Shown: positions 1-64,000 of the stretch, piece by piece
Layout: each line of letters begins with the position of its first letter
Position numbering within the stretch: the first letter of the stretch is position 1
NCBI GenBank assembly: GCA_025451235.1
Contig: JANWKT010000014.1
Location: forward strand, 248,001 to 312,000
Reading direction: 5' to 3'
Length of the DNA stretch: 64,000 nucleotides
Source of the DNA: Flavobacteriales bacterium
GTDB taxonomy: Bacteria; Bacteroidota; Bacteroidia; CAIKAF01
The notes under the pieces: model-generated
The model's database searches: none
Told to the model about the DNA's origin: nothing
The model's input: the letters and a program-made list of their open reading frames with translations, nothing else
Translations under genes and position numbers: made by a program

Positions 1-2
1 GC

Positions 3-830
3 AAAAAATTTATTGCCCAACATCAAATACAACCCGATCTTATCTGTTCGCACGGCCATACTGTTTTTCATCAGCCTCAGAAAGAATTTACCTTACAGGT
101 GGGTAATGGATCTTATATTTATGCCGAAACCGGTCTACCGGTTATATGCGATTTCAGGACCCAGGATGTAGCTTTAGGCGGACAAGGTGCTCCACTCGTG
201 CCGATCGGAGATGAATTATTGTTTTCAACTTTTGATGCATGCCTCAATCTGGGAGGTTTTGCTAATATTTCTGCGCAAGAAAATGGAAATAGGATTGCCT
301 GGGATATTTGTGCTGTGAATACCGTGCTGAACCATTATGCCGGAAAAACAGGATTGAAATTTGATGAAGGAGGTAAAATGGCTAAGGCCGGAAGTTTTTT
401 TGCAAAACTGTTTCAGGACCTTCAACAAATGAACTATTATACCCAGCTCCCTCCCAAATCTCTTGGAATGGAATGGGTGAATAGCGAATTGATGCATTTA
501 TTGGAAAAATACCCATTGTCGGTCGAGGATCTATTGCATACCTATACAAGGCATATTGCCTGCCAAGTTGGAAAGGCCATTGACGAAGCTGGAGCTAAAA
601 AAGTTTTGATCACTGGTGGAGGGGTCTATAACGATTTCCTACTCGAGAAAATTAAAGAAGAGACCGATGCCATTGTTACCGTTCCTGATGATGCAACGAT
701 ACAATACAAGGAGGCCCTGATCTTTGCCCTGTTGGGTGTTTTGAAATATAGAAAGGAAATCAATGTGCTTAGATCTGTTACAGGAGCCAGGGAAGACCAT
801 AGCAGCGGAGTTATTTATGGACAAGTATAA
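3..830 (+). CDS. anmK: Anhydro-N-acetylmuramic acid kinase, 5' truncated
   Basis: The reading frame is open from base 3, before any start codon, so the N-terminus lies outside the window; about 275 residues remain. The visible part opens with a DLICSHGHTVFHQP segment, which matches the AnmK substrate/ATP-fold motif (D-L-I-x-S-H-G-x-T). It continues with the glycine-rich LNLGGFANIS strand and, near the C-terminus, LITGGGVYND, the ATP-binding motif of the sugar-kinase/Hsp70/actin fold. By family knowledge AnmK phosphorylates and opens 1,6-anhydroMurNAc to MurNAc-6-phosphate in cytoplasmic cell-wall recycling. The GTG at 99 is internal and should not be used as the start. A secreted-protein gene follows 44 bp downstream on the same strand. 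Confidence 0.93.
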   Translation, partial: KKFIAQHQIQPDLICSHGHTVFHQPQKEFTLQVGNGSYIYAETGLPVICDFRTQDVALGGQGAPLVPIGDELLFSTFDACLNLGGFANISAQENGNRIAWDICAVNTVLNHYAGKTGLKFDEGGKMAKAGSFFAKLFQDLQQMNYYTQLPPKSLGMEWVNSELMHLLEKYPLSVEDLLHTYTRHIACQVGKAIDEAGAKKVLITGGGVYNDFLLEKIKEETDAIVTVPDDATIQYKEALIFALLGVLKYRKEINVLRSVTGAREDHSSGVIYGQV

Positions 831-874
831 CATTCTGTAAAAATTAGCTGGAATAAAAAACGGATATTTGACCT

Positions 875-2005
875 ATGAAAAAAACATTCACCCTTTTCAT
901 TCTTTTTCAGTGTTCGTTTATTTTTTCACAAAAAACATGGGAGCATTATATGCTCATGACCAATGATAGCTTAAGGGCTAACCCCATTTATGCCGAAACT
1001 GTGCTGGATGCAGTGGTGCCTGTTGTGAAGGATACTGTTTTCTGGCCGGAAACCCAACGACTCAGGATAGTTTTTGGAGATGTATTGGAAGGATTGTTGG
1101 GTTTGAGATGGGAAGCTATTCATTTGAAACGAACCAAACTAGTAGGACAATCTTGTAAAGAAATTGATCCTTATGACGGTCCTTTCACTCGGGAATACGA
1201 TATAAATTTTTTCATCGTTCCCCATTTACCCAATTATGTAGATTCGGTGGCGAATTGGTGGGACAGGGCCGGCAAAGAAGGACGTGACCTCTTTCATTCC
1301 ATCAGGTCCGACAGAAATATTGAGATCCCAGATAAATTAAAAATGGGTGAGAACTGGTATTTATATGTGGAATGCGAAAATACCCCCATCAAATCAAAAA
1401 GGGAATTAATGGATTCGGTGTTCTTTCCATGCAAGAAAAATGAACCAGGCCTCTTGGAACATAAAAATTTCGGATTTATTTATACCTGTATTGGACTGTA
1501 TGGTCCTGCAGTAATGGATTGCAACCATAGTTGCAAACCGGAGATCCATCCGTATGAATGGTTATGGTGGCTCAAACCCGACTCAACGCATTCCACCAGA
1601 AAAGAATGGTATATAGGATTGCACCGCGATTGGAGTGGAAGATTCCGTGATTGGAGCACAAGCCCAAGGATCGGAAAGATCAAAATCCCTTTTTTATTCA
1701 GATCAGATGCTAATATAAAAATGCAAATAGATCTGTTAGCTTATGATGAGCTGGTTACCTCTAAATATGAATCGTATTTTGAGGATTCCCAATGGCTGCT
1801 GAACACTTCTTATTCCATTGATGTATTAAGGCATCAAGTGGAGCTGAATGTAACCGGGGTTCCGGAAAATACGGTGAAGTACAGGATCTACAATGCCGAT
1901 ATTATCCGGATCAATGGAAAAGAATATATCAGGGGCTGGTTGGAACTGGGAGTGGCGGCTAAAAACCTGGCTGAGTTTAGGGTAACCTATGATCCGATGG
2001 ATTAA
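875..2005 (+). CDS. Secreted protein of unknown function, 376 aa
   Basis: The ATG at 875 opens a clear signal peptide (lysines, a run of F/L/I, then SQ at about residue 19). The mature part is rich in Trp, Tyr and Asp, and I recognise no catalytic motif. It lacks a T9SS sorting tail, so it is probably periplasmic or released by another route. Four cysteines lie in the middle, including two in the stretch around MDCNHSCKP. The 3' end overlaps the convergent gene's stop codon by 4 bp. Function is unknown; being a real gene is well supported by length, signal peptide and codon use. Confidence 0.75.
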   Translation: MKKTFTLFILFQCSFIFSQKTWEHYMLMTNDSLRANPIYAETVLDAVVPVVKDTVFWPETQRLRIVFGDVLEGLLGLRWEAIHLKRTKLVGQSCKEIDPYDGPFTREYDINFFIVPHLPNYVDSVANWWDRAGKEGRDLFHSIRSDRNIEIPDKLKMGENWYLYVECENTPIKSKRELMDSVFFPCKKNEPGLLEHKNFGFIYTCIGLYGPAVMDCNHSCKPEIHPYEWLWWLKPDSTHSTRKEWYIGLHRDWSGRFRDWSTSPRIGKIKIPFLFRSDANIKMQIDLLAYDELVTSKYESYFEDSQWLLNTSYSIDVLRHQVELNVTGVPENTVKYRIYNADIIRINGKEYIRGWLELGVAAKNLAEFRVTYDPMD

Positions 2006-2334
2006 TATTTCCCACATCTTTTTCTCCACTCCTCTTTATACTTCGCTTTTTCTTCCTCTGTCATTTGAGACCATTTCTGCTTCCAATGACCACCCCATTG
2101 GGAGCCTTGACCTTTATTCCATGGCCCGCCACCACGTCGTCCAAAATGTCCAAAAAGGATCCGGCACAATACCAAGAGGCCCAATGCCTGTAAATAGGTA
2201 ATTTCCTTGATGGATGGAATGATATCAGGAATGATATAATTCCACAGGAGCATCACAGCTAAACTACCCAAAGCAAGAAATGCAATTCCCACAAAAGGGA
2301 AGATCCAGAATTTTTTACGGTTCATGGCACACAT
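2002..2334 (-). CDS. Small membrane protein in ECF-sigma operon
   Basis: This is a 110-residue protein with two predicted membrane helices (about residues 10-32 and 45-62), followed by a basic, Gly/Trp-rich linker and a charged C-terminal helix (TEEEKAKYKEEW). It starts 2 bp after the stop codon of the sigma-factor gene upstream on the same strand, so the two are almost certainly co-transcribed. A methionine at residue 4 is an alternative start. Its position suggests a role linked to the sigma factor, for example membrane anchoring or anti-sigma activity, but it has no recognisable anti-sigma (FecR or zinc-ASD) motif, so that role is inference. Confidence 0.72.
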   Translation of the reverse strand: MCAMNRKKFWIFPFVGIAFLALGSLAVMLLWNYIIPDIIPSIKEITYLQALGLLVLCRILFGHFGRRGGGPWNKGQGSQWGGHWKQKWSQMTEEEKAKYKEEWRKRCGKY

Positions 2335-2336
2335 AG

Positions 2337-2897
2337 TTATTTATTTAAAAATTCGTTATAAACTTCTTCTAATCTTTTTCGCAAATGTTTGATGGCGTAT
2401 CCCTTCCGCGAAATAATGGTTTTAATATTTTCTCCCTGCAGATCGGCAATTTCCTGTAGGGTCATTTCTTCTAATTCATTCAGCATAAAAACCTCTTTCT
2501 GGTTCTCGGGCAATTCATTTAACGCATCAAATAGAACCTCCCAAAACATTTCCTTTAAGAACTGGTCCTCGGGAGCAAAGTTATCCGCTAAGAGCATTTC
2601 CCTGAAATTGATCTCTCCCTCGGCGTTTTCGTAGCTATAATCTTCAATATGGTCGGTTTTCTTTTTCCGGAAATTATCCGTTATCTTATTACGGGCCACC
2701 TTGAACAGCCAACCACTTACACTTTCAATGGCTTCGGCTTCGGCTACATTGCTGAACTGGAACCATACATCCTGCAGGATGTCTTCGGCATCTTCATCAG
2801 TAGACACACGTCCCCGGATAAAATTCGAAAGCTGCTTGCCGTAATTTTTGACCGCCTGGATGAGTCTGGGTTTTTGTTCTGCCGTAATTTCCTTCAT
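2337..2897 (-). CDS. ECF-type RNA polymerase sigma factor
   Basis: The 186-residue protein has the sigma-70 region 2 core (DAEDILQDVWFQF near residue 36, then FKVARNKITDNFRKK) and a region 4 helix-turn-helix (LPENQKEVFMLNELEEMT, then LQEIADLQ). Length and order match cytoplasmic ECF sigma factors. The linker is longer and more acidic than usual (about residues 84-115). The start ATG at 2897 lies 8 bp from a 34-bp-arm hairpin in the 5' leader (2906-2984). The gene is followed by a small membrane protein in the same operon and no FecR/SusC pair, so it is not the classical Bacteroidetes iron or glycan ECF type. Confidence 0.93.
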   Translation of the reverse strand: MKEITAEQKPRLIQAVKNYGKQLSNFIRGRVSTDEDAEDILQDVWFQFSNVAEAEAIESVSGWLFKVARNKITDNFRKKKTDHIEDYSYENAEGEINFREMLLADNFAPEDQFLKEMFWEVLFDALNELPENQKEVFMLNELEEMTLQEIADLQGENIKTIISRKGYAIKHLRKRLEEVYNEFLNK

Positions 2898-2905
2898 GAA
2901 GTTTG

Positions 2906-2984
2906 GTGATTAGTGATCGGTGATTGGCAATCCGGAAAATCATCTCTCTGTTTTCCGAATCCCCAATTACTAATTACCAGTTAC
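2906..2984. repeat. Large imperfect hairpin with internal GTGATTRGTG-type repetition
   Basis: Arms 2906-2939 and 2951-2984 are 34 bases each with an 11-base loop. They match at 24 of 34 positions, and 9 of the 10 differences are transitions, which leave G-U pairs in RNA on one strand or the other. Each arm is itself a degenerate repetition of a 7-8 base word (GTGATTA, GTGATCG, GTGATTG). It lies between the end of proS and the start of the sigma-factor gene, both on the minus strand, so it would be transcribed in the sigma leader. It resembles a dispersed non-coding palindrome rather than a classical terminator, because it has no T-tract. Confidence 0.75.
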
Positions 2985-3073
2985 TAATATAAGACGAACG
3001 AAGTTAGGGTTTACTTTAAATAGGACCGATTTTTTTCGGTTTATTAGCAAAAGCCCCGGTGCATGAGGTCAGC

Positions 3074-4546
3074 CTAATAAGCCACCGCAAACAACACCCT
3101 TTGAGAAGAAGGTTTACCTGTAAGGATACATTTACCTTCCTCCTTTGGATTATTAAGTGGGATGCAGCGAATGGTTGCTTTGGTCTCTTCCTTGATCTTT
3201 TCTTCGGTTTCCGGAGTACCATCCCAATGGGCAGATACAAACCCACCTTTTTCAATGGCTGCTTTAAACTCATCATAGGTATTCACCTGGTGAATATGGG
3301 TATCCCTGAAATTTTTTGCCTTGTTGAATAGACCAGTCTGGATTTCTTCTAATAATTGCTGAATATGTGTAGAAATCCCATCGGCTGACATCACCTCTTT
3401 GGTTTTGGTATCTCTGCGGGCTAACTCCACATTGTTATTGGCCAGGTCACGTGGACCGATCGCCAAACGAATGGGGACTCCTTTGAATTCATATTCGGCA
3501 AATTTCCAACCCGGTTTGTACTTATCATCATCGTCCACTTTTACACGGATACCTAATTTCTTCAGTTCAGCTGCTATTTCTTTTGCTTTCCCTACAGTTG
3601 CAGAAAACTCGTCATCGTTTTTATAGATGGGAACGATCACCACCTGAATGGGTGCTAATTTTGGAGGGAGCACCAATCCCTGATCATCACTGTGACACAT
3701 CACCAAAGCCCCCATCAATCGGGTACTTACCCCCCATGAAGTAGCCCAGACAAATTCCTGCTTGTTTTCTTTGGTTACGTATTTTACTTCGAACGCTTTT
3801 GCGAAATTTTGTCCGAGGAAATGTGAGGTTCCAGCCTGCAATGCTTTTCCGTCCTGCATCAATGCTTCAATGCAATAAGTTTCCAAAGCACCTGCAAATC
3901 TTTCATTCGGTGTTTTTACACCTTTGATCACCGGAATTGCCAATGTCTCTTCGGCAAATTCGGCATATACATTCAGCATTTTTTCAGTTTCTTCAATAGC
4001 TTCCTCTGCAGTGGCATGAGCTGTATGTCCTTCCTGCCACAAAAATTCGGCAGTTCTTAAAAATAACCGGGTGCGCATTTCCCAACGAACTACATTGGCC
4101 CATTGGTTAATGAGGATGGGAAGGTCTCTATAACTTTGGATCCAACCTTTATAAGTATTCCAGATCACCGCTTCTGAAGTAGGACGCACGATGAGCTCTT
4201 CCTCCAGTTTGGCCTCAGGATCTACCATGAGCTTTCCCGGATTATCAGGATCCGATTTCAATCTATAGTGGGTAACTACTGCACATTCCTTAGCAAAGCC
4301 TTCGGCATGTCCTTCTTCTTTTTCTAAAAAATTACGGGGTACAAAAAGCGGGAAATAGGCATTTTCATGGCCGGTTTCTTTGAACATGGTGTCCAGTTTC
4401 TGCTGCATTCTTTCCCAAATCGAGTATCCGTATGGCTTGATCACCATACAACCTCTAACGGCCGAATGCTCTGCCAATCCGGCCTTTAATACAAGCTCAT
4501 TATACCATTGGCTATAATCTTCGCTTCTAGATGTTAATTTTTCCAC
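3074..4546 (-). CDS. proS: Prolyl-tRNA synthetase (archaeal/eukaryote-type)
   Basis: The 490-residue class II aminoacyl-tRNA synthetase charges tRNA-Pro in the cytoplasm. It lacks the large editing insertion of bacterial-type ProRS and is the short type. Visible landmarks are [16 protein letters not shown] at the N-terminus, motif 2 around [20 protein letters not shown], a [20 protein letters not shown] motif 3 region, the anticodon-binding domain, and a C-terminal domain with remaining cysteines (RCIP, GKCIL). It ends in a tyrosine (VAY), the hallmark terminus of the archaeal/eukaryotic type. The start is a GTG at 4546. The upstream 100 bp is shared with a divergent lipoprotein gene. Confidence 0.97.
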
Positions 4547-4647
4547 TGAAATAAGGTGTTTGGTACAAAATTTGACATTATTTATACGGCTGCAAATGTA
4601 ACAATAAGTATCTTAGTGCAGTTAAATTGAGGGATTAAACTCGTGAA

Positions 4648-5943
4648 ATGAAAAACAGGATTTGGGTAGTTGGTGTTTTGCTGCTTTTTTTAGCCAGTTG
4701 TCAGTCCAGCAGATTTATGCAGGATGATCTGTATTTTACCGATATGGATGCCAAGAGAGAGGTGAGGGAAAACCTCAATAATTCAACCACCAACAGTACA
4801 AATGCGAATTCAGACGAAGAGGTAAAAAGTAATTTTAAACTCAACAAAGACAACAGCGATATTTTAATTACCAATACCTATTATACCGACAAAGATTTTA
4901 CTTACGACGATTATTATGATTATTCTTATTCTTCCAGGATAAGGAGGTTCCAGCGCCCTAACAGTACCTGGGGATATTACGATCCTTACTTTACCAACTA
5001 CTATTGGTATAATAATTCAAATCCATCTTATTTCGGGAATTCGGTATATGCTACCTATACCTGGTGGGGACCTAATTTTGGGAATAATTATAGCGACTAT
5101 TATTGGGGTAACAACTATTATGGATATGGTTCATGGGGAAATGGATGGTATGGAAATAACTGGTGTAATCCCTGGCAGAACAATATGTATGGGAATAACT
5201 GGTGGAATCCTTACAACCCATATGCCTGTAATGGATGGAACAATTCCTGTTATGGTAATAACGGATACTGGAATGGGTTCGGAAGTATTTCCTATGGCAA
5301 TATGTACTATAATAGCTATGACAATAACTGCTACGTATGGAGGGCGAACCATGCCAATGCACCAGCTACCTCTGGCCCTACGAATTTTTCAATTTTGATG
5401 CAAAACAATGGCATCAGTCATGATGTTGTTCAGCGTCCTGCGATTAATTATACTGCCATTCGCGAATCGTATCAATCAAGTATCGATAACAAGAACAATA
5501 ACTCAACCAATGCCAATACGGTAACGGATAATAAAGAAAACAACCCGGTGGTAACCGACAACACCAATAATGGTGCGGTGGTATCAGGGAATAAAAACAA
5601 TTCCCCTACCAACAACAATACCATTGTTATTACCAATTACGATAACAACGACAATAGTAATAAGTATAACAATGCAAATTCAGGCACCACCAATTCCGGG
5701 AATAATTCAAATGCAAACACCAATACCAACAGAAGGTGGGATAACTATAATTCAGACGTAAATATTTCACCCAACACGAATAACAATAATAGCAACTGGA
5801 GCAGAAGCGGCGTTTTTTCTGAAGGCAGTAGGAACAACAACTATGAATATAAAGGCTCCACCATGCCCAATACAAATCCGGATCGTAAAGTAAATACTAC
5901 TCCAAACAATGCGGGAACTCAACGAGGTAAGAGCCCTAATTGA
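4648..5943 (+). CDS. Asn/Tyr/Trp-rich lipoprotein
   Basis: The 431-residue product begins with a lipoprotein signal (LLFLASC, Cys at about residue 18), so it is expected to be lipid-anchored. Residues about 90-210 are an extreme low-complexity stretch of Tyr, Asn, Trp and Gly (YGNNWWNPYN-like words). Residues about 270-400 are Asn/Thr/Ser-rich. No enzymatic motif is visible. The stop codon is almost contiguous with the start of the outer-membrane protein gene downstream, so the pair is probably translationally coupled and may act together at the outer membrane. Asn-rich lipoproteins like this occur in Bacteroidota next to OMP genes; function is unknown. Confidence 0.82.
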   Translation: MKNRIWVVGVLLLFLASCQSSRFMQDDLYFTDMDAKREVRENLNNSTTNSTNANSDEEVKSNFKLNKDNSDILITNTYYTDKDFTYDDYYDYSYSSRIRRFQRPNSTWGYYDPYFTNYYWYNNSNPSYFGNSVYATYTWWGPNFGNNYSDYYWGNNYYGYGSWGNGWYGNNWCNPWQNNMYGNNWWNPYNPYACNGWNNSCYGNNGYWNGFGSISYGNMYYNSYDNNCYVWRANHANAPATSGPTNFSILMQNNGISHDVVQRPAINYTAIRESYQSSIDNKNNNSTNANTVTDNKENNPVVTDNTNNGAVVSGNKNNSPTNNNTIVITNYDNNDNSNKYNNANSGTTNSGNNSNANTNTNRRWDNYNSDVNISPNTNNNNSNWSRSGVFSEGSRNNNYEYKGSTMPNTNPDRKVNTTPNNAGTQRGKSPN

Positions 5944-5945
5944 TA

Positions 5946-7457
5946 ATGAAGCAGCCCAAGAGAGAGAAGAAAAACATTTTTAAAAACACCGCAGCATCTC
6001 TTGTGGTGTTTCTTTTGTTTATACCATTTTCATTTTCGCAACAATACGCTTTTGATGCATTGAAGTATTCATTTCTTTATAAAAGTGGCACTGCCCGTTA
6101 CATAGGCATGGGAGGTGCTATGGGGGCTTTGGGATCAGATATTAGTTGCATTGGAAATAATCCTGCCGGTTTAGGATTTATCCGAAACACGGAGTTCAGC
6201 GTTTCTCCTTCTATGTTTTTTAATTTTACCGAGGCCAACTTCGAATCCGTTAAATATACCGAAGATAAATTTGTTTTCAACTTCGGAAATATAGGGGCTG
6301 TATATTCCAGAAGGTACAACAAGGATAAAACAACAGGCATTCAATTCTTAAACGTTGGATTGGCTTATCAGCGGACCAATAATTTTAACAACAACGTATT
6401 TTTTAACGGAACGGATACTACTTTTTCTATTGCGCAAAGATTTACAGATGCAGCACAAGGTTATACACCCAATGTGCTTGCAGCCGATTTTGAAAGATTG
6501 GCGTACAACACTTTTCTGATCGATACTATTGGGAATAACAGTACCTATGAAAACCTGGGGCTATTGAATTCTGATGAGAAAGGATTTTCCAGGCAGAATT
6601 TAAATGGAGGTTCTACTGGCGATATTTTGCTATCGGGAGCATTGAATTATGCCAACAAATTATATGTAGGTGCTTCATTCGGAATCTCTTTTTTGAATTA
6701 TAAAAGAGAAAATAATTATACCGAAACGGACATCAATAATTTAAGTGCCCGGTTCCATACCCTCAATTTTAAGGAAGTGATCGACGCCTCGGGACTAGGG
6801 GTAAATGTAAAAGTGGGGATCATTTATAAACCATTGGATTGGTTCAGGGTGGGGTTTGCCTTCCATACGCCTACCTGGTACGGTATTTCGGAGGACAGTT
6901 ATGCTGAGTTAAGCACATCGCTCAATACTGGGCAATATATTTCTAGGTCAGCCACCCAACTTTTTGATTATAATTTGACCACTCCATGGCGCATGCAAGG
7001 GTCAGTAGGATTTTTAACTTTCAAAAAACTGGCCATTGGGATAGATTATGAATTTGCGGATTATTCAAATATGAATTTAAGGCCCAGCAGCAACCAATTT
7101 GTGATAGAGAACAATTATATCGATACTGCATTTTCGGCCTCCCATATTATCAGGATAGGTGCCGAATTAAAACTAGACCCTTTTAAGCTCCGGGCAGGAT
7201 ATAATTTTCAATCAGATCCTTTTAAGAAAACACCTTTACTCACCAACGCTTTGCATAATATTTCGATAGGTGCCGGTTTTAAAATGGTGATTGGTAAAAA
7301 TAAAAAACGTGAAAGGTATTTGGTGTTCGATCTTACCTATTTAGTTACGTTAACCAGTGGCCAGATCTCGGCCAATAATTATGCAGCTATATTGCGTTAT
7401 GCGCAACTACAAACCGGCATGCACCATATCTTGGGTACCGTTGGATTTCAGTTTTAA
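5946..7457 (+). CDS. Outer-membrane beta-barrel protein (OmpP1/FadL-like)
   Basis: The 503-residue product has a basic N-terminus, a signal peptide ending in FSFSQQ, and then the conserved Bacteroidota barrel opening SGTARYIGMGGAMGALGSD, followed by a GNNPAGLGF motif typical of the FadL/OmpP1 transport-like family. The remainder alternates aromatic and polar residues as expected for beta strands and ends in Phe (LGTVGFQF), consistent with BAM recognition. I chose the ATG at 5946 over the TTG at 5940 because it follows the upstream stop directly. Likely role: passage of hydrophobic compounds or a structural barrel. It sits in an operon with the preceding Asn-rich lipoprotein. Confidence 0.88.
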   Translation: MKQPKREKKNIFKNTAASLVVFLLFIPFSFSQQYAFDALKYSFLYKSGTARYIGMGGAMGALGSDISCIGNNPAGLGFIRNTEFSVSPSMFFNFTEANFESVKYTEDKFVFNFGNIGAVYSRRYNKDKTTGIQFLNVGLAYQRTNNFNNNVFFNGTDTTFSIAQRFTDAAQGYTPNVLAADFERLAYNTFLIDTIGNNSTYENLGLLNSDEKGFSRQNLNGGSTGDILLSGALNYANKLYVGASFGISFLNYKRENNYTETDINNLSARFHTLNFKEVIDASGLGVNVKVGIIYKPLDWFRVGFAFHTPTWYGISEDSYAELSTSLNTGQYISRSATQLFDYNLTTPWRMQGSVGFLTFKKLAIGIDYEFADYSNMNLRPSSNQFVIENNYIDTAFSASHIIRIGAELKLDPFKLRAGYNFQSDPFKKTPLLTNALHNISIGAGFKMVIGKNKKRERYLVFDLTYLVTLTSGQISANNYAAILRYAQLQTGMHHILGTVGFQF

Positions 7458-7485
7458 GAAAACTATCGGCGAGGATAAGTAAAAA

Positions 7486-8532
7486 TTAGGGCTTATCATT
7501 CTTGATAATATCCACATACACCGGCAAATGATCGCTGTATCCCCCAATATATTTCGGACCAGCATAGGTTCTATAAGGTCGATCACCTAAATATTTTGTA
7601 TCAGGTTCAATCAACCAGGAGGCTTTAAAAATAGAAGGAGATGACATGATCAAACTATTTTTTTTATCGAGCAATGGGTACGATAAAATGATCTGGTCGA
7701 GGCAATGCCAATGTTCCTGGAATTTTTCGGTCCCTATTTCTTTTTTATAATAGCTGTACATTCCATTATATAGATCCGTTTTTTTCGCAGGAATAGAATC
7801 ACCTTTTGCACCTAGGGCTTCATAAACACTTTTATCACCCGGTTCATCATTCAGATCACCCATGATCACAATATTTGCATTCGCATTTAACTGAAAAATA
7901 GAATCTACATGCATGCGCAAAGTAGTGGCGGCTATGATCCTTCTTGGCTCAGACTTTGCCTGACCACCTGAACGCGATGGCCAATGGTTAATGAAAATAT
8001 GAACGGTATCTTTTTTAAATACTTTACCACATACATATAAAATATCTCTGGTGGTTGAACTGCTGTCTTGTGTAATATCCACTCTTATTGCTTTAAAGGA
8101 AATAAGTTTAAAGAGTTTGGGGTGGTAGATGAGTCCCACATCAATTCCTCTTTTATCGGGTGAATCCTGGTGGACGATTTCATATTGATGTTTGACAAAA
8201 GGAGTTTTGGAAACCAGATCGTATAAAACGGATCTGTTTTCTACTTCGCAAAAACCCATTACGGCTGGTGGGTCCCATTCACCCATAGCGGTGAGAGTTT
8301 TATAAATATGGTCCAGTTTTTCCAGGTACCTGCCAAAACTCCATCCTTTTGTTCCAGCCGGAGTAAATTCATCATCATTGGTAACAGGATCGTTGATAGT
8401 ATCAAATAAATTTTCCACATTGTAAAAACCCATACGGATCTTATCAGGATTTTGGGCAAAACCAGTTAGGTTAAAATTACCTGTTATGCAGAGAATTATA
8501 ACAGATATAAGATGATACATTCTAAACTTCAT
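7486..8532 (-). CDS. Secreted endonuclease/exonuclease/phosphatase-family protein
   Basis: The 348-residue protein has a signal peptide (cleavage near GFAQ, residue 27) and the EEP fold signatures: GFYNVENLFDT at the N-terminus, MGFCEVENRS (metal-binding Glu), HIFINHWPSRSGG, IVIMGDLNDEP (Asp/Asn of the catalytic core) and GGYSDHLPVYVDI (C-terminal catalytic Asp-His). All core residues are present, so it should be an active metal-dependent phosphodiesterase or nuclease outside the cytoplasm. The substrate cannot be read from sequence. It is convergent with the OMP gene (28 bp apart) and divergent from the amidase gene. Confidence 0.92.
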   Translation of the reverse strand: MKFRMYHLISVIILCITGNFNLTGFAQNPDKIRMGFYNVENLFDTINDPVTNDDEFTPAGTKGWSFGRYLEKLDHIYKTLTAMGEWDPPAVMGFCEVENRSVLYDLVSKTPFVKHQYEIVHQDSPDKRGIDVGLIYHPKLFKLISFKAIRVDITQDSSSTTRDILYVCGKVFKKDTVHIFINHWPSRSGGQAKSEPRRIIAATTLRMHVDSIFQLNANANIVIMGDLNDEPGDKSVYEALGAKGDSIPAKKTDLYNGMYSYYKKEIGTEKFQEHWHCLDQIILSYPLLDKKNSLIMSSPSIFKASWLIEPDTKYLGDRPYRTYAGPKYIGGYSDHLPVYVDIIKNDKP

Positions 8533-8626
8533 GGGATAAAGTTACAATTTAATCGTTGATTTTGAAGATGCTAAAATGATTTAGCATAATTCGCAGAACC
8601 AGCTTAGGACGCTAGCCCTAGAATCG

Positions 8627-8634
8627 TATCTTTG
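8627..8634 (+). promoter_or_regulatory. -7 promoter element TATCTTTG for the amidase gene
   Basis: TATCTTTG matches the Bacteroidota -7 consensus TAnnTTTG and lies 24 bp before the ATG at 8659. It contains the TTG at 8632 that would otherwise be taken as a start codon, so it decides the start in favour of 8659. No good -33 TTG is visible at the usual 17-23 bp spacing. Confidence 0.65.
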
Positions 8635-8658
8635 CGTTTTAAAATTCAATACCTTTTC

Positions 8659-11600
8659 ATGAAGAAAGTTTTACTCTCCGTTATTATTTTGTTGACAGCT
8701 TCATGGGTGCATGCCCAATTGATTGCAGTTGAAAACCCATATCAATCGTCTTTTAACCAGGCCTATCAGCAATATCCCACTATTCCAAAGGGAGTTTTGG
8801 AGGCCATTTCTTTCCAACAGACCAGGATGACCCATTTAACCGAAGATCTCCCCACCTCTTGTACAGGCATGCCTCAATACCTGGGAGTAATGGGTTTGAT
8901 CGACAACGGGAAAGGATATTTTAACGAAAACTTAAAATACATTGCAGCACTTTCGGGCAAAGAAACGCAGGTGCTCAAGCAAAATCCTCATGAGGAGATC
9001 ATGGCTTTTGCGCTGAGTTACGACCATGTTTTATATGCAAATAATGCTTCGTCCTCTCCAATTGAAGGAAAATTGAAGCTCCTCCATTCATTAACCGAAA
9101 TCCCTTTGTATTTGAATATTCAAGGGAATAATTATGCATTCGATACTTATCTATATGGATTGATACAATTTTTAAATGATCCCTCCATGCAATCCTATTA
9201 TGGATTTCCTAATTACAGCATAGATGGAAGGGAATTTTTCGGAGAGGAAAAATGGAATGTATTATCAGCAGGTCGTATTTATGTTCATCCAGATCATATC
9301 GAAAACGAATCTCATGATACTTATGTTGCAGAGCCAATTTCTACAGGTGATAACAGAACGGCAGATTATGGTCCGGCTTTGTGGAATGCTGCGGCTTCCT
9401 GTAATTATAGTTCGAGGAACGGTACGCTGGTTAGCGCTGTTACTGTGCATACGGTACAAGGAAGTTATGCGGGATGCATTTCCTGGTTCCAGAATTGTGC
9501 AGCTTCTGTAAGTTGTCATTATGTGATGCGTTCATCCGATGGACAGGTTACGCAACAAGTACTGGAATCTAACAAAGCATGGCATGTGGGAACAGAGAAT
9601 CCATATACTGTGGGAATAGAACATGAAGGCTTCGTGAATAATCCAGCATGGTATACCACAGCTATGTATAATTCTTCCTCCGCATTAACGATTGATATTG
9701 CGGATGATTATGGAATTAATAAGATCCGTACTGGTTGGTGGCCATGGCTATCGTCTGTTGAATATGCAGATGATGGAATTCCGGGTAGCTGTGTTCGCAT
9801 CAAAGGCCATATGCATTATCCTAATCAAAATCATAATGACCCAGGAGTGAATTGGGATTGGAACCGGTATTTTAAATTGATCCATCCAACTCCGGCAGCT
9901 AATGTAATAACTGCAGCCAGTGGAAATTTTTATGATAGTGGAGGAAGTGGTTCCAATTATACAGATGATGAAAGGACTATCACCACTATTGCACCTCCAG
10001 GTGCAACCAATGTTACGGTAACCTTCAATAGTTTTAACCTGGAAAATACATGGGATTATTTATATATATATGATGGAGATGATATTTATGATCCTTTGAT
10101 CGGTTATTATACTGGAACCAATAACCCCGGAACAGTTACTTCATCCGGTGGTACACTTACTTTCGAATTCCGCTCGGATTGTGCATCCGTTGCCGCAGGT
10201 TGGCAGGCCGTATATAGTAGCAACGCTGCTCCTAACAATGGTGACTCAATACCTCCGGTGAGTTCTTTGACCATCAATTCCATTTGGCAGACAATGGATT
10301 TTCCCGTTCAGTTTACAGATGCAGACGAAGTGGGTGGAAGCGGACTTCAAAAATCATATTACCATGTTTCTTATTTTGATGGGAACAGTTATTATGCCAA
10401 TACAAGTCGTGGATTTTTAAGGGATGAATTTGATGTGCTGCCGTTACATCCACAATGGTCGGTAGCAGCCGGTTTATGGACATTGAACAGCGGAACCATT
10501 GAACAAACGGATGAAACATCCAGCAATACCAATATGTATGCTTCCCTTAAGCAGGACCTTTCGAATGTATATGTATATGAATTTTCCGCTGCCATTGGTG
10601 GCATAGGTTCGAACAGAAGAGCAGGTTTTCATTTCTTTTGCGACAGTGCACAACTCACCAACCGGGGTAATTCGTATTTTGTTTGGTTCAGACTGGATCA
10701 GCAATCGCTTGAATTTTATAAGGTGGTAAATGATGTATTTAGTTTGGAGCACACCGAAAATATTTCGATCACTGCTGATCAATGGTATAATTATAAGGTA
10801 ATATACGATAGGATCAGTGGTAATATGAAGGTATACCGGGATAACCTGATGCTGGGAGAATGGACCGATCCTGCTCCTTACAATACCGGAAAGTATGTTT
10901 CATTTAGAAGTGGTAATGCCACATTAAAAGTGAACAACATTAAAGTGTACCGCTCCAGGTATTCAAATTTGCCCGCCAATGTAACCGTGGGGAATTGTGC
11001 AGGTTGCGACCTACCACATCAAAATCCTTCACCTTCAACACCCGCCGGTTTTGTATATACTTTTAGTACTGACAGTGCCGGAAATCTTTCACCTGTAGTA
11101 AATGAAGTGGTGAACGTAGATTGGACAGCACCGGACCCACTTTATTATGTAAATGATATCAGCATTTTTGATGAGGATACCATCACCAGTTCTAACCTGG
11201 CGGGAGGTAATTGGAATATTGCTGCGGATACCAATTCGGCGATCAGTCGGTACTTGTATTGTATAGGGACCACCCCTGGAGATAGCGATGTGGTGAACTG
11301 GTATGACAATTGGTTTTATACAAATTTTTTAGATACCATCAATTTAATACCCAATCAATTGTATTATATAAGTGCCAAATCGGAAAATGGGGCAGGACTC
11401 CAAAGTATTTCCACTACTTCTGATGGTTTTATATTTGTGAACCTAAGCAACGAAGACGAAAACCTGCCTGTTATTTCAGTATACCCAAATCCAGCTAATG
11501 AATACATATTATTGAATGGTTTGGTTGAAGGGGGGAACTATATCTTTGAATGGATAGATATGAAAGGATCATCCCTCAGCCAGGAAATAAAAACCGTATC

Positions 11601-11712
11601 TTCAAATCAAATGATGCTACAGGTACCCAGCGGACTTTCGAATGCTATTTATTTATTGAAGATAAGATCAGAGAAAATGACCCATACGCTCCGTGTGGAA
11701 GTGATTAGGTAA
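8659..11712 (+). CDS. T9SS-secreted N-acetylmuramoyl-L-alanine amidase with CUB-like domain
   Basis: The 1017-residue multidomain exported protein has a signal peptide ending at VHAQ. An all-helical region (about 30-190) precedes an Amidase_2/PGRP zinc amidase domain (about 230-410). The zinc ligands fit H264 (VHT), H384 and D394 (GHMHYPNQNHNDPG), with the same 10-residue spacing as AmpD-type amidases. A CUB-like domain (about 415-525, with WDYLYIYDGDD), a laminin-G/concanavalin-like segment (about 590-770) and a C-terminal T9SS type A sorting domain (VYPNPANEY) follow. It should cleave the MurNAc-L-Ala bond of peptidoglycan outside the cell, either its own wall turnover or that of prey or competitors; which of these is inference. 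Confidence 0.92.
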   Translation: MKKVLLSVIILLTASWVHAQLIAVENPYQSSFNQAYQQYPTIPKGVLEAISFQQTRMTHLTEDLPTSCTGMPQYLGVMGLIDNGKGYFNENLKYIAALSGKETQVLKQNPHEEIMAFALSYDHVLYANNASSSPIEGKLKLLHSLTEIPLYLNIQGNNYAFDTYLYGLIQFLNDPSMQSYYGFPNYSIDGREFFGEEKWNVLSAGRIYVHPDHIENESHDTYVAEPISTGDNRTADYGPALWNAAASCNYSSRNGTLVSAVTVHTVQGSYAGCISWFQNCAASVSCHYVMRSSDGQVTQQVLESNKAWHVGTENPYTVGIEHEGFVNNPAWYTTAMYNSSSALTIDIADDYGINKIRTGWWPWLSSVEYADDGIPGSCVRIKGHMHYPNQNHNDPGVNWDWNRYFKLIHPTPAANVITAASGNFYDSGGSGSNYTDDERTITTIAPPGATNVTVTFNSFNLENTWDYLYIYDGDDIYDPLIGYYTGTNNPGTVTSSGGTLTFEFRSDCASVAAGWQAVYSSNAAPNNGDSIPPVSSLTINSIWQTMDFPVQFTDADEVGGSGLQKSYYHVSYFDGNSYYANTSRGFLRDEFDVLPLHPQWSVAAGLWTLNSGTIEQTDETSSNTNMYASLKQDLSNVYVYEFSAAIGGIGSNRRAGFHFFCDSAQLTNRGNSYFVWFRLDQQSLEFYKVVNDVFSLEHTENISITADQWYNYKVIYDRISGNMKVYRDNLMLGEWTDPAPYNTGKYVSFRSGNATLKVNNIKVYRSRYSNLPANVTVGNCAGCDLPHQNPSPSTPAGFVYTFSTDSAGNLSPVVNEVVNVDWTAPDPLYYVNDISIFDEDTITSSNLAGGNWNIAADTNSAISRYLYCIGTTPGDSDVVNWYDNWFYTNFLDTINLIPNQLYYISAKSENGAGLQSISTTSDGFIFVNLSNEDENLPVISVYPNPANEYILLNGLVEGGNYIFEWIDMKGSSLSQEIKTVSSNQMMLQVPSGLSNAIYLLKIRSEKMTHTLRVEVIR

Positions 11713-11729
11713 AAGGGTTTAGATGCCGA

Positions 11730-11806
11730 ATACTCATTATTTTATGCAGTATTCTCACTCAAAATAGCGTTTTGCTCAGAAAATAAATTTGAATTTTATT
11801 TTTTTT
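11730..11806. repeat. Array of 21-bp phased direct repeats upstream of STAS-like gene pair
   Basis: Degenerate units start at 11730 (ATACTCATTATTTTAT), 11751 (ATTCTCACTCAAAATA) and 11772 (TTGCTCAGAAAATAA), exactly 21 bp apart. A weak fourth unit, AT-rich with the CTCA lost, starts at 11793. The shared core is ATnCTCAnnnAAAAT. The array ends about 25 bp before the ATG at 11833. The same word with the same period occurs at 51914, upstream of an unrelated gene, so it is best read as a multi-site regulator-binding region. Confidence 0.7.
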
Positions 11807-11832
11807 TAACTTTCTGATATAAACACTATGAA

Positions 11833-12300
11833 ATGGTTTCTTCGGCACCCAATAATAACGAAATACCGTCCTCATTCAAGATCGTTTACCAGGTACCCTT
11901 TAAGACTATGTACTTAAATGATGGTACCAGCACTATTATTACTATTTGGAATTCGAATTCAGCAGAGATTTCGGATGACGACTATAAGAGAGATGCGGAA
12001 GATACTGTTCAGTTGATCCGAGATTCACATGCACACTATATGATCAGTGATCATCGGGAGAATAAATTCAATATATCACCCGATCTGCAGAAATGGTACT
12101 CCAACCTGATCGCCCAGGTATTAGGTAAAAGTAATTTTGAAAAATGTGCAGTGATCATTACTTCTGATTTAAATTTATTGAGTGCCTTGGAGGAGATAAG
12201 AGAGAATCTTACTGAGCTTGGTGACGAAGTAAAGATCTCATATAGGTTCTTCGCTGACTACAAGGAAGCAGAAAAGTGGATACACGGCAAAGCCGGATAA
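11833..12300 (+). CDS. STAS/SpoIIAA-like domain protein, copy 1
   Basis: The 155-residue cytoplasmic protein has no signal peptide. It matches the layout of a widespread Bacteroidota STAS-like family: an N-terminal strand pair with an IWNSNSAEIS segment, a central SDHREN, a PDLQKWYSNLI helix, a CAVIITSDL strand and a C-terminal YKEAEKWI helix. Copy 2 follows 28 bp later. STAS-like domains generally bind nucleotides or partner proteins; the specific role is not known. The 21-bp repeat array just upstream suggests regulated expression. Confidence 0.78.
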   Translation: MVSSAPNNNEIPSSFKIVYQVPFKTMYLNDGTSTIITIWNSNSAEISDDDYKRDAEDTVQLIRDSHAHYMISDHRENKFNISPDLQKWYSNLIAQVLGKSNFEKCAVIITSDLNLLSALEEIRENLTELGDEVKISYRFFADYKEAEKWIHGKAG

Positions 12301-12328
12301 TTTCTTCATAACCTAAAAACATTGGAGT

Positions 12329-12775
12329 ATGGTTGATCAATATGTTATTCCGCATGAATTTAAACTGGTTTACCAGGTTGACTTTAAAGATGTGTATTTA
12401 AATGAGAGATCAAAAACAATATTGATCATCTGGAATTCGAACTCGGCCTATTTATCACCGGAGACCTATAGAGAAGATGTTCTCCATAATATTGAATTAT
12501 TCAAGGAAAATGGAGCTGTTTATTGGGTAAGTGATTACCGTCAAAATAAATTTAAAATAACCGATGATCTCCAGTACTGGTATGTGAATGAAATTGCAGA
12601 AAAACTGGAGGACCTTGGTTTGAGAAAAACGGCCGTTATAATAGATGCTGATTTGAGCATGTTGGGATCGCTAGAAGAAATTTCCGCCCGATTGTTAAAG
12701 GAAAGAGGAGTCCATAAAATCCCACATAGATTTTTTCCCACCATCGATGAAGCCTTTAAATGGGTAAATAGATAA
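12329..12775 (+). CDS. STAS/SpoIIAA-like domain protein, copy 2
   Basis: The 148-residue paralogue of the gene just upstream aligns with it along its full length: [18 protein letters not shown] against FKIVYQVPFKTMYLNDGT, the shared [17 protein letters not shown] against SDHRENKFNI, and a matching DLQ-W-Y helix. The pair arose by tandem duplication and lies in one operon behind a single regulatory array. The most conserved segments are the predicted helix cap and the surface strand. No catalytic residues are recognised. Confidence 0.78.
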
Positions 12776-12832
12776 TTTTTTTGCACCAACGCGGTCTGGC
12801 CGGCTCGGCCCTTATCGATTGTCCTATTTTAT

Positions 12833-12840
12833 TATCTTTG
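12833..12840 (+). promoter_or_regulatory. -7 promoter element TATCTTTG for asnS
   Basis: TATCTTTG, preceded by TTTAT, lies 20 bp before the ATG at 12861. The same TTTATTATCTTTG string occurs in front of the pcrA gene at 17055. It makes the ATG at 12861, not an upstream GTC/ATT-rich extension, the likely start of AsnRS. Confidence 0.62.
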
Positions 12841-12860
12841 CTCTCATAGAATTGAGAAGT

Positions 12861-14309
12861 ATGGAAAAAATGGATATAAAAAAACTCCTAACAGAAATTA
12901 AACCTGGTGTTGATGTAAAAGTGGCAGGTTGGGTACGAACTTTTAGAAGCAATAGATTTATCAATATAAACGATGGAAGTACCATCCATAGCATCCAGGC
13001 AGTGATCGATTTTGAAAATACCGATCCGGAGATTTTAAAAAGAATTACTACCGGTGCTGCTGTGATTGTTGAAGGCGGTTTGGTAGAATCTCAAGGTAGA
13101 GGACAGCAGGTGGAGATCCATGTAAAGAAAATTGAAATTGTAGGCGATGCAGAATCGGATATTACCAAGCCAGATGTATACCCATTGCAACCTAAGGCAC
13201 ATTCACTGGAATATTTAAGAGAGATTGCCCACCTTCGTTTTCGTACCAATACTTTCAGCGCTGTATTCCGCATTCGTCATGCCATGACATTTGCCATGCA
13301 TAAATTTTTTAACGACCGCGGTTTTTTTAATATTCATACACCCATTATTACCGCAAGTGATGCAGAGGGGGCAGGGGAGATGTTTAGAATAACAACATTG
13401 GATCCTATTAATCCACCTAAGAATGAAAAGGGAGAGGTGGATTATACAGAAGATTTTTTTGGTAGGGCGGCTAACCTAACCGTAAGTGGACAATTGGAAG
13501 CAGAACTGGCAGCTTTGGCCTTGAGCAAAGTGTATACGTTTGGCCCTACCTTTCGTGCAGAAAATTCCAATACCGCCCGGCACCTTGCCGAATTCTGGAT
13601 GATAGAACCTGAGGTAGCTTTTGCCGACCTGAATGATAACATGGACCTGGCTGAAGCCAATTTAAAATACCTGATCCAATATGCACTGGATAACTGTGCC
13701 GATGATCTGGCCTTTTTAAATCAGCGTGCATTGGACGAAGAAAAAAATAAAAAGAAGGAAGAGCGAAGCGAAATGAGTTTGGTGGAAAGACTGAATTTTG
13801 TGGTGAGCAATGATTTTGTACGACTTACTTATACCGAAGCCATCGATATACTTCAAAAAAGTAAACCGGCTAAGGAGAAAAAATTTCAATATGAGGTAAA
13901 AGGTTTTGGAACGGATCTGCAAAGCGAGCATGAAAGGTATTTGGTGGAAAAACATTTTAAAAAACCTGTTATTCTAACGGATTACCCCAAAGAGATCAAG
14001 GCATTTTATATGCGCCAGAATGAAGATGGAAAAACCGTGAGGGCCATGGATATTTTATTTCCGGGCATTGGTGAAATTGTTGGAGGTTCTCAGCGTGAAG
14101 AGCGTTATGACCAATTGTTGCAGCGTATGAATGAAATGCATATCCCCGCTAAAGAATTATGGTGGTACCTAGACACCAGAAAGTTCGGAACCGTTCCTCA
14201 TGCAGGTTATGGATTGGGATTTGAAAGGCTGCTATTATTTGTAACAGGCATGACCAATGTAAGGGATGTAAGTGCATTCCCGAGAACACCGAAAAGTGCG
14301 GAATTTTAG
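12861..14309 (+). CDS. asnS: Asparaginyl-tRNA synthetase
   Basis: The 482-residue class IIb synthetase has an N-terminal OB-fold anticodon domain ([22 protein letters not shown], with the first 20 residues diagnostic), a motif 2 region with [20 protein letters not shown], and a motif 3 region [13 protein letters not shown]. The ending [15 protein letters not shown] is the standard AsnRS C-terminus. It charges tRNA-Asn in the cytoplasm. A charged, lysine-rich insertion (about residues 290-310, [12 protein letters not shown]) is present. The stop codon at 14307-14309 abuts the left inverted repeat of the four-helix-bundle cassette. Confidence 0.97.
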
Positions 14310-14744
14310 TTATCCGTTATCCGTGTAATCGTTACTCGTTTTTCTTAGATTTTAGATAGTTGATATAGCCATTTAATACTGCCAAATTTCTTTTTATTTT
14401 GGATTTGAGCAAATCAAGAGTTTCCGCATCAATATATTCTTCATCAAATGCTATTATTAAATGGTCTATTAGTTCATTTAATGAACCTCTGCTTTGCCTA
14501 CAATATTGAATATTCTCTTGGTAATGGAACCTGCCAAAACCTTCTGCAATATTATTAGTGACCGATCTAGAGCACCTGATTATTTGGTCGGACAGTCGAT
14601 ATTTCTCATCCGAAGGGAATTTTTTAACCAATTGGCTAACGTCCTTCCGGATTTCGCTTCCTAATTTCCAACAATCCAATTCCTCAAATGAATCCATATT
14701 CATTCAATTTATAACGGATAACGGTTACACGAATAACGGTTAAC
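14309..14744. mobile_element. Candidate four-helix-bundle cassette bounded by 32-33 bp inverted repeats
   Basis: Left repeat 14309-14340 and right repeat 14712-14744 are inverted copies that match at about 28 of 33 positions. Both are built from a TTATCCG / TAACGGATA word. Between them lies only the four-helix-bundle gene (14332-14703, minus). The left repeat begins at the last base of the asnS stop codon and the right one ends 2 bp before the stop codon of the Tim44-like gene, so the unit fits flush between two genes without damaging either. No transposase is encoded and no clear target-site duplication was found. Interpretation as a mobile or duplicated cassette is inference; the inverted repeats are seen directly. 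Confidence 0.55.
14332..14703 (-). CDS. Four-helix-bundle protein (S23/IVP-like family)
   Basis: The 123-residue protein matches the family first found inside 23S rRNA intervening sequences and later as stand-alone genes: FEELDCWKLGSEIRKDVSQL at the N-terminus, LSDQIIRCSRSVTNNIAEGF (helix 2 with the conserved NIAEG), and an EYCRQSRGSLNEL-like helix 3 (here QYCRQSRGSLNELID). Related proteins include Avd, the accessory protein of diversity-generating retroelements, but no reverse transcriptase or variable repeat is nearby. Its stop codon lies inside the left inverted repeat of the surrounding cassette. Function is unknown; an RNA-binding role is suggested only by family history. Confidence 0.9.
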   Translation of the reverse strand: MNMDSFEELDCWKLGSEIRKDVSQLVKKFPSDEKYRLSDQIIRCSRSVTNNIAEGFGRFHYQENIQYCRQSRGSLNELIDHLIIAFDEEYIDAETLDLLKSKIKRNLAVLNGYINYLKSKKNE

Positions 14745-14746
14745 GT

Positions 14747-16549
14747 TTAATTCAAGAACTGCTTCGCCTGATCCAATAATTGTTTCTCAGCAGGCTGTAT
14801 TTCATTATCAGCCATGGCAGCTTTCTCCATCATAGTGTATACTTTCTTTTTATCTTCTACCTCATAAGGCCATATCAAAGAAAGTTTTTTCTGCTCTGCC
14901 AGGGTTACCCATCCCGCTACCTGTGCTTCGTGATATTTGAATTGTTTGGCGAGTTGTTGCAGGTGATTTTTTTCTTCCTGTTTAAACTCCCCATCGGCAG
15001 CCATAATGATCAGGATATTATTGAATGCATAATCACGGATCTTGAATAATTTTTCGGTATCCTCAGGCTGTGCATTGGTGATCATTGGAATATTCAACTG
15101 TGCTTTAACCATATTGTATTCCTGCGAATCATATACATTATCCACGATCCATTCGAAGTTCGGGCTGTTCAATGCCTCTCCACAATAGCTACATTTGGTA
15201 TCAATCGTATCTTCAATAGGTCCGGCGCAATTGGGACATGAATGTGCATATAACTGTCCTTTGGCCGGTGCTGCGTTGGCGGCACGTGTCATTACCATTA
15301 CCCTGTGCAGCGAAAAAGCAGCATGGTCAAGTAAGGTACCTTTACCATTGTCAATTTTTAATTGTTGTTTGGTGTATTTGATGTTGAAGATGAGATAATC
15401 CATAGCATCCTTGGTATATCCGTTCACCAGGTCAACATGGTTCAAGTATAAACGAACATAGGCTTTGCCTGCATCCGCTTTTACCTCGTTTTCCAACCTC
15501 TTATAATAAGTATCCGAAGCAAACCGGCGAGCAAGTTCTGCCTTGCCTTTTGTTTTGGCAGTGAGTATTTGTAAAAAGGCATTGCTGGCTTTATCTTCCA
15601 TCATTTGAATGCTAAAGGAGGGATCCTTTTTATATACTTCCAATAATTTTTTGGCAGCTGCATCCGCTTTTTTAAATCCATTCGCATTATAATCTACCGT
15701 TTGCGTGATTTCTGCCAACACCCAATCGTATTCTCCAGAGTTGGTTAATGTACCGCAGCTTTTACATTTGGCCACTTCACCGGCATCATCAGGTAAGTTG
15801 TCTCCACATTTCGGGCAATTGGAAGAGAAATAAAGGTCTTTCGCGGCCTCCACATTTTTCTTGCGGATAAAGCTCCAGTATTCAACGAAAGTATCCGAAC
15901 CTCCCTGGTTGAACTGAGGGTATTTGGCACTTTTATATTCGTCAACGATGGTTGCATGGATGGAAGCATCCACAATTGCATATTCATTTTCCTCGTGGCT
16001 GTCAACAACGGTTATATTATGGATCTTGATATCATAGATCATGTTTTTTTGCTCCAGTATATTCATAATGGTGAACTGGGTGGTGAATCTTTGGTACACA
16101 CCGTCAGAAATAAATTTACGCACTTTGGAAAGGTCCTGGTTCTGCCAACCTTTTTGTATCTGTAAAAAAGCATGTTCTATTTTTGCTTTAATATCACCTG
16201 AATTTGCATATTTCAATGGGATCTCTTTCTGGGTGGTTCCTTTGCCTTTCTGGTTATTACCCGTTGGAATATTATTGAAAACGGATTTTTGATTCATTTT
16301 GATCTTCTTCTTCCTGCTGAAATAGATAAAGAGTACGATCACAATGGCCAATGCAATAAAATTAAAAGGGAACGGAAGTAATGTGAAAATTAACCAGATA
16401 ATGGCAAAAAGACCATCACTGTCACCTCCGCCGCCTCCACCACCACCATAACTTCCACCGCCGCCTGCTCGTGCAAAAAGTTCGGGTGAAATAAACACCA
16501 AAGCAAGTAATGCTAATATAAATCCGTAAAATAGATGTTTGTTTTTCAT
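14747..16549 (-). CDS. Tim44-like domain membrane protein with two zinc ribbons and TerB-like tail
   Basis: The 600-residue protein begins with a signal/anchor helix, then a Gly/Ser-rich stretch (about 28-43), a second membrane helix (about 48-79) and a basic RKKKIKM segment. A Tim44/mitochondrial-import-like domain follows (about 110-240). Two zinc ribbons are visible: CPKC...CKSC (about 248-268) and CPNC...CSYC (about 440-460). The C-terminal about 120 residues are helical and resemble TerB (MAADGEFKQEEKNHLQQLA and MADNEIQPAEKQLLD). Proteins of this plan are thought to act at the membrane in a scaffold role; the exact job is not known. It is followed upstream by a thioesterase gene on the same strand. 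Confidence 0.82.
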   Translation of the reverse strand: MKNKHLFYGFILALLALVFISPELFARAGGGGSYGGGGGGGGDSDGLFAIIWLIFTLLPFPFNFIALAIVIVLFIYFSRKKKIKMNQKSVFNNIPTGNNQKGKGTTQKEIPLKYANSGDIKAKIEHAFLQIQKGWQNQDLSKVRKFISDGVYQRFTTQFTIMNILEQKNMIYDIKIHNITVVDSHEENEYAIVDASIHATIVDEYKSAKYPQFNQGGSDTFVEYWSFIRKKNVEAAKDLYFSSNCPKCGDNLPDDAGEVAKCKSCGTLTNSGEYDWVLAEITQTVDYNANGFKKADAAAKKLLEVYKKDPSFSIQMMEDKASNAFLQILTAKTKGKAELARRFASDTYYKRLENEVKADAGKAYVRLYLNHVDLVNGYTKDAMDYLIFNIKYTKQQLKIDNGKGTLLDHAAFSLHRVMVMTRAANAAPAKGQLYAHSCPNCAGPIEDTIDTKCSYCGEALNSPNFEWIVDNVYDSQEYNMVKAQLNIPMITNAQPEDTEKLFKIRDYAFNNILIIMAADGEFKQEEKNHLQQLAKQFKYHEAQVAGWVTLAEQKKLSLIWPYEVEDKKKVYTMMEKAAMADNEIQPAEKQLLDQAKQFLN

Positions 16550-16580
16550 ATAGTGGTTGATTGCTTTTTTAGTTGAGTTC

Positions 16581-16964
16581 TCAGATCGCTAATTTAACAG
16601 GTTTTTTATTATCATCAATGGCCACAAAGGTAAATTCTCCGGATATAGCTTTTTCACGCTGATCAATATACATTTGTTCGATCCATACATCCACTTTGAT
16701 CTTCAGAGAGGTTTTACCTATATAGGAGACCCTGCCCACCAGTTCGATGATCGTACCTGCAGGTATGGGCATTTTAAAATCTATCCGATCGGATGATACG
16801 GTAACGGTTCTTTGGCGGGTAAACCGGGTGGCGGTAATAAATGCCACTTCATCCATGAGATGCATAGCCGTTCCGCCAAATAATGTGTCATAATGATTGG
16901 TGGTATTCGGGAAAACCGCTTTAAAAATGCGGGTTTCTGATTGGTCAATACGCTCTTGCAGCAT
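16581..16964 (-). CDS. Acyl-CoA thioesterase (YciA/ACOT hotdog family)
   Basis: The 127-residue protein has the single-hotdog layout of short acyl-CoA hydrolases: PNTTNHYDTLFGGTAMHLMD, with the catalytic Asn-His and Gly-Gly region and an Asp at the start of the long helix (residue about 38), then VTVSSDRIDFKMPIPAGTII. Length and motif order match hexameric YciA-like cytoplasmic enzymes that hydrolyse acyl-CoA to free acid and CoA. It lies 31 bp upstream of the Tim44-like gene on the same strand, so the two may be co-transcribed, though no functional link is evident. Confidence 0.94.
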   Translation of the reverse strand: MLQERIDQSETRIFKAVFPNTTNHYDTLFGGTAMHLMDEVAFITATRFTRQRTVTVSSDRIDFKMPIPAGTIIELVGRVSYIGKTSLKIKVDVWIEQMYIDQREKAISGEFTFVAIDDNKKPVKLAI

Positions 16965-17059
16965 CTTTTAATAGTTTAGAGCCGTGAAGGTATAAGTTTA
17001 TGTTGAAAACTTGCTCCCCAAATGGAAAAATTGAAAACCTTCTGCCATCGCCAGTTTAT

Positions 17060-17067
17060 TATCTTTG
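17060..17067 (+). promoter_or_regulatory. -7 promoter element TATCTTTG for pcrA
   Basis: TATCTTTG, with the same TTTAT lead as at asnS, lies 23 bp upstream of a GTG at 17091. That GTG is preceded by GAGGAGAAA, an unusually good ribosome-binding site for this genome. Both facts place the start at 17091 and not at the ATG at 17022. A TTG at 17031 is a possible -33 element, though its 26-bp spacer is slightly long. Confidence 0.68.
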
Positions 17068-17090
17068 GAGGGTTTAATTTTGAGGAGAAA

Positions 17091-19361
17091 GTGGATTATT
17101 TAAAGCAGTTGAACAAGCCGCAGGCACTGGCGGTGAAGACAGTAGAGGGGCCGGTGATGATCATTGCCGGAGCGGGCTCTGGTAAAACCAGGGTACTTAC
17201 CTATCGAATTGCATATTTGATCGAACATGGAGTGGATCCTTTCAACATCCTCGCCCTTACCTTTACCAATAAGGCGGCCAAAGAGATGAAGGAAAGAATT
17301 GCGAAAGTGGTGGGTATTACCGAAGCAAGGAATCTTTATATGGGAACGTTTCATTCCGTATTTTCAAAGATCCTTCGGGCGGAATCCGATAAGATCGGTT
17401 TCCCCAACAACTTTACTATTTATGATTCCGACGATTCTAAAAACCTGATCAAAACCATTATTATAGAAATGGGTCTGGATGATAAACATTACAAACCCAA
17501 TATGGTACAAAACCGGATCAGTTCTTCTAAAAATTCTTTGATCAATGCCATTGCTTATAAAATGAATGAGGAGATCCAGATGGACGACCTGGAAGCCAGA
17601 AAGCCTAAGCTGGGAGCTATCTACGAAAGATATACCATGCGTTGTTTCAAAGCCAGTGCCATGGATTTCGATGATCTTTTGCTGAAAACATTTGAGCTAT
17701 TTCAGAAATATCCCGATGTACTTCATAAGTACCAGCATAGGTTTAAATTTGTTTTGGTGGATGAGTTTCAGGATACCAATTTTGCGCAATACTCCATCAT
17801 CAAACAGCTTTCTGCATTATACCAGAATATTTGTGTGGTGGGTGATGATGCCCAAAGCATTTATGCATTCCGGGGAGCGGATATTACCAATATCCTCAAC
17901 TTCGAAAAAGATTATTCCGATCTGAAAACATTCAAACTGGAACAGAATTACCGCAGTACCAAAAATATTGTAGCAGCTGCGAATAGTGTGATCGCAAAAA
18001 ATAAACATCAACTGGATAAATCGGTATGGACGGATAATACGGAAGGTGCTAAGATACAAGTGATCAAAGCAAGTACGGATAATGAAGAAGGGAATTTTAT
18101 AGCACAATCTATTTTCGGTTATCGAATGAACCATCAGTTGGCCAATCGTGATTTTGCCATCTTGTACAGGACCAACGTTCAATCAAGGGCCTTGGAGGAG
18201 GCATTACGTCGGTTAAATATTCCCTACAGGATCTATGGAGGATTGTCGTTTTATCAACGAAGGGAGATCAAAGACCTTTTATCTTACTTTAGGTTATGTG
18301 TGAATCATAACGATGAAGAAGCCCTTAAGCGCATCATTAATTATCCAACCCGTGGTATTGGTAAATCAACGTTGGATAAGATCATCATAGGAGCAGCGGA
18401 AAATGACATGTCGGTATGGCAGGTGCTGGAGAATATCAAGAAGCTGGATATTAATTTGAGCCCGGCTGTTGCGAAAAAAGTGGATGAATTCAGGCAGATG
18501 ATCATTGGATTTGAATCCATCGTTCAACAAAAAAGTGCTTTTGATGCAGCCAGCTTTATTGCATCCAGTTGTGGATTGCTGAAGGATCTATATAGCGATA
18601 AAACACCCGAAGGAGTGAATCGTTATGAAAACGTGCAGGAATTGTTGAATGGTATCAAGGAATTTACAGAGAACAATAAAGATCATAAGGAAGGAAATGG
18701 ACTCCCAAGATATATGGAAGATATTGCCTTGTTAACTGATGCCGATAAAGACGAAGACGATGATAAGGACAGGGTTACTTTGATGACCATTCATGCTTCT
18801 AAAGGTCTTGAGTTTCCCTATGTTTTTGTAGTGGGACTGGAAGAGAACCTTTTTCCTTCTCAATTAAGTATTAATTCAAGGGAAGAACTGGAAGAAGAAA
18901 GAAGGTTGTTTTATGTGGCCATCACCAGGGCGATGACCCAGCTTACTTTTTCCTATGCCCAAACCCGCTTTAAATATGGTAACCTCATTCATTCCGATCC
19001 AAGCAGGTTTTTACACGAGGTGGATGAAGCATATCTTGATTTTTCGCAGGCAGGAAATCAGCAAAGGATCTTTCAGGGGAAAAGAATGGAAGCCAGTGGA
19101 AATAATTTGAACTCTTATTCGATACCGGCACATTCACAACTAAAAAAACTAAGCATTTCCGGTAAATCCACCAGTATCAAGGGAGATCCCGTGGGTAGTT
19201 TTCAAACCGGATTAGAGGTGATACATACCCGATTTGGAAAAGGGAAAATACTTTCTATTGATGGCAATGGAGACAATAAAATGGCCACCATCAAATTCGA
19301 AAAGGATGGGGAGAAAAAGCTGTTGTTGAAGTTCGCAAAACTACAAGTAGTGAAAGATTAA
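17091..19361 (+). CDS. pcrA: ATP-dependent DNA helicase, UvrD/PcrA family
   Basis: The 756-residue superfamily 1A helicase has all motifs: LNKPQALAV (Q motif), IIAGAGSGKTRVL (Walker A, about residue 27), NILALTFTNKAAKEM (Ia), VLVDEFQDTN (Walker B), VVGDDAQSIYAFRGAD (III), LEQNYRSTKNI (IV), VTLMTIHASKGLEFPYVFVVG (V, quoted in part) and VAITRAM (VI). The C-terminal domain (about 690-756) has the VIHTRFGKGKIL KOW-like segment typical of PcrA, which contacts RNA polymerase. It unwinds DNA in 3'-5' direction in repair and conflict resolution. I placed the start at the GTG with a good RBS instead of the earlier ATG at 17022. Confidence 0.95.
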   Translation: MDYLKQLNKPQALAVKTVEGPVMIIAGAGSGKTRVLTYRIAYLIEHGVDPFNILALTFTNKAAKEMKERIAKVVGITEARNLYMGTFHSVFSKILRAESDKIGFPNNFTIYDSDDSKNLIKTIIIEMGLDDKHYKPNMVQNRISSSKNSLINAIAYKMNEEIQMDDLEARKPKLGAIYERYTMRCFKASAMDFDDLLLKTFELFQKYPDVLHKYQHRFKFVLVDEFQDTNFAQYSIIKQLSALYQNICVVGDDAQSIYAFRGADITNILNFEKDYSDLKTFKLEQNYRSTKNIVAAANSVIAKNKHQLDKSVWTDNTEGAKIQVIKASTDNEEGNFIAQSIFGYRMNHQLANRDFAILYRTNVQSRALEEALRRLNIPYRIYGGLSFYQRREIKDLLSYFRLCVNHNDEEALKRIINYPTRGIGKSTLDKIIIGAAENDMSVWQVLENIKKLDINLSPAVAKKVDEFRQMIIGFESIVQQKSAFDAASFIASSCGLLKDLYSDKTPEGVNRYENVQELLNGIKEFTENNKDHKEGNGLPRYMEDIALLTDADKDEDDDKDRVTLMTIHASKGLEFPYVFVVGLEENLFPSQLSINSREELEEERRLFYVAITRAMTQLTFSYAQTRFKYGNLIHSDPSRFLHEVDEAYLDFSQAGNQQRIFQGKRMEASGNNLNSYSIPAHSQLKKLSISGKSTSIKGDPVGSFQTGLEVIHTRFGKGKILSIDGNGDNKMATIKFEKDGEKKLLLKFAKLQVVKD

Positions 19362-19692
19362 TGGGCCGATTTGAAAGTTTACTCATTTCATGAGCTAAAA
19401 TAATTCAAAAAAATCATCATCTGCATGCAGAACGCTTATGTTATCTGCATGCATAATGGTTCACAACGCCATAATAAAAACTGATCGTTTAGGCTTCTCA
19501 TTGTTAGGTCATTAGAATTGCATAAAAATGAAATGCCTTATTTCGTTTCAATTACCTATATTAATTTAGCAAATTCTCTATGTAAATTGGACCTTTCTTT
19601 TTTGTTAATAAACTGCTGAAAATTATGACGTTGGTGGTGAAATTTTAACCTTTTTTTCATACTTTCGAAATAGTAACCCAGTCCACAGTTAT
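19362..19692. other. 331-bp intergenic region with TGCATGCA repeat pair
   Basis: There is no convincing gene here. Two copies of ATCTGCATGCA lie at 19419-19429 and 19443-19453, 24 bp apart, each with a palindromic TGCATGCA core. These look like a pair of regulator-binding sites for the giant repeat-protein gene downstream. A TACTTTCG at 19660-19667 is a weak match to the -7 consensus, 25 bp upstream of its ATG (19693). A short minus-strand ORF crossing the ATG has no family features and is treated as chance. Confidence 0.4.
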
Positions 19693-22600
19693 ATGAATAC
19701 ACTTTACACCTACCCAAAGTGCGTAAAATCCATTCGTGGATTTTATGCTTTATCCAAGCCAATCAAAATATTTTCATCCTTTTACAAAAGCATTATTCTA
19801 TTGGCAACCATAGGTTTATTGCCATTGACCGGCTTTGCTCAAATGGTGGGTCCCAGTTGCTATGTCAAGGGCACCTATGTTGAATATGGGGTAAATGGAG
19901 CCGGAGGTTTTGAGGGAATATTTACCGGTGTAAGTCCTGTACCTGCAGGAATGCACTTTAGGTCAGGGAATCCCATATTTGGATTTGTGGCAAATCCTCA
20001 GGCCAATGGATGGGCCACTTTTGACGGAGATTATTTTACACCCGGTTCACCTGAGAATGGATGGGGGATTGAAATTATCAACGGTGCTACCAATTTATTG
20101 GCCAGCAATAATTGTCAGGATGCTTATTTTGGAGGAATCAATGGGATCCCGGGAGCTATTACCAGTTACCAGGTAATTGGCAGTTGCAGAATTGTAAGAT
20201 GGGATGGTGATTATATCAACGGTGCTTACAATGTGCATGTTCGGCTAGATTATATTTTAAATGTTAACGATCTTTATTATACAACCGTGGTAACGCTTAC
20301 CAACAATGGAATAAGCATACCCGATTTTTATTATTATAGAAATTTCGATCCGGACAATAATCAATCCGCACCTGGTGGAGAATTCCCCACTACTAATACA
20401 GTCATGAGTCAGCCAGGTTCAGGTTGCAACAAAGCACACGTACGGGCTACTTCCACATTACCTGCTTCACAACCTTTATCGTATGTTGGTTTGGCGGGTG
20501 TTGGTGCAAATTTCAGGGCATGTTACGGAGGTTTCTCCAATCGTGATGGTTCAGATCTTTGGAACGGGATCGGATTTACCCAGGCAACCGCAACGCCTAT
20601 GTACGCTGATATAGCCATTGCGTTGGCTTACAGGGTTCAAAATTTTAATGCAGGCAATACTGAATCATTCCGGTTTGTTGTGATCCTGGATGATGTAGCC
20701 GCTAACAATGCGATCAACAATTTATTTTCTATGACATGGCCGGGTGCGCCACCCAGCAGTTCTACTGCTTGTAATCCGGTAGTGGATACCGTTACTATTT
20801 GTAATGGAGGTTCCACTACCATTTCTGTTACCGGATCTGCGGTATCAGATTTTACTTGGAGCTGGTCGCCAACAATAGGTTTAAGTCCTACCGTTGGAGC
20901 AACCGTTACAGCATCTCCTACGGTTAATACATTATATACTGTAACCGGAGCCCCTATTAATCCTTGCTTCAATCCGGTTACTCAACAAATTTATGTGAAA
21001 GTTGTACCTGGGACTACCAATGCAAATGCAGGCACCAACCGGGTTCTTACATGTACCACACTTACTGCGGTGTTGGGAGGTTCAACAACTACGCCTGGTT
21101 CCACCTATAGTTGGGCTGGGCCAGGAATCGTCTCGGGTGGAACTACCTTAACACCCACCGTGAATGCCCCTGGAGTTTATACACTCACTGTTACGGCAGG
21201 AGGATGTTCGGCTTCGGATACGATGTCGGTTATACTCAATAATACTCCACCAAACGCAAATGCAGGACCAGATCGGGTGATCACTTGTTCTACCCCGGTG
21301 GTTACTTTTGCAGGTTCATCTACAACACCCGGAGTAACCTATGCATGGTCGGGTCCGGGAATTACTGGAGGTGCAACTACTGCAACACCAACAGCGAATG
21401 CTGCAGGAAACTATACGGTTACTATCACCAATCCGGCAAATGGATGCACTGCAACAGATGTGGCAGTGGTTACGGTGAACAATACCCCACCGAATGCAAA
21501 TGCCGGATTGGATCAAACATTAACTTGTGCAATAACATCCCTCAATCTTTCAGGATCATCATCAACGGGCGGAGTTACCTGTGCATGGACGGGTCCTGGA
21601 ATTACAGCAGGCGGAACTACATGGACCCCCGCTGTAAACGCTCCAGGAAACTATACAGTAACCGTAACAAATCCAGCGAATGGATGTACATCAACAGATG
21701 TGGTTGTGGTGAATTTAAACAACACTCCACCAAATGCAAATGCAGGACCTGATCGCGTTATTACGTGTACAACACCGGTGGTTACTTTTGCCGGATCATC
21801 TACCACACCGGGAGTAACCTATGCATGGTCGGGACCCGGAATTACTGGTGGTGCAACTACTGCGACACCAACAGCGAATGCTGCAGGAAACTATACGGTA
21901 ACGGTTACTAATCCTGCGAATGGATGTACTGCAACCGACGTGGCAGTTGTTACTGTAAATACTACTCCTCCGAATGCAAATGCAGGATTGGATCAAACCA
22001 TTACATGTACTACACCAACACTCAATCTTTCAGGATCGTCATCAACGGGTGGAGTTACTTGCGCATGGACAGGCCCTGGAATTACTGCCGGTGGAACCAC
22101 CTGGACTCCAACTGTAAATGCTGGAGGGAGCTATACCGTAACTGTAACCAATCCTGCAAATGGATGTACTTCGACAGATGTTGTCGTGGTTAACTTAAAC
22201 AATACTCCACCCAATTCGAATGCTGGTTTAGATCAAACGCTTACTTGTCTTATCACATCATTAAACTTATCAGGATCATCTTCTACACCGGGTGTGAATT
22301 ATAATTGGACAGGACCTGGAATTACCGCAGGTGGAACCACAACAACGCCGACTGTAAATGCTGGAGGAACCTATACAATTACAGTAACCAATCCAGCCAA
22401 TGGATGTACATCTACCGATATGGTAGTAGTAAATGTGAACAATACTCCACCGAATGCGAATGCAGGTCCGGATCAGAATTTAACCTGTGCGGTTAGTTCG
22501 TTGAATCTTTCCGGTTCATCTTCTACTCCGGGAGCTACTTTTAGTTGGGGTGGACCAGGAATTACTGCAGGAGGAACTACAGCAACACCTACCGTGAATG

Positions 22601-25600
22601 TAGCCGGAACTTATACGTTAACGGTAACAAATCCAAGTAATGGATGTACTGCAACGGATATGGTAGTGGTAAACGGAAGTGCAACGATTCCAAATTCAAA
22701 TGCAGGTCCTGACCAAACTTTAACATGTGCTATCACGTCATTGAATTTATCCGGATCTTCTACAACCCCAAGTGTAACTTATGGATGGACAGGCCCGGGA
22801 ATTACAGCCGGTGGCACAACCGCTACTCCTACCGTAAATGCTCCCGGAACATATACCGTAACTGTAACGAGTACGGCAAGTGGTTGCACGTCTACGGACA
22901 TAGTGGTAGTCAATCAAAATATTACTCCACCGAATGCAAACGCAGGACCGGACCAGGTATTGAATTGCGTGATTACCTCCGTGAATTTATCAGGATCATC
23001 CACCACAGGTGGAATTACCTATTCATGGGCTGGACCAGGAATTACTGCAGGAGGAACGACCTCCACACCAACGGTGAACGCAGCCGGACCTTATACAGTA
23101 ACTATTACTGATCCAACTAATGGATGTACTTCAACAGATATTACAAATGTTACATTGAATAATACATTACCGAATGCGAATGCAGGTTTAGATCAGACAT
23201 TGACTTGTGTTGTAACCTCGTTGAATTTATCCGGATCTTCTACTACAGGTGGTGTAACTTATGCATGGGCTGGGCCGGCTATTACTGCAGGAGGAACTAC
23301 AAATACACCAACAGTAAATGGTGCGGGAACCTATACAGTAACCATTACAGATCCCAGCAATGGATGTACAAATACTGATCAGGTTGTAGTGAATTTAAAT
23401 AACACCCCTCCGAATGCGAATGCAGGTCCGGATGATATTTTAAATTGTACCATTACTTCCATTAACCTTGCAGGTTCATCTACCACAGGTGGAGCAACGT
23501 ATGCATGGGGAGGACCTGCCATTACCGCAGGAGGAACTACAGCAACACCTACTGTAAATGGTGCAGGAACTTATACAGTAACTGTTACCGATCCGATCAA
23601 TGGATGTACAAGTACAGATCAAATGGTAGTTACGCTGAATGCAACATTGCCAAATGCAAATGCAGGACCAGACGCTATTTTAAATTGTAGCATCACCGCA
23701 TTAAATCTTGCAGGATCTTCTACAACCGGTGGAGTAACTTATGCGTGGAGCGGACCAGGAATCACCGGTGGAGGAACTACTCCAACACCTAACATCAATG
23801 CTCCGGGCACATATATTGTAACCGTTACCAACCCAAGCAATGGATGTACAAGTACAGATGTCGTGAACGTAACCCAAAATATTACTCCACCAAATGCAAA
23901 TGCAGGTCCTGACCAAATACTTAATTGCGTAATCACTGCATTGAATTTATCCGGATCATCTACTACAGGAGGAGTTACCTATGCATGGAGCGGACCAGGA
24001 ATTACCGGCGGAGGAACTACTTCAACACCCAATGTAAATGCTCCAGGAACATATATGGTAACTATTACTGATCCAGGAAATGGATGTACTTCCACAGATC
24101 AGACAGATGTTACTTTAAATAATACACCGCCCAATGCTAATGCAGGTCCGGATGATATATTGAATTGTGTGATTACTTCTGTTAACCTTGCTGGTTCATC
24201 AACCACGGGTGGTGTTACCTATGCATGGGGAGGACCTGCCATTACAAGCGGTGGTGCAACATCCACACCAACGGTGAATGGTCCGGGAACTTATACAGTA
24301 ACCATTACTGATCCGATCAATGGTTGTACATCCACCGATATGGTAGTGGTTAATTTGAACAATACGATTCCGAATGCAAATGCTGGACCTGATGACATAT
24401 TAAATTGTGTGATCACTTCCATTAATCTTGCAGGTTCCTCTACAACAGGTGGAGTAACATATGCATGGGGTGGTCCTGCCATTACAAGCGGAGGTGCAAC
24501 ATCCACACCAACTGTAAATGGTGCAGGAACTTATACGGTAACTATTACCGATCCAATCAATGGTTGTACAAATACCGATCAGATCGTTGTTACCTTAAAT
24601 GCCACCTTGCCGAATGTAAGTGCAGGACCGGATGATATTCTCAATTGTAGCATCACTGCATTAAATCTTAACGGATCTTCCACTACTGGTGGTGTAACCT
24701 ATGCATGGACCGGACCCGGAATTACCGGTGGTGGAACTACTTCAACACCGAATATCAATGCTCCCGGAACCTATATTGTAACAGTTACCGATCCATCCAA
24801 CGGATGTACCAATACAGATGTAGTGGATGTAGCTCAAAATATTGTTGCTCCTAGTATAAATGCAGGATTAGATGATGTGCTGAATTGCTTGGTACTCGAT
24901 CTGAATCTGAATGGCAGCTCCACCACTGCAGGTGTTAGTTATGTTTGGGCAGGACCCAGCATAACATCTGGTGCTAATACCAATACTCCTAATGTAAATG
25001 GACCAGGTTCGTATACGGTAACCGTTACTGATCCGGCAAATGGTTGTACCAGTACGGATGTGGTTGACATTGCATTGAACAATACAATCCCCAATTTAGC
25101 CATGGGAGCCAACCAAAATATCTTATGTAATACACCAATGGTAAATGTAACCGGTAATTCTTCTACTCCTGGAGTTACTTATGTATGGTCGGGTCCAGGT
25201 TTAGTAGGAGGTTATGGTAGTTCAGTGGCAACAGCAAATACTGCAGGTACCTATTCAGTAACGGTTACTGATCCGGTGAACGGTTGTACAGCAAGCGGAA
25301 CGGTGGATGTTATTTTAGATCTGAATATTCCATCAGCCAATTTCCTTGCAGATAATTTATCAAGCTGTGCACCTTTATGCGCCACATTAACCGACCAGAG
25401 TTTGGTGAACGGTTCTCCGATTGTTGGTTGGAATTGGGTAGTGGAAGGGATTGGAACATCCAATGCTACGGGTGGTACCTTCTGTTTTACTGATCCCGGA
25501 ACTTATGATGTTACCCTAACCGTTACTACCGCTGACGGCTGTACATCCACTTTAAATATTCCGAATTATTTAACGGTTCATGCGAATCCGGTGGCAGATT

Positions 25601-26106
25601 TCTTATATACTCCACAGTTGATTACCATCTTTGCTCCTGAAGTTACCTTTGGTAATACCACCGTGGGTGCCACTACCTATGCATGGGATTTTGGTGATGG
25701 AAATACATCCACTCTTGAAAATCCCAAACATATGTATGCCGATACCGGATACTATTGCGTAAATCTTTTGGCTACAAGCAATTTTGGATGTGTTGATACC
25801 ATTACACATTGTTTATATGTAAAACCCGAGTTTACATTATATATTCCGAATAGCTTTACTGTAAACGACGATGGATTAAATGAAACCTGGAATATCTATG
25901 GAATGGGTATTGTAACTGTGTCGGCCAGAATTTTCGACCGATGGGGTGAGGAAATTTTCTTCTTCGATAATATTGCCAAAGGTTGGCCAGGCACCATGCA
26001 AAATGGAAACCCTTGTCCGCAGGGTGTATATGTCTACCGGATTGAAGTCATGGATGGGCAGGGAGATTATCATGAGTATATTGGTAATGTGAATTTGATC
26101 AGATAA
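19693..26106 (+). CDS. Giant tandem-repeat adhesin-like protein, T9SS type B sorting domain
   Basis: The 2137-residue protein has a long basic leader and hydrophobic signal (residues about 25-50, ending GFAQ). A non-repeat domain (about 51-355) is followed by 18 Ig/PKD-like repeats of about 80 residues (about 440-1880). Each repeat starts PNANAGPDQxLxC and contains SGSSTTGGVTYAW, a GPGITAGGTT turn and TVTVTNPANGCTSTD. Two cysteines per repeat suggest one disulfide each. Two further PKD domains follow (WDFGDGN present in the second). The C-terminal domain PNSFTVNDDGLNETW...VYVYRIEVMDG is the gliding-motility-associated T9SS type B signal. It is expected to be a cell-surface or secreted stalk or adhesin; ligand unknown. 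Confidence 0.93.
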   Translation: MNTLYTYPKCVKSIRGFYALSKPIKIFSSFYKSIILLATIGLLPLTGFAQMVGPSCYVKGTYVEYGVNGAGGFEGIFTGVSPVPAGMHFRSGNPIFGFVANPQANGWATFDGDYFTPGSPENGWGIEIINGATNLLASNNCQDAYFGGINGIPGAITSYQVIGSCRIVRWDGDYINGAYNVHVRLDYILNVNDLYYTTVVTLTNNGISIPDFYYYRNFDPDNNQSAPGGEFPTTNTVMSQPGSGCNKAHVRATSTLPASQPLSYVGLAGVGANFRACYGGFSNRDGSDLWNGIGFTQATATPMYADIAIALAYRVQNFNAGNTESFRFVVILDDVAANNAINNLFSMTWPGAPPSSSTACNPVVDTVTICNGGSTTISVTGSAVSDFTWSWSPTIGLSPTVGATVTASPTVNTLYTVTGAPINPCFNPVTQQIYVKVVPGTTNANAGTNRVLTCTTLTAVLGGSTTTPGSTYSWAGPGIVSGGTTLTPTVNAPGVYTLTVTAGGCSASDTMSVILNNTPPNANAGPDRVITCSTPVVTFAGSSTTPGVTYAWSGPGITGGATTATPTANAAGNYTVTITNPANGCTATDVAVVTVNNTPPNANAGLDQTLTCAITSLNLSGSSSTGGVTCAWTGPGITAGGTTWTPAVNAPGNYTVTVTNPANGCTSTDVVVVNLNNTPPNANAGPDRVITCTTPVVTFAGSSTTPGVTYAWSGPGITGGATTATPTANAAGNYTVTVTNPANGCTATDVAVVTVNTTPPNANAGLDQTITCTTPTLNLSGSSSTGGVTCAWTGPGITAGGTTWTPTVNAGGSYTVTVTNPANGCTSTDVVVVNLNNTPPNSNAGLDQTLTCLITSLNLSGSSSTPGVNYNWTGPGITAGGTTTTPTVNAGGTYTITVTNPANGCTSTDMVVVNVNNTPPNANAGPDQNLTCAVSSLNLSGSSSTPGATFSWGGPGITAGGTTATPTVNVAGTYTLTVTNPSNGCTATDMVVVNGSATIPNSNAGPDQTLTCAITSLNLSGSSTTPSVTYGWTGPGITAGGTTATPTVNAPGTYTVTVTSTASGCTSTDIVVVNQNITPPNANAGPDQVLNCVITSVNLSGSSTTGGITYSWAGPGITAGGTTSTPTVNAAGPYTVTITDPTNGCTSTDITNVTLNNTLPNANAGLDQTLTCVVTSLNLSGSSTTGGVTYAWAGPAITAGGTTNTPTVNGAGTYTVTITDPSNGCTNTDQVVVNLNNTPPNANAGPDDILNCTITSINLAGSSTTGGATYAWGGPAITAGGTTATPTVNGAGTYTVTVTDPINGCTSTDQMVVTLNATLPNANAGPDAILNCSITALNLAGSSTTGGVTYAWSGPGITGGGTTPTPNINAPGTYIVTVTNPSNGCTSTDVVNVTQNITPPNANAGPDQILNCVITALNLSGSSTTGGVTYAWSGPGITGGGTTSTPNVNAPGTYMVTITDPGNGCTSTDQTDVTLNNTPPNANAGPDDILNCVITSVNLAGSSTTGGVTYAWGGPAITSGGATSTPTVNGPGTYTVTITDPINGCTSTDMVVVNLNNTIPNANAGPDDILNCVITSINLAGSSTTGGVTYAWGGPAITSGGATSTPTVNGAGTYTVTITDPINGCTNTDQIVVTLNATLPNVSAGPDDILNCSITALNLNGSSTTGGVTYAWTGPGITGGGTTSTPNINAPGTYIVTVTDPSNGCTNTDVVDVAQNIVAPSINAGLDDVLNCLVLDLNLNGSSTTAGVSYVWAGPSITSGANTNTPNVNGPGSYTVTVTDPANGCTSTDVVDIALNNTIPNLAMGANQNILCNTPMVNVTGNSSTPGVTYVWSGPGLVGGYGSSVATANTAGTYSVTVTDPVNGCTASGTVDVILDLNIPSANFLADNLSSCAPLCATLTDQSLVNGSPIVGWNWVVEGIGTSNATGGTFCFTDPGTYDVTLTVTTADGCTSTLNIPNYLTVHANPVADFLYTPQLITIFAPEVTFGNTTVGATTYAWDFGDGNTSTLENPKHMYADTGYYCVNLLATSNFGCVDTITHCLYVKPEFTLYIPNSFTVNDDGLNETWNIYGMGIVTVSARIFDRWGEEIFFFDNIAKGWPGTMQNGNPCPQGVYVYRIEVMDGQGDYHEYIGNVNLIR
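21249..25328 (+). repeat. 17 tandem 240-bp repeats, indel-free
   Basis: Seventeen consecutive coding units of exactly 240 bp start at 21249, 21489, 21729 and so on to 25089; a 78-codon divergent unit precedes them from about 21015. There is no single-codon insertion or deletion in over 4 kb. Units form higher-order pairs: the units at 21249 and 21489 resemble those at 21729 and 21969, and the units at 23409 and 23649 resemble those at 24369 and 24609. Protein identity within the pairs is much higher than nucleotide identity, with most differences at third codon positions. Extra cysteines occur only in the 21489 and 21969 units (GGVTCAW). Confidence 0.93.
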
Positions 26107-26129
26107 AGAAGATTAAAATAAATGTTGAA

Positions 26130-26157
26130 AAGCCCCGATAGCCATCGGGGCTTTTTT
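26130..26157. terminator. Rho-independent terminator after the giant gene
   Basis: Perfect 10-bp arms AAGCCCCGAT / ATCGGGGCTT with loop AGCC are followed by TTTT, 23 bp after the stop codon. With an A-run on the left it may also work for the opposite strand, where mfd ends. Confidence 0.9.
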
Positions 26158-26161
26158 GTTT

Positions 26162-26281
26162 TTTGTCATTTCGACCGAAGTGATCCGCCAGAGGCGGAGC
26201 ACGCAGTGGAGAAATCTCAAATGGGTGAATCTTGAGAAATGAGATTTCTCCGTTTCGCTGCGCTCCAGTCGAAATGACAAA
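26162..26281. repeat. 120-bp dispersed palindrome (GTCATTTCGA type)
   Basis: Outer arms TTTGTCATTTCGA and TCGAAATGACAAA are exact inverted copies. Inside are a second inverted pair, GGAGAAATCTC / GAGATTTCTCC, and a CCGCC/GGCGG hairpin. This word set (CATTTCGAC...GGAGAAATCTC) is familiar to me as a frequent intergenic repeat in Bacteroidota genomes. It sits between two convergent gene ends, and no coding function is seen. Confidence 0.82.
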
Positions 26282-26329
26282 GTAATCCACAAAAAACAAA
26301 AAGAGATAGCCAGTTATGAAGAAAGAAAA

Positions 26330-29300
26330 TCATATCATATTCAAAAACCTCAATGCATCCGCAATCGTCCTGGTATTTTGCAAGGTCATGGTGAGTTTTC
26401 CGTTCTTTTCCTTGAAGTCGACTATTTTTGAACCTGGCTTCTGCAGGAATTGAAGCACCTTAGAGAATATATCGCTTTGGTAATATGCAGAATCTTTATT
26501 GGAGATAAAATAGCAGATCAGGGTATTCTTCTTCAACATGATCTTTTCAAGACCGAGTTCTTCTCCTTTCATTCTTAACCTTACTGCATTGAACAATTCT
26601 TCGGTTTGATGCGGAATATTCCCAAAACGGTCCTTTAATTCATTCCTGAATTTTTGGATCTCATATTCTGTTTTAAATCCGTCGATCGCTTTATAAAGCG
26701 ATAAACGTTCTGCAATATTGTCAATATACGATTCTGGGATCATTACTTCCAGGTCGGTATCAATGGTACAATCATCAAACCATTTATGACCGCTGGTGTT
26801 CAATTCTTCGGTAAACAGGTCTTTGAATTCATTTTGCTTGAGCTCCTGGATAGCTTCAGCCAATATTTTTTGATAAGTTTCGTATCCTATTTCATTGATG
26901 AATCCACTTTGCTCAGCGCCTAAAATATCTCCGGCCCCTCTAATATCCAGGTCTTTCATGGCAATATTGAACCCACTTCCCAGGTCGGAGAATTCCAACA
27001 ATGCATTCAATCTTCGCCTTGCTTCGTTGGTTAAAGTGATGAGGGGAGGCGTAAGTAAATAACAAAAAGCTTTTTTATTACTTCTTCCCACCCGTCCTCT
27101 CATTTGGTGCAAATCGCTTAAACCGAAATTTTGTGCATCGTTGATGAGGATGGTATTGGCATTGGGAATGTCTAATCCACTTTCAACAATAGACGTGGAA
27201 ACCAATACATCCAGGTCCCCTTCAATGAACTCCAGCATGATATCTTCGAGTTGATGGCCTTCCATCTGCCCATGCGCATATTTTACTTTTACATTCGGAC
27301 ATAGCCTGGTGATCATTCCCGTAATGTCCATAATATTTTGGACCCGGTTGTGGATGAAGAATACCTGTCCGTTTCTACTGGTTTCGAACATGATCACATC
27401 GCGGATCACCTCTTCATTGAATCCTCTTAACTCGGTAACGATTGGATACCTATTGGGAGGAGGAGTTCGGATGATACTGAGATCCCGGGCTCCCATCAAC
27501 GAAAACTGTAGGGTTCTAGGTATGGGTGTGGCGGTTAAGGTCAAGGTATCTACTGAAGCTTTGAAGGTTTTTAATTTATCCTTCGTACTTACTCCAAATT
27601 TTTGCTCTTCATCAATGATCAATAAACCCAGGTCTTTGAATTTAATATCCTTACCCACCAGCTTATGGGTACCTATGATAATATCTGTTTTCCCTTTTTC
27701 GAGTTTTTCTAAACTTTCTTTTATTTGTTTGGTTGATTTAAAGCGGTTCAAATAATCTACATTTACAGGGAAATTTTCAAATCTTTTGCTGAAGGTTTTA
27801 TAATGCTGTAAGGCCAACACTGTAGTTGGAACCAATATAGCCACCTGCTTGTTATCGCAAACTGCTTTAAAAGCAGCCCTGATGGCTACTTCAGTTTTAC
27901 CAAATCCTACATCCCCGCAGATCAATCTATCCATGGGATAGGATTTTTCCATGTCCACTTTTACATCTTGTGTGGCTTTGTACTGATCCGGAGTGTCTTC
28001 ATAAATAAAGGAGGCTTCTAGTTCATTTTGTAAATAAGAATCTGGGGAAAAGGAAAATCCTTTTTCCGCTTTCCGTTTTGCATATAATTTGATCAGGTCG
28101 AAAGCCAGTTCCTTTACTTTTTTCTTGGTTTTGGATTTGATGGTCTGCCAGGTGGCCGTTCCAATTTTATTGAGCATGGGCTGCTTTCCATCTTTTCCGC
28201 TATATCTTGAGATCTTATGTAAGGAATGGATACTTACATAGACGGTATCACCATCTTTAAAGATCAACCGTACAGATTCCTGTTTTTTCCCATCATTTAC
28301 CACTGTTTCCAGCCCCCCGAATTGACCAATGCCATGATCGATATGGGTTATATAATCTCCAGGGTTGAGGTTGGTAAGCTCTTTGATCGTGATGGATTGC
28401 TCTTTGCTAAAGCTGGCCTTTAACGAGAATCGTTTATATCGTTCGAAGATCTGGTGATCGGTATAACAGGCAATTTTGAGATCGTGATCGATAAAACCTT
28501 CATGGATAGCAAAAAACTGGGGTTCGAAGATATGTTGATGCAATGCTTCGTCGAATATTCCTTTCTTCTTGAGCAATTCATCAAAAATGGAATAGATCCG
28601 CTCGATTTGCTTTAGCTGGTCGCTATAGATATAGGAGGTATATAATTGATTTTTTTTGTTGGTCAACTCATCCAGCAATACATCAAAATTCTTTTGAAAA
28701 GGAGGTTGTGCAAAGGTATTGAAGGAAATGAGAGCATTCCCTTCCTGCTGCGGACCCCAATGTATATGAGTAAATGTTGAGATTTGGTCTTTATAATCAC
28801 TTCCGGTTAGAAAAAGTTCTCGTGGGTCGATATGTTTGATCTCTCCACTCAATTTATTGAATCCTTCTTCTGCTTTTTTATAAAAATGGTCCAGGACTTC
28901 AATCAATTTTTTTTCTTCATATAACCAAACAATGGAATCCTGCGGAATAAATTCTAGGATAGATTGGCGAACCTCATTTTTATCTTTTCTTTCGATGTTA
29001 GGTAGAATATCGATCTCATCGAAGACTTGTACGCTTAACTGGGTGTCAGGATTAAAGGAGCGGATGGACTCTACTTTATTACCATTGAACTCGATACGTA
29101 TGGGCAGATCATGGGCAAAGGAGAATACGTCGATGATACCTCCTCTAGCCGCAAATTGCCCAGGCTCGTATACAAAATTATCCCTGTCAAAATCGTATTC
29201 AATTAATAGATCCATGATAAAATCGTAGTCCACATTTTCGCCGGAATGTAAATGCAGTTTTCGAGATTGAATTTCCAGTTGGCTGATCACCTTTTCACAA

Positions 29301-29677
29301 ATAGCATGTGGATACGTAACAATGATGGATGGTTTTTGGGTGCTGATGGCATTCAACGCTTCGGTCCGCATTAAAACATTGGCATTGTCTGTTTCATCCA
29401 GGTCGTAAGCCCTTCTGTACGATTCCGGAAGAAACAACACTTCTTCTTTATCTACCAATGCCTCCAGGTCGTTTAACAAATAGGCTGCTTTTTCTTTATC
29501 AGGAGCAATGAGTAATTGAAATTTTTTAGTTTGGTGTGTAACAGCAGAAATAAGGAATGAAATAGCAGCACCTGAAATTCCGGATATAGGAATGGACTTT
29601 TTACCTGACCCAATTTCATTCAGCAGGCTTTTACAATGGATATTATGTAAATAAATATGTTTTAGCTCTGTACTCAT
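26330..29677 (-). CDS. mfd: Transcription-repair coupling factor
   Basis: The 1115-residue protein links RNA polymerase stalled at lesions to nucleotide excision repair. It has an N-terminal UvrB-like region (about 1-340, with DNANVLMRTEAL), an RNAP-interacting domain (DYITHIDHGIGQFGGLE, about 430), and a RecG-like superfamily 2 helicase core with ICGDVGFGKTEVAIRAAFKA (Walker A), a LLIIDEEQKFGV box (DEEQ), LTLTATPIPRTLQFSL and QMRGRVGRS. The C-terminal domain that autoinhibits UvrA binding is also present. The start is the ATG at 29677; the TTG at 29680 is less likely. Confidence 0.97.
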   Translation of the reverse strand: MSTELKHIYLHNIHCKSLLNEIGSGKKSIPISGISGAAISFLISAVTHQTKKFQLLIAPDKEKAAYLLNDLEALVDKEEVLFLPESYRRAYDLDETDNANVLMRTEALNAISTQKPSIIVTYPHAICEKVISQLEIQSRKLHLHSGENVDYDFIMDLLIEYDFDRDNFVYEPGQFAARGGIIDVFSFAHDLPIRIEFNGNKVESIRSFNPDTQLSVQVFDEIDILPNIERKDKNEVRQSILEFIPQDSIVWLYEEKKLIEVLDHFYKKAEEGFNKLSGEIKHIDPRELFLTGSDYKDQISTFTHIHWGPQQEGNALISFNTFAQPPFQKNFDVLLDELTNKKNQLYTSYIYSDQLKQIERIYSIFDELLKKKGIFDEALHQHIFEPQFFAIHEGFIDHDLKIACYTDHQIFERYKRFSLKASFSKEQSITIKELTNLNPGDYITHIDHGIGQFGGLETVVNDGKKQESVRLIFKDGDTVYVSIHSLHKISRYSGKDGKQPMLNKIGTATWQTIKSKTKKKVKELAFDLIKLYAKRKAEKGFSFSPDSYLQNELEASFIYEDTPDQYKATQDVKVDMEKSYPMDRLICGDVGFGKTEVAIRAAFKAVCDNKQVAILVPTTVLALQHYKTFSKRFENFPVNVDYLNRFKSTKQIKESLEKLEKGKTDIIIGTHKLVGKDIKFKDLGLLIIDEEQKFGVSTKDKLKTFKASVDTLTLTATPIPRTLQFSLMGARDLSIIRTPPPNRYPIVTELRGFNEEVIRDVIMFETSRNGQVFFIHNRVQNIMDITGMITRLCPNVKVKYAHGQMEGHQLEDIMLEFIEGDLDVLVSTSIVESGLDIPNANTILINDAQNFGLSDLHQMRGRVGRSNKKAFCYLLTPPLITLTNEARRRLNALLEFSDLGSGFNIAMKDLDIRGAGDILGAEQSGFINEIGYETYQKILAEAIQELKQNEFKDLFTEELNTSGHKWFDDCTIDTDLEVMIPESYIDNIAERLSLYKAIDGFKTEYEIQKFRNELKDRFGNIPHQTEELFNAVRLRMKGEELGLEKIMLKKNTLICYFISNKDSAYYQSDIFSKVLQFLQKPGSKIVDFKEKNGKLTMTLQNTRTIADALRFLNMI

Positions 29678-29760
29678 CAATATAAAAATAGTTTAGCCCC
29701 GACTCGGCTGGAGACGGGGTGTCCGCAAATTTACGATTTTAGATTGATGATTTTAGATTT

Positions 29761-29917
29761 TTTATTGGCCACTCCGCCCCCCCCACTAGCATTGCTATAT
29801 CCACGGCGGCACCTTTGGTCGTTTCCGCAGGGTGTTTGGCAGTACTCCCTTCGGGCGATACTGCTGCGACCCCTGGTCGGAAAACGGGAGAGTATTTTAC
29901 TTTGAGGCCAAATAAAA
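29761..29917. repeat. 155-bp nested inverted repeat, GC-rich
   Basis: Within the 309-bp gap upstream of mfd, TTTATTGGCC (29761-29770) pairs with GGCCAAATAAA (29907-29917) allowing a 1-base bulge. Inside it, CGTTTCCGCAGGG pairs with CCCTGGTCGGAAAACG, and the centre is CCCTTCGGGC flanked by AGTACT/GATACTG. It contains a run of nine C. The remainder of the gap (29681-29760) holds a short hairpin (CCCCGACTC / GAGACGGGG, one mismatch) and AT-rich sequence. No gene is seen in the gap. The element looks like a dispersed palindrome and could end transcription from the minus-strand gene at 29990-30694. Confidence 0.6.
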
Positions 29918-29989
29918 TTATTAGATAGTTTTGTTTAACAATTTTCTGGTTATTAAGTTCTCGATATTATATAAACTGTTGAATATTTA

Positions 29990-30694
29990 TTAAAATTTCT
30001 CTTTTATTTTTATCGGAGGTAACAATGAAATTAAATACTTCATAGCTTTAATGAATCTTTCACCAATGTCCGACTCATCGGTAGGAAGACCAATAACGAT
30101 AGATGAGAACGTATCACCGGTGTTAACTGGGTCGGAATAGCTGAAAAATGCTTTTTCGTTATTGCATTCATTTTTTTCATCCCATGAGTTGATACAGCTG
30201 ACAAATTTAAAATTGGCTGAAATTTTTAAGCCGGTGATGAAAAGGTCAATAGGGCAATTAATATGACCACCATTATTTCGGTAAGTTGCGTTGGCCTTAA
30301 TGTTAAAGTTGCTAGGAATGTATGTAATAAGGAGCTTGTCTATATTTTCCTTTCCAGTAAATTTTGCAATATCACGTGGATCAAAATAAATGGTCCTTTC
30401 AATATTTCGTATCAGAATGTTGCAGTAATTAATATCTTCATCCCAGTATTGACATTTTCCACCGGAGCTTTGTGAAATGTATTGTGTTATTACGAAAACA
30501 TTGGAAGCCTTATCAAATTTACAATCTTGTCTATCGATTTGTTTGTCACTATACCTTGATATCTTTGATGTTATCCAGTCAATAGTTTCATTAATCTCTT
30601 TGAGAGTATCCAGACCCGTTTTGTTTTGGGCATACAGCTGGGATGTTGAAAGTATCAATATTCCCACTAGAAAATTTAGCATTCGTAATTTCAT
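29990..30694 (-). CDS. Secreted protein of unknown function, 234 aa
   Basis: A signal peptide ends at about residue 22 (QLYAQ). The mature protein is polar with an even spread of Asn, Lys and Asp, four or more cysteines (QDCKF, KCQYW, YCNI, CPID) and no recognisable domain or T9SS tail. It resembles small periplasmic or surface proteins of Bacteroidota. Upstream on the same strand is the OmpA/TPR lipoprotein gene, about 93 bp away, so co-transcription is possible. Function unknown. Confidence 0.7.
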   Translation of the reverse strand: MKLRMLNFLVGILILSTSQLYAQNKTGLDTLKEINETIDWITSKISRYSDKQIDRQDCKFDKASNVFVITQYISQSSGGKCQYWDEDINYCNILIRNIERTIYFDPRDIAKFTGKENIDKLLITYIPSNFNIKANATYRNNGGHINCPIDLFITGLKISANFKFVSCINSWDEKNECNNEKAFFSYSDPVNTGDTFSSIVIGLPTDESDIGERFIKAMKYLISLLPPIKIKEKF

Positions 30695-30787
30695 AGTCGT
30701 TATTGTTTTTTGGTTAGTAAAACAAAATTATATTTGATCATTTTTTTTGCCTTATTTTTTGCACATAATACTCTTTTGGTGAAAAAA

Positions 30788-32467
30788 TCATAGTCCAACT
30801 AATGACCTGAAATCGCTGTTTTCACGCATTTTCAGGAACTCCAGGTCAGCTTTCGCTTTCGCTTTTAAGCTTCCATCTTTACTGATCGCTGTTTTAAGGT
30901 TATCGATCAAAGCTTGGTTGCTGTTTGTACGGGCAGCCGCAACAGCTTTCAGGTAATAAGATATGGGCTCCTCTTTTTCGGTTGAACCATCAATGATCGC
31001 TGGAGCTTTTGCTGGATCACCTGCTAATAATTTAGCTAAAGCCGCATTGAATGAGTTTTCAGAACCATAAGCGCTTACCGCTTCGTTGTATTTACCCTGG
31101 GTAACATATACATTCCCCATATTATGGTTGTTTTCCTGAGAACCAGGACCTTGTTTATAGTATGAAATCGCATTGGTCTTATCACCTTTCAGCATGTATA
31201 CAGCACCAATGTTGTTTTTGATACCTTTTTCAGAACCGTTAATTTTTTCAGCTTTCTGGAATTCAGTTAAAGCCTCATTTAATTTGCCTTGTTTAGCATA
31301 GATGATACCGATGTTGTTGTTAGCTCTCCAATCAGATGGAAACTGGCTGGCAATGCTTTGTAGTACCTGTAATTTAGAAGCATCATCTGTAAGCAAAGTT
31401 TCAGAAGTGTATAACAACTCTTCCAAGGTTAATTTAGTTGGGTTGTTTTTTGCAAGGTCTGTTAACTCCTCAGGTGTTTTTTGTCGTTCGATAACCACCA
31501 AAGTCACTTCAACTTTTCGAAGTGGAGAGAGGATTTCTTTTTCAAACTGGTTGTAAGAAGCATTTCCAGCTGACTTTAATTCTGAATTTTTTGCTCCGCC
31601 TTTTACTTGATTAACTAGATCAATCAATTTATCGAAATTCTTGGTCTTCGCAAGAGTCGTCAATCCATTCATATCCTCTCCATTTCCTTTACCAGAAATG
31701 GTTATAACAAGTTTTTTGCCTTTGATATAGGTATCAAGGTATTTTTTAACCTCATCGGCGCGTCTAGTAGAAAGTTCATTGTTTATACTTTCTTCACCGT
31801 CAGGTGAAGTCCATCCGTTAATTTCTATGCTTTTGAAAGTTCCACCGTCTTTAACCTGGAAATCAACAAAAGAGTTGAAGGTTCCCTTGGAAATAGAATC
31901 TTTTTCTGAGGGGCGGATGTTGATGCTTTCATATGAAAAGTACAGACTTGTTTTTTTTATATATGAAACAGGCCCCAAATTATGCTTACCATACACGAAC
32001 TTCTCATCTTTCTTCAGCAATAATGGTGTAATGATAGTTCCCAAAGCAATTGATTCTTTCGTCATGATAGAGATTTTTTCTTTGCCCTTCATGTAACCTA
32101 CACCTTTTACGTGTAGCTCTGCTTCCTGCATTCCATCTACATAAGGAATTTTAGCATTGTACTTAACAGTACCACCTGACCAGCTAAGCGTTGTTCCGCT
32201 TCCGTCAGCTTTTTCACCTTTAACAGGTAATGTTTTGAATGCTTTCTCCCCTCCTTTGTACTTTAATACTGGTGTGATGTCTGCAGTAGCCTTTTTAGGC
32301 ATCGTTTTTTTAGGATACTCGGCGGTAATGGTTACCTCAATCGAGTCTGCTTTGTACTCTAGCGGACTTGGCATTACTTTGTACTTGATCTTGTCTAAGT
32401 TAAACTTGGCACAACCAAATGTGAAGAAAGTGGCAGTTACCAAGAATCCAATATTTCTGAGCTTCAT
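30788..32467 (-). CDS. OmpA-like lipoprotein with TPR repeats
   Basis: The 559-residue protein has a lipoprotein signal (FFTFGC, Cys at about residue 19). Its central part has an OmpA-like segment (SIEINGWTSPDGEESINNELSTRRA, quoted in part; about 215-250) with the RRADEVKKYL helix typical of peptidoglycan-binding C-terminal OmpA domains. The last third (about 370-530) carries TPR repeats (NNIGIIYAKQGKLNEALTEF, NNIGAVYMLKGDKTNAISYY, HNMGNVYVTQGKYNEAVSAY, each 20 residues or less). It likely tethers the outer membrane to peptidoglycan and scaffolds partners; partners are not visible here. Confidence 0.86.
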   Translation of the reverse strand: MKLRNIGFLVTATFFTFGCAKFNLDKIKYKVMPSPLEYKADSIEVTITAEYPKKTMPKKATADITPVLKYKGGEKAFKTLPVKGEKADGSGTTLSWSGGTVKYNAKIPYVDGMQEAELHVKGVGYMKGKEKISIMTKESIALGTIITPLLLKKDEKFVYGKHNLGPVSYIKKTSLYFSYESINIRPSEKDSISKGTFNSFVDFQVKDGGTFKSIEINGWTSPDGEESINNELSTRRADEVKKYLDTYIKGKKLVITISGKGNGEDMNGLTTLAKTKNFDKLIDLVNQVKGGAKNSELKSAGNASYNQFEKEILSPLRKVEVTLVVIERQKTPEELTDLAKNNPTKLTLEELLYTSETLLTDDASKLQVLQSIASQFPSDWRANNNIGIIYAKQGKLNEALTEFQKAEKINGSEKGIKNNIGAVYMLKGDKTNAISYYKQGPGSQENNHNMGNVYVTQGKYNEAVSAYGSENSFNAALAKLLAGDPAKAPAIIDGSTEKEEPISYYLKAVAAARTNSNQALIDNLKTAISKDGSLKAKAKADLEFLKMRENSDFRSLVGL

Positions 32468-32643
32468 ATATTGTGGAATAAAAAATATGGTTGATAAGAT
32501 AGTAATTAGAAATATGTATGAGTATAAAAGTATAATAATTACCGTGCCAAAAATGCCAAAATCAATAATTTAGGAGAAACAATGCAGATATGGGCTGCTA
32601 TTCTTTCCGTATCAAAAAGATTCAGGAAACCGGAGAATAATTC

Positions 32644-32651
32644 TATTTTTG
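32644..32651 (+). promoter_or_regulatory. -7 element TATTTTTG directly before the GNAT start codon
   Basis: TATTTTTG matches TAnnTTTG and ends only 4 bp before the GTG start at 32656, leaving almost no 5' leader. No -33 TTG is seen at the usual distance. If real, the transcript would be leaderless or nearly so. Confidence 0.5.
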
Positions 32652-32655
32652 GCTT

Positions 32656-33150
32656 GTGAATTCACAACCATCCAATATCCGTATTCGCTTTGCAGAAAAA
32701 AAAGATGCAGCGATCATTCTTGATCTCATCAAGGAGCTGGCGGTTTTTGAAAAGGCTCCGGATGCGGTGACCAATACGATGGAGGATATCGAAAGAGATG
32801 GTTTTGGGGATCAACCTGCCTTTTGGTGCTTATTGGCAGAATTTGAAGAGGAAATTGCAGGTATGTCGTTATATTATATCCGATATTCCACCTGGAAGGG
32901 GAGGATCTTATATTTAGAAGATATTATTGTTAGAGAAAAATTCAGGGGAAATAATATAGGAAGGACCCTGCTGGAGAGGACCCTTCAGGAAGCTGTTAAA
33001 CTGGGAGTGAACGGAACCCGCTGGCAGGTGCTGGATTGGAATGAACCGGCCATTGAATTCTACAAAAAATACAATTGTACCTTCGATGGGGAATGGATCA
33101 ATTGCAATATGGATAAGGAGCAGTTGAATAAGGCCACCAAGGCCATCTAA
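32656..33150 (+). CDS. GNAT N-acetyltransferase (diamine/SSAT-like)
   Basis: The 164-residue protein starts at GTG. GNAT landmarks: IRFAEKKDAAIILDLIKELA at the N-terminus, YYIRYSTWKGRILYLEDIIV, then the acetyl-CoA loop REKFRGNNIGRTLL (R-x-x-G-x-G/I form) and the C-terminal DWNEPAIEFYKKYNC motif. The LYLEDIIV-E/R-x-x-F-R-G-x-x-I-G set is typical of spermidine/diamine N1-acetyltransferases. It should transfer acetyl from acetyl-CoA to a small amine in the cytoplasm; the exact substrate cannot be fixed. It is monocistronic as far as can be seen. Confidence 0.9.
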   Translation: MNSQPSNIRIRFAEKKDAAIILDLIKELAVFEKAPDAVTNTMEDIERDGFGDQPAFWCLLAEFEEEIAGMSLYYIRYSTWKGRILYLEDIIVREKFRGNNIGRTLLERTLQEAVKLGVNGTRWQVLDWNEPAIEFYKKYNCTFDGEWINCNMDKEQLNKATKAI

Positions 33151-33259
33151 TCTTCATTTAATCTATATTATATTACTTTTACGTGAGTTTTTCCCACGAC
33201 ATATGTCATGGGAAATGCATAGGAAACTTTAAAATGTTCTGAAAAAATAAAAACATACA

Positions 33260-33362
33260 CGATAGCGCCACCGCTGCGAAGGGGAAGCACCGCCGAAGGC
33301 GTGCCGAAGCGAAGCGGAGCCCGTAGCACCTGCCTGACGGTAGGCAGGTAGGGTAGGCGCCC
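33260..33362. repeat. GC-rich palindromic island upstream of lysC
   Basis: A 100-bp stretch at about 69% GC lies in an otherwise AT-rich 224-bp gap. It contains a perfect 8-bp hairpin ACCTGCCT / AGGCAGGT (33328-33349), the words GCACCGCCGAAGGCGTGCC and GAAGCGAAGCGGAGC, and weak outer pairing GCGCC/GGCGC. A related CCTGCCTGCC/GGCAGG word is used in the hairpin at 42051. It looks like a multicopy intergenic element, not a gene; a minus-strand ORF across it has no protein-like features. Confidence 0.6.
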
Positions 33363-33374
33363 AAAAAAAATAAC

Positions 33375-34664
33375 ATGTCACAAATAAGCGTATTCAAATT
33401 CGGAGGTGCATCGGTGAAAGATGCATCCGCAGTTAAAAATGTTGGGAACATTATTACCAACTATAAAGGTGGGGCAAACCTGGTGGTGATCGTATCGGCC
33501 ATGGGAAAAACCACCAATGCTTTGGAAGTATTGGTAAAACTAGGATTCAATAAACAGGATTTTGATGATGAGTTAAAGGAATTGTTGAAATTCCACCTGG
33601 ATATTATTGATGGACTTTTTACGGATAAAACGACTATTGTAAAAGAGGTTTCGCAGATCTTCGAGGAGATCAAGATTATTTTAAATACAAACAATAGTAC
33701 GGAGTATAATTATTTATATGACCAAGTTGTATCGCTGGGTGAGGTGATTTCAACCAAAATTATCGCTGCTTATTGCAATTCGGTGGGTGTAAAAGCTGAA
33801 TTTAAAGATGCACGGGGATTGATAAAAACTGATAATACCTATAGAGAAGGTAAAGTAAACTGGAATGTTACTGAGTATCTCATCCACCAAAGCATTGATC
33901 CTATATTTGAAAAAGAGGAGGGTGCTTCGGAGGTGATCATTACCCAGGGATTTATTGGACAAAGTTCCGAAGGAAATACCACTACATTGGGCAGGGAAGG
34001 ATCGGATTATACGGCGGCGATCTTTGCCTATTCATTGAATGCAACAGAAGTAACCATTTGGAAGGATGTTCCTGGTGTGTTAAATGCCGACCCTAAATAT
34101 TTTGATGATGCACAGATCCTGAATCAACTTTCGTATACAGATGCCATTGAGCTGGCTTATTATGGAGCTACGGTAATACATCCCAAAACCATTAAGCCTT
34201 TGGAGAACAAAAAAATTCCGCTGAGGGTGAAAAGTTTTGTAAATCCATCAGGAGCAGGAACCGTGATCAATGAACGGGATTCACTCAGTGCATTGCCTAC
34301 TTTTATTTTTAAAATGGGTCAGGCGCTGATCTCCATTTCTCCCAAAGATTTTTCGTTTATGGTGGAGGAAAATTTATCGGAGATATTTGGATTGTTGGCG
34401 AAATACAGGATCAAAGAAAACCTGATGCAACATTCAGCCTTGAGTTTTCAGGTTTGCGTAGACAACGATATTGACAAGATCACCAAGTTTTATTTGGACC
34501 TTGAAAAATCATTCAACATTCAACTGGAGGAAAACCTGGAACTGATCACCGTGAGAAATTATAACCAGTCGACGGTTGACCGCCTCATAGGTGGTAAGAA
34601 ACTTCTGGTAGAGCAAAAGAACAGTCATACCGTGCGGTTGGTCGCCCAATCCAGCCATACCTAA
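33375..34664 (+). CDS. lysC: Aspartate kinase (monofunctional)
   Basis: The 429-residue enzyme phosphorylates aspartate, the first step toward lysine, threonine, methionine and diaminopimelate. It starts with KFGGASVKDASAVKNV (the K-F-G-G-x-S/A motif), has the substrate/ATP loop TTLGREGSDYTAAIFA, a VPGVLNADPK segment and an ELAYYGATVIHPKTI motif. The C-terminal about 130 residues are an ACT-like region. It is not fused to homoserine dehydrogenase. The ATG follows a GC-rich palindrome by 13 bp; no obvious RBS is seen. Confidence 0.95.
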   Translation: MSQISVFKFGGASVKDASAVKNVGNIITNYKGGANLVVIVSAMGKTTNALEVLVKLGFNKQDFDDELKELLKFHLDIIDGLFTDKTTIVKEVSQIFEEIKIILNTNNSTEYNYLYDQVVSLGEVISTKIIAAYCNSVGVKAEFKDARGLIKTDNTYREGKVNWNVTEYLIHQSIDPIFEKEEGASEVIITQGFIGQSSEGNTTTLGREGSDYTAAIFAYSLNATEVTIWKDVPGVLNADPKYFDDAQILNQLSYTDAIELAYYGATVIHPKTIKPLENKKIPLRVKSFVNPSGAGTVINERDSLSALPTFIFKMGQALISISPKDFSFMVEENLSEIFGLLAKYRIKENLMQHSALSFQVCVDNDIDKITKFYLDLEKSFNIQLEENLELITVRNYNQSTVDRLIGGKKLLVEQKNSHTVRLVAQSSHT

Positions 34665-34680
34665 ACCGGATTAGACTTAT

Positions 34681-34711
34681 TTGCTTTTTTTAACATTATA
34701 TGGTATTTTTG
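34681..34711 (+). promoter_or_regulatory. Complete Bacteroidota promoter (TTG-N20-TATTTTTG)
   Basis: TTG at 34681-34683, a 20-bp spacer and TATTTTTG at 34704-34711 fit the -33/-7 consensus and spacing. The ATG at 34735 gives a leader of roughly 17-20 bases. Confidence 0.72.
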
Positions 34712-34734
34712 GGAGATAAACTCTCAAATTACTC

Positions 34735-37700
34735 ATGGTGAAAGCAAAGTTAACCCTAATGCTCTGCGGTTTATCCTTATTGACCGCACTACATGCCCAA
34801 CAACCTGTTTATCAATTAAGCGATGGAGGTACTCCCTGGGCATATAAATTTACCCAGTATGACAGTGAAGTCCCGATCATGGATATGGGAATAGTGGATG
34901 TGAATGCGCTAAACGCCGAGGATGCTGTGAATGACCTGCAGAAAGACAATGCCTGGAGATTCGGTTATAACCATTTTGTAAGTCACAATCTGAATAATTC
35001 AGGCGCTTGGAAAACATTGGATAATGGTGACAAGATTTGGAGGATTGGTTATACTTGCCCGGGAGCTATTACGATCAATTTGGCATTTCAATATTTATCC
35101 ATGCCTAGTGAAGCGAAATTATTTATTTATAATGAAGATAAAACCATCACCTTGGGTGCATTTACCCAACAATATGTTTCACCTGATCTGCAGTTCGGAA
35201 CAGAATTAATACCCGGAGAAACGGTTTTTGTTGAATATTATGTTCCTGCTTCAGCACCGAATGTAGGGAGCCTGGAAATTTTCAGGGTAACGCATGGATA
35301 TAGAAGTACTACTCCTTATGTGGAAAGAGCATTTGGAAGTTCAGGTGCATGTGAAAACAATGCACGTTGCTTTCCAGCTTATGATAATAATATTCGTTCG
35401 GTGGTGATGTTGGTATCCGGCGGCGCAGGTTTTTGTACCGGTGCATTGATCAATAATACATGTAATGATGGAACACCTTATGTATTGACTGCGAATCATT
35501 GTGGTTCTGCAACTGGATCTTGGGTTTTTAGATTTAATTGGGAAGCTCCCACCTGTACACAGCCAGGATCAAGTCCGAGTTTTGTATCCCTTACAGGCGG
35601 AACTGCACGTGCATCCAACTCAGGCTCCGACATGCATTTATGCCAAATAAATACTGCCATACCTGCCGGGTATGCAGCCTATTTTTCAGGATGGGATAGA
35701 AATAATACAGCTGCTACCAATCCATATGGAATTCATCATCCTGCAGGAGATATCAAAAAAATTAGTTTTACAACAGGAACCGCCATCAGTATTGCAAGCA
35801 TAGATGTAGGGAATGGTCCGGCCACTTGCTGGCAAACTCCTACCTGGACCGATGGTGTAACCGAAGGTGGTTCATCAGGTTCTCCACTTTTTAATTCAAG
35901 CGGCCAAATTATCGGACAACTATATGGAGGTCCTTCCAATTGCGGATGTGAGGGAAACGCCGGTTGTGGATATGATTATTATGGAAAATTATATACTTCA
36001 TGGACTGGAGGAGGAACCAATGCTACACGTTTAAGTAACTGGTTAGCACCAGCGGGTTGTGGAGCAGCACCTACCACTTTGGTAGGTTATGATCCGAATA
36101 CTCCTTCGTTAGCTTATGATGCCCAGGTACAAACCATCACTTCTCCATCAGGAACATTATGTACAGGAAGTCATTTACCTGTGATCACGATTAGAAATAA
36201 TGGAACCACCACTTTAACTTCGATGACCATCAATTACCAAATTGATGGAGGAGCGGCAACACCTTATGCATGGTCAGGAAGTTTAGCAACCGGAGCCAGT
36301 ACAAATGTTACCATGCCATCAATAACCATTGCAGCAGGTGCACATACCTACACTGCAACAATTGTTACTGCCAGTTTAAATGGAGCACAATCGGATCAGA
36401 ATACAGCCAACAATGCATTGACCTCTAATTATACTGGAACTGGTGGTGTAGGAGTTTCACTTCCATTTACCGAAGGGTTTGAGAATGTTACTTTCCCACC
36501 CACTAACTGGACCAATGAGAATCCTAATAACAATGTAGGAAGTGCTCTTTGGGTAAGGACTACTACGGCCAGTGGTTATGGTGGATCCACTGCTTCAGCG
36601 TTGATCGATCAATTTTCACCTGGAGCTACTACTGCGGGTCAATTGGATAACCTAATCACTCCATCGCTGAATCTTACCACGCAGGGTACACCCATCAATC
36701 TTACTTTTAGCGTGGCGAATGCAAGATACAATGCAACACTTTATGATTCGTTGATCGTTTGGATCAGCACTACCTGTGGAGCCACCTGGACAAGATTGGC
36801 CTCCTATGGAAATAACAGCGGACCGAACCAACTCACCACTGCACCGGATATTACTTCCTTGTTTGACCCAACCAATGCACAATGGGCAACGAAAACAATT
36901 AGTTTAAATTCATATGCATCTCAAACGTCCGCTCAGATCCGTTTTCAATTGAGAAGCGGCTGGGGTAATGCCACCTATATTGATGATGTAAATATAAGCG
37001 GTGCTCCATTGGCACCGCCGGTCGCATCTTTTACCCTTAGCGATAATACGATATGTGCCGGGCAAACGGTTACATACACGAATACATCCAGCGGTGCTAC
37101 GTCATTCAACTGGACTTTCCCCGGAGGTGCACCTGGGTTGGGAAGCACGAGTCCGATCAATGTTACTTACGTTACACCGGGCACATATACCACCACATTA
37201 ACAGCCACTAATATCAATGGATCTAATACAAGTACGCAAACCATTACAGTAAGTGCAAATCCAACCAACACCGCTTCCAACGGTGGACCTTATTGTGCAG
37301 GAGCAACCATTCAGTTGAATGCAACTGCCGGAGCAACCGATTATGATTGGATAGGCCCGAACAGTTATGCTCAAAACAATATGCAGAATCCCTCGTTTGG
37401 GCCTTCAACAACTCTTATGGGTGGAGTGTATACGGTTACCGTAACCAATGCAGCCGGTTGCACAGCAACCGCATCAACTACGGTTACCGTAAATGCCATT
37501 CCAACTGCGAATGCAACCAATGGTGGACCTTATTGTGTGGGAACAACCATCCAGTTAAATTCTGTAGGTGGATCTGCAACGGACGATTGGGCTGGTCCTA
37601 GCTATGCACAAAATAATGTGCAGAACCCCACCATTTCGGGAGCAACTTTAGGTATGGCTGGTGCTTATACCGTAACGGTTACCGGAGCAGGTGGTTGTAC

Positions 37701-39126
37701 ATCTACCTCTTCAACTACGGTTGTAGTAAATGCAAACCCAACTGCGAATGCAACCAATGGTGGACCTTATTGTTCAGGTGCCAGCATTCAATTAAATTCG
37801 GTGGGTGGTTCAGCAACGGATGATTGGAGCGGTCCGAATAGTTATTCTCAAAACGATCTACAAAATCCAAGTATCCCATCTTCAACAGTGGCCATGGGTG
37901 GAACTTATACCGTTACGGTTACCAATGGATCAGGTTGTACCGCTACCGCAACTACATCCGTAGTGGTGAATGCAACTCCGGCAGCAGCGGCATCCAATAC
38001 AGGACCTTATTGTCCGGGTACCACGATCCAGTTGAACTCTTCTGGTGGATCCGGGTATTCATGGGTAGGACCTTCCTCCTTTAGTGATGGAACTCAAAAT
38101 CCAACTATTCCATCATGTACAGTTGCGAATGACGGTGTTTATACAGTTACTGTAACCAGTGGAAGTTGCTCCTCAACCGCAACCACCATCGTAACGGTTG
38201 CCAATACTAGTTCAGCTACCGCAAATAATACCGGTGCTTATTGCGAAGGGGAAACGATCGACTTAAATACAATTGCCGGAGGAACCAATTATGCATGGAC
38301 AGGTCCAAATAGTTTTTCTGCGTCTATTCAAAATCCAACCATTCCTTCTTCCACACTTGCCATGAATGGTGTATATGATGTTACCGTAACTTTTGTGGGG
38401 GGATGTACTTCTTCTGCCACTACAACGGTGGTTGTAAATCCAAATCCATCAGCCCCGGTTATTACACCTAGCGGTGCTACCACTTTTTGTTCTGGTAATA
38501 GTGTTACACTTACTTCCTCCTATCCAAGTGGAAATACATGGAGCACAACAGAAACAACAGCGACGATCAATGTAGTTTCCTCAGGTACCTATGTGGTTAC
38601 TTATACGGATGGAAATGGATGTACCAATACAGCTTCGCAATTGGTTACTGTGAACTCATTGCCTTCCGTTAGCCAAACGCCATTAGGAACTGTTTGCGTT
38701 ACCTATGCTCCGATCATCTTAACCGGTGGTTCACCAGCCGGTGGTACTTATAGCGGAACAGCAGTAAGTGGTGGACAGTTTGATCCGACTCTTGCCGGTG
38801 TGGGAACATTTAATATTACCTATACTTATACGGATGGAAACGGATGTACGAATAATACGGTAGCATCTATTGATGTTCTTCCTTGTTCTGGTATAGAGGG
38901 TAGCAAAGAGGAGGAAATAATTGTATACCCAAACCCAACAGACCAATATATCTATATTGCAGGATTGGAAAACGGAATCCATGATTATTCCATTACCAAT
39001 ACACTTGGTCAGGTGATCAGGGTTGGTAAGTTATCGGGTGATGGGATCATTGACCTGGGTATTGTTGCAACAGGAACTTATTACCTGAAGGTAGACAACC
39101 GTTATTGGAAGATCATCAAGAAATAA
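34735..39126 (+). CDS. T9SS-secreted trypsin-like serine protease with Ig-like repeats
   Basis: The 1463-residue exported protein has a signal peptide ending LHAQ. The chymotrypsin-fold protease domain (about 200-440) shows an intact triad: H255 in LTANHCG, D299 in SGSDMHLCQI and S381 in GGSSGSPLF, resembling lysyl endopeptidases and related S1/S46-like enzymes of Bacteroidota. A CARDB-like domain (about 455-560), a MAM/laminin-like domain (about 570-750) and a PKD domain (about 765-840) come next, then about six Ig-like repeats (ASNGGPYCAGATIQLN type, each with TVTVTN...CTATA), and a T9SS type A tail (VYPNPTDQYIYI). It is a surface or secreted endopeptidase; substrate preference is unknown. 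Confidence 0.9.
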   Translation: MVKAKLTLMLCGLSLLTALHAQQPVYQLSDGGTPWAYKFTQYDSEVPIMDMGIVDVNALNAEDAVNDLQKDNAWRFGYNHFVSHNLNNSGAWKTLDNGDKIWRIGYTCPGAITINLAFQYLSMPSEAKLFIYNEDKTITLGAFTQQYVSPDLQFGTELIPGETVFVEYYVPASAPNVGSLEIFRVTHGYRSTTPYVERAFGSSGACENNARCFPAYDNNIRSVVMLVSGGAGFCTGALINNTCNDGTPYVLTANHCGSATGSWVFRFNWEAPTCTQPGSSPSFVSLTGGTARASNSGSDMHLCQINTAIPAGYAAYFSGWDRNNTAATNPYGIHHPAGDIKKISFTTGTAISIASIDVGNGPATCWQTPTWTDGVTEGGSSGSPLFNSSGQIIGQLYGGPSNCGCEGNAGCGYDYYGKLYTSWTGGGTNATRLSNWLAPAGCGAAPTTLVGYDPNTPSLAYDAQVQTITSPSGTLCTGSHLPVITIRNNGTTTLTSMTINYQIDGGAATPYAWSGSLATGASTNVTMPSITIAAGAHTYTATIVTASLNGAQSDQNTANNALTSNYTGTGGVGVSLPFTEGFENVTFPPTNWTNENPNNNVGSALWVRTTTASGYGGSTASALIDQFSPGATTAGQLDNLITPSLNLTTQGTPINLTFSVANARYNATLYDSLIVWISTTCGATWTRLASYGNNSGPNQLTTAPDITSLFDPTNAQWATKTISLNSYASQTSAQIRFQLRSGWGNATYIDDVNISGAPLAPPVASFTLSDNTICAGQTVTYTNTSSGATSFNWTFPGGAPGLGSTSPINVTYVTPGTYTTTLTATNINGSNTSTQTITVSANPTNTASNGGPYCAGATIQLNATAGATDYDWIGPNSYAQNNMQNPSFGPSTTLMGGVYTVTVTNAAGCTATASTTVTVNAIPTANATNGGPYCVGTTIQLNSVGGSATDDWAGPSYAQNNVQNPTISGATLGMAGAYTVTVTGAGGCTSTSSTTVVVNANPTANATNGGPYCSGASIQLNSVGGSATDDWSGPNSYSQNDLQNPSIPSSTVAMGGTYTVTVTNGSGCTATATTSVVVNATPAAAASNTGPYCPGTTIQLNSSGGSGYSWVGPSSFSDGTQNPTIPSCTVANDGVYTVTVTSGSCSSTATTIVTVANTSSATANNTGAYCEGETIDLNTIAGGTNYAWTGPNSFSASIQNPTIPSSTLAMNGVYDVTVTFVGGCTSSATTTVVVNPNPSAPVITPSGATTFCSGNSVTLTSSYPSGNTWSTTETTATINVVSSGTYVVTYTDGNGCTNTASQLVTVNSLPSVSQTPLGTVCVTYAPIILTGGSPAGGTYSGTAVSGGQFDPTLAGVGTFNITYTYTDGNGCTNNTVASIDVLPCSGIEGSKEEEIIVYPNPTDQYIYIAGLENGIHDYSITNTLGQVIRVGKLSGDGIIDLGIVATGTYYLKVDNRYWKIIKK
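37262..38450 (+). repeat. About six Ig-like coding repeats in the protease
   Basis: Units of about 75-83 codons each begin with a NGGPYC/NTGPYC or NNTGAYC motif and end with a GGCTSTSSTTV-like strand. They are more diverged and less uniform in length than the 240-bp array at 21249, so the two arrays expanded independently even though both have a cysteine at each end of the unit. Confidence 0.7.
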
Positions 39127-39146
39127 TAACTTTATTTACGATTTTG

Positions 39147-39188
39147 GATATACGATTAATACACGGGTTGTTAATCGTATATCTTTTT
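39147..39188. terminator. Bidirectional hairpin terminator between convergent genes
   Basis: Perfect 13-bp arms GATATACGATTAA (39147-39159) and TTAATCGTATATC (39171-39183) with an 11-base loop are followed by TTTTT. It lies between the protease stop codon (+) and the end of the minus-strand gene at 39187. Confidence 0.75.
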
Positions 39189-39507
39189 ATAATAGACAGA
39201 AATATGTTTGGTTCTTGATATTGAATAATATTTCTTCAGGGATTTGAATAAGGATTTTTTTTCGAACACGAAAGAGTTGATCATGGTTCCATATATAATT
39301 GCAATGATCTTGTTTTAACCTGTTTAGGCTTTTATTCATGGTTTTTGTAGCACCGAGTGTTGAAATTTTGCACGTATGAGGATCGATCCCATACAAAACA
39401 AATACATAACAAGTATTTGTTTCATCCCAGTACCTGACAAGCATTTTCTTGCAAGTGTTGCCCGTTCTATCATAGATTTTTATATTTAGGGTTGAATGCA
39501 TATCCAT
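39187..39507 (-). CDS. Hypothetical small protein, 106 aa
   Basis: This basic, cysteine-containing protein has no signal peptide and no recognised domain (start MHSTLNIKIYDRTGNTC from the second Met, 17 residues shown). It is transcribed divergently from the XRE regulator 88 bp away, across a region with palindromes. Reasonable codon use, a terminator at its 3' end and the divergent layout support a real gene. Function unknown; a regulated partner of the XRE protein is possible but is inference. Confidence 0.5.
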   Translation of the reverse strand: MDMHSTLNIKIYDRTGNTCKKMLVRYWDETNTCYVFVLYGIDPHTCKISTLGATKTMNKSLNRLKQDHCNYIWNHDQLFRVRKKILIQIPEEILFNIKNQTYFCLL

Positions 39508-39523
39508 CTTTAAACTAAATATA

Positions 39524-39542
39524 TATACATTTTAAATGTATA
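39524..39542. promoter_or_regulatory. 19-bp palindrome between divergent genes, candidate XRE operator
   Basis: TATACATTTTAAATGTATA is a perfect palindrome around a central T. It lies in the 88-bp gap between the minus-strand hypothetical gene and the XRE gene. A second, weaker GTAAATATATAAAATATAC follows about 10 bp on. XRE-family proteins commonly bind such sites and repress their own promoters. Confidence 0.5.
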
Positions 39543-39595
39543 AAAACATAGTGTAAATATATAAAATATACTTTAACTACCTGTAATTTAGTTCT

Positions 39596-39955
39596 GTGAA
39601 AAACGAAATTGCAGAGAGAATCAGGATTTTAAGACTGAGTAAAAACCTGAGTCAGCAAAATATGGCTGATGAACTAGACATTACCGTAGGTGCTTATTCA
39701 AATATTGAAAGAGGTAAAGCTGAGGTGACCATTACCCGTTTGTACAAAATTGCAGATGTTTTAAATGTTCCGGTTACTGATCTATTATTGACAGGAAGTA
39801 TTTTTGAGAATTCCCCGGAATCTTATGGATATGCTACCAAAACAGATATAGAAAATATAAAAAACATGCTCAGGCAGGAACTAGCCATGATCAAACAAGA
39901 CATTCTCCTCATCAAGAACCAAAAGCCTCCTGCTAAATCTGGCAAAAAGAAATAA
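39596..39955 (+). CDS. XRE-family helix-turn-helix regulator
   Basis: The 119-residue protein starts at GTG. The cro/C1-type HTH covers residues about 5-62: IAERIRILRLSKNLSQQNMA, ELDITVGAYSNIERGKAEVT and TRLYKIADVLNVPVTDLL. The last 40 residues form a basic helix with a KSGKKK tail. It is a DNA-binding regulator, probably autoregulated through the palindrome in its own promoter gap. The fused E1 dehydrogenase gene is 104 bp downstream but has its own promoter-like sequence, so control of it is not established. Confidence 0.9.
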   Translation: MKNEIAERIRILRLSKNLSQQNMADELDITVGAYSNIERGKAEVTITRLYKIADVLNVPVTDLLLTGSIFENSPESYGYATKTDIENIKNMLRQELAMIKQDILLIKNQKPPAKSGKKK

Positions 39956-39957
39956 AT

Positions 39958-40018
39958 AAGACCGAAGTCTAAAGTAGGGCGTTTTTTTGTTTAACTTCCG
40001 ACTTCCAGCTTCTGTCTT
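39958..40018. repeat. Imperfect inverted repeat of GAAGT/ACTTC words
   Basis: Arms 39958-39978 and 39998-40018 match at 15 of 21 positions around a T-rich centre (GCGTTTTTTTG). It begins 2 bp after the XRE stop codon and may end that transcript. It has the same loosely repetitive style (ACTTCCGACTTCC) as the hairpin at 2906 but a different word. Confidence 0.45.
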
Positions 40019-40058
40019 CCACCTTTTTATTTATACCTTTACTCTCTAATTGAATTGC

Positions 40059-42035
40059 ATGCAATTTAACAGAGAAGGGATCAGCGACGAAAAGCTGTGG
40101 AGTTTATATTATCATCTGGTAAAACCCAGGATGATCGAAGAAAAAATGCTGGTATTGCTTCGCCAGGGAAAAATATCCAAATGGTTTAGTGGGATTGGTC
40201 AGGAAGCCATTTCGGTGGGTGCAACCTTGGCATTAGATACAGATGAATACTTACTTCCCATGCACAGAAACCTGGGAATGTTTACCGGAAGGAATATGCC
40301 CTTCAGTAAACTCTTTTCTCAATGGCAGGGAAAAAGGAATGGCTTTAGCAAGGGGAGAGAAAGATCCTTTCATTTCGGTTCAAACGATTATCATATCGTT
40401 GGAATGATATCACATCTGGGTCCGCAGTTGGGTGTGGCCGATGGAATTGCCCTGGCTTGCAAACTAAAAAAAGAAAAGAAGGCCACGCTGGTGATCAGCG
40501 GTGATGGAGGAACCAGCGAAGGTGATTTTCATGAGGCCCTTAATACGGCTGCCGTTTGGGACCTTCCGGTGATCTTTTGTATCGAAAGCAATGGATATGG
40601 ATTGTCGACCCCCAGTAACGAACAGTTCCGTTGTAAATCAATAGCGGATAAGGGAATTGGATATGGAATGAGGGCCTTAACCATTGATGGGAATAATATT
40701 TTAGACGTTTATACAACGGTTAAAAAATTGGCTGAGGAGATCCGCGAAAAACCACATCCGGTTTTATTGGAATGTATTACTTTCCGCATGAGAGGTCATG
40801 AGGAGGCCAGTGGTACCAAATATGTGCCTAAAGAATTGTTTGAAGAATGGGCAAAGAAAGATCCTATTGCCAATTTTGAAAATTATTTATTGGAAACAGG
40901 AGTTCTCACTCCTGAGCGTAAAAAAGAGATCAGGCAGATCATTAAGGAAGAAATTGATAACGGGGTGGAAGAGGTTTTTGCTGAGTCGGAGATCACGGCC
41001 AATACCGAGGAAGAAATAAAAGATGTATATGCCCCGTATGCCTTTGTAAGATCAGAACCCACAACTGCTACAACCGAACTGAGATTGGTGGATGCTGTAA
41101 GAGATGGTTTACAACAGGCGATGCGTAAATTTGATAGTCTGGTGATCATGGGACAAGATGTGGCCGGATATGGAGGCGTTTTTAAAGTTACCGAAGGCTT
41201 TCTCGAAGAATTTGGAGCTGAAAGGATACGAAATACGCCTCTATGCGAATCGGCCATTATCGGGACCGGATTAGGGATGAGCATCAAAGGAATGAAGTCG
41301 GTAGTTGAAATGCAGTTTGCAGATTTTGTTACCAGTGGATTCAATCCCATCGTCAACAACCTGGCAAAAATGCATTATCGCTGGGGACAAAATGCTGACG
41401 TGGTAGTTCGCATGCCAACAGGCGCCGGCGTAGGGGCTGGACCTTTTCATTCTCAAAGCAATGAAAGCTGGTTTTTACATACACCCGGTTTAAAAATAGC
41501 GTATCCTGCCTTTCCTCAGGATGCAAAAGGATTACTTATTTCTGCTATTGAAGATCCGAACCCGGTTATGTATTTTGAACATAAAGCTTTATATAGAAGT
41601 ATCAGCGGAAACGTAAGCGAAGGTTATTTCAATATCCCATTTGGGGTGGCCAATACGTTGAGAGAAGGAAAGGATGTCACCATTGTTACCTATGGATTCG
41701 GCGTTCACTGGGCATTGGAATACCTGGATCAGCATCCTGAAATTTCTGCTGAATTAATAGATCTGCGAACACTGGCTCCGTTGGATACTGAAACCATTTA
41801 TAAAGCTGTTCGCAAAACAGGTAAAGTGATCGTCCTGCATGAATGCACATTAACGGGGGGAATAGGGGCAGAGATAGCAGCATTGATCAATGAAAATTGT
41901 TTTGAATACCTGGATGCACCTGTGGTGCGATCAGCCAGTTTAGATAGTCCTGTTCCGTTTGCCTCTGATCTGGAATGGAATTTTTTACCGAAGAAAAGAT
42001 TTGCGGGTCAGTTGCAGGATCTTTTAAGGTATTAG
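40059..42035 (+). CDS. 2-oxoacid dehydrogenase E1, alpha and beta subunits fused
   Basis: The 658-residue cytoplasmic enzyme oxidatively decarboxylates a 2-oxoacid using thiamine diphosphate. The alpha half (about 1-325) has the YLLPMHRNLGMFTGR region and the TPP motif VISGDGGTSEGDFHEALN...ESNGYGLSTP. The beta half (about 340-658) starts with RLVDAVRDGLQQAM and has QDVAGYGGVFKVT, RIRNTPLCESAIIGTGLGMS and FHSQSNESWF. The alpha-beta fusion order is as in Bacteroidota branched-chain or pyruvate-type E1 proteins. Which substrate is used (branched-chain oxoacid or pyruvate) cannot be set by eye; E2 and E3 genes are not in the window. I use the ATG at 40059; the ORF also has an in-frame TTG at 40050. 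Confidence 0.94.
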   Translation: MQFNREGISDEKLWSLYYHLVKPRMIEEKMLVLLRQGKISKWFSGIGQEAISVGATLALDTDEYLLPMHRNLGMFTGRNMPFSKLFSQWQGKRNGFSKGRERSFHFGSNDYHIVGMISHLGPQLGVADGIALACKLKKEKKATLVISGDGGTSEGDFHEALNTAAVWDLPVIFCIESNGYGLSTPSNEQFRCKSIADKGIGYGMRALTIDGNNILDVYTTVKKLAEEIREKPHPVLLECITFRMRGHEEASGTKYVPKELFEEWAKKDPIANFENYLLETGVLTPERKKEIRQIIKEEIDNGVEEVFAESEITANTEEEIKDVYAPYAFVRSEPTTATTELRLVDAVRDGLQQAMRKFDSLVIMGQDVAGYGGVFKVTEGFLEEFGAERIRNTPLCESAIIGTGLGMSIKGMKSVVEMQFADFVTSGFNPIVNNLAKMHYRWGQNADVVVRMPTGAGVGAGPFHSQSNESWFLHTPGLKIAYPAFPQDAKGLLISAIEDPNPVMYFEHKALYRSISGNVSEGYFNIPFGVANTLREGKDVTIVTYGFGVHWALEYLDQHPEISAELIDLRTLAPLDTETIYKAVRKTGKVIVLHECTLTGGIGAEIAALINENCFEYLDAPVVRSASLDSPVPFASDLEWNFLPKKRFAGQLQDLLRY

Positions 42036-42050
42036 TACCTATTTAGTCTT

Positions 42051-42128
42051 CACCGAAGTACGAACTCCTGCCTGCCATACCTTACGGCAGGTAAACCGGC
42101 AGGCAGGAGTTCGTACTTCGGTGTTTTA
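42051..42128. terminator. Long perfect hairpin (26-bp arms) after the E1 gene
   Basis: Arms 42051-42076 and 42098-42123 are perfectly complementary over 26 bp (CACCGAAGTACGAACTCC...). The 21-base centre can form its own TACC/GGTA stem. TTTT follows the right arm. The CCTGCCTGCC/GGCAGGCAGG inner part matches a word in the GC-rich repeat at 33328. It probably ends the E1 transcript, but 26 perfect bp is far longer than needed, so it may be a dispersed element reused as a terminator. Confidence 0.8.
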
Positions 42129-42161
42129 AAAAAATCGTATATTTAATAAAAATATAGGGAC

Positions 42162-42929
42162 ATGAAAAACTATGTACTTATTGCAGGATTCATTTTATTA
42201 GGGAGTATCCATGGATTTTCCCAGATGGTAGCCCCCAACTGGACCCTGAATGATTGCAGTAGCAATTCGCATACTTTGCATAATTATTTAGACAGCCAGG
42301 AAGTAGTGGTGATGGAATTTGTTATGGGCTGTGCTACCTGCACCAATGCTGGAACCTATTTGATGAACCTGAAAAATCAATACGATGTTTCACATCCGGG
42401 TAAAGTAAATTTTTTCCTCATGGATTATTATCCATCCAATAATTGTGGAGATGTAACCAGTACATGGGGTAGCTATAATTTCCATGCATATTTTTCAGGT
42501 TGCTGGGCAGAGAAGGAAGTCTATTATCCTACACTTTATCCCATGCCTGCGGTGGTGATTGCTGCAGGTAATTACCATACCGTTATTTATGATGACCTGA
42601 GCTGGCAAACTTCTGATACCACATTGATCAAACAAGCCATCGACCAGTTTTTTGTTACGGTGGGAGTGGAGAACGAAAATAAAAATGAGCAAGTAACTAT
42701 TTATCCAAATCCAGCGAACGAGGTTTTGTATACTGATCTTTCAGGCTTTCATGGCGAAGATTTTACTGTTCAGGTGTATAATATGTTGGGAGAGAAAGTG
42801 AAAGCTGTTCAATACCGGATTGATAAAAACCTGCTGGTACTGTATACCTACTACTATACTCCAGGAAATTATATACTTGAATTAACCACTCCTTCCACAG
42901 TGGTGAGGAAGATGTTTGTGAAGAGTTAA
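42162..42929 (+). CDS. Exported thioredoxin-like protein with T9SS type A tail
   Basis: The 255-residue protein has a signal peptide (ending GFSQ). A thioredoxin-like fold follows (about 22-165), with the redox pair C57-A-T-C60 in MGCATCTN, preceded by VVVMEFVM. The C-terminal 75 residues are a T9SS type A sorting domain (IYPNPANEVLYTDL). Further cysteines (NNCGD, SGCWAE) could form structural bonds. It should act outside the cell or on its surface as a disulfide oxidoreductase or a redox-like binding protein; its partner is unknown. Confidence 0.85.
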   Translation: MKNYVLIAGFILLGSIHGFSQMVAPNWTLNDCSSNSHTLHNYLDSQEVVVMEFVMGCATCTNAGTYLMNLKNQYDVSHPGKVNFFLMDYYPSNNCGDVTSTWGSYNFHAYFSGCWAEKEVYYPTLYPMPAVVIAAGNYHTVIYDDLSWQTSDTTLIKQAIDQFFVTVGVENENKNEQVTIYPNPANEVLYTDLSGFHGEDFTVQVYNMLGEKVKAVQYRIDKNLLVLYTYYYTPGNYILELTTPSTVVRKMFVKS

Positions 42930-43198
42930 TTCACTTTTTTATTTTCTATAACCTTGGATTTGGATATCCACAGTTGAAATAATTATTAAGTACATATTAA
43001 AGTTTAAGTTCAGGCTTCCGATAGATTTAATTTCTGGTAAGATTGATGTTCATCACCTTATCTTCTTATTTTACAAAAAAGGAAGTTGATTTTTTCCGAC
43101 AAAAAATTTTCACTACGTAATTTCCGCACCGTAAAAATTTGCAAATACCCAAAAACCGGTTTACGTTTGGTTCTAACAACCACTTAACAGAACAAATC

Positions 43199-46100
43199 AT
43201 GAAAACTTCTGCAACAAAATTAGCGGGACTGATCGCCCTATTATTGCTATCTGCCTTTTCTCATTTATTCTCTCAAGCAACCGATTTACATGTATTCCAG
43301 GATTGGGCAGATAAAACCGGATTGGTTGATATGGCCTATAAGGCTTCCTCCGTTCGTGATCCTGCTAACCAGGTGATGTATGTGGTTGGTGGTACCTTGA
43401 ATATAAACGGTAATTACGATTGGATGATCAATAAGTATGATGAAACTACAGGAACACTTATCTGGTCTGTACAATATGATGGTCCTGCCGGAGCTGAGGA
43501 TTATGCTACCGATATTATATTTGATGCTAACAATAATCTCATTTTTGTTTCCGGAGCAATTACTGTTGATACTGTTCAAGGATTAGACCTGGGAGTTATT
43601 ATGTTGGATACATCAGGTACCCAGCAATGGTTGAGTACCTACGACAATGGTCAATCTTATCCATTGTATAATGACGTGGGTGCAAGTATCACATTCATCG
43701 ATCACGATGATATTTGTGTAACAGGAGTGTCACAAGATGCGTCTACACTAGAAGACTGTGTTACCATAAGAATGGCTGCAGGGGACGGAACCCAAAATTG
43801 GGTGGCCCGATATGACGAAAGTAATATGCAGGATGGTGGGGGAAAAGTATTTTATGATGGAACGGACATCTTTGTGGCAGGTTTGGTACAACGAAACATC
43901 AACTACCATGCAGTAGCAGGATTTCAATATGATATATCGGGAAATTTACTTGCTTCAACAGCACCGACCCAGACACTTGACAGCATTACAGAGATCCATG
44001 ATGCTACCATAGCATCCAATGGTGATATTTATATAGCTGGATTTCTAAATCGCACTGGGTATGCAAGGGATATTAAATTGATCAAAATTGACAGCACAAT
44101 GACCTGTCAATGGCAATATTTAAGCAGTACATCCGGCAATGAAGAAGCGAATTCTGTTAGATTGGACAGTGTTGGACATGTATATTTGGGAGGATATGAA
44201 ACCGTAAGTGGTAATAAGGATTATTATTTGTGCAAACTGGATACAGCAGGAAATGCCATCTGGACAGAATACTATAATGGTACAGGAAATGGAAATGATG
44301 TGGGTGAAGCGATTGCCATTGATGCCAATGGATTTCCCATTATAACTGGCTATAGCTGGGTTGACCCCGGTTTTAACTTTGATTATCATACGATGAAATA
44401 TGATACCAGCGGAACTATACTCTGGGAAATAGATTATAATGGATTGTCTAATAAAGATGATCGGGCTTATGAAATAAGCATAGATAACCAGGATAATATT
44501 TATGTGATCGGCCAAAGCCAGGACAGTTCGGGTATTACCTGCGAATATATGACTGTAAAATATGTGGAGCATGAATTGTGGAATGTATCCGATATTGATA
44601 CTGTACCAAGTTGTTTTAATATAACTCCTAATTGGGGACAATTATTGAATTTGGATACGGTGATTAATGTAAATTCAACAGTCAAGTGTTATAGCATAGG
44701 TCCAGCTGTATATTTTGAAAATAACAGATTAAGTCATTTATTCTCAAGTCTTGATTCTACATTGATTTCGATGGATACTATTTTAAGAGTGGATATGAAA
44801 TTTACCACCGACACTACCAAACGCGTATATCCTCTGAAAAAGAGAGATTGTCGAGTTAACTATTATTTTGATCAAACAACAGTAACCAATGGATTATGCA
44901 ATGTTCCAGTATATGAAGAAGTGGTATATCCAGAAATATACAAACTTATAGATCTACATGTATCAGCAAACTCGAGTGGTGTTTTGGAACAATTTGTTGT
45001 TAAGCAAACAGGTGATCCAGAAGACATTTTTTTTACGTATGAAGGAGCGGATACAATTTATATTAATGGTGGTGGCAATCTCGTTATTGAAACTATGCTT
45101 GATGATATTACATATTTACGTCCTACTTGCAGTCAAATTGATTCAAGTGGAGGGTATGTGCCAATTGCCTGGCAACCTATTTTTCAAATAAACGGAGATA
45201 CCGTTAGTTTTGATAGTATTCAATCCTGTAACGCTAATTTACCATTGGTAATTGAAATGAAACAGGGCCCGTCTATTTTGCTCACTGGTATTGCCGATTG
45301 GAGCACTTTTCTTGGTGGGAGTAAAGAAGATGCCGCCAATGATATAACAAGTGACGATAATGGAAATATTTATGTTACTGGTTATACAGGCAGTATTAAT
45401 TTCCCGGTAACTTCTGGTGCGTTCCAAACGTTGCTTGGTGGTGGCTTTGGATCATGGGATGCTTTTGTAGTTAAATTTAATTCCAATTACCATAACGAAT
45501 GGCTTACATACTACGGTGGGGATCAATATGAACGTGGATTTGGTATTGCACATGATCCTATCAACAATAAAGTATATATATGTGGAACAGGTGGTAGTTC
45601 AGTATTAGCATATCAATTTGGAACAGGGTATATACAAAGTGTGGGTAATACCGGTGGATTTATTGCACGATTTGATGATGCAGTAGGTTATCGTGAATGG
45701 GGAACTCGATGGGGAGGAAGTAATGGTGAATGTTATCCCCATAAAATAAAAGTCGATGACAACGGAAATGTATATATGGTAGGAAGCACTAACTATATCA
45801 GTACAACTTCTACCTGTACAACACCATCTGCGAATTTTTATCCTATATGTAATCCAGGTGGTGGAGCGTTTGTTCAGACATCCCATAATAATGTTGGTGG
45901 TTCGGTGGGTCAAGATTACGAGTATGATGGATTTATAGCGAAGTTTGATGCAAATACAAATTTGGTTTGGAGTACTTTATTTGGAGGACCTTATACAGAT
46001 TTCTTCGACAATTTAGTAATTGACAATGCAAATCAAAAATTGTATGTAGTAGGAAGTACAAATAGTAACAATCAGGGAGTAACGTGTGGTCCTAGTGGTT

Positions 46101-47254
46101 ATCTTGCTCTTTGCAATTCGGGTGGATACTTCCAAGCAAATCTTAATGGCACCAATAATGGATCAGAATATGATGGACTAATTACCCGCTTTACTTTAGG
46201 TGGTATTCTTGAATGGAGTACTTTTTGGGGAGGTGATGGTGATGACTTTATTACTGGAGCTGCACTTGATGGTTCTGGCAGTTTATATCTTAGCGGATAT
46301 ACAAATACCAATTTTTACGGCACTGGAAATTGCGTGGTGCCTACGAATAATGGATTTCCGCATTGTACCTTAGGATATGACCAAAATTATGGTGGAGGGG
46401 ATCATGATGCATTTATTGTGAAATTTATTGGAAATGCTGTTCTAAGGTGGTCCACTTTTGTTGGAGGTGATTTAGGAGAAGGACGTGAGGCAAGATTGAT
46501 GGTAGATGAAATTGCAGAAGCTTTACCTTGGGGACCCAGGGTGCATGTCTCTCAAGTTGATGATGTTTACTTGTTTGGTAATACCCGAAGTGAATCTATC
46601 ACATCTTCCACTTTATCAGTTCCAATTTCCTACAATTCTTCTTTTTATAATGAATCAACACACGAGGATTCAGATCCGACTGCAGATAATACTGACGTAT
46701 TTGTAAATTTATTTAGTGGTGGCGGTGGCCTTTTATGGGGTACATATTATGGAGGAACTGGTACGACAGCACCGGCTACACCTCGGATTGGAGATTGCGT
46801 TGGAGGTATAACGAGCTGGCAGGGGAGGGTATTTATTTGTGGAAGAACGTACTCAACATCTAATTTCCCTCTTAATTGCCCCTTTCCCGGAACATCTTAT
46901 TGTCAGGGATATACTACTGTTAATCCAACATATTCTGATGCCTTTGTGTCACAGCTTAATCTTACACCACTAATAGGAATAGAAGATGTAACAGATTTGC
47001 AGGTCGGATATTTAGATATTTATCCCAACCCTACTTTTAACTGGGTAACCATCACATTTATACATGATTTGGATGAAAATATGAATATTGAAATTATTGA
47101 TATTTTGGGTAAAAGGGTGTCTTTAGGCAACTTTTCCGTAAATTCAGGCATTAATAAGTACACGGTTGATTTGGAAGCATTGTCCTCTGGACTATATTTT
47201 CTAATCTTTAAAGGAGTTTCAGCCTCATACTTAGTCAAGGTTATTAAAATATGA
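43199..47254 (+). CDS. T9SS-secreted beta-propeller (SBBP-like) protein
   Basis: The 1351-residue protein starts at the ATG at 43199, directly before a strong signal peptide (LIALLLLSAFSHLFSQ); the upstream in-frame TTG at 43139 is not favoured. The first about 450 residues are propeller-like repeats with the DxxGNxxVTG pattern (DSVGHVYLGGY, DANGFPIITGYSW, DNQDNIYVIGQSQD). The segment from about 700 to 1250 repeats the SBBP motif (STFLGGSKEDAANDIT, DDNGNIYVTGYTGS, WSTFWGGDGDDFITG). A T9SS type A domain ends it (IYPNPTFNWVTITF). It is a cell-surface or secreted structural protein; ligand unknown. It overlaps the next gene by 4 bp (ATGA). Confidence 0.88.
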   Translation: MKTSATKLAGLIALLLLSAFSHLFSQATDLHVFQDWADKTGLVDMAYKASSVRDPANQVMYVVGGTLNINGNYDWMINKYDETTGTLIWSVQYDGPAGAEDYATDIIFDANNNLIFVSGAITVDTVQGLDLGVIMLDTSGTQQWLSTYDNGQSYPLYNDVGASITFIDHDDICVTGVSQDASTLEDCVTIRMAAGDGTQNWVARYDESNMQDGGGKVFYDGTDIFVAGLVQRNINYHAVAGFQYDISGNLLASTAPTQTLDSITEIHDATIASNGDIYIAGFLNRTGYARDIKLIKIDSTMTCQWQYLSSTSGNEEANSVRLDSVGHVYLGGYETVSGNKDYYLCKLDTAGNAIWTEYYNGTGNGNDVGEAIAIDANGFPIITGYSWVDPGFNFDYHTMKYDTSGTILWEIDYNGLSNKDDRAYEISIDNQDNIYVIGQSQDSSGITCEYMTVKYVEHELWNVSDIDTVPSCFNITPNWGQLLNLDTVINVNSTVKCYSIGPAVYFENNRLSHLFSSLDSTLISMDTILRVDMKFTTDTTKRVYPLKKRDCRVNYYFDQTTVTNGLCNVPVYEEVVYPEIYKLIDLHVSANSSGVLEQFVVKQTGDPEDIFFTYEGADTIYINGGGNLVIETMLDDITYLRPTCSQIDSSGGYVPIAWQPIFQINGDTVSFDSIQSCNANLPLVIEMKQGPSILLTGIADWSTFLGGSKEDAANDITSDDNGNIYVTGYTGSINFPVTSGAFQTLLGGGFGSWDAFVVKFNSNYHNEWLTYYGGDQYERGFGIAHDPINNKVYICGTGGSSVLAYQFGTGYIQSVGNTGGFIARFDDAVGYREWGTRWGGSNGECYPHKIKVDDNGNVYMVGSTNYISTTSTCTTPSANFYPICNPGGGAFVQTSHNNVGGSVGQDYEYDGFIAKFDANTNLVWSTLFGGPYTDFFDNLVIDNANQKLYVVGSTNSNNQGVTCGPSGYLALCNSGGYFQANLNGTNNGSEYDGLITRFTLGGILEWSTFWGGDGDDFITGAALDGSGSLYLSGYTNTNFYGTGNCVVPTNNGFPHCTLGYDQNYGGGDHDAFIVKFIGNAVLRWSTFVGGDLGEGREARLMVDEIAEALPWGPRVHVSQVDDVYLFGNTRSESITSSTLSVPISYNSSFYNESTHEDSDPTADNTDVFVNLFSGGGGLLWGTYYGGTGTTAPATPRIGDCVGGITSWQGRVFICGRTYSTSNFPLNCPFPGTSYCQGYTTVNPTYSDAFVSQLNLTPLIGIEDVTDLQVGYLDIYPNPTFNWVTITFIHDLDENMNIEIIDILGKRVSLGNFSVNSGINKYTVDLEALSSGLYFLIFKGVSASYLVKVIKI

Positions 47255-48621
47255 AGCGAATAATAATAGGGGTAATACTGTTTATTGGCTCATTTACAAT
47301 ACAAGCACAGTATTGGGAGACAGTTGGCGGAGGTATGTCTGCACCAGTTCGGGACGTTTATGCTGATACTATTGATAATGTATTATATGCTGTTGGAAAT
47401 TTTGGATATGCAGGGGACAGTGCCGTATTGCAAATTGGAGCCTGGAAAGATGGAGGTTGGCATAGGGTAGGGAACGGAACCAATGACCCATTTTGTTTGA
47501 ATGATGGATGTAATCCCGTCTTTAGTATTACTCGGCATAACAACTATATATTCATTGGGGGCTTACAGAGTACTTTGCCTGGACCAATTAAGTATTTAGC
47601 AAGGTGGGATGGAAATAATTGGCTATCTGATGGGAATCCTAACTCTCCTGTTTGCTTATTATCAATAAACGATCAGCTATTTTGTACTGGTGGAAATTTT
47701 GACACTATTGGTGGCCAACCAATAAATACTATCGCCCGGTGGAATGCGGGTTCCTGGCAACAGTTTGTCTCACCTCCCCCCTTTAACTTATTAGGTTGGG
47801 GAATTAGTTGTGGCGAGTACTATAATGGCAATTACTATTTTGGGGGTAATTTCTCAGATCTAAGTAACTTTAATGATATCGCAGGTTGGGACGGCACACA
47901 ATGGTTCCCATTACAAAATGGATTATCAGGAGGTATGGCTAATATTTTTGACATCGTTGCTTTTCAAAATTATCTTTTTGTTGGTGGGTATTTTCATCAA
48001 TCGGATGGAAATGTAGCGGATTATTTAATGGCTTGGGATGGGCAAAATTGGTTTGATCCCTTTCCGTCAGTTCAATTCACATATACAGTTAGTGACTTGG
48101 CTGTTTTAAATAATGATTTATATATAGCTGGGTGGCATTCACATGTGGGTGATACAAATGTATATGGTCTAGCCAAATTTGATGGTGTAAATTTTTGTTC
48201 GATTGGAGGAGCAAATAATTTTCTTATAAAGATCGCAGAGCTGAACGATACACTATATGCTGCAACACAAGGAATTTTTGATGGAGATACGGCTAAATGG
48301 ATTGCATCCATGCCAATAAACACTCCGGCGGATACTTGTGTTTATCAACCTTTAAATATTCAAGCGGAAAACATACAAAGTCATTCAATTAATTTATACC
48401 CAAATCCTACAACAGATTTGGTATACATTTCATTTCCGGGAGTAGAGATAAATACAGTATCATATAGCATATTAAACACCTTAGGTGAAAAGATTTCAAC
48501 CGGCTTCATTTCTGAAAATAATTACCAGGTAGATCTTACCAATTTCCCCAATGGAATGTATACCATTGAGATCATTTGGGATCATAAGAAGATCTGCAAG
48601 AAATTACTGAAGATGAATTAA
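47251..48621 (+). CDS. T9SS type A secreted beta-propeller-like protein
   Basis: The 456-residue protein overlaps the previous gene through ATGA, so the two are translationally coupled. It has a signal peptide ending IQAQ, then about six repeats with a IGGLQSTLPG, CTGGNFDTIGGQ, YFGGNFSDLS, VGGYFHQSDG, IAGWHSH pattern, as in propeller proteins. The T9SS type A tail follows (LYPNPTTDLVYISF). It probably works with the preceding gene at the surface. No catalytic residues are recognised. Confidence 0.86.
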   Translation: MKRIIIGVILFIGSFTIQAQYWETVGGGMSAPVRDVYADTIDNVLYAVGNFGYAGDSAVLQIGAWKDGGWHRVGNGTNDPFCLNDGCNPVFSITRHNNYIFIGGLQSTLPGPIKYLARWDGNNWLSDGNPNSPVCLLSINDQLFCTGGNFDTIGGQPINTIARWNAGSWQQFVSPPPFNLLGWGISCGEYYNGNYYFGGNFSDLSNFNDIAGWDGTQWFPLQNGLSGGMANIFDIVAFQNYLFVGGYFHQSDGNVADYLMAWDGQNWFDPFPSVQFTYTVSDLAVLNNDLYIAGWHSHVGDTNVYGLAKFDGVNFCSIGGANNFLIKIAELNDTLYAATQGIFDGDTAKWIASMPINTPADTCVYQPLNIQAENIQSHSINLYPNPTTDLVYISFPGVEINTVSYSILNTLGEKISTGFISENNYQVDLTNFPNGMYTIEIIWDHKKICKKLLKMN

Positions 48622-48630
48622 TTTTTTATC

Positions 48631-50583
48631 TCAATTTCCCCATTTCCCCAACGACTTCCATAAAATATTCAGGTCCAGTTTAACTCGATAATCCTTGGCA
48701 TAGAGCACATCCAGCTTTTCTTGGGTGAGTTGATCGGAGGTAATTCCTTTGATCCCATCAGCCGGAGTTAATACACCGGGCCTTAGTTTGGGAAGATTGT
48801 TGTTTGGATTGGAATAACTTACCCAGGTTTTTTTTCCGAAGAAGACTGTAAAAATATTGCTTAAAAAACCTCCCTTGTTCTTGGGGAACCAGATCAATAT
48901 AAGCAAGAAAATAAAAAAGAAAAAAGCAATGCCCATGTCCAAGATCCTTTTCCTTCGTTTGTTATTTACTTTATTGATGGAATTGAGGTCTACTACATAC
49001 AATTCACCACGGGTGTTGATGGAGTTGCTGCCAATAATGAATTCGCTTTCAGGTGGAGCAATTTTATATTCGATTTCATCTGAACTGCCACTCATGGTTT
49101 GCATGATGCGATCCGCAGGAATATTTTTTGCACAGAATATAATTTCAGTTACTTGGTAAATTTTTATTACCTCTTGTAGCTGGCCTGTATATCCCAGGTA
49201 TTTGGGATGTTGGTGATCCGCCTCAGGAAATACATAACCAATAATATTGGGTTGTTGCTGGGTTGTTCTTATCAAGGCTTCTACACGGGTACATTCTTCT
49301 TTATCACCCGCAATAATGATGCGCTTGGTGGAGACCGGGTCGAAACTGAGTTTTTTATAGAAATACACATGGGCCAATAAACGAATGGATAAAACCGCTA
49401 GCGTAGAAATGGCAGCTCCAAATAAAATAATAGCCCTGGAGAAACGATACGTTTCTGGCAACAATGCATAGATCACCAAAATAAATACAGTACCTACAAA
49501 CATTCCCCTCAATATGCGCATGATCTTATAAGGTCTTTCATAACCTCCGCTTACGGCCATGGAAATGATCCAGGTAAGTATATATGCCGGCACTACAAAT
49601 TGTAAAAACTCTGGTGGGTAAGACCCTCCATCAATATATTTATGGTTATCCTCCCAATAATTTTTTAGGAGGAAGAGCAAACCGAAGATCGCAGCTCCAT
49701 CAAGCAATGGAATGGTAAGTTTCTTGATGATCCTTGTACTTACTGCCAGTCCTGCCCTTAAATAAATGGCCAGATGGATCAAAAAAGAGAACATGCCGGC
49801 ATTGCGTTGACTGAAATGTTTTTGTGCGAAGATCACCATGGCCTTGTAAAAAACAAATACATAGTTTACACTGCTCTTCTTCGTGCTTTCTCCTTTATAA
49901 TGGATGATGGTGGTATCTGCATAATAATAATTTTTAAAACCTCCTTGGGTAATGCGATACGAAAGGTCGATGTCTTCACCATACATAAAAAAGGTTTCAT
50001 CCAGCAAACCTACTTTTGTTAAGGCGGTTTTTCGCATGAGCATAAATGCGCCGGAGAGCACATCTATTTCGTGGTTTTTATCTTTATCTAAATATCCCAA
50101 ATGATAACGGCCGAATTTTTTTGACCTCGGAAATATTTTCGAGAGACCGAATATTTTATAAAAGGCTACCCAGGGGGTTGGCAATCCTCTTTTGGATTCA
50201 GGCAGGAATTTTCCTTTTCCGTCGATCATTTTTACACCTAAGCCTCCGGCATCAGGATGTGAATCCATAAAAGAGAGGGTTTTTATAAAAGTATCTTCCT
50301 GTACAACCGTGTCTGGATTTAGCAGGAGGATATATTCTCCCTTCGAAATTTCCATGGCTTGGTTATTGGCTTTGGAGAAACCCAGGTTTTCTTTGTTTTC
50401 GATGACGATGGTTTGTGGAAACTTTTCCTTCACCATTTTGATGGATCCATCCACCGAATTATTATCCACTACAAAAACTTCTGCTTCCTGCGGACCATTG
50501 GCCAATGCTTTATAAACGGATTGAAGGCATTGATCGAGAAAATGCTCTACATTATAATTGACTATGATGACGGATAACTTCAC
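48631..50583 (-). CDS. Glycosyltransferase family 2 fused to sugar-transferase-like membrane domain
   Basis: The 650-residue protein starts at GTG 50583 (a TTG-led longer frame is not needed). Residues about 1-260 are a GT2 domain (KLSVIIVNYNVEHFLDQCLQ, VFVVDNNSVDGS, YILLLNPDTVVQ with the DxD-like NPD, SGAFMLMRK). Then come several membrane helices (about 285-420), a Rossmann-like CoA-binding-type domain (about 425-545, KRIIIAGDKEE), and a C-terminal part that resembles the start and end of a WcaJ/WbaP-type polyprenyl-phosphate sugar transferase (RRKRILDMGIA; RPGVLTPADGIKGIT; KLDLNILWKSL) with the catalytic centre missing. It likely adds sugars in surface polysaccharide synthesis at the inner membrane. 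Confidence 0.85.
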   Translation of the reverse strand: MKLSVIIVNYNVEHFLDQCLQSVYKALANGPQEAEVFVVDNNSVDGSIKMVKEKFPQTIVIENKENLGFSKANNQAMEISKGEYILLLNPDTVVQEDTFIKTLSFMDSHPDAGGLGVKMIDGKGKFLPESKRGLPTPWVAFYKIFGLSKIFPRSKKFGRYHLGYLDKDKNHEIDVLSGAFMLMRKTALTKVGLLDETFFMYGEDIDLSYRITQGGFKNYYYADTTIIHYKGESTKKSSVNYVFVFYKAMVIFAQKHFSQRNAGMFSFLIHLAIYLRAGLAVSTRIIKKLTIPLLDGAAIFGLLFLLKNYWEDNHKYIDGGSYPPEFLQFVVPAYILTWIISMAVSGGYERPYKIMRILRGMFVGTVFILVIYALLPETYRFSRAIILFGAAISTLAVLSIRLLAHVYFYKKLSFDPVSTKRIIIAGDKEECTRVEALIRTTQQQPNIIGYVFPEADHQHPKYLGYTGQLQEVIKIYQVTEIIFCAKNIPADRIMQTMSGSSDEIEYKIAPPESEFIIGSNSINTRGELYVVDLNSINKVNNKRRKRILDMGIAFFFFIFLLILIWFPKNKGGFLSNIFTVFFGKKTWVSYSNPNNNLPKLRPGVLTPADGIKGITSDQLTQEKLDVLYAKDYRVKLDLNILWKSLGKWGN

Positions 50584-50611
50584 GCAGCTACGAAAATACA
50601 CAATTTGGGTG

Positions 50612-50709
50612 AATTGCGGCCCCGATAGGAGCAAGTAGCCCGGAACGATCCCGGCTTTCGCCGGGAGCAGTGAGGACTACTGCGGATAGCGGGATAAGCC
50701 GCCCAATTA
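50612..50709. repeat. Large inverted repeat with perfect CCCGGC hairpin
   Basis: AATTGCGGC pairs with GCCGCCCAATT (2-base bulge) at the ends, and CCCGGC-TTTC-GCCGGG is perfect at 50650-50665. The segment reads on the minus strand as the familiar intergenic CCGCTATCCGCAGTAG-type repeat of many Bacteroidota genomes. It is GC-rich in an AT-rich gap between divergent genes; no gene is seen here. Confidence 0.65.
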
Positions 50710-50771
50710 ATTTACATTCTAAACCTAATTACTTTAAAAAAATACTATTTTTAAAAGAAAAACTAAACTGT

Positions 50772-51044
50772 ATGAATGAATGTATCTATTGTAAAAGCAC
50801 AGAAATTGAAAAAGATCTACCCATTTTAACCAAGGGGAATAATAATTGGCCAGTAGTTGTGGGGCCTTACTTTTCTGTAGGAACAAAAAAATTTTTAGGC
50901 CAGGTGCAAACTCACTGTCAGCAGGAAGCCATGTTTATTGATCTATGCAAAAAATGCGGCGGCGTAAAATTGCATGTAAAAAATGTTGACAGAGATTGGC
51001 AGAAAGAATTTCCTTCCGCCAAGAATGGGGTGATTTTCGTTTAA
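50772..51044 (+). CDS. Small zinc-ribbon protein, about 90 aa
   Basis: The ATG at 50772 (MNECIYCKS) opens a 90-residue protein with two Cys-x2-Cys pairs, ECIYC near the N-terminus and LCKKC near residue 60, the spacing of a zinc ribbon. No signal peptide or other domain is visible. The stop codon abuts the end of the convergent recR gene. Its role is unknown; such small ribbons often assist metal delivery or act as nucleic-acid-binding modules. The longer in-frame reading upstream (from 50670) crosses the repeat and is not supported. Confidence 0.62.
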   Translation: MNECIYCKSTEIEKDLPILTKGNNNWPVVVGPYFSVGTKKFLGQVQTHCQQEAMFIDLCKKCGGVKLHVKNVDRDWQKEFPSAKNGVIFV

Positions 51045-51665
51045 CTATTTTGCTAATGTATTCTCGTAAGGAGTTCTTTGTAAAATAGAACGGCCTAGTG
51101 TTACTTCATCTGCGTATTCCAATTCATCACCAAATGAAATTCCACGGGCAATGGTAGAAATGGTGATGGCTGATTCCTGAATCTTTTTATATAAATAAAA
51201 ACTGGTGGTCTCTCCTTCCATGGTAGTACTCAATGCCAGGATCACTTCTTTTACATGCCCACTGTTTACTTTATCGGTTAATGTTTCAATAAAAAGATCA
51301 GTAGGACCAATCCCATCCATCGGTGAGATCTTTCCACCCAATACATGGTATACACCTTTATATTGATGCGTATTTTCGATCGCCATTACATCTCTTACAT
51401 CCTCCACTACACATATAGTAGAGGCATCGCGTTTTTGATCAACGCAAATATTGCAGATGGGTTGATCGGATAAATTATGACATTGGGTACAATATTGTAT
51501 TTCGAGACGAAGCTTGTGAAGGCTTTGGGCAAAATGTTCCACTTGAGGTTTGTCGAGTTTTAAAAGATGAAGTACCATTCGGGTGGCTGTTTTACGGCCA
51601 ACACCTGGCAACCCCTGAAAGGATTGGATGGCATCTTCTAAAAGTTTGGATGAGAATTGCTCCAT
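51045..51665 (-). CDS. recR: Recombination mediator protein RecR
   Basis: The 206-residue protein acts with RecF/RecO to load RecA on gapped DNA. It has an N-terminal helix-hairpin-helix (QGLPGVGRKTATRMVLHLL), a four-cysteine zinc finger (C-TQ-C ... C-NI-C, about residues 57-72), and a TOPRIM domain starting ICVVEDVRDVMAIE with LGGKISPMDGIGP. It ends in the usual hydrophobic-to-charged tail. I chose the ATG at 51665 rather than 51689 because a TACCTTTG -7 element lies between them (51677-51670, minus strand), only 4 bp before the start, suggesting a near-leaderless transcript. Confidence 0.95.
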   Translation of the reverse strand: MEQFSSKLLEDAIQSFQGLPGVGRKTATRMVLHLLKLDKPQVEHFAQSLHKLRLEIQYCTQCHNLSDQPICNICVDQKRDASTICVVEDVRDVMAIENTHQYKGVYHVLGGKISPMDGIGPTDLFIETLTDKVNSGHVKEVILALSTTMEGETTSFYLYKKIQESAITISTIARGISFGDELEYADEVTLGRSILQRTPYENTLAK

Positions 51666-51819
51666 CTTGCAAAGGTAATATATGTACATAGTTGCTACGA
51701 GGTTCAGGCTATTTTTTATACATATATGGTATTATTTGTGGAACACCTACCGGTTTACGGAATAGTTATTGGGATACCTATATATTTTGGGGCGCCTTAA
51801 ATTATCTTCGGAGATGTTG

Positions 51820-51847
51820 GTAACGACGGCCAATTGGCCGTCGCTAC
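51820..51847. repeat. Palindrome with AATT centre
   Basis: GTAACGACGGCC (51820-51831) and GGCCGTCGCTAC (51836-51847) are inverted copies with one mismatch around AATT. It sits in the 457-bp gap between recR and the DUF4476-like gene, about 65 bp before the phased repeat array. No T-tract follows; it is a short dispersed palindrome or operator. Confidence 0.6.
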
Positions 51848-51913
51848 TAAAGGACAGAAATAAACATCCAAGGCAATTAAAAAGAACATCCAACTGCGCT
51901 TTATCATAAAATA

Positions 51914-52065
51914 ATTCTCATTCAAAATAGACTAATTCTAGTCCATAATGATCGTATACTCATGTTCGATTTTAATTGTTAATTCTCGTCCATAATGTTT
52001 AAATTCTCATCAAAAATGCATTTTTACTCATTCAAAAGATATATATGCTCAAAAATATTCTTATT
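51914..52065. repeat. Array of 21-bp phased direct repeats upstream of DUF4476-like gene
   Basis: Units begin at 51914 (ATTCTCATTCAAAATA), 51935, 51956, then 51982, 52003, 52024 and 52045. The spacing is 21 bp apart from one 26-bp step in the middle. Consensus: ATTCTCATCCAAAATG; the last unit, next to the gene, starts ATGCTCA, as the last clear unit does at 11772. Gene starts lie at 52123 or 52162. This is the same word and period as at 11730, so it is probably a multi-site binding region for one regulator. The rest of the gap (51690-51913) holds only a palindrome at 51820. Confidence 0.78.
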
Positions 52066-52122
52066 GAAAATCAATAGTTTATGCGATTCTGTTAAAAAAA
52101 CCTTAAGATAAATGCTGATAAA

Positions 52123-52662
52123 ATGGAAGTTCTCCGTAAACTAGCATCAAATCACATGATTATGAAAACCAGAAATCTATCATTTTTAGGGAAATTGGCC
52201 AGGAATGGATTCGTAAAAGCATCCTTATTGGCCCTGCTAACAATAGTCCTGATGGCTATTCTCATGAACCTGGCTACCAATGTTGCATTTTCAAGTCCAC
52301 TGAACAACAATGGTTTAACTCCATCCTCCTTCTTATCGAGCAACGATAATTGCACCACTTCCCTGGATGCTGATCAATTCAAGGGCAAGTATGATTTTAT
52401 TGCCGGAAAGTATTTTGAAGAAACGCGGATCAAGCTTTCCTGGGAGCTGGTCGATAATTATTGTTTATCCTCCGTGCAGGTGAGAGACCTGATGAAATTG
52501 TTCTCTTACGATAGCACCCGAACCAAGTTTGCCACCTATGCCATAGGTAAAGTGCTTGACCCTGAAAATTTTACAGTTTGTAAGGAAACCTTTATGATCT
52601 ATGGAAACGATCGGGTGATTGATGACCTGGTGAAAGAATATCAATCCAGCATGAATAAATAA
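52123..52662 (+). CDS. Membrane-anchored DUF4476-like protein, 179 aa
   Basis: There is a short N-terminal cytoplasmic segment (residues 1-32), one membrane helix (about 33-55, rich in Leu/Ile/Ala), then a soluble domain of about 100 residues. The pattern VRDLMKLFSYDSTRTKFATY is typical of the DUF4476 family of Bacteroidota, a small helical domain of unknown function. A second ATG at 52162 is an alternative start; it would keep the membrane helix. Expression is likely controlled by the 21-bp repeat array upstream. A strong terminator follows at 52703. Confidence 0.78.
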   Translation: MEVLRKLASNHMIMKTRNLSFLGKLARNGFVKASLLALLTIVLMAILMNLATNVAFSSPLNNNGLTPSSFLSSNDNCTTSLDADQFKGKYDFIAGKYFEETRIKLSWELVDNYCLSSVQVRDLMKLFSYDSTRTKFATYAIGKVLDPENFTVCKETFMIYGNDRVIDDLVKEYQSSMNK

Positions 52663-52702
52663 AACCTAGGAATTTACTTCGTTCTTCATACAACACATCC
52701 TT

Positions 52703-52738
52703 ACTCCCTTTCCTACCCGTTGGAAAGGGAGTTTTTTA
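52703..52738 (+). terminator. Rho-independent terminator
   Basis: Perfect 11-bp arms ACTCCCTTTCC / GGAAAGGGAGT with an 8-base loop, followed by TTTTTATT, lie 40 bp after the DUF4476-like stop codon. Confidence 0.9.
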
Positions 52739-52793
52739 TTTACCTAATTTTCAATTAGTTAAAATTTAAAATGACCTAATTAACAAATTTTTA

Positions 52794-52835
52794 TAGTACT
52801 ATGTATTGCATAGTACTACTGAATGCATAGATTTG
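52794..52835 (+). promoter_or_regulatory. padR-pspC promoter with palindromic operator
   Basis: A perfect inverted repeat TAGTACTATG-TATTG-CATAGTACTA (52794-52818) overlaps the -33 element TTG (52806-52808). A 19-bp spacer leads to TAGATTTG (52828-52835), a match to TAnnTTTG. Transcription would start near 52842 and the padR ATG is at 52852. The operator/-33 overlap predicts repression by steric block; PadR itself is the likely ligand. Confidence 0.85.
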
Positions 52836-52851
52836 TGCCATAATTAATACT

Positions 52852-53217
52852 ATGTCAGCTCAAGTAACAACAGAAAACACAGAAGCACAGATGAGAAAGG
52901 GCATCCTTGAGTTGGTGATCCTCTCCGTGCTGGCCAGAAACGATGCGTATGCATCAGATATCATTAACGAATTGAAAGAAACAAAACTCATCGTTGTTGA
53001 AGGCACCTTGTATCCTCTGCTCACCCGGCTAAAAAACGGGGAGTTATTAACCTATCGCTGGGAAGAATCCACTCAAGGTCCTCCCCGCAAATATTACACC
53101 CTTACCGAAAAGGGCCGGGAGTTTTTAAAACAACTCAATTCTACCTGGGACGATTTGGTACTGGCTGTGAACAAAGCAAGAACACAAAGCTCCACCTCAA
53201 ACTCAAACCAAGAATGA
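52852..53217 (+). CDS. PadR-family transcriptional regulator
   Basis: The 121-residue protein has a winged helix with the PadR signature: RKGILELVILSVLARNDAYA, SDIINELKE and VVEGTLYPLLTRLKNGELLT, then the wing YRWEESTQGPPRKYYTLTEK. The C-terminus is a short dimerisation helix. It binds DNA as a dimer and usually represses its own operon. The palindrome in its promoter is the predicted site. It lies 38 bp before the PspC-domain gene, forming a two-gene operon that is common in Bacteroidota. Confidence 0.95.
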   Translation: MSAQVTTENTEAQMRKGILELVILSVLARNDAYASDIINELKETKLIVVEGTLYPLLTRLKNGELLTYRWEESTQGPPRKYYTLTEKGREFLKQLNSTWDDLVLAVNKARTQSSTSNSNQE

Positions 53218-53255
53218 ACGCCATTACTGTGATAGAAATATTAAAATAAAGAATC

Positions 53256-54854
53256 ATGAAAAAAACAATTAATGCAAATATAGGAGGCATGATCTTCCAC
53301 CTGGACGAAGATGCTTACGAAAAGTGTAAATCATACCTTGATACCATCAAGGCCAAATTCAGCAAAGTGGAGGGAGGAGATGAGATCATTGTTGATATTG
53401 AATGGAGGATTGCTGAAATTTTCAAAGAAAAATTGGGAGGGTCACGTGAAGTGGTTTCCTTGGACGATGTTACCAATATGGTAGCCATCATGGGAGATCC
53501 GAATTCATTTATGGATGAAGAAACCATCGATACAACCACACCCACCGAAAATCAACCGATGGTAAAAAGAAGGTTGTTCCGTGATCCTGACAAAAGGATA
53601 TTGGGTGGTGTATGCAGTGGCTTTGGGGCATACTTCAATATAGATCCATGGGTAGTAAGGATCATTATGATCGCCTTGGTATTGTTTGTTGGGGTAACCT
53701 TTCTTCTCTACTTTGTATTCTGGATTGCCATGCCAAAAGCGGTAACTACTGCCGATCGGTTGATGATGAAAGGAAAAAAAGTGGATGTGAACAGCATTGA
53801 AGAATCTGTAAAAAAAGAATGGAATGAGACAAAATCAGGATTGAGGAATGCAGGTAAAAATGTAGGATCAAGTTCTGCTTTGAGTAGCTTGGGTAAGCTT
53901 ATCCGGGTGGCTTTCGGACTATGCTTTATTTTCTTTAGCACATTAACCCTTGCCATATTTATTTGGGCCATGTGTTCCCCTTCAGCAACTATTCATATTG
54001 ATCAAATGCATATATCCATCAGGGAAGCTGCTGGAATGGTCTTCGATTCGTTTGGCGAGAAAGCAGTTGCTTATATCAGTGCATGGTTATTGATCGTTGT
54101 GCCCTCAGTATTGTTTATTTATTTAGGGATAAGAGCCATTCTTCAATTTAAACATAAGATGCGGTATGTAATGCTTGGTGGATTTTTATTGTGGATGATT
54201 GGATTGGTGATGTGCATTTATACAGTGATCAATGTGGCAGAAAAAAACAAAATGGAATCAAGCACAAAAGAAAATCCTTCTATCACGATTCAGGATTCGG
54301 CTATTGTGAAACTAAGTGTATTGGGTACGGATGATATTCAGGGCTATAACCTGGAGGGTTATCCTATTGAAAATGTAAATTTCGATATTGCTAAAAACAC
54401 TATAGATAGTTTTCCAACCATCGAGATCACCAAAAGGTCACAGGGAAAGGACAAGCAATATGCTTTTAACATGGCTCAAAAGATCAATTATTTTTATAAA
54501 ATTGATAGTAATCAGATCAAATTGGCTCCTTACTTTATGTTGAATAAAGGAGATAAATTCAGAGGGCAACAGGTTGACATCAAATTGCTGCTGCCCATTG
54601 GTTATCAGGTTTACCTGGCCAAAGGAACGGAACAAGTGATCAACAATATCAGCAATGTACAGGAAGTTTGGGACCACCATATGCCAGAGCATACCTGGAC
54701 AATGACCAAGGAAGGTTTGAATTGTAACGATTGTGAGGAAGACATTATACGCAAAGGAAAACATGGTGATGAAGACACACTTCATACACATGAGACCAAT
54801 GTAAAAATAAAGATCACCGATGAAGATGGAGAGCATGAAGTAAACATCGATTAA
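53256..54854 (+). CDS. PspC-domain membrane protein
   Basis: The 532-residue protein has an N-terminal soluble part (1-95) with a Glu/Asp-rich fold. The PspC domain covers residues about 107-167: RRLFRDPDKRILGGVCSGFG then AYFNIDPWVVRIIMIAL and a hydrophobic hairpin. Three further membrane segments follow (about 215-240, 280-300, 305-330), and a C-terminal soluble domain of about 190 residues, rich in charged residues, lies probably outside. PspC proteins sense or protect against envelope stress. It is co-transcribed with PadR and so its level is probably controlled by that repressor; the stimulus is unknown. Confidence 0.9.
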   Translation: MKKTINANIGGMIFHLDEDAYEKCKSYLDTIKAKFSKVEGGDEIIVDIEWRIAEIFKEKLGGSREVVSLDDVTNMVAIMGDPNSFMDEETIDTTTPTENQPMVKRRLFRDPDKRILGGVCSGFGAYFNIDPWVVRIIMIALVLFVGVTFLLYFVFWIAMPKAVTTADRLMMKGKKVDVNSIEESVKKEWNETKSGLRNAGKNVGSSSALSSLGKLIRVAFGLCFIFFSTLTLAIFIWAMCSPSATIHIDQMHISIREAAGMVFDSFGEKAVAYISAWLLIVVPSVLFIYLGIRAILQFKHKMRYVMLGGFLLWMIGLVMCIYTVINVAEKNKMESSTKENPSITIQDSAIVKLSVLGTDDIQGYNLEGYPIENVNFDIAKNTIDSFPTIEITKRSQGKDKQYAFNMAQKINYFYKIDSNQIKLAPYFMLNKGDKFRGQQVDIKLLLPIGYQVYLAKGTEQVINNISNVQEVWDHHMPEHTWTMTKEGLNCNDCEEDIIRKGKHGDEDTLHTHETNVKIKITDEDGEHEVNID

Positions 54855-54935
54855 CGGTTGAGTATGTAACAAAACAAGCAGGGATCACGTCTAGCTAGCA
54901 AACCTGGTTGATTAGAAAAAGTTCTTTATATATTA

Positions 54936-54943
54936 TATCTTTG
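54936..54943 (+). promoter_or_regulatory. -7 promoter element TATCTTTG for rnpB
   Basis: TATCTTTG lies about 5 bp before the first base of the RNase P RNA 5' stem, the distance expected between the -7 element and the transcription start. A TTG at 54908-54910 is a weak -33 candidate with a 25-bp spacer. Confidence 0.7.
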
Positions 54944-54947
54944 TAAA

Positions 54948-55316
54948 AGCAAGCCGGCTTGTCGCTGTTTGAGATCGCAAGATCGAGAAGAGAGGAAAGT
55001 CCGGGCAGTACAGAGCACCGCACTTCTTAACAGGAAGGTGCTGTCAGCCTTGGCGGACAGCAACGGAAAGGGCCACAGAAAAATACTACCATCAACTTCG
55101 GTTGTTGGAAAAGGTGAAAATGTGAGGTAAGAGCTCACAGGTCTGTTTGGCAACAAATGGATCGGGTAAACCCTGCGGACTGAAAGACCAAATACACCCC
55201 AATGAAACGGCTCGTTTCGCTATAGGGGAGGGTAGGTTGCTAGATCCTAACGGTGACGTTAGGGTTAGATAAATGACAGGTTAAAACAGAACCCGGCTTA
55301 CTGGCTTGCTTTTTTC
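54948..55316 (+). ncRNA. rnpB: RNase P RNA, bacterial type A
   Basis: The RNA subunit of RNase P, which cleaves tRNA 5' leaders, occupies about 363 bases. The closing stem P1 pairs AGCAAGCC (54948-54955) with GGCTTGCT (55303-55310), followed by a T-tract acting as terminator. The universally conserved GAGAGGAAAGTCCGGGC core (near 54988) is present, as are a AACGGAAAGGGCCACAGAAA segment, a TGGATCGGGTAAACCCTGCG segment and the AACAGAACCCGGCTTA end that pairs to form P4. Length and order match the type A structure. Confidence 0.97.
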
Positions 55317-55427
55317 AATCTTTTTTTACGATCCCTTATTTGTTCAGTTCAAAGTGGACCTGGATAGGCCGTGCTTTGTCTGAACCGAAGAAAACATAAC
55401 ACTAAAAAACAATTAATACGATCAATT

Positions 55428-56309
55428 ATGAAAAATTTCACTGTCATTTTAAAAACCATGTTTGCAGCCTTTTTTCTTCTGCAGATCATCTTTTACTCTC
55501 AACTCTATGCAACAGGTGGTATAGATGTTATTAGACTCGATGCCAACGTCAATAAACTGGAGAAAATGAATCATATCCTTCTGACAGGTGCTGTTATTGA
55601 AAAAAGAAACGATCTTACACCTCCATATATAGAGGAAACTCCTTATAGGATCGGTGAATGGTCTAAAACATTTACAGCGGTAATACTCATGCAAATGGTA
55701 GATGAAAAAATGATCCAGCTAGGAACCCCTTTGTCCAGGTTTTTTCCTGATCTTCCCAATGGAAAGTATATATCGATGGCCGACCTATTGTCGGAATCCC
55801 TAAATATCACTCATTATTTATCAGGAGGGAAATATTATCATTCGATTGGCAGTGAATTTGTTTTTGATGAATTGGCGGAAGCGGAAAAGGAAGCAGATAC
55901 CAGTCATGAATTCAGCTTTAACAATGCCAACTACCGGGTGCTTGCAATTGTGATCGAGAAGATCAGTGGGAAATCGTATGCGGAGGTGTTAAAGGAAAGG
56001 ATCATTCAAAAAATAGAATTGAAAAATACCCATGATGGTTCTGAGCAAAACCTGGCCGGACAGGAAGTGCATACCTTTGCCTCCTTTTATAACCAAATGG
56101 AAGCCTTGGGGAAATGGGACTTACAATCCATCGCTGGTTCAGGCAGTATCATTTCGACCCCTGGAGATCTTTTTAAATTCATTCATGCACTTTTTCACCA
56201 AGAATTGGTATCGGAAAAAAGTTTGATGAATATCCTGAACCTTGGACCTACATCCGGATTAACGGAACTGGTATACAGTGGCCAGGTGGGTTTTAAACCT
56301 TATAACTGA
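55428..56309 (+). CDS. Serine hydrolase-like protein with lost catalytic residues
   Basis: The 293-residue exported protein (signal peptide to about residue 28) is a shortened paralogue of the next three genes. In those the nucleophile motif is G-S-x-x-K. Here the position reads G76-E77-W-S-K80, so the serine is replaced by glutamate (codon 55656-55658). The second motif Y-x-N is F164-N-N166, so the general base tyrosine is also lost. The third motif (H-x-G) and the C-terminal lipocalin-like domain are absent, since the ORF stops at residue 293. It is intact as an ORF, suggesting a pseudoenzyme or decaying copy. The longer frame from 55371 is disfavoured by the signal peptide. Confidence 0.82.
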   Translation: MKNFTVILKTMFAAFFLLQIIFYSQLYATGGIDVIRLDANVNKLEKMNHILLTGAVIEKRNDLTPPYIEETPYRIGEWSKTFTAVILMQMVDEKMIQLGTPLSRFFPDLPNGKYISMADLLSESLNITHYLSGGKYYHSIGSEFVFDELAEAEKEADTSHEFSFNNANYRVLAIVIEKISGKSYAEVLKERIIQKIELKNTHDGSEQNLAGQEVHTFASFYNQMEALGKWDLQSIAGSGSIISTPGDLFKFIHALFHQELVSEKSLMNILNLGPTSGLTELVYSGQVGFKPYN

Positions 56310-56356
56310 TCTGTGGATCTATTTCTCAAAAGAATCATATATTTATAAATAAAAAC

Positions 56357-57715
56357 ATGAGCAAAAAATATTCACTTTTCATTTCATGCTGGTTCATTAG
56401 TTTAGCTGGAATTTCCCCGATAACCATCGGAGCCCAAAATCTGCTGAACAGATCCAAATTGGATAGTTTGATCACTGCTATGGATGTAAACAACCGGGCT
56501 ATGTTCACCGTTTCGATAGCTGAAAAGGGAAATATTGTTTACCATAGGTCGGTTGGATTTATGGATTCAAATATTTCGGTAAAAGCAAATGAAACCACCA
56601 AATACAGGATTGGTTCGATCTCTAAAATGTTTACCTCTATCATGATCTTTCAACTGGTGGAAGAGAAAAAACTAACCTTGGATGCTAAATTGTCCAAATT
56701 TTTTCCAAAGGTGAAGAATGCATCGAAAATAACGATAGAGGATCTGCTATGTCATCAAAGTGGGATCCATAATTTTACCTCTGATTCGTTATATTTTACC
56801 TATTATACATCACCCAAATCAAAAAAAGAATTGGTTGCCCTGATCAACGCATTACCATCTGATTTTGAGCCGACGACCGTGCAGGAATACAGTAATTCAA
56901 ATTTTGTTTTGTTGGGATATATTATAGAACAGATCACCCACAAAACGTTCGCTGAAAATTTGCAGAGTAGGATCGTGCAAAAGATAGGATTAAAAAATAC
57001 TTATTATGGAGCTAAGGCTGATCTCTCCAAAAACGAAGCAAGATCCTATAAATGGGTGGGTGATCATTGGCAGACAGACCCGGAAACCGATATGAGCATC
57101 CCGCATGGGGCAGGAGCTATTGTATCCACAACCGACGATCTGGTTAAGTTTGCACATGCTTTATTTAGTGGTCGATTAATTTCGCAAGCTTCCATCGATA
57201 ATATGATCACCTTTCGTCGTGAATGGGGACTTGGGATTTTCCCTATGGAATTTTCAGGCAAAAAAGGGTTTGGACACAATGGAGGCATTGATGAATTTGG
57301 GTCACAACTCAAATATTTTACGGATGATAGCTTATCGGTGGCTATTACCTGTAACGGAGCGCATTATTCTATGAAAGATTGTATGAAAGGGGTGCTGAGT
57401 TGTTATTATAACAAGCCTTATTCCATTCCAACCTTCGTTGAGTATAAAGTTGCGGAGGGTCTACTTCAACAATATTCAGGATCGTACAGTTCAGCAGCCC
57501 TGAAGATGGATATTGTATTTACGGTCGATGGAGGATCATTGAAAGCACAAGCGACCGGACAACCACCCATCGTCCTGGAGCCTGTATCCGATACCGTTTT
57601 TAATTTTAGTGAAGCGGCAGCAGAATTTACCTTTATTAAATCAGATACAGGTTCAATAGATCAGGTAATGCTTAAGCAAGGCGGAATGGAATTTATTTTT
57701 CTAAAACAAAAATAA
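56357..57715 (+). CDS. Serine hydrolase (class C beta-lactamase/DD-peptidase-like), copy 2
   Basis: The 452-residue exported enzyme has a signal peptide ending at GAQ (about 27). The catalytic motifs are intact: S87-I-S-K90 (SxxK), Y178-S-N180 (YxN) and H307-N-G (third motif). The C-terminal about 95 residues form a lipocalin-like domain common in this family, ending in GGMEFIFLKQK. Family knowledge: beta-lactamase-fold enzymes that act on peptides, esters or D-amino acid substrates, with many of unknown substrate. It starts 47 bp after copy 1 and probably belongs to the same transcript. Antibiotic resistance cannot be claimed from sequence. Confidence 0.9.
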   Translation: MSKKYSLFISCWFISLAGISPITIGAQNLLNRSKLDSLITAMDVNNRAMFTVSIAEKGNIVYHRSVGFMDSNISVKANETTKYRIGSISKMFTSIMIFQLVEEKKLTLDAKLSKFFPKVKNASKITIEDLLCHQSGIHNFTSDSLYFTYYTSPKSKKELVALINALPSDFEPTTVQEYSNSNFVLLGYIIEQITHKTFAENLQSRIVQKIGLKNTYYGAKADLSKNEARSYKWVGDHWQTDPETDMSIPHGAGAIVSTTDDLVKFAHALFSGRLISQASIDNMITFRREWGLGIFPMEFSGKKGFGHNGGIDEFGSQLKYFTDDSLSVAITCNGAHYSMKDCMKGVLSCYYNKPYSIPTFVEYKVAEGLLQQYSGSYSSAALKMDIVFTVDGGSLKAQATGQPPIVLEPVSDTVFNFSEAAAEFTFIKSDTGSIDQVMLKQGGMEFIFLKQK

Positions 57716-57735
57716 ATAAACCAGTCGACGATTGG

Positions 57736-58089
57736 CTAGTCTGCTATTTTAGTTAACTCCACCCCGTCTACTGTCATTTTCCATGTTCCGGTACTATCCT
57801 GGTGGGGTGTTTCAGAAACCACAAAAGTGGTATTGATTCCAAGTGCACCTACCACAAAATTATTTCCTTCAAATTTTTGGATCGGAGCTGAAAGGGATTT
57901 ATTCATACTTCCGCTATGTTTTTCATATTTTACCCTTCCTCCCTTAGAAATGGAAAGGTCGATTTCTGATGATTTCCAGACACCCACGTAATCTTGTTTA
58001 TCGGCGGGTACGGGGATGCCTTTGATGCCACAGGAGGCCAGTGTTACAATACAAATAAAAGCAAAAAATCGGATGAGATTTGGATTCAT
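57736..58089 (-). CDS. Small lipoprotein, 117 aa
   Basis: The ATG at 58089 opens a lipoprotein signal (ICIVTLASC, Cys about residue 20). The mature part is polar, with VGVWKSSEIDLSI and KMTVDGVELTKI resembling short lipocalin-like lipoproteins of Bacteroidota. It is on the opposite strand between two serine-hydrolase genes, so it interrupts the tandem set. The longer frame (TTG 58110) is not needed. Function unknown. Confidence 0.72.
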   Translation of the reverse strand: MNPNLIRFFAFICIVTLASCGIKGIPVPADKQDYVGVWKSSEIDLSISKGGRVKYEKHSGSMNKSLSAPIQKFEGNNFVVGALGINTTFVVSETPHQDSTGTWKMTVDGVELTKIAD

Positions 58090-58196
58090 AGTAGATGGAT
58101 TTAAATTCAAATATATGTTTTTCCTTTTTAATTTCCGTTAGCCCGCAAAATTTCTGATTATTTTGAAGGTTTACTTTTTATCCCTATGTTTATTAT

Positions 58197-59546
58197 ATGA
58201 AAACAGTTAAGCTATATTTCCTGCTGGTCTTTGGCTGCTCAACCTTTACAATGTCTCTGTCGGCGCAAACGGCCTTGAACATTGCAAAAATGGACAGCCT
58301 GCTGGATGTATACGAGCAAAAAAACAAATTGATGTTATCCTTGGCGATCCATCAAGGTGGGAACCAGGTTTATAACAAACAGATTGGATATGCTGAAGTA
58401 GAAACCGGTACAAAGGCAAACCCCACTACTAAATACCGGGTAGGCTCTATTACTAAGATGTTTACATCGGTAATGATCCAGCAACTGATCGAAGAAAAAA
58501 AACTAAAGCTGAATACTCCATTATCAAAATTTTTCCCCAAAATAACCAATTCAAAAAAGATCACCATTGAACAGCTCCTGCAACATCGAACGGGTCTTCA
58601 TAATTTTACAGATGATGCAGAGTTTCTTCTTCACAGTTCAACTCCTAAAACATCCTCCCAAATGCTGGAGATCATTTATTCCCTTCCCCATGATTTTGAG
58701 CCTGGAGAAAAGTATGCTTATTGCAATACCAATTATGTATTGTTGGGATATATCATTGAGAAATTGACAAAAAGATCCTATGCCGATGCCTTGATGGAAA
58801 GAATCGTGAACAAAATTGGACTGAAAAACACCTATTACGGAACTCAAACGAATGTTTCGAAGAATGAGGCCAGGTCGTATATTTATTCGAACCGGTCCTG
58901 GACCGTGCATCCCGAATGGGATATGAGTCTCATACATGGGTCAGGGGCGATCGTTTCCACTACAGAAGATCTGGTAAAATTTATTGAAGCATTGTTCTCA
59001 TTTCAGTTGACCACCCAGGAATCCTTAAAACAAATGTGTACCCTGAGGGATAGCTACGGTTATGGAATGATCACGGTTCCGTTTAACAGTACCTTCTCAT
59101 TGGGGCATAATGGTCATTGGGATGCATTTGAATCTTTGGTTATCCATTTCCCAGTCGAAAATATATCGGTGGCCTATAGTGTCAATGGAAAAAATGCGAA
59201 TATCAATGACTTTTTGATAGGAGTCCTGTCCATATGTTTCAACGTTCCGTATGAAATCCCACGATTTTATGCTTTCGAAGTCCCCGAGAAAGTATTAAAC
59301 GAATATACAGGGACCTATCACTGTAGTTCCTTGCAACTGGATTTTTATATTTCCAAAGAAGGAAATATTATTATAGGCCAGGCCGTTGGGCAGTCTTCTT
59401 TTCCTTTGGAGGCGGTATCTGAAACACATTTCACCTATGCACCGGCCAGTCTCGAAATTGAATTTAAGAAAAACATAGTGAATGAAGTGGATCAATTCAT
59501 ACTCAGGCAATCAGGCATGGAGTTTGTCTTTGCAAAGCTAAAATGA
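58197..59546 (+). CDS. Serine hydrolase (class C beta-lactamase/DD-peptidase-like), copy 3
   Basis: The 449-residue paralogue of copy 2 is intact: signal peptide to about residue 24 (LSAQ), S84-I-T-K87, Y175-C-N177 and H304-N-G. The C-terminal lipocalin-like domain ends in a GMEFVFAKLK segment, as in copies 2 and 4. Copy 3 resembles copy 4 more than copy 2 in the second motif (YCN) and the MDSLL segment near residue 32. The gene has its own short upstream gap (86 bp) beyond the minus-strand lipoprotein. Confidence 0.9.
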   Translation: MKTVKLYFLLVFGCSTFTMSLSAQTALNIAKMDSLLDVYEQKNKLMLSLAIHQGGNQVYNKQIGYAEVETGTKANPTTKYRVGSITKMFTSVMIQQLIEEKKLKLNTPLSKFFPKITNSKKITIEQLLQHRTGLHNFTDDAEFLLHSSTPKTSSQMLEIIYSLPHDFEPGEKYAYCNTNYVLLGYIIEKLTKRSYADALMERIVNKIGLKNTYYGTQTNVSKNEARSYIYSNRSWTVHPEWDMSLIHGSGAIVSTTEDLVKFIEALFSFQLTTQESLKQMCTLRDSYGYGMITVPFNSTFSLGHNGHWDAFESLVIHFPVENISVAYSVNGKNANINDFLIGVLSICFNVPYEIPRFYAFEVPEKVLNEYTGTYHCSSLQLDFYISKEGNIIIGQAVGQSSFPLEAVSETHFTYAPASLEIEFKKNIVNEVDQFILRQSGMEFVFAKLK

Positions 59547-59604
59547 ATAAATAGGGATTAACCCCGATATTTTTCTTCTCCCTTCCTGGAATCTTTGTGC
59601 AAAA

Positions 59605-60957
59605 ATGTATATGAAAACACTTTACGCAATTTTATGGGGGATTTTCATCTTGAATGGGTCTGGCATTTTCAGTCAATCCTTGAATGTTGCAAAGATGGAT
59701 AGCCTGTTAAATTCTTTTGACACAAACAACAAATCGATGCTTTCCATAGCCGTCAGCCAGAAAGGCCAGGTAACTTATAAAAGATCGATCGGATTTTTAT
59801 CGTTGGAGGACCATAACCCTATTGCATCAAGCAACATCACTCGCTATAGAATAGGATCAGTTTCGAAGTTATTTACATCCATTATCATTCACCAATTAAT
59901 TGAGGAAAAAAAGCTTCAACATGGAACATTGTTATCCAAGTATTTTCCTAAGATCCCCAACGCAAAGAAAATAACGATCGAGCAATTATTGAGACATCGA
60001 AGTGGGTTGTATGATTTTACCAGCGATCCGGCCTTCATGACCTATCATACCCAATCTAAAACCCAAAAGGAACTTCTTGATATTTTTTATTCGCAGAAGC
60101 CAATATTCGAGCCAGATCAAAAAATGGAATATTGTAATACCGGGTTTGTATTGCTCGGGTTTATCATTGAGAAAATTACTAAAAAATCGTATGCTGAGGT
60201 ATTACAGGAAAGAATTTGTAATAAAATTAAATTGATGAACACATACTTCGGTACCAAAACAAACGTGGAAAAAAACGAGGCAAAGTCCTATACCTATATC
60301 AACAATAGCTGGGTGGTTTCTCCGGAATCTGATATGAGTATCCCGCATGGGGCAGGAGCTGTTGTTTCTACCGTGGAGGACCTTGTAAAATTTATTGAAG
60401 CCATCTTTTCTCATCAATTGGTTTCCAAAACCAGTTTGGATCAAATGACTACCTTAAAAGATATTTGGGGATTAGGTATTTATGTTTTTCGGGGACTTAA
60501 CCATACAGGATATGGTCACCAGGGTAGAATTGATGCGTTTTTTACTACGCTTGTCCATTTCCCGACGGATAGCTTAACCGTGGCGGTTGCAACCAATGGT
60601 CAAAATGGCCAGAACGACACATTTTTAAAAGGGGTATTGTCTATATGTTTTGATCAACCTTATCGTATTCCGGATTTTATTGAGTATAAAGTTCCTGATC
60701 ATATCTTGAATACTTATATTGGTTCATACCACAATAGTACGATGAAGACGGATTTTATGGTGAGTTCGTCAAATGGAACGTTGGTGATGCAGGCCTCGGG
60801 TCAGCCTGCATTTAACGTAGAGGCGGAGAATGATTCAGTATTCAAATTCAATTTGGCCAATATATCCGTTGTATTTAAAAGAAATACGGAGGCATATGCT
60901 AACCAGTTTGTTCTTAAGCAAGCCGGGATGGAATTTATCTTTGACAGACGCAAATAG
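59605..60957 (+). CDS. Serine hydrolase (class C beta-lactamase/DD-peptidase-like), copy 4
   Basis: The 450-residue paralogue is intact: signal peptide (about residues 1-23, IFSQ), S85-V-S-K88, Y176-C-N178 and H305-Q-G. The C-terminal domain ends GMEFIFDRRK. A second ATG at 59611 is a possible start and keeps the signal peptide. It lies 58 bp after copy 3 with no terminator visible between them, so the two are likely one transcript. All three intact copies share a KM(D)SLL segment near residue 30 and a HGAGA/HGSGA motif. Confidence 0.9.
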   Translation: MYMKTLYAILWGIFILNGSGIFSQSLNVAKMDSLLNSFDTNNKSMLSIAVSQKGQVTYKRSIGFLSLEDHNPIASSNITRYRIGSVSKLFTSIIIHQLIEEKKLQHGTLLSKYFPKIPNAKKITIEQLLRHRSGLYDFTSDPAFMTYHTQSKTQKELLDIFYSQKPIFEPDQKMEYCNTGFVLLGFIIEKITKKSYAEVLQERICNKIKLMNTYFGTKTNVEKNEAKSYTYINNSWVVSPESDMSIPHGAGAVVSTVEDLVKFIEAIFSHQLVSKTSLDQMTTLKDIWGLGIYVFRGLNHTGYGHQGRIDAFFTTLVHFPTDSLTVAVATNGQNGQNDTFLKGVLSICFDQPYRIPDFIEYKVPDHILNTYIGSYHNSTMKTDFMVSSSNGTLVMQASGQPAFNVEAENDSVFKFNLANISVVFKRNTEAYANQFVLKQAGMEFIFDRRK

Positions 60958-61053
60958 GTCGACCGCTCATTTCCAACGGGTAAAGGATCAATTCTCTTTC
61001 TTGCTTCCAAACATTTGCTAATTTAGCTGAATATAAATTCGGGAGTGAGCAAT

Positions 61054-64000
61054 ATGCTGAATATTAGGTATACTATATTTCCAAATGTTAGGCGAGGGTT
61101 GATTATTTTCTTTGTCCTATTCCCATGTGCTTTATTTGGCCAGTATGCTTCCTTTATCAACTATAATTTAAACAGTGGATTACCTTCGAATACTGCTTAT
61201 TTTATTTTAAAAGATTCCAAAGGTTACTTATGGATTACTACCGATCGTGGTTTGGTAAAATATGATGGATACAGTTTTACTACTTATACTACTACCGATG
61301 GTGTATCAGATAATGAGATCTTTGAGGCATATGAAGACAGTAAAAAAAGAATATGGTTTTCCACCTTTAATGGAATACCCACTATTTACTCAGAGGGCAA
61401 ATTTTATAGTTTCGAATATTTATTTAAAAAATACGAAAGGGTAGCAACAGGCCCGTGCTACAGGATACTGGAGAAGGATAGCAGTCTTTGGTTCCTGAAC
61501 AGAAAGGCTATTTATAGAGTAACCAATAATAGGATCCATGCTTTCTCCGCCAAGAAGACCACCTTGTCTTCCATGGCCTATCATGAAGGATGGAAAAAAA
61601 TGTATTTTCTCAACTCATCGGTTAGTTGGGTCATTAGTATTGATGAAAATAACAAGTTGGATACAATTCCGATAAATATTTCTCCATCTACCAATATTTC
61701 AAAAGCCCTGATCAAGGATAACTTTTTGTACTATACCTCCTGGAAAAACTTTTGTGGTTGGGACCTGGAGCATAATACCGGATTTTCGGTGGAACTTGGA
61801 ACAGAGCTGTTGTCTATCCAGGATCCTAACAATGATACTACTTTGTTGATAGGTGCATCTAATGGCGTGTATGAATTCAATATTAAAAACCATTCCTGGA
61901 GGGAAAAATTCAGAGACCAACCAGGAATTTCATCCATATTCATTGATTCGGACCGATCTTACTGGACCACTTCACTCAATAGTGGGATCAGTTTTTTTGG
62001 TAATGAAAAGGTAGAAATATTAAATAATCGAAATGCTATCCCCTTTGAATATGTATCCCTGGTAAAAAAAATGGGGAACAGGCTTTTAATTGCGTCGGAT
62101 AAGTTCAGGTTTTGTATTTATAACTTGTCGACGAAAAAAGTGGAAGCGTATTTTGATGAAGCAGATAGGGTTCCCGGAAGAGGCTTTGCCAATAGCATGA
62201 GGAAGGCAACCAACGGAGATATATATGTAAGCTTTAGGGTTGTCTTGATAAAAATCGATAAGAACGGAAAGATTTCAAGAATAGGTTTGAAAGAGGTAAG
62301 CTATGACTTTATCTTTACACCTGATTATTATGTGGCGGTTCACGTAGATCAGATTTCCAGAAGAAAATCTTCAGAGTCCATTACAGGTTTAAGTGAAGAT
62401 TATGAGTCGATGGCTTTAACCGGCCGGCATTTGTTTTACGATTCAACCAATGCCCATATGTATGCATATGGAGCGAATGGATTATTTAAGGTGAATGTGG
62501 ACAGCTTTAACTATGTTACCAATTATTCTCATTATAAGCAGATATCCACGAACGTTTCAACAATGGCTAAGTTCAATGATAGTTTGTTGATCGTTGGAAG
62601 CACTCTGAGCGGTATCCATTTTTTAAAGAGAGATAAGATTATTGCCGGAATTGGTATTGATCAGGGATTATCATCAAATTATGTGAATTGTGTTTTTGTA
62701 GATGGGAATGAAGTTTGGATAGGAACAGATAAAGGAATCAATGTGCTTACGGTCGATTTAGTCAAGGCAAACATGAACATGTACCAGTTGGGCAAAAAAG
62801 ATGGGATCTTTAACAATGAGATCAATGATATCACCATTGAAAATGATACGGTATTTGTTGCGACGCCATCTGGACTCTTTTTCTTCCACCGGAACAACGT
62901 TAACCGAATAGTGGAAAAACCTACATTGAATATTGAATATGTTACAGTTAATTCGGAGAGTCTCGAATTGCAGGAGGAGTACCAATTAAATCCATATCAA
63001 AACAATGTAAAGGTGAAATTCACCGGGATTTCCTATAATGCACTGGGAAATATTGTGTATCGATATAAACTTACCCCTGCCGACGATCTATGGCATTATA
63101 CCACTTCCAGGGAAATTGAATATCCTTCTTTGTCGCCCAACGAATATACATTGGTGATCCAGTGTAAGGGAAACAGAGGAGGCTGGTCGGAGGTGAGGAA
63201 AATTAAGTTTGAGATTGCCCCTTCCTTCTGGCAACGGACTACTGTAAGGATCCTTTTCGTTATCCTATTCTTTGTAGTTATAGGACTTCTGGTGCGTATA
63301 AGGTTCAAGGCCATCAAAAAAGGCCATTTGATCAAAGAAAAACTTTTGAAACTCGAAAATGAAAAATTGGAGGACATCAAGAACCAGGCCATCAAGGATA
63401 AGGAACTGATTGAATTAGAGCAACAGGCATTAAGATTGCATATGAATCCCCACTTTATTTTCAATGCCATCAACGCCATTCAGGGATTTTATGCTGGAAA
63501 TGAGGTGAACAAAGCCAAACAGTTCATCAGCTATTTTTCCAAGTTGCTTAGAATGATACTCGAAACCTCTAAAGAAAAACTGGTTCCTGTAAGCACTGAG
63601 GTAGAGATCATTAAAAATTACCTGGAACTGTTTTTACTTCGATTTGAAGATAAATATTCTTATCATATCAAACTGGATCCGGATATTGATTCAGAAAGTA
63701 TTATGATACCACCCATGGTGGTTCAGCCGTTTGTTGAAAATGCTGTATTGCATGGGATCTCCCCTATGAAGACCAAGGGAGAGATCAATATTGATTTTGA
63801 GCTTGAAGAAGATGTACTTAAGATCAGCATCCGTGACAATGGAATAGGCCGGAAAAAATCAGAGGAACTTAAAATGTTCTCCAAATCAAAGTCAACAGGC
63901 ATCAAAGTAACCCAAATGAGGTTGAAGCATTTGAATGAACAGCTCAATGATGGGCACCTGGTAGAGATCATAGATCTGGAAGAAAAGGGTATTTCCATAG
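61054..64000 (+). CDS. Hybrid propeller sensor histidine kinase, LytS type, 3' truncated
   Basis: The frame runs from the ATG at 61054 to the window end without a stop (982 codons). Signal peptide to about residue 29. Residues about 30-600 are two-component-regulator propeller repeats (GYLWITTDRGLVKYDGYSF, RIWFSTFNGIP, VWIGTDKGINVL), then a Y_Y_Y-type domain (about 640-720), one membrane helix (about 733-750), a coiled linker, and a His_kinase (LytS/YehU) domain. The phosphoacceptor is H800 in LHMNPHFIFNAIN, and the N-box is VVQPFVENAVLHGI, the G-box DNGIGRKKS. Partners of such kinases are LytTR response regulators, normally encoded next to them; the gene would be beyond the right edge. Confidence 0.93.
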   Translation, partial: MLNIRYTIFPNVRRGLIIFFVLFPCALFGQYASFINYNLNSGLPSNTAYFILKDSKGYLWITTDRGLVKYDGYSFTTYTTTDGVSDNEIFEAYEDSKKRIWFSTFNGIPTIYSEGKFYSFEYLFKKYERVATGPCYRILEKDSSLWFLNRKAIYRVTNNRIHAFSAKKTTLSSMAYHEGWKKMYFLNSSVSWVISIDENNKLDTIPINISPSTNISKALIKDNFLYYTSWKNFCGWDLEHNTGFSVELGTELLSIQDPNNDTTLLIGASNGVYEFNIKNHSWREKFRDQPGISSIFIDSDRSYWTTSLNSGISFFGNEKVEILNNRNAIPFEYVSLVKKMGNRLLIASDKFRFCIYNLSTKKVEAYFDEADRVPGRGFANSMRKATNGDIYVSFRVVLIKIDKNGKISRIGLKEVSYDFIFTPDYYVAVHVDQISRRKSSESITGLSEDYESMALTGRHLFYDSTNAHMYAYGANGLFKVNVDSFNYVTNYSHYKQISTNVSTMAKFNDSLLIVGSTLSGIHFLKRDKIIAGIGIDQGLSSNYVNCVFVDGNEVWIGTDKGINVLTVDLVKANMNMYQLGKKDGIFNNEINDITIENDTVFVATPSGLFFFHRNNVNRIVEKPTLNIEYVTVNSESLELQEEYQLNPYQNNVKVKFTGISYNALGNIVYRYKLTPADDLWHYTTSREIEYPSLSPNEYTLVIQCKGNRGGWSEVRKIKFEIAPSFWQRTTVRILFVILFFVVIGLLVRIRFKAIKKGHLIKEKLLKLENEKLEDIKNQAIKDKELIELEQQALRLHMNPHFIFNAINAIQGFYAGNEVNKAKQFISYFSKLLRMILETSKEKLVPVSTEVEIIKNYLELFLLRFEDKYSYHIKLDPDIDSESIMIPPMVVQPFVENAVLHGISPMKTKGEINIDFELEEDVLKISIRDNGIGRKKSEELKMFSKSKSTGIKVTQMRLKHLNEQLNDGHLVEIIDLEEKGISI

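Follow-up and report, generated by a model that had tools for sequence, protein, structure and literature searches.

The two 21-bp repeat arrays of the window (the whole analysed stretch of 64,000 nucleotides), array A in front of a pair of STAS-like genes and array B in front of a DUF4476 gene, are probably tandem operators of a LytTR response regulator, for which the product of the gene at G000:C1:47940-48686 is the likeliest candidate; it would act as an activator at the adjoining promoters. At the level of sequence, this is supported by the arrays themselves, their period, the promoter spacing found at many sites, conservation and the link to one LytTR gene. The chances are about even for a wider reading, in which a single LytTR regulator acting through phased multi-unit arrays would govern an adjacent structured RNA, a second and unrelated small RNA in one genus, and secreted, envelope, SulP and STAS-like proteins, as a Bacteroidota counterpart of AgrA-RNAIII and FasA-FasX.

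Two Phased Arrays in the Window

In the 64-kb window, T.CTCA pairs occur four times at a spacing of 21 and at none of the other spacings from 15 to 31, and there are two T.CTCA triples, whereas 300 dinucleotide shuffles gave none. The 21-bp element which a sequence-only reading had noticed in both arrays is thus real. Both arrays are placed in intergenic gaps and oriented at the next gene (table 1). Array B has seven units in 21-bp steps throughout, except for the step from 51956 to 51982, which is 26 bp long. A step of this length, 21 bp and roughly half a turn more, can also be seen by eye in the C13 and C126 promoters (L238 and L237), upstream of the first unit.

The same reading had given ATnCTCA-AAAAT as the shared core. 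In array A, the AAAAT half can be made out clearly in just one unit, unit 2; unit 1 lacks it and in unit 3 it is shifted. It had also noted TGCTCA in the last unit of both arrays. This is correct for the two (at 11773 and 52046) but does not extend to a rule for the family that TGCTCA stands next to the gene, since in 36 units the second position of TNCTMA varies between A (26), G (6) and T (4). On the minus strand, a further candidate array at 30741 (score 14.5) was rejected, as it abuts a start codon and leaves no room for a promoter. Long protein-coding arrays of ~240-bp repeats, probably repeat domains of secreted proteins, are located at 21311-24819 and 37417-37955 of the window.

Table 1. 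Positions of the arrays, the genes they precede and the associated RNAs (window positions unless a contig or locus is named)
Feature	Position	Strand	Remarks
Array A, unit 1	11730..11750	+	ATACTCATTATTTTATGCAGT; pair score 19.6 (other-genome matrix)
Array A, unit 2	11751..11771	+	ATTCTCACTCAAAATAGCGTT; pair score 20.2; aligned unit in G001 TCCTAATTGAAA
Array A, unit 3 (promoter-proximal)	11772..11792	+	TTGCTCAGAAAATAAATTTGA; TGCTCAG identical in G001
Candidate Bacteroidota -7 box	11807..11814	+	TAACTTTC; 28 bp past the last TGCTCA of array A; predicted
First STAS-like gene, downstream of array A	11833..12300	+	AlphaFold model pLDDT 83.8
Second STAS-like gene	12329..12775	+	~47% identical to the first
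Array B, unit 1	51914..51934	+	ATTCTCATTCAAAATAGACTA
Array B, unit 2 (degenerate)	51935..51955	+	ATTCTAGTCCATAATGATCGT
Array B, unit 3	51956..51981	+	ATACTCATGTTCGATTTT; followed by the 26-bp step
Array B, unit 4	51982..52002	+	ATTCTCGTCCATAATGTTTAA
Array B, unit 5	52003..52023	+	ATTCTCATCAAAAATGCATTT; start of the best triple of the window
Array B, unit 6	52024..52044	+	TTACTCATTCAAAAGATATAT; best pair of the window
Array B, unit 7 (promoter-proximal)	52045..52065	+	ATGCTCAAAAATATTCTTATT; no convincing -7 box at 28-30 bp
DUF4476 gene, downstream of array B	52123..52662	+	Start at 52123 or 52162; PF14771, E 3.3e-11
SulP permease (array at promoter)	C19:56079		Conserved in G001 (C254)
Lipoprotein with CarboxypepD_reg-like domain (array at promoter)	C9:14064		Conserved in G001 (C8)
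Secreted-type protein (array at promoter)	C13:45217		Conserved in G001 (C126)
RNA (array at promoter)	C1:48705		Conserved in G001 (C146)
Candidate regulator gene	G000:C1:47940-48686		Response regulator; receiver E 1.5e-19, LytTR PF04397 E 7e-17
Undescribed structured RNA	G000:C1:48773-48924 (L176:2334-2481)		~150-190 nt, directly behind the LytTR gene; orthologues L177-L182
Second candidate RNA	L149:1570-1661, L151:1570-1663, L173:1571-1667, L243		TTGTTTTTGGCGAAT ... terminator; 21-bp array at promoter

Family Form of the Element and Its Distribution

From orthologous promoters, the family form of the element was determined as ATNCT[CA]A-YT-N-AAA in 21-bp steps. Patterns limited to TNCTCA with three mismatches were noisy and the motif was widened to CT[CA]A; a loose-triple scan of the genome of the window (G000) and of its single genus mate (G001) turned up more places resembling arrays, in which CTAA was found besides CTCA.

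A 16-bp matrix was trained on 17 arrays from other genomes only and was then applied to the window, where arrays A and B ranked at the top with pair scores of 23.1, 21.9, 20.2, 19.6 and 16.2 (maxima of shuffled 64-kb sequences: mean 12.2, one at 20.7). The triple scores were 31.6 for array B and 27.5 for array A, compared with 7.8 for the best site elsewhere in the window. A model built from arrays A and B alone (R1) retrieved these two and, weakly, the SulP array (E 0.076), with 150 of 2495 candidates scored. When no more than one mismatch was allowed, the composite pattern of repeats-N30-TAnnTTTG led to orthologous arrays in two of the family's genera. With two mismatches it was no better than the control (28 vs. 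46 in G000), so only near-exact or orthologous arrays count.

Six array promoters were found in the genome of the window, namely those of the STAS-like pair, the DUF4476 gene, a SulP permease, a lipoprotein, a secreted protein and an undescribed RNA, and five of them recur at the same genes in G001. The sequence-only reading had proposed that a matrix of the units be scanned over intergenic regions for scores above background. Both window arrays are far above background and arrays of the same type stand at other promoters of the genome. The matrix ranking, these other promoters and the conservation in G001 support the small undescribed regulon that it had suggested.

The conservation which it had expected in close relatives is evident for array A, which in G001 lies in the same place with its sequence shifted: unit 2 reads TCCTAATTGAAA, unit 3 retains TGCTCAG and unit 1 is degenerate. 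The gene behind array B has no close homologue in G001, which is 77% complete. At four orthologous promoters of the two genomes (SulP, lipoprotein, secreted protein and LytTR/sRNA), 44 of 45 core positions are identical, compared with 100 of the 148 remaining array positions. The comparison favours the core, as three of the four promoters were found by matching both genomes.

The STAS-like protein is 67% identical between G000 and G001. The AlphaFold model of the first STAS-like gene product, based on 11 sequences, has its best but weak fold matches with the STAS domains of RsbS, SpoIIAA and prestin (E 0.0065-0.046); this model replaced a single-sequence fold that was useless (pLDDT 44). The STAS-like genes have no Pfam match, and a protein scan of genome contigs with the STAS-like gene gave nothing. 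STAS-like homologues in G004, G008 and G012, which are not one-to-one orthologues, are preceded by units spaced by 21 bp and by a -7-like box at a gap of 30.

Promoter Geometry

At most promoters, the last unit is located 28 or 30 bp upstream of a TAnnTTTG box, the -7 element used by the housekeeping sigma factor of Bacteroidota (PMC7366714); at the orthologous promoters, this distance (28-30 bp) was first noted by eye. Nine arrays had been collected with no promoter term in the search, and five of them show a -7 box with at least 5/6 agreement at a gap of 28 or 30; shuffles gave a mean of 0.3 and never reached five in 5,000, with the two gaps having been picked after the data were seen. At this distance, the arrays would stand just upstream of the -35/-33 element, as LytTR operators do. 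A convincing -7 box is absent at array B and at the SulP array. In the case of array A, a possible -33 TTTG is found at 11788-11791, inside unit 3, and the G001 orthologue has TACATTTC at the same gap as the candidate -7 box.

All clear arrays are oriented towards their gene. In G008 and G010, the COX15/secreted-protein intergenic arrays point in opposite directions.

These features bear on whether the arrays have no regulatory role, as relics of neutral tandem repeats or members of a dispersed repeat family. Tandem arrays are common, and exact 21-bp minisatellites are present in the relatives, but here the cores are conserved against diverged spacers, the distance from unit to promoter is fixed and the clear arrays all point to their gene. 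Furthermore, Tandem Repeats Finder passed over the window arrays at score 40, as their units have no more than the core in common. A neutral origin is, consequently, highly improbable.

The Candidate Regulator

The array at C1:48684 begins right at the end of the gene for a LytTR response regulator, directly 3′ of it. The genome has 18 LytTR loci and this is the only one with an array: with a matrix that left out all regulator-adjacent arrays, its score was 20.8, whereas the next best among the other 17 loci was 11.5 (within 1.5 kb). The order regulator, array, promoter and RNA is found in all seven family genomes which have the regulator. The orthologue of G001 is 97% identical and those of G004, G008, G010, G011 and G013 are 63-67% identical. 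With 97% identity between the genus members, compared with 67% for the STAS-like protein, the regulator stands out as strongly constrained.

The neighbours of the regulator in G000 are genes for a metallo-beta-lactamase-fold protein, an M20 peptidase, a trypsin-like protein and a glycosyltransferase, with no sensor kinase or pheromone/signal-peptide gene adjoining it. In G011 and G013, the regulator, array and RNA are present, and further arrays were not found. A locus labelled Candidatus Competibacteraceae (L215, JACSSC010000059.1) contains a Bacteroidota regulator, array and RNA as in G004; its label or binning is probably wrong.

It is unlikely that the arrays are LytTR sites read by a different one of the 18 LytTR proteins, or by several of them. 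LytTR consensus sites are loosely defined, and a LytS-type sensor and a LytTR gene occur at the right end of the window. In addition, G012 keeps arrays, at an sRNA and at a STAS-like gene, with no match to the candidate at E<=1e-40, an absence that is ambiguous because this genome is a 96%-complete draft in ~340 contigs. On the other side, the remaining 17 LytTR loci are devoid of an array within 1.5 kb, their best score being well below that of the candidate. The gene at G000:C1 thus remains the preferred regulator.

The LytS-type sensor (Reg_prop, Y_Y_Y and His_kinase) occupies 61045-63999 of the window and runs off its end. The LytTR gene that comes after this sensor, at G000:C14:312573, has no array beside it.

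Sites of the AraC I1/I2 type also have a 21-bp period, are direct repeats next to the -35 element and overlap the promoter-proximal region. If the arrays were sites of an AraC-family protein, or of another protein with two HTH motifs, the neighbouring LytTR gene would be coincidental, and the bipartite unit (CTMA + AAA) would fit two recognition helices. Yet the LytTR response regulator is the only regulator gene that was found consistently beside an array (in seven genomes and in six of six database loci), and AraC dimers do not usually occupy as many as three to seven units; an AraC-type reader is therefore improbable, and binding by the LytTR protein is preferred.

A Predicted Structured RNA behind the Regulator and a Second Candidate RNA

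The RNA encoded behind the regulator, which is confined to this family, has a closing stem that covaries and a TTTCATAGTGGGAGG segment that is invariant. Its predicted transcript would start just after TACATTTG and carries GTTTTCATAGTGGGAGGAAACC, followed by the long closing stem, which in several genomes ends in a terminator-like T-run. In the alignment of seven sequences, 93.9% of the paired cells are standard pairs and five pairs change on both sides. When the partners are slid by 1-3 columns, pairing falls to 31-56%, a control that leans in favour of the structure, as the latter was derived from the same alignment.

No credible match to the RNA was obtained among 4227 Rfam families. Its covariance model found it in five of 295 genomes of the class, all of this family and all with the regulator. 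Similarly, a search of 84,980 species genomes for its 20-nt motif gave six loci, all of them directly 3′ of the regulator. The genes downstream differ between genera, so the RNA is not the leader of a single gene; it is predicted to be transcribed and regulatory.

A second array-driven candidate RNA, ~93 nt long and with a clear terminator, is found in genus g4 only, in all four sampled genomes, where it adjoins a protein-L-isoaspartate methyltransferase-like gene. The two RNAs have in common AAACTAACCTTAATGA (16 nt) in G008 (L181 and L243) and TAAACTAACCT in G004, perhaps a common target-pairing segment.

Proposed Mechanism

In the mechanism proposed here, one regulator monomer would bind each 21-bp unit and read the core TNCT[CA]A. 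As successive units are exactly two helical turns apart, the monomers would be loaded co-operatively on one face of the DNA. The last unit would abut the -33/-7 promoter (TNCTMA-N28/30-TAnnTTTG), so that the regulator, once bound, may bring in RNA polymerase or assist it; the position of the arrays by the promoter suggests that it activates and does not repress. The same regulator would switch on the small structured RNA encoded directly behind its own gene. The receiver domain implies that the regulator may be controlled by phosphorylation.

Comparison with Known LytTR Systems

Known LytTR sites are direct repeats of 9-11 nt with spacers of 11-13 nt (PMC4847170), operators can consist of three repeats 18-21 bp apart (PMC11347149), and the sites, acting as activators, typically lie ~10 bp upstream of the -35 element (PMC6193735). 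Direct repeats of ~9-11 bp with 10-13-bp spacers correspond to a period of 20-24, and the period of the arrays is exactly 21. By this comparison, the arrays fit known LytTR sites in spacing, repeat number and promoter position.

The site of Escherichia coli YpdB at yhjX, a GGCATTTCAT direct repeat, resembles the arrays in its two-turn period and its location upstream of the promoter, and its half-site has a TTCAT/CTCAT-like core as in the arrays (PMC4847170). On the other hand, yhjX has two sites only, compared with three to seven here, the half-site differs, and the promoters here are of the Bacteroidota sigma type. In the operators of CoxC and RcoM, too, direct repeats lie two turns (18-21 bp) apart, in a set of three beside the -35 element (PMC11347149), but CoxC is a repressor that senses CO by means of a fused MHYT domain, whereas the regulator here has a receiver domain and is probably an activator. 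HdrRM and BrsRM of Streptococcus mutans likewise use repeats separated by 12 bp and placed ~10 bp upstream of the -35 element (PMC6193735); they involve an inhibitory membrane protein and autoregulation, neither of which was seen here.

A further related arrangement is that of Staphylococcus aureus AgrA-RNAIII (PMC4227749) and Streptococcus pyogenes FasA-FasX (PMC12675982), in which a LytTR-type regulator drives an adjacent regulatory RNA from its sites, as is suggested here. An RNA gene beside the LytTR gene, with sites at its promoter, was found in 7/7 family genomes and 6/6 database loci. The locus contains no cognate sensor kinase or signal peptide, and it is therefore not classed as a member of the agr/fas type. 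It differs further in that the RNA has no sequence in common with a known family, several protein targets also carry arrays, and the organisms are Bacteroidota and not Bacillota.

A search of a library of open-access papers found none combining LytTR, Bacteroidetes, a regulon and a binding motif. The regulon is new and so, as far as the searched libraries show, is the RNA, whereas the kind of mechanism is already known. DNA sequence alone here links a motif and the geometry of its promoters to several targets, a candidate regulator and a co-inherited RNA, and the result is a testable operator with a candidate regulator-RNA pair. If the proposal is true, the pairing of a LytTR regulator with a regulatory RNA beside it, as in AgrA-RNAIII and FasA-FasX, would have recurred in another phylum.
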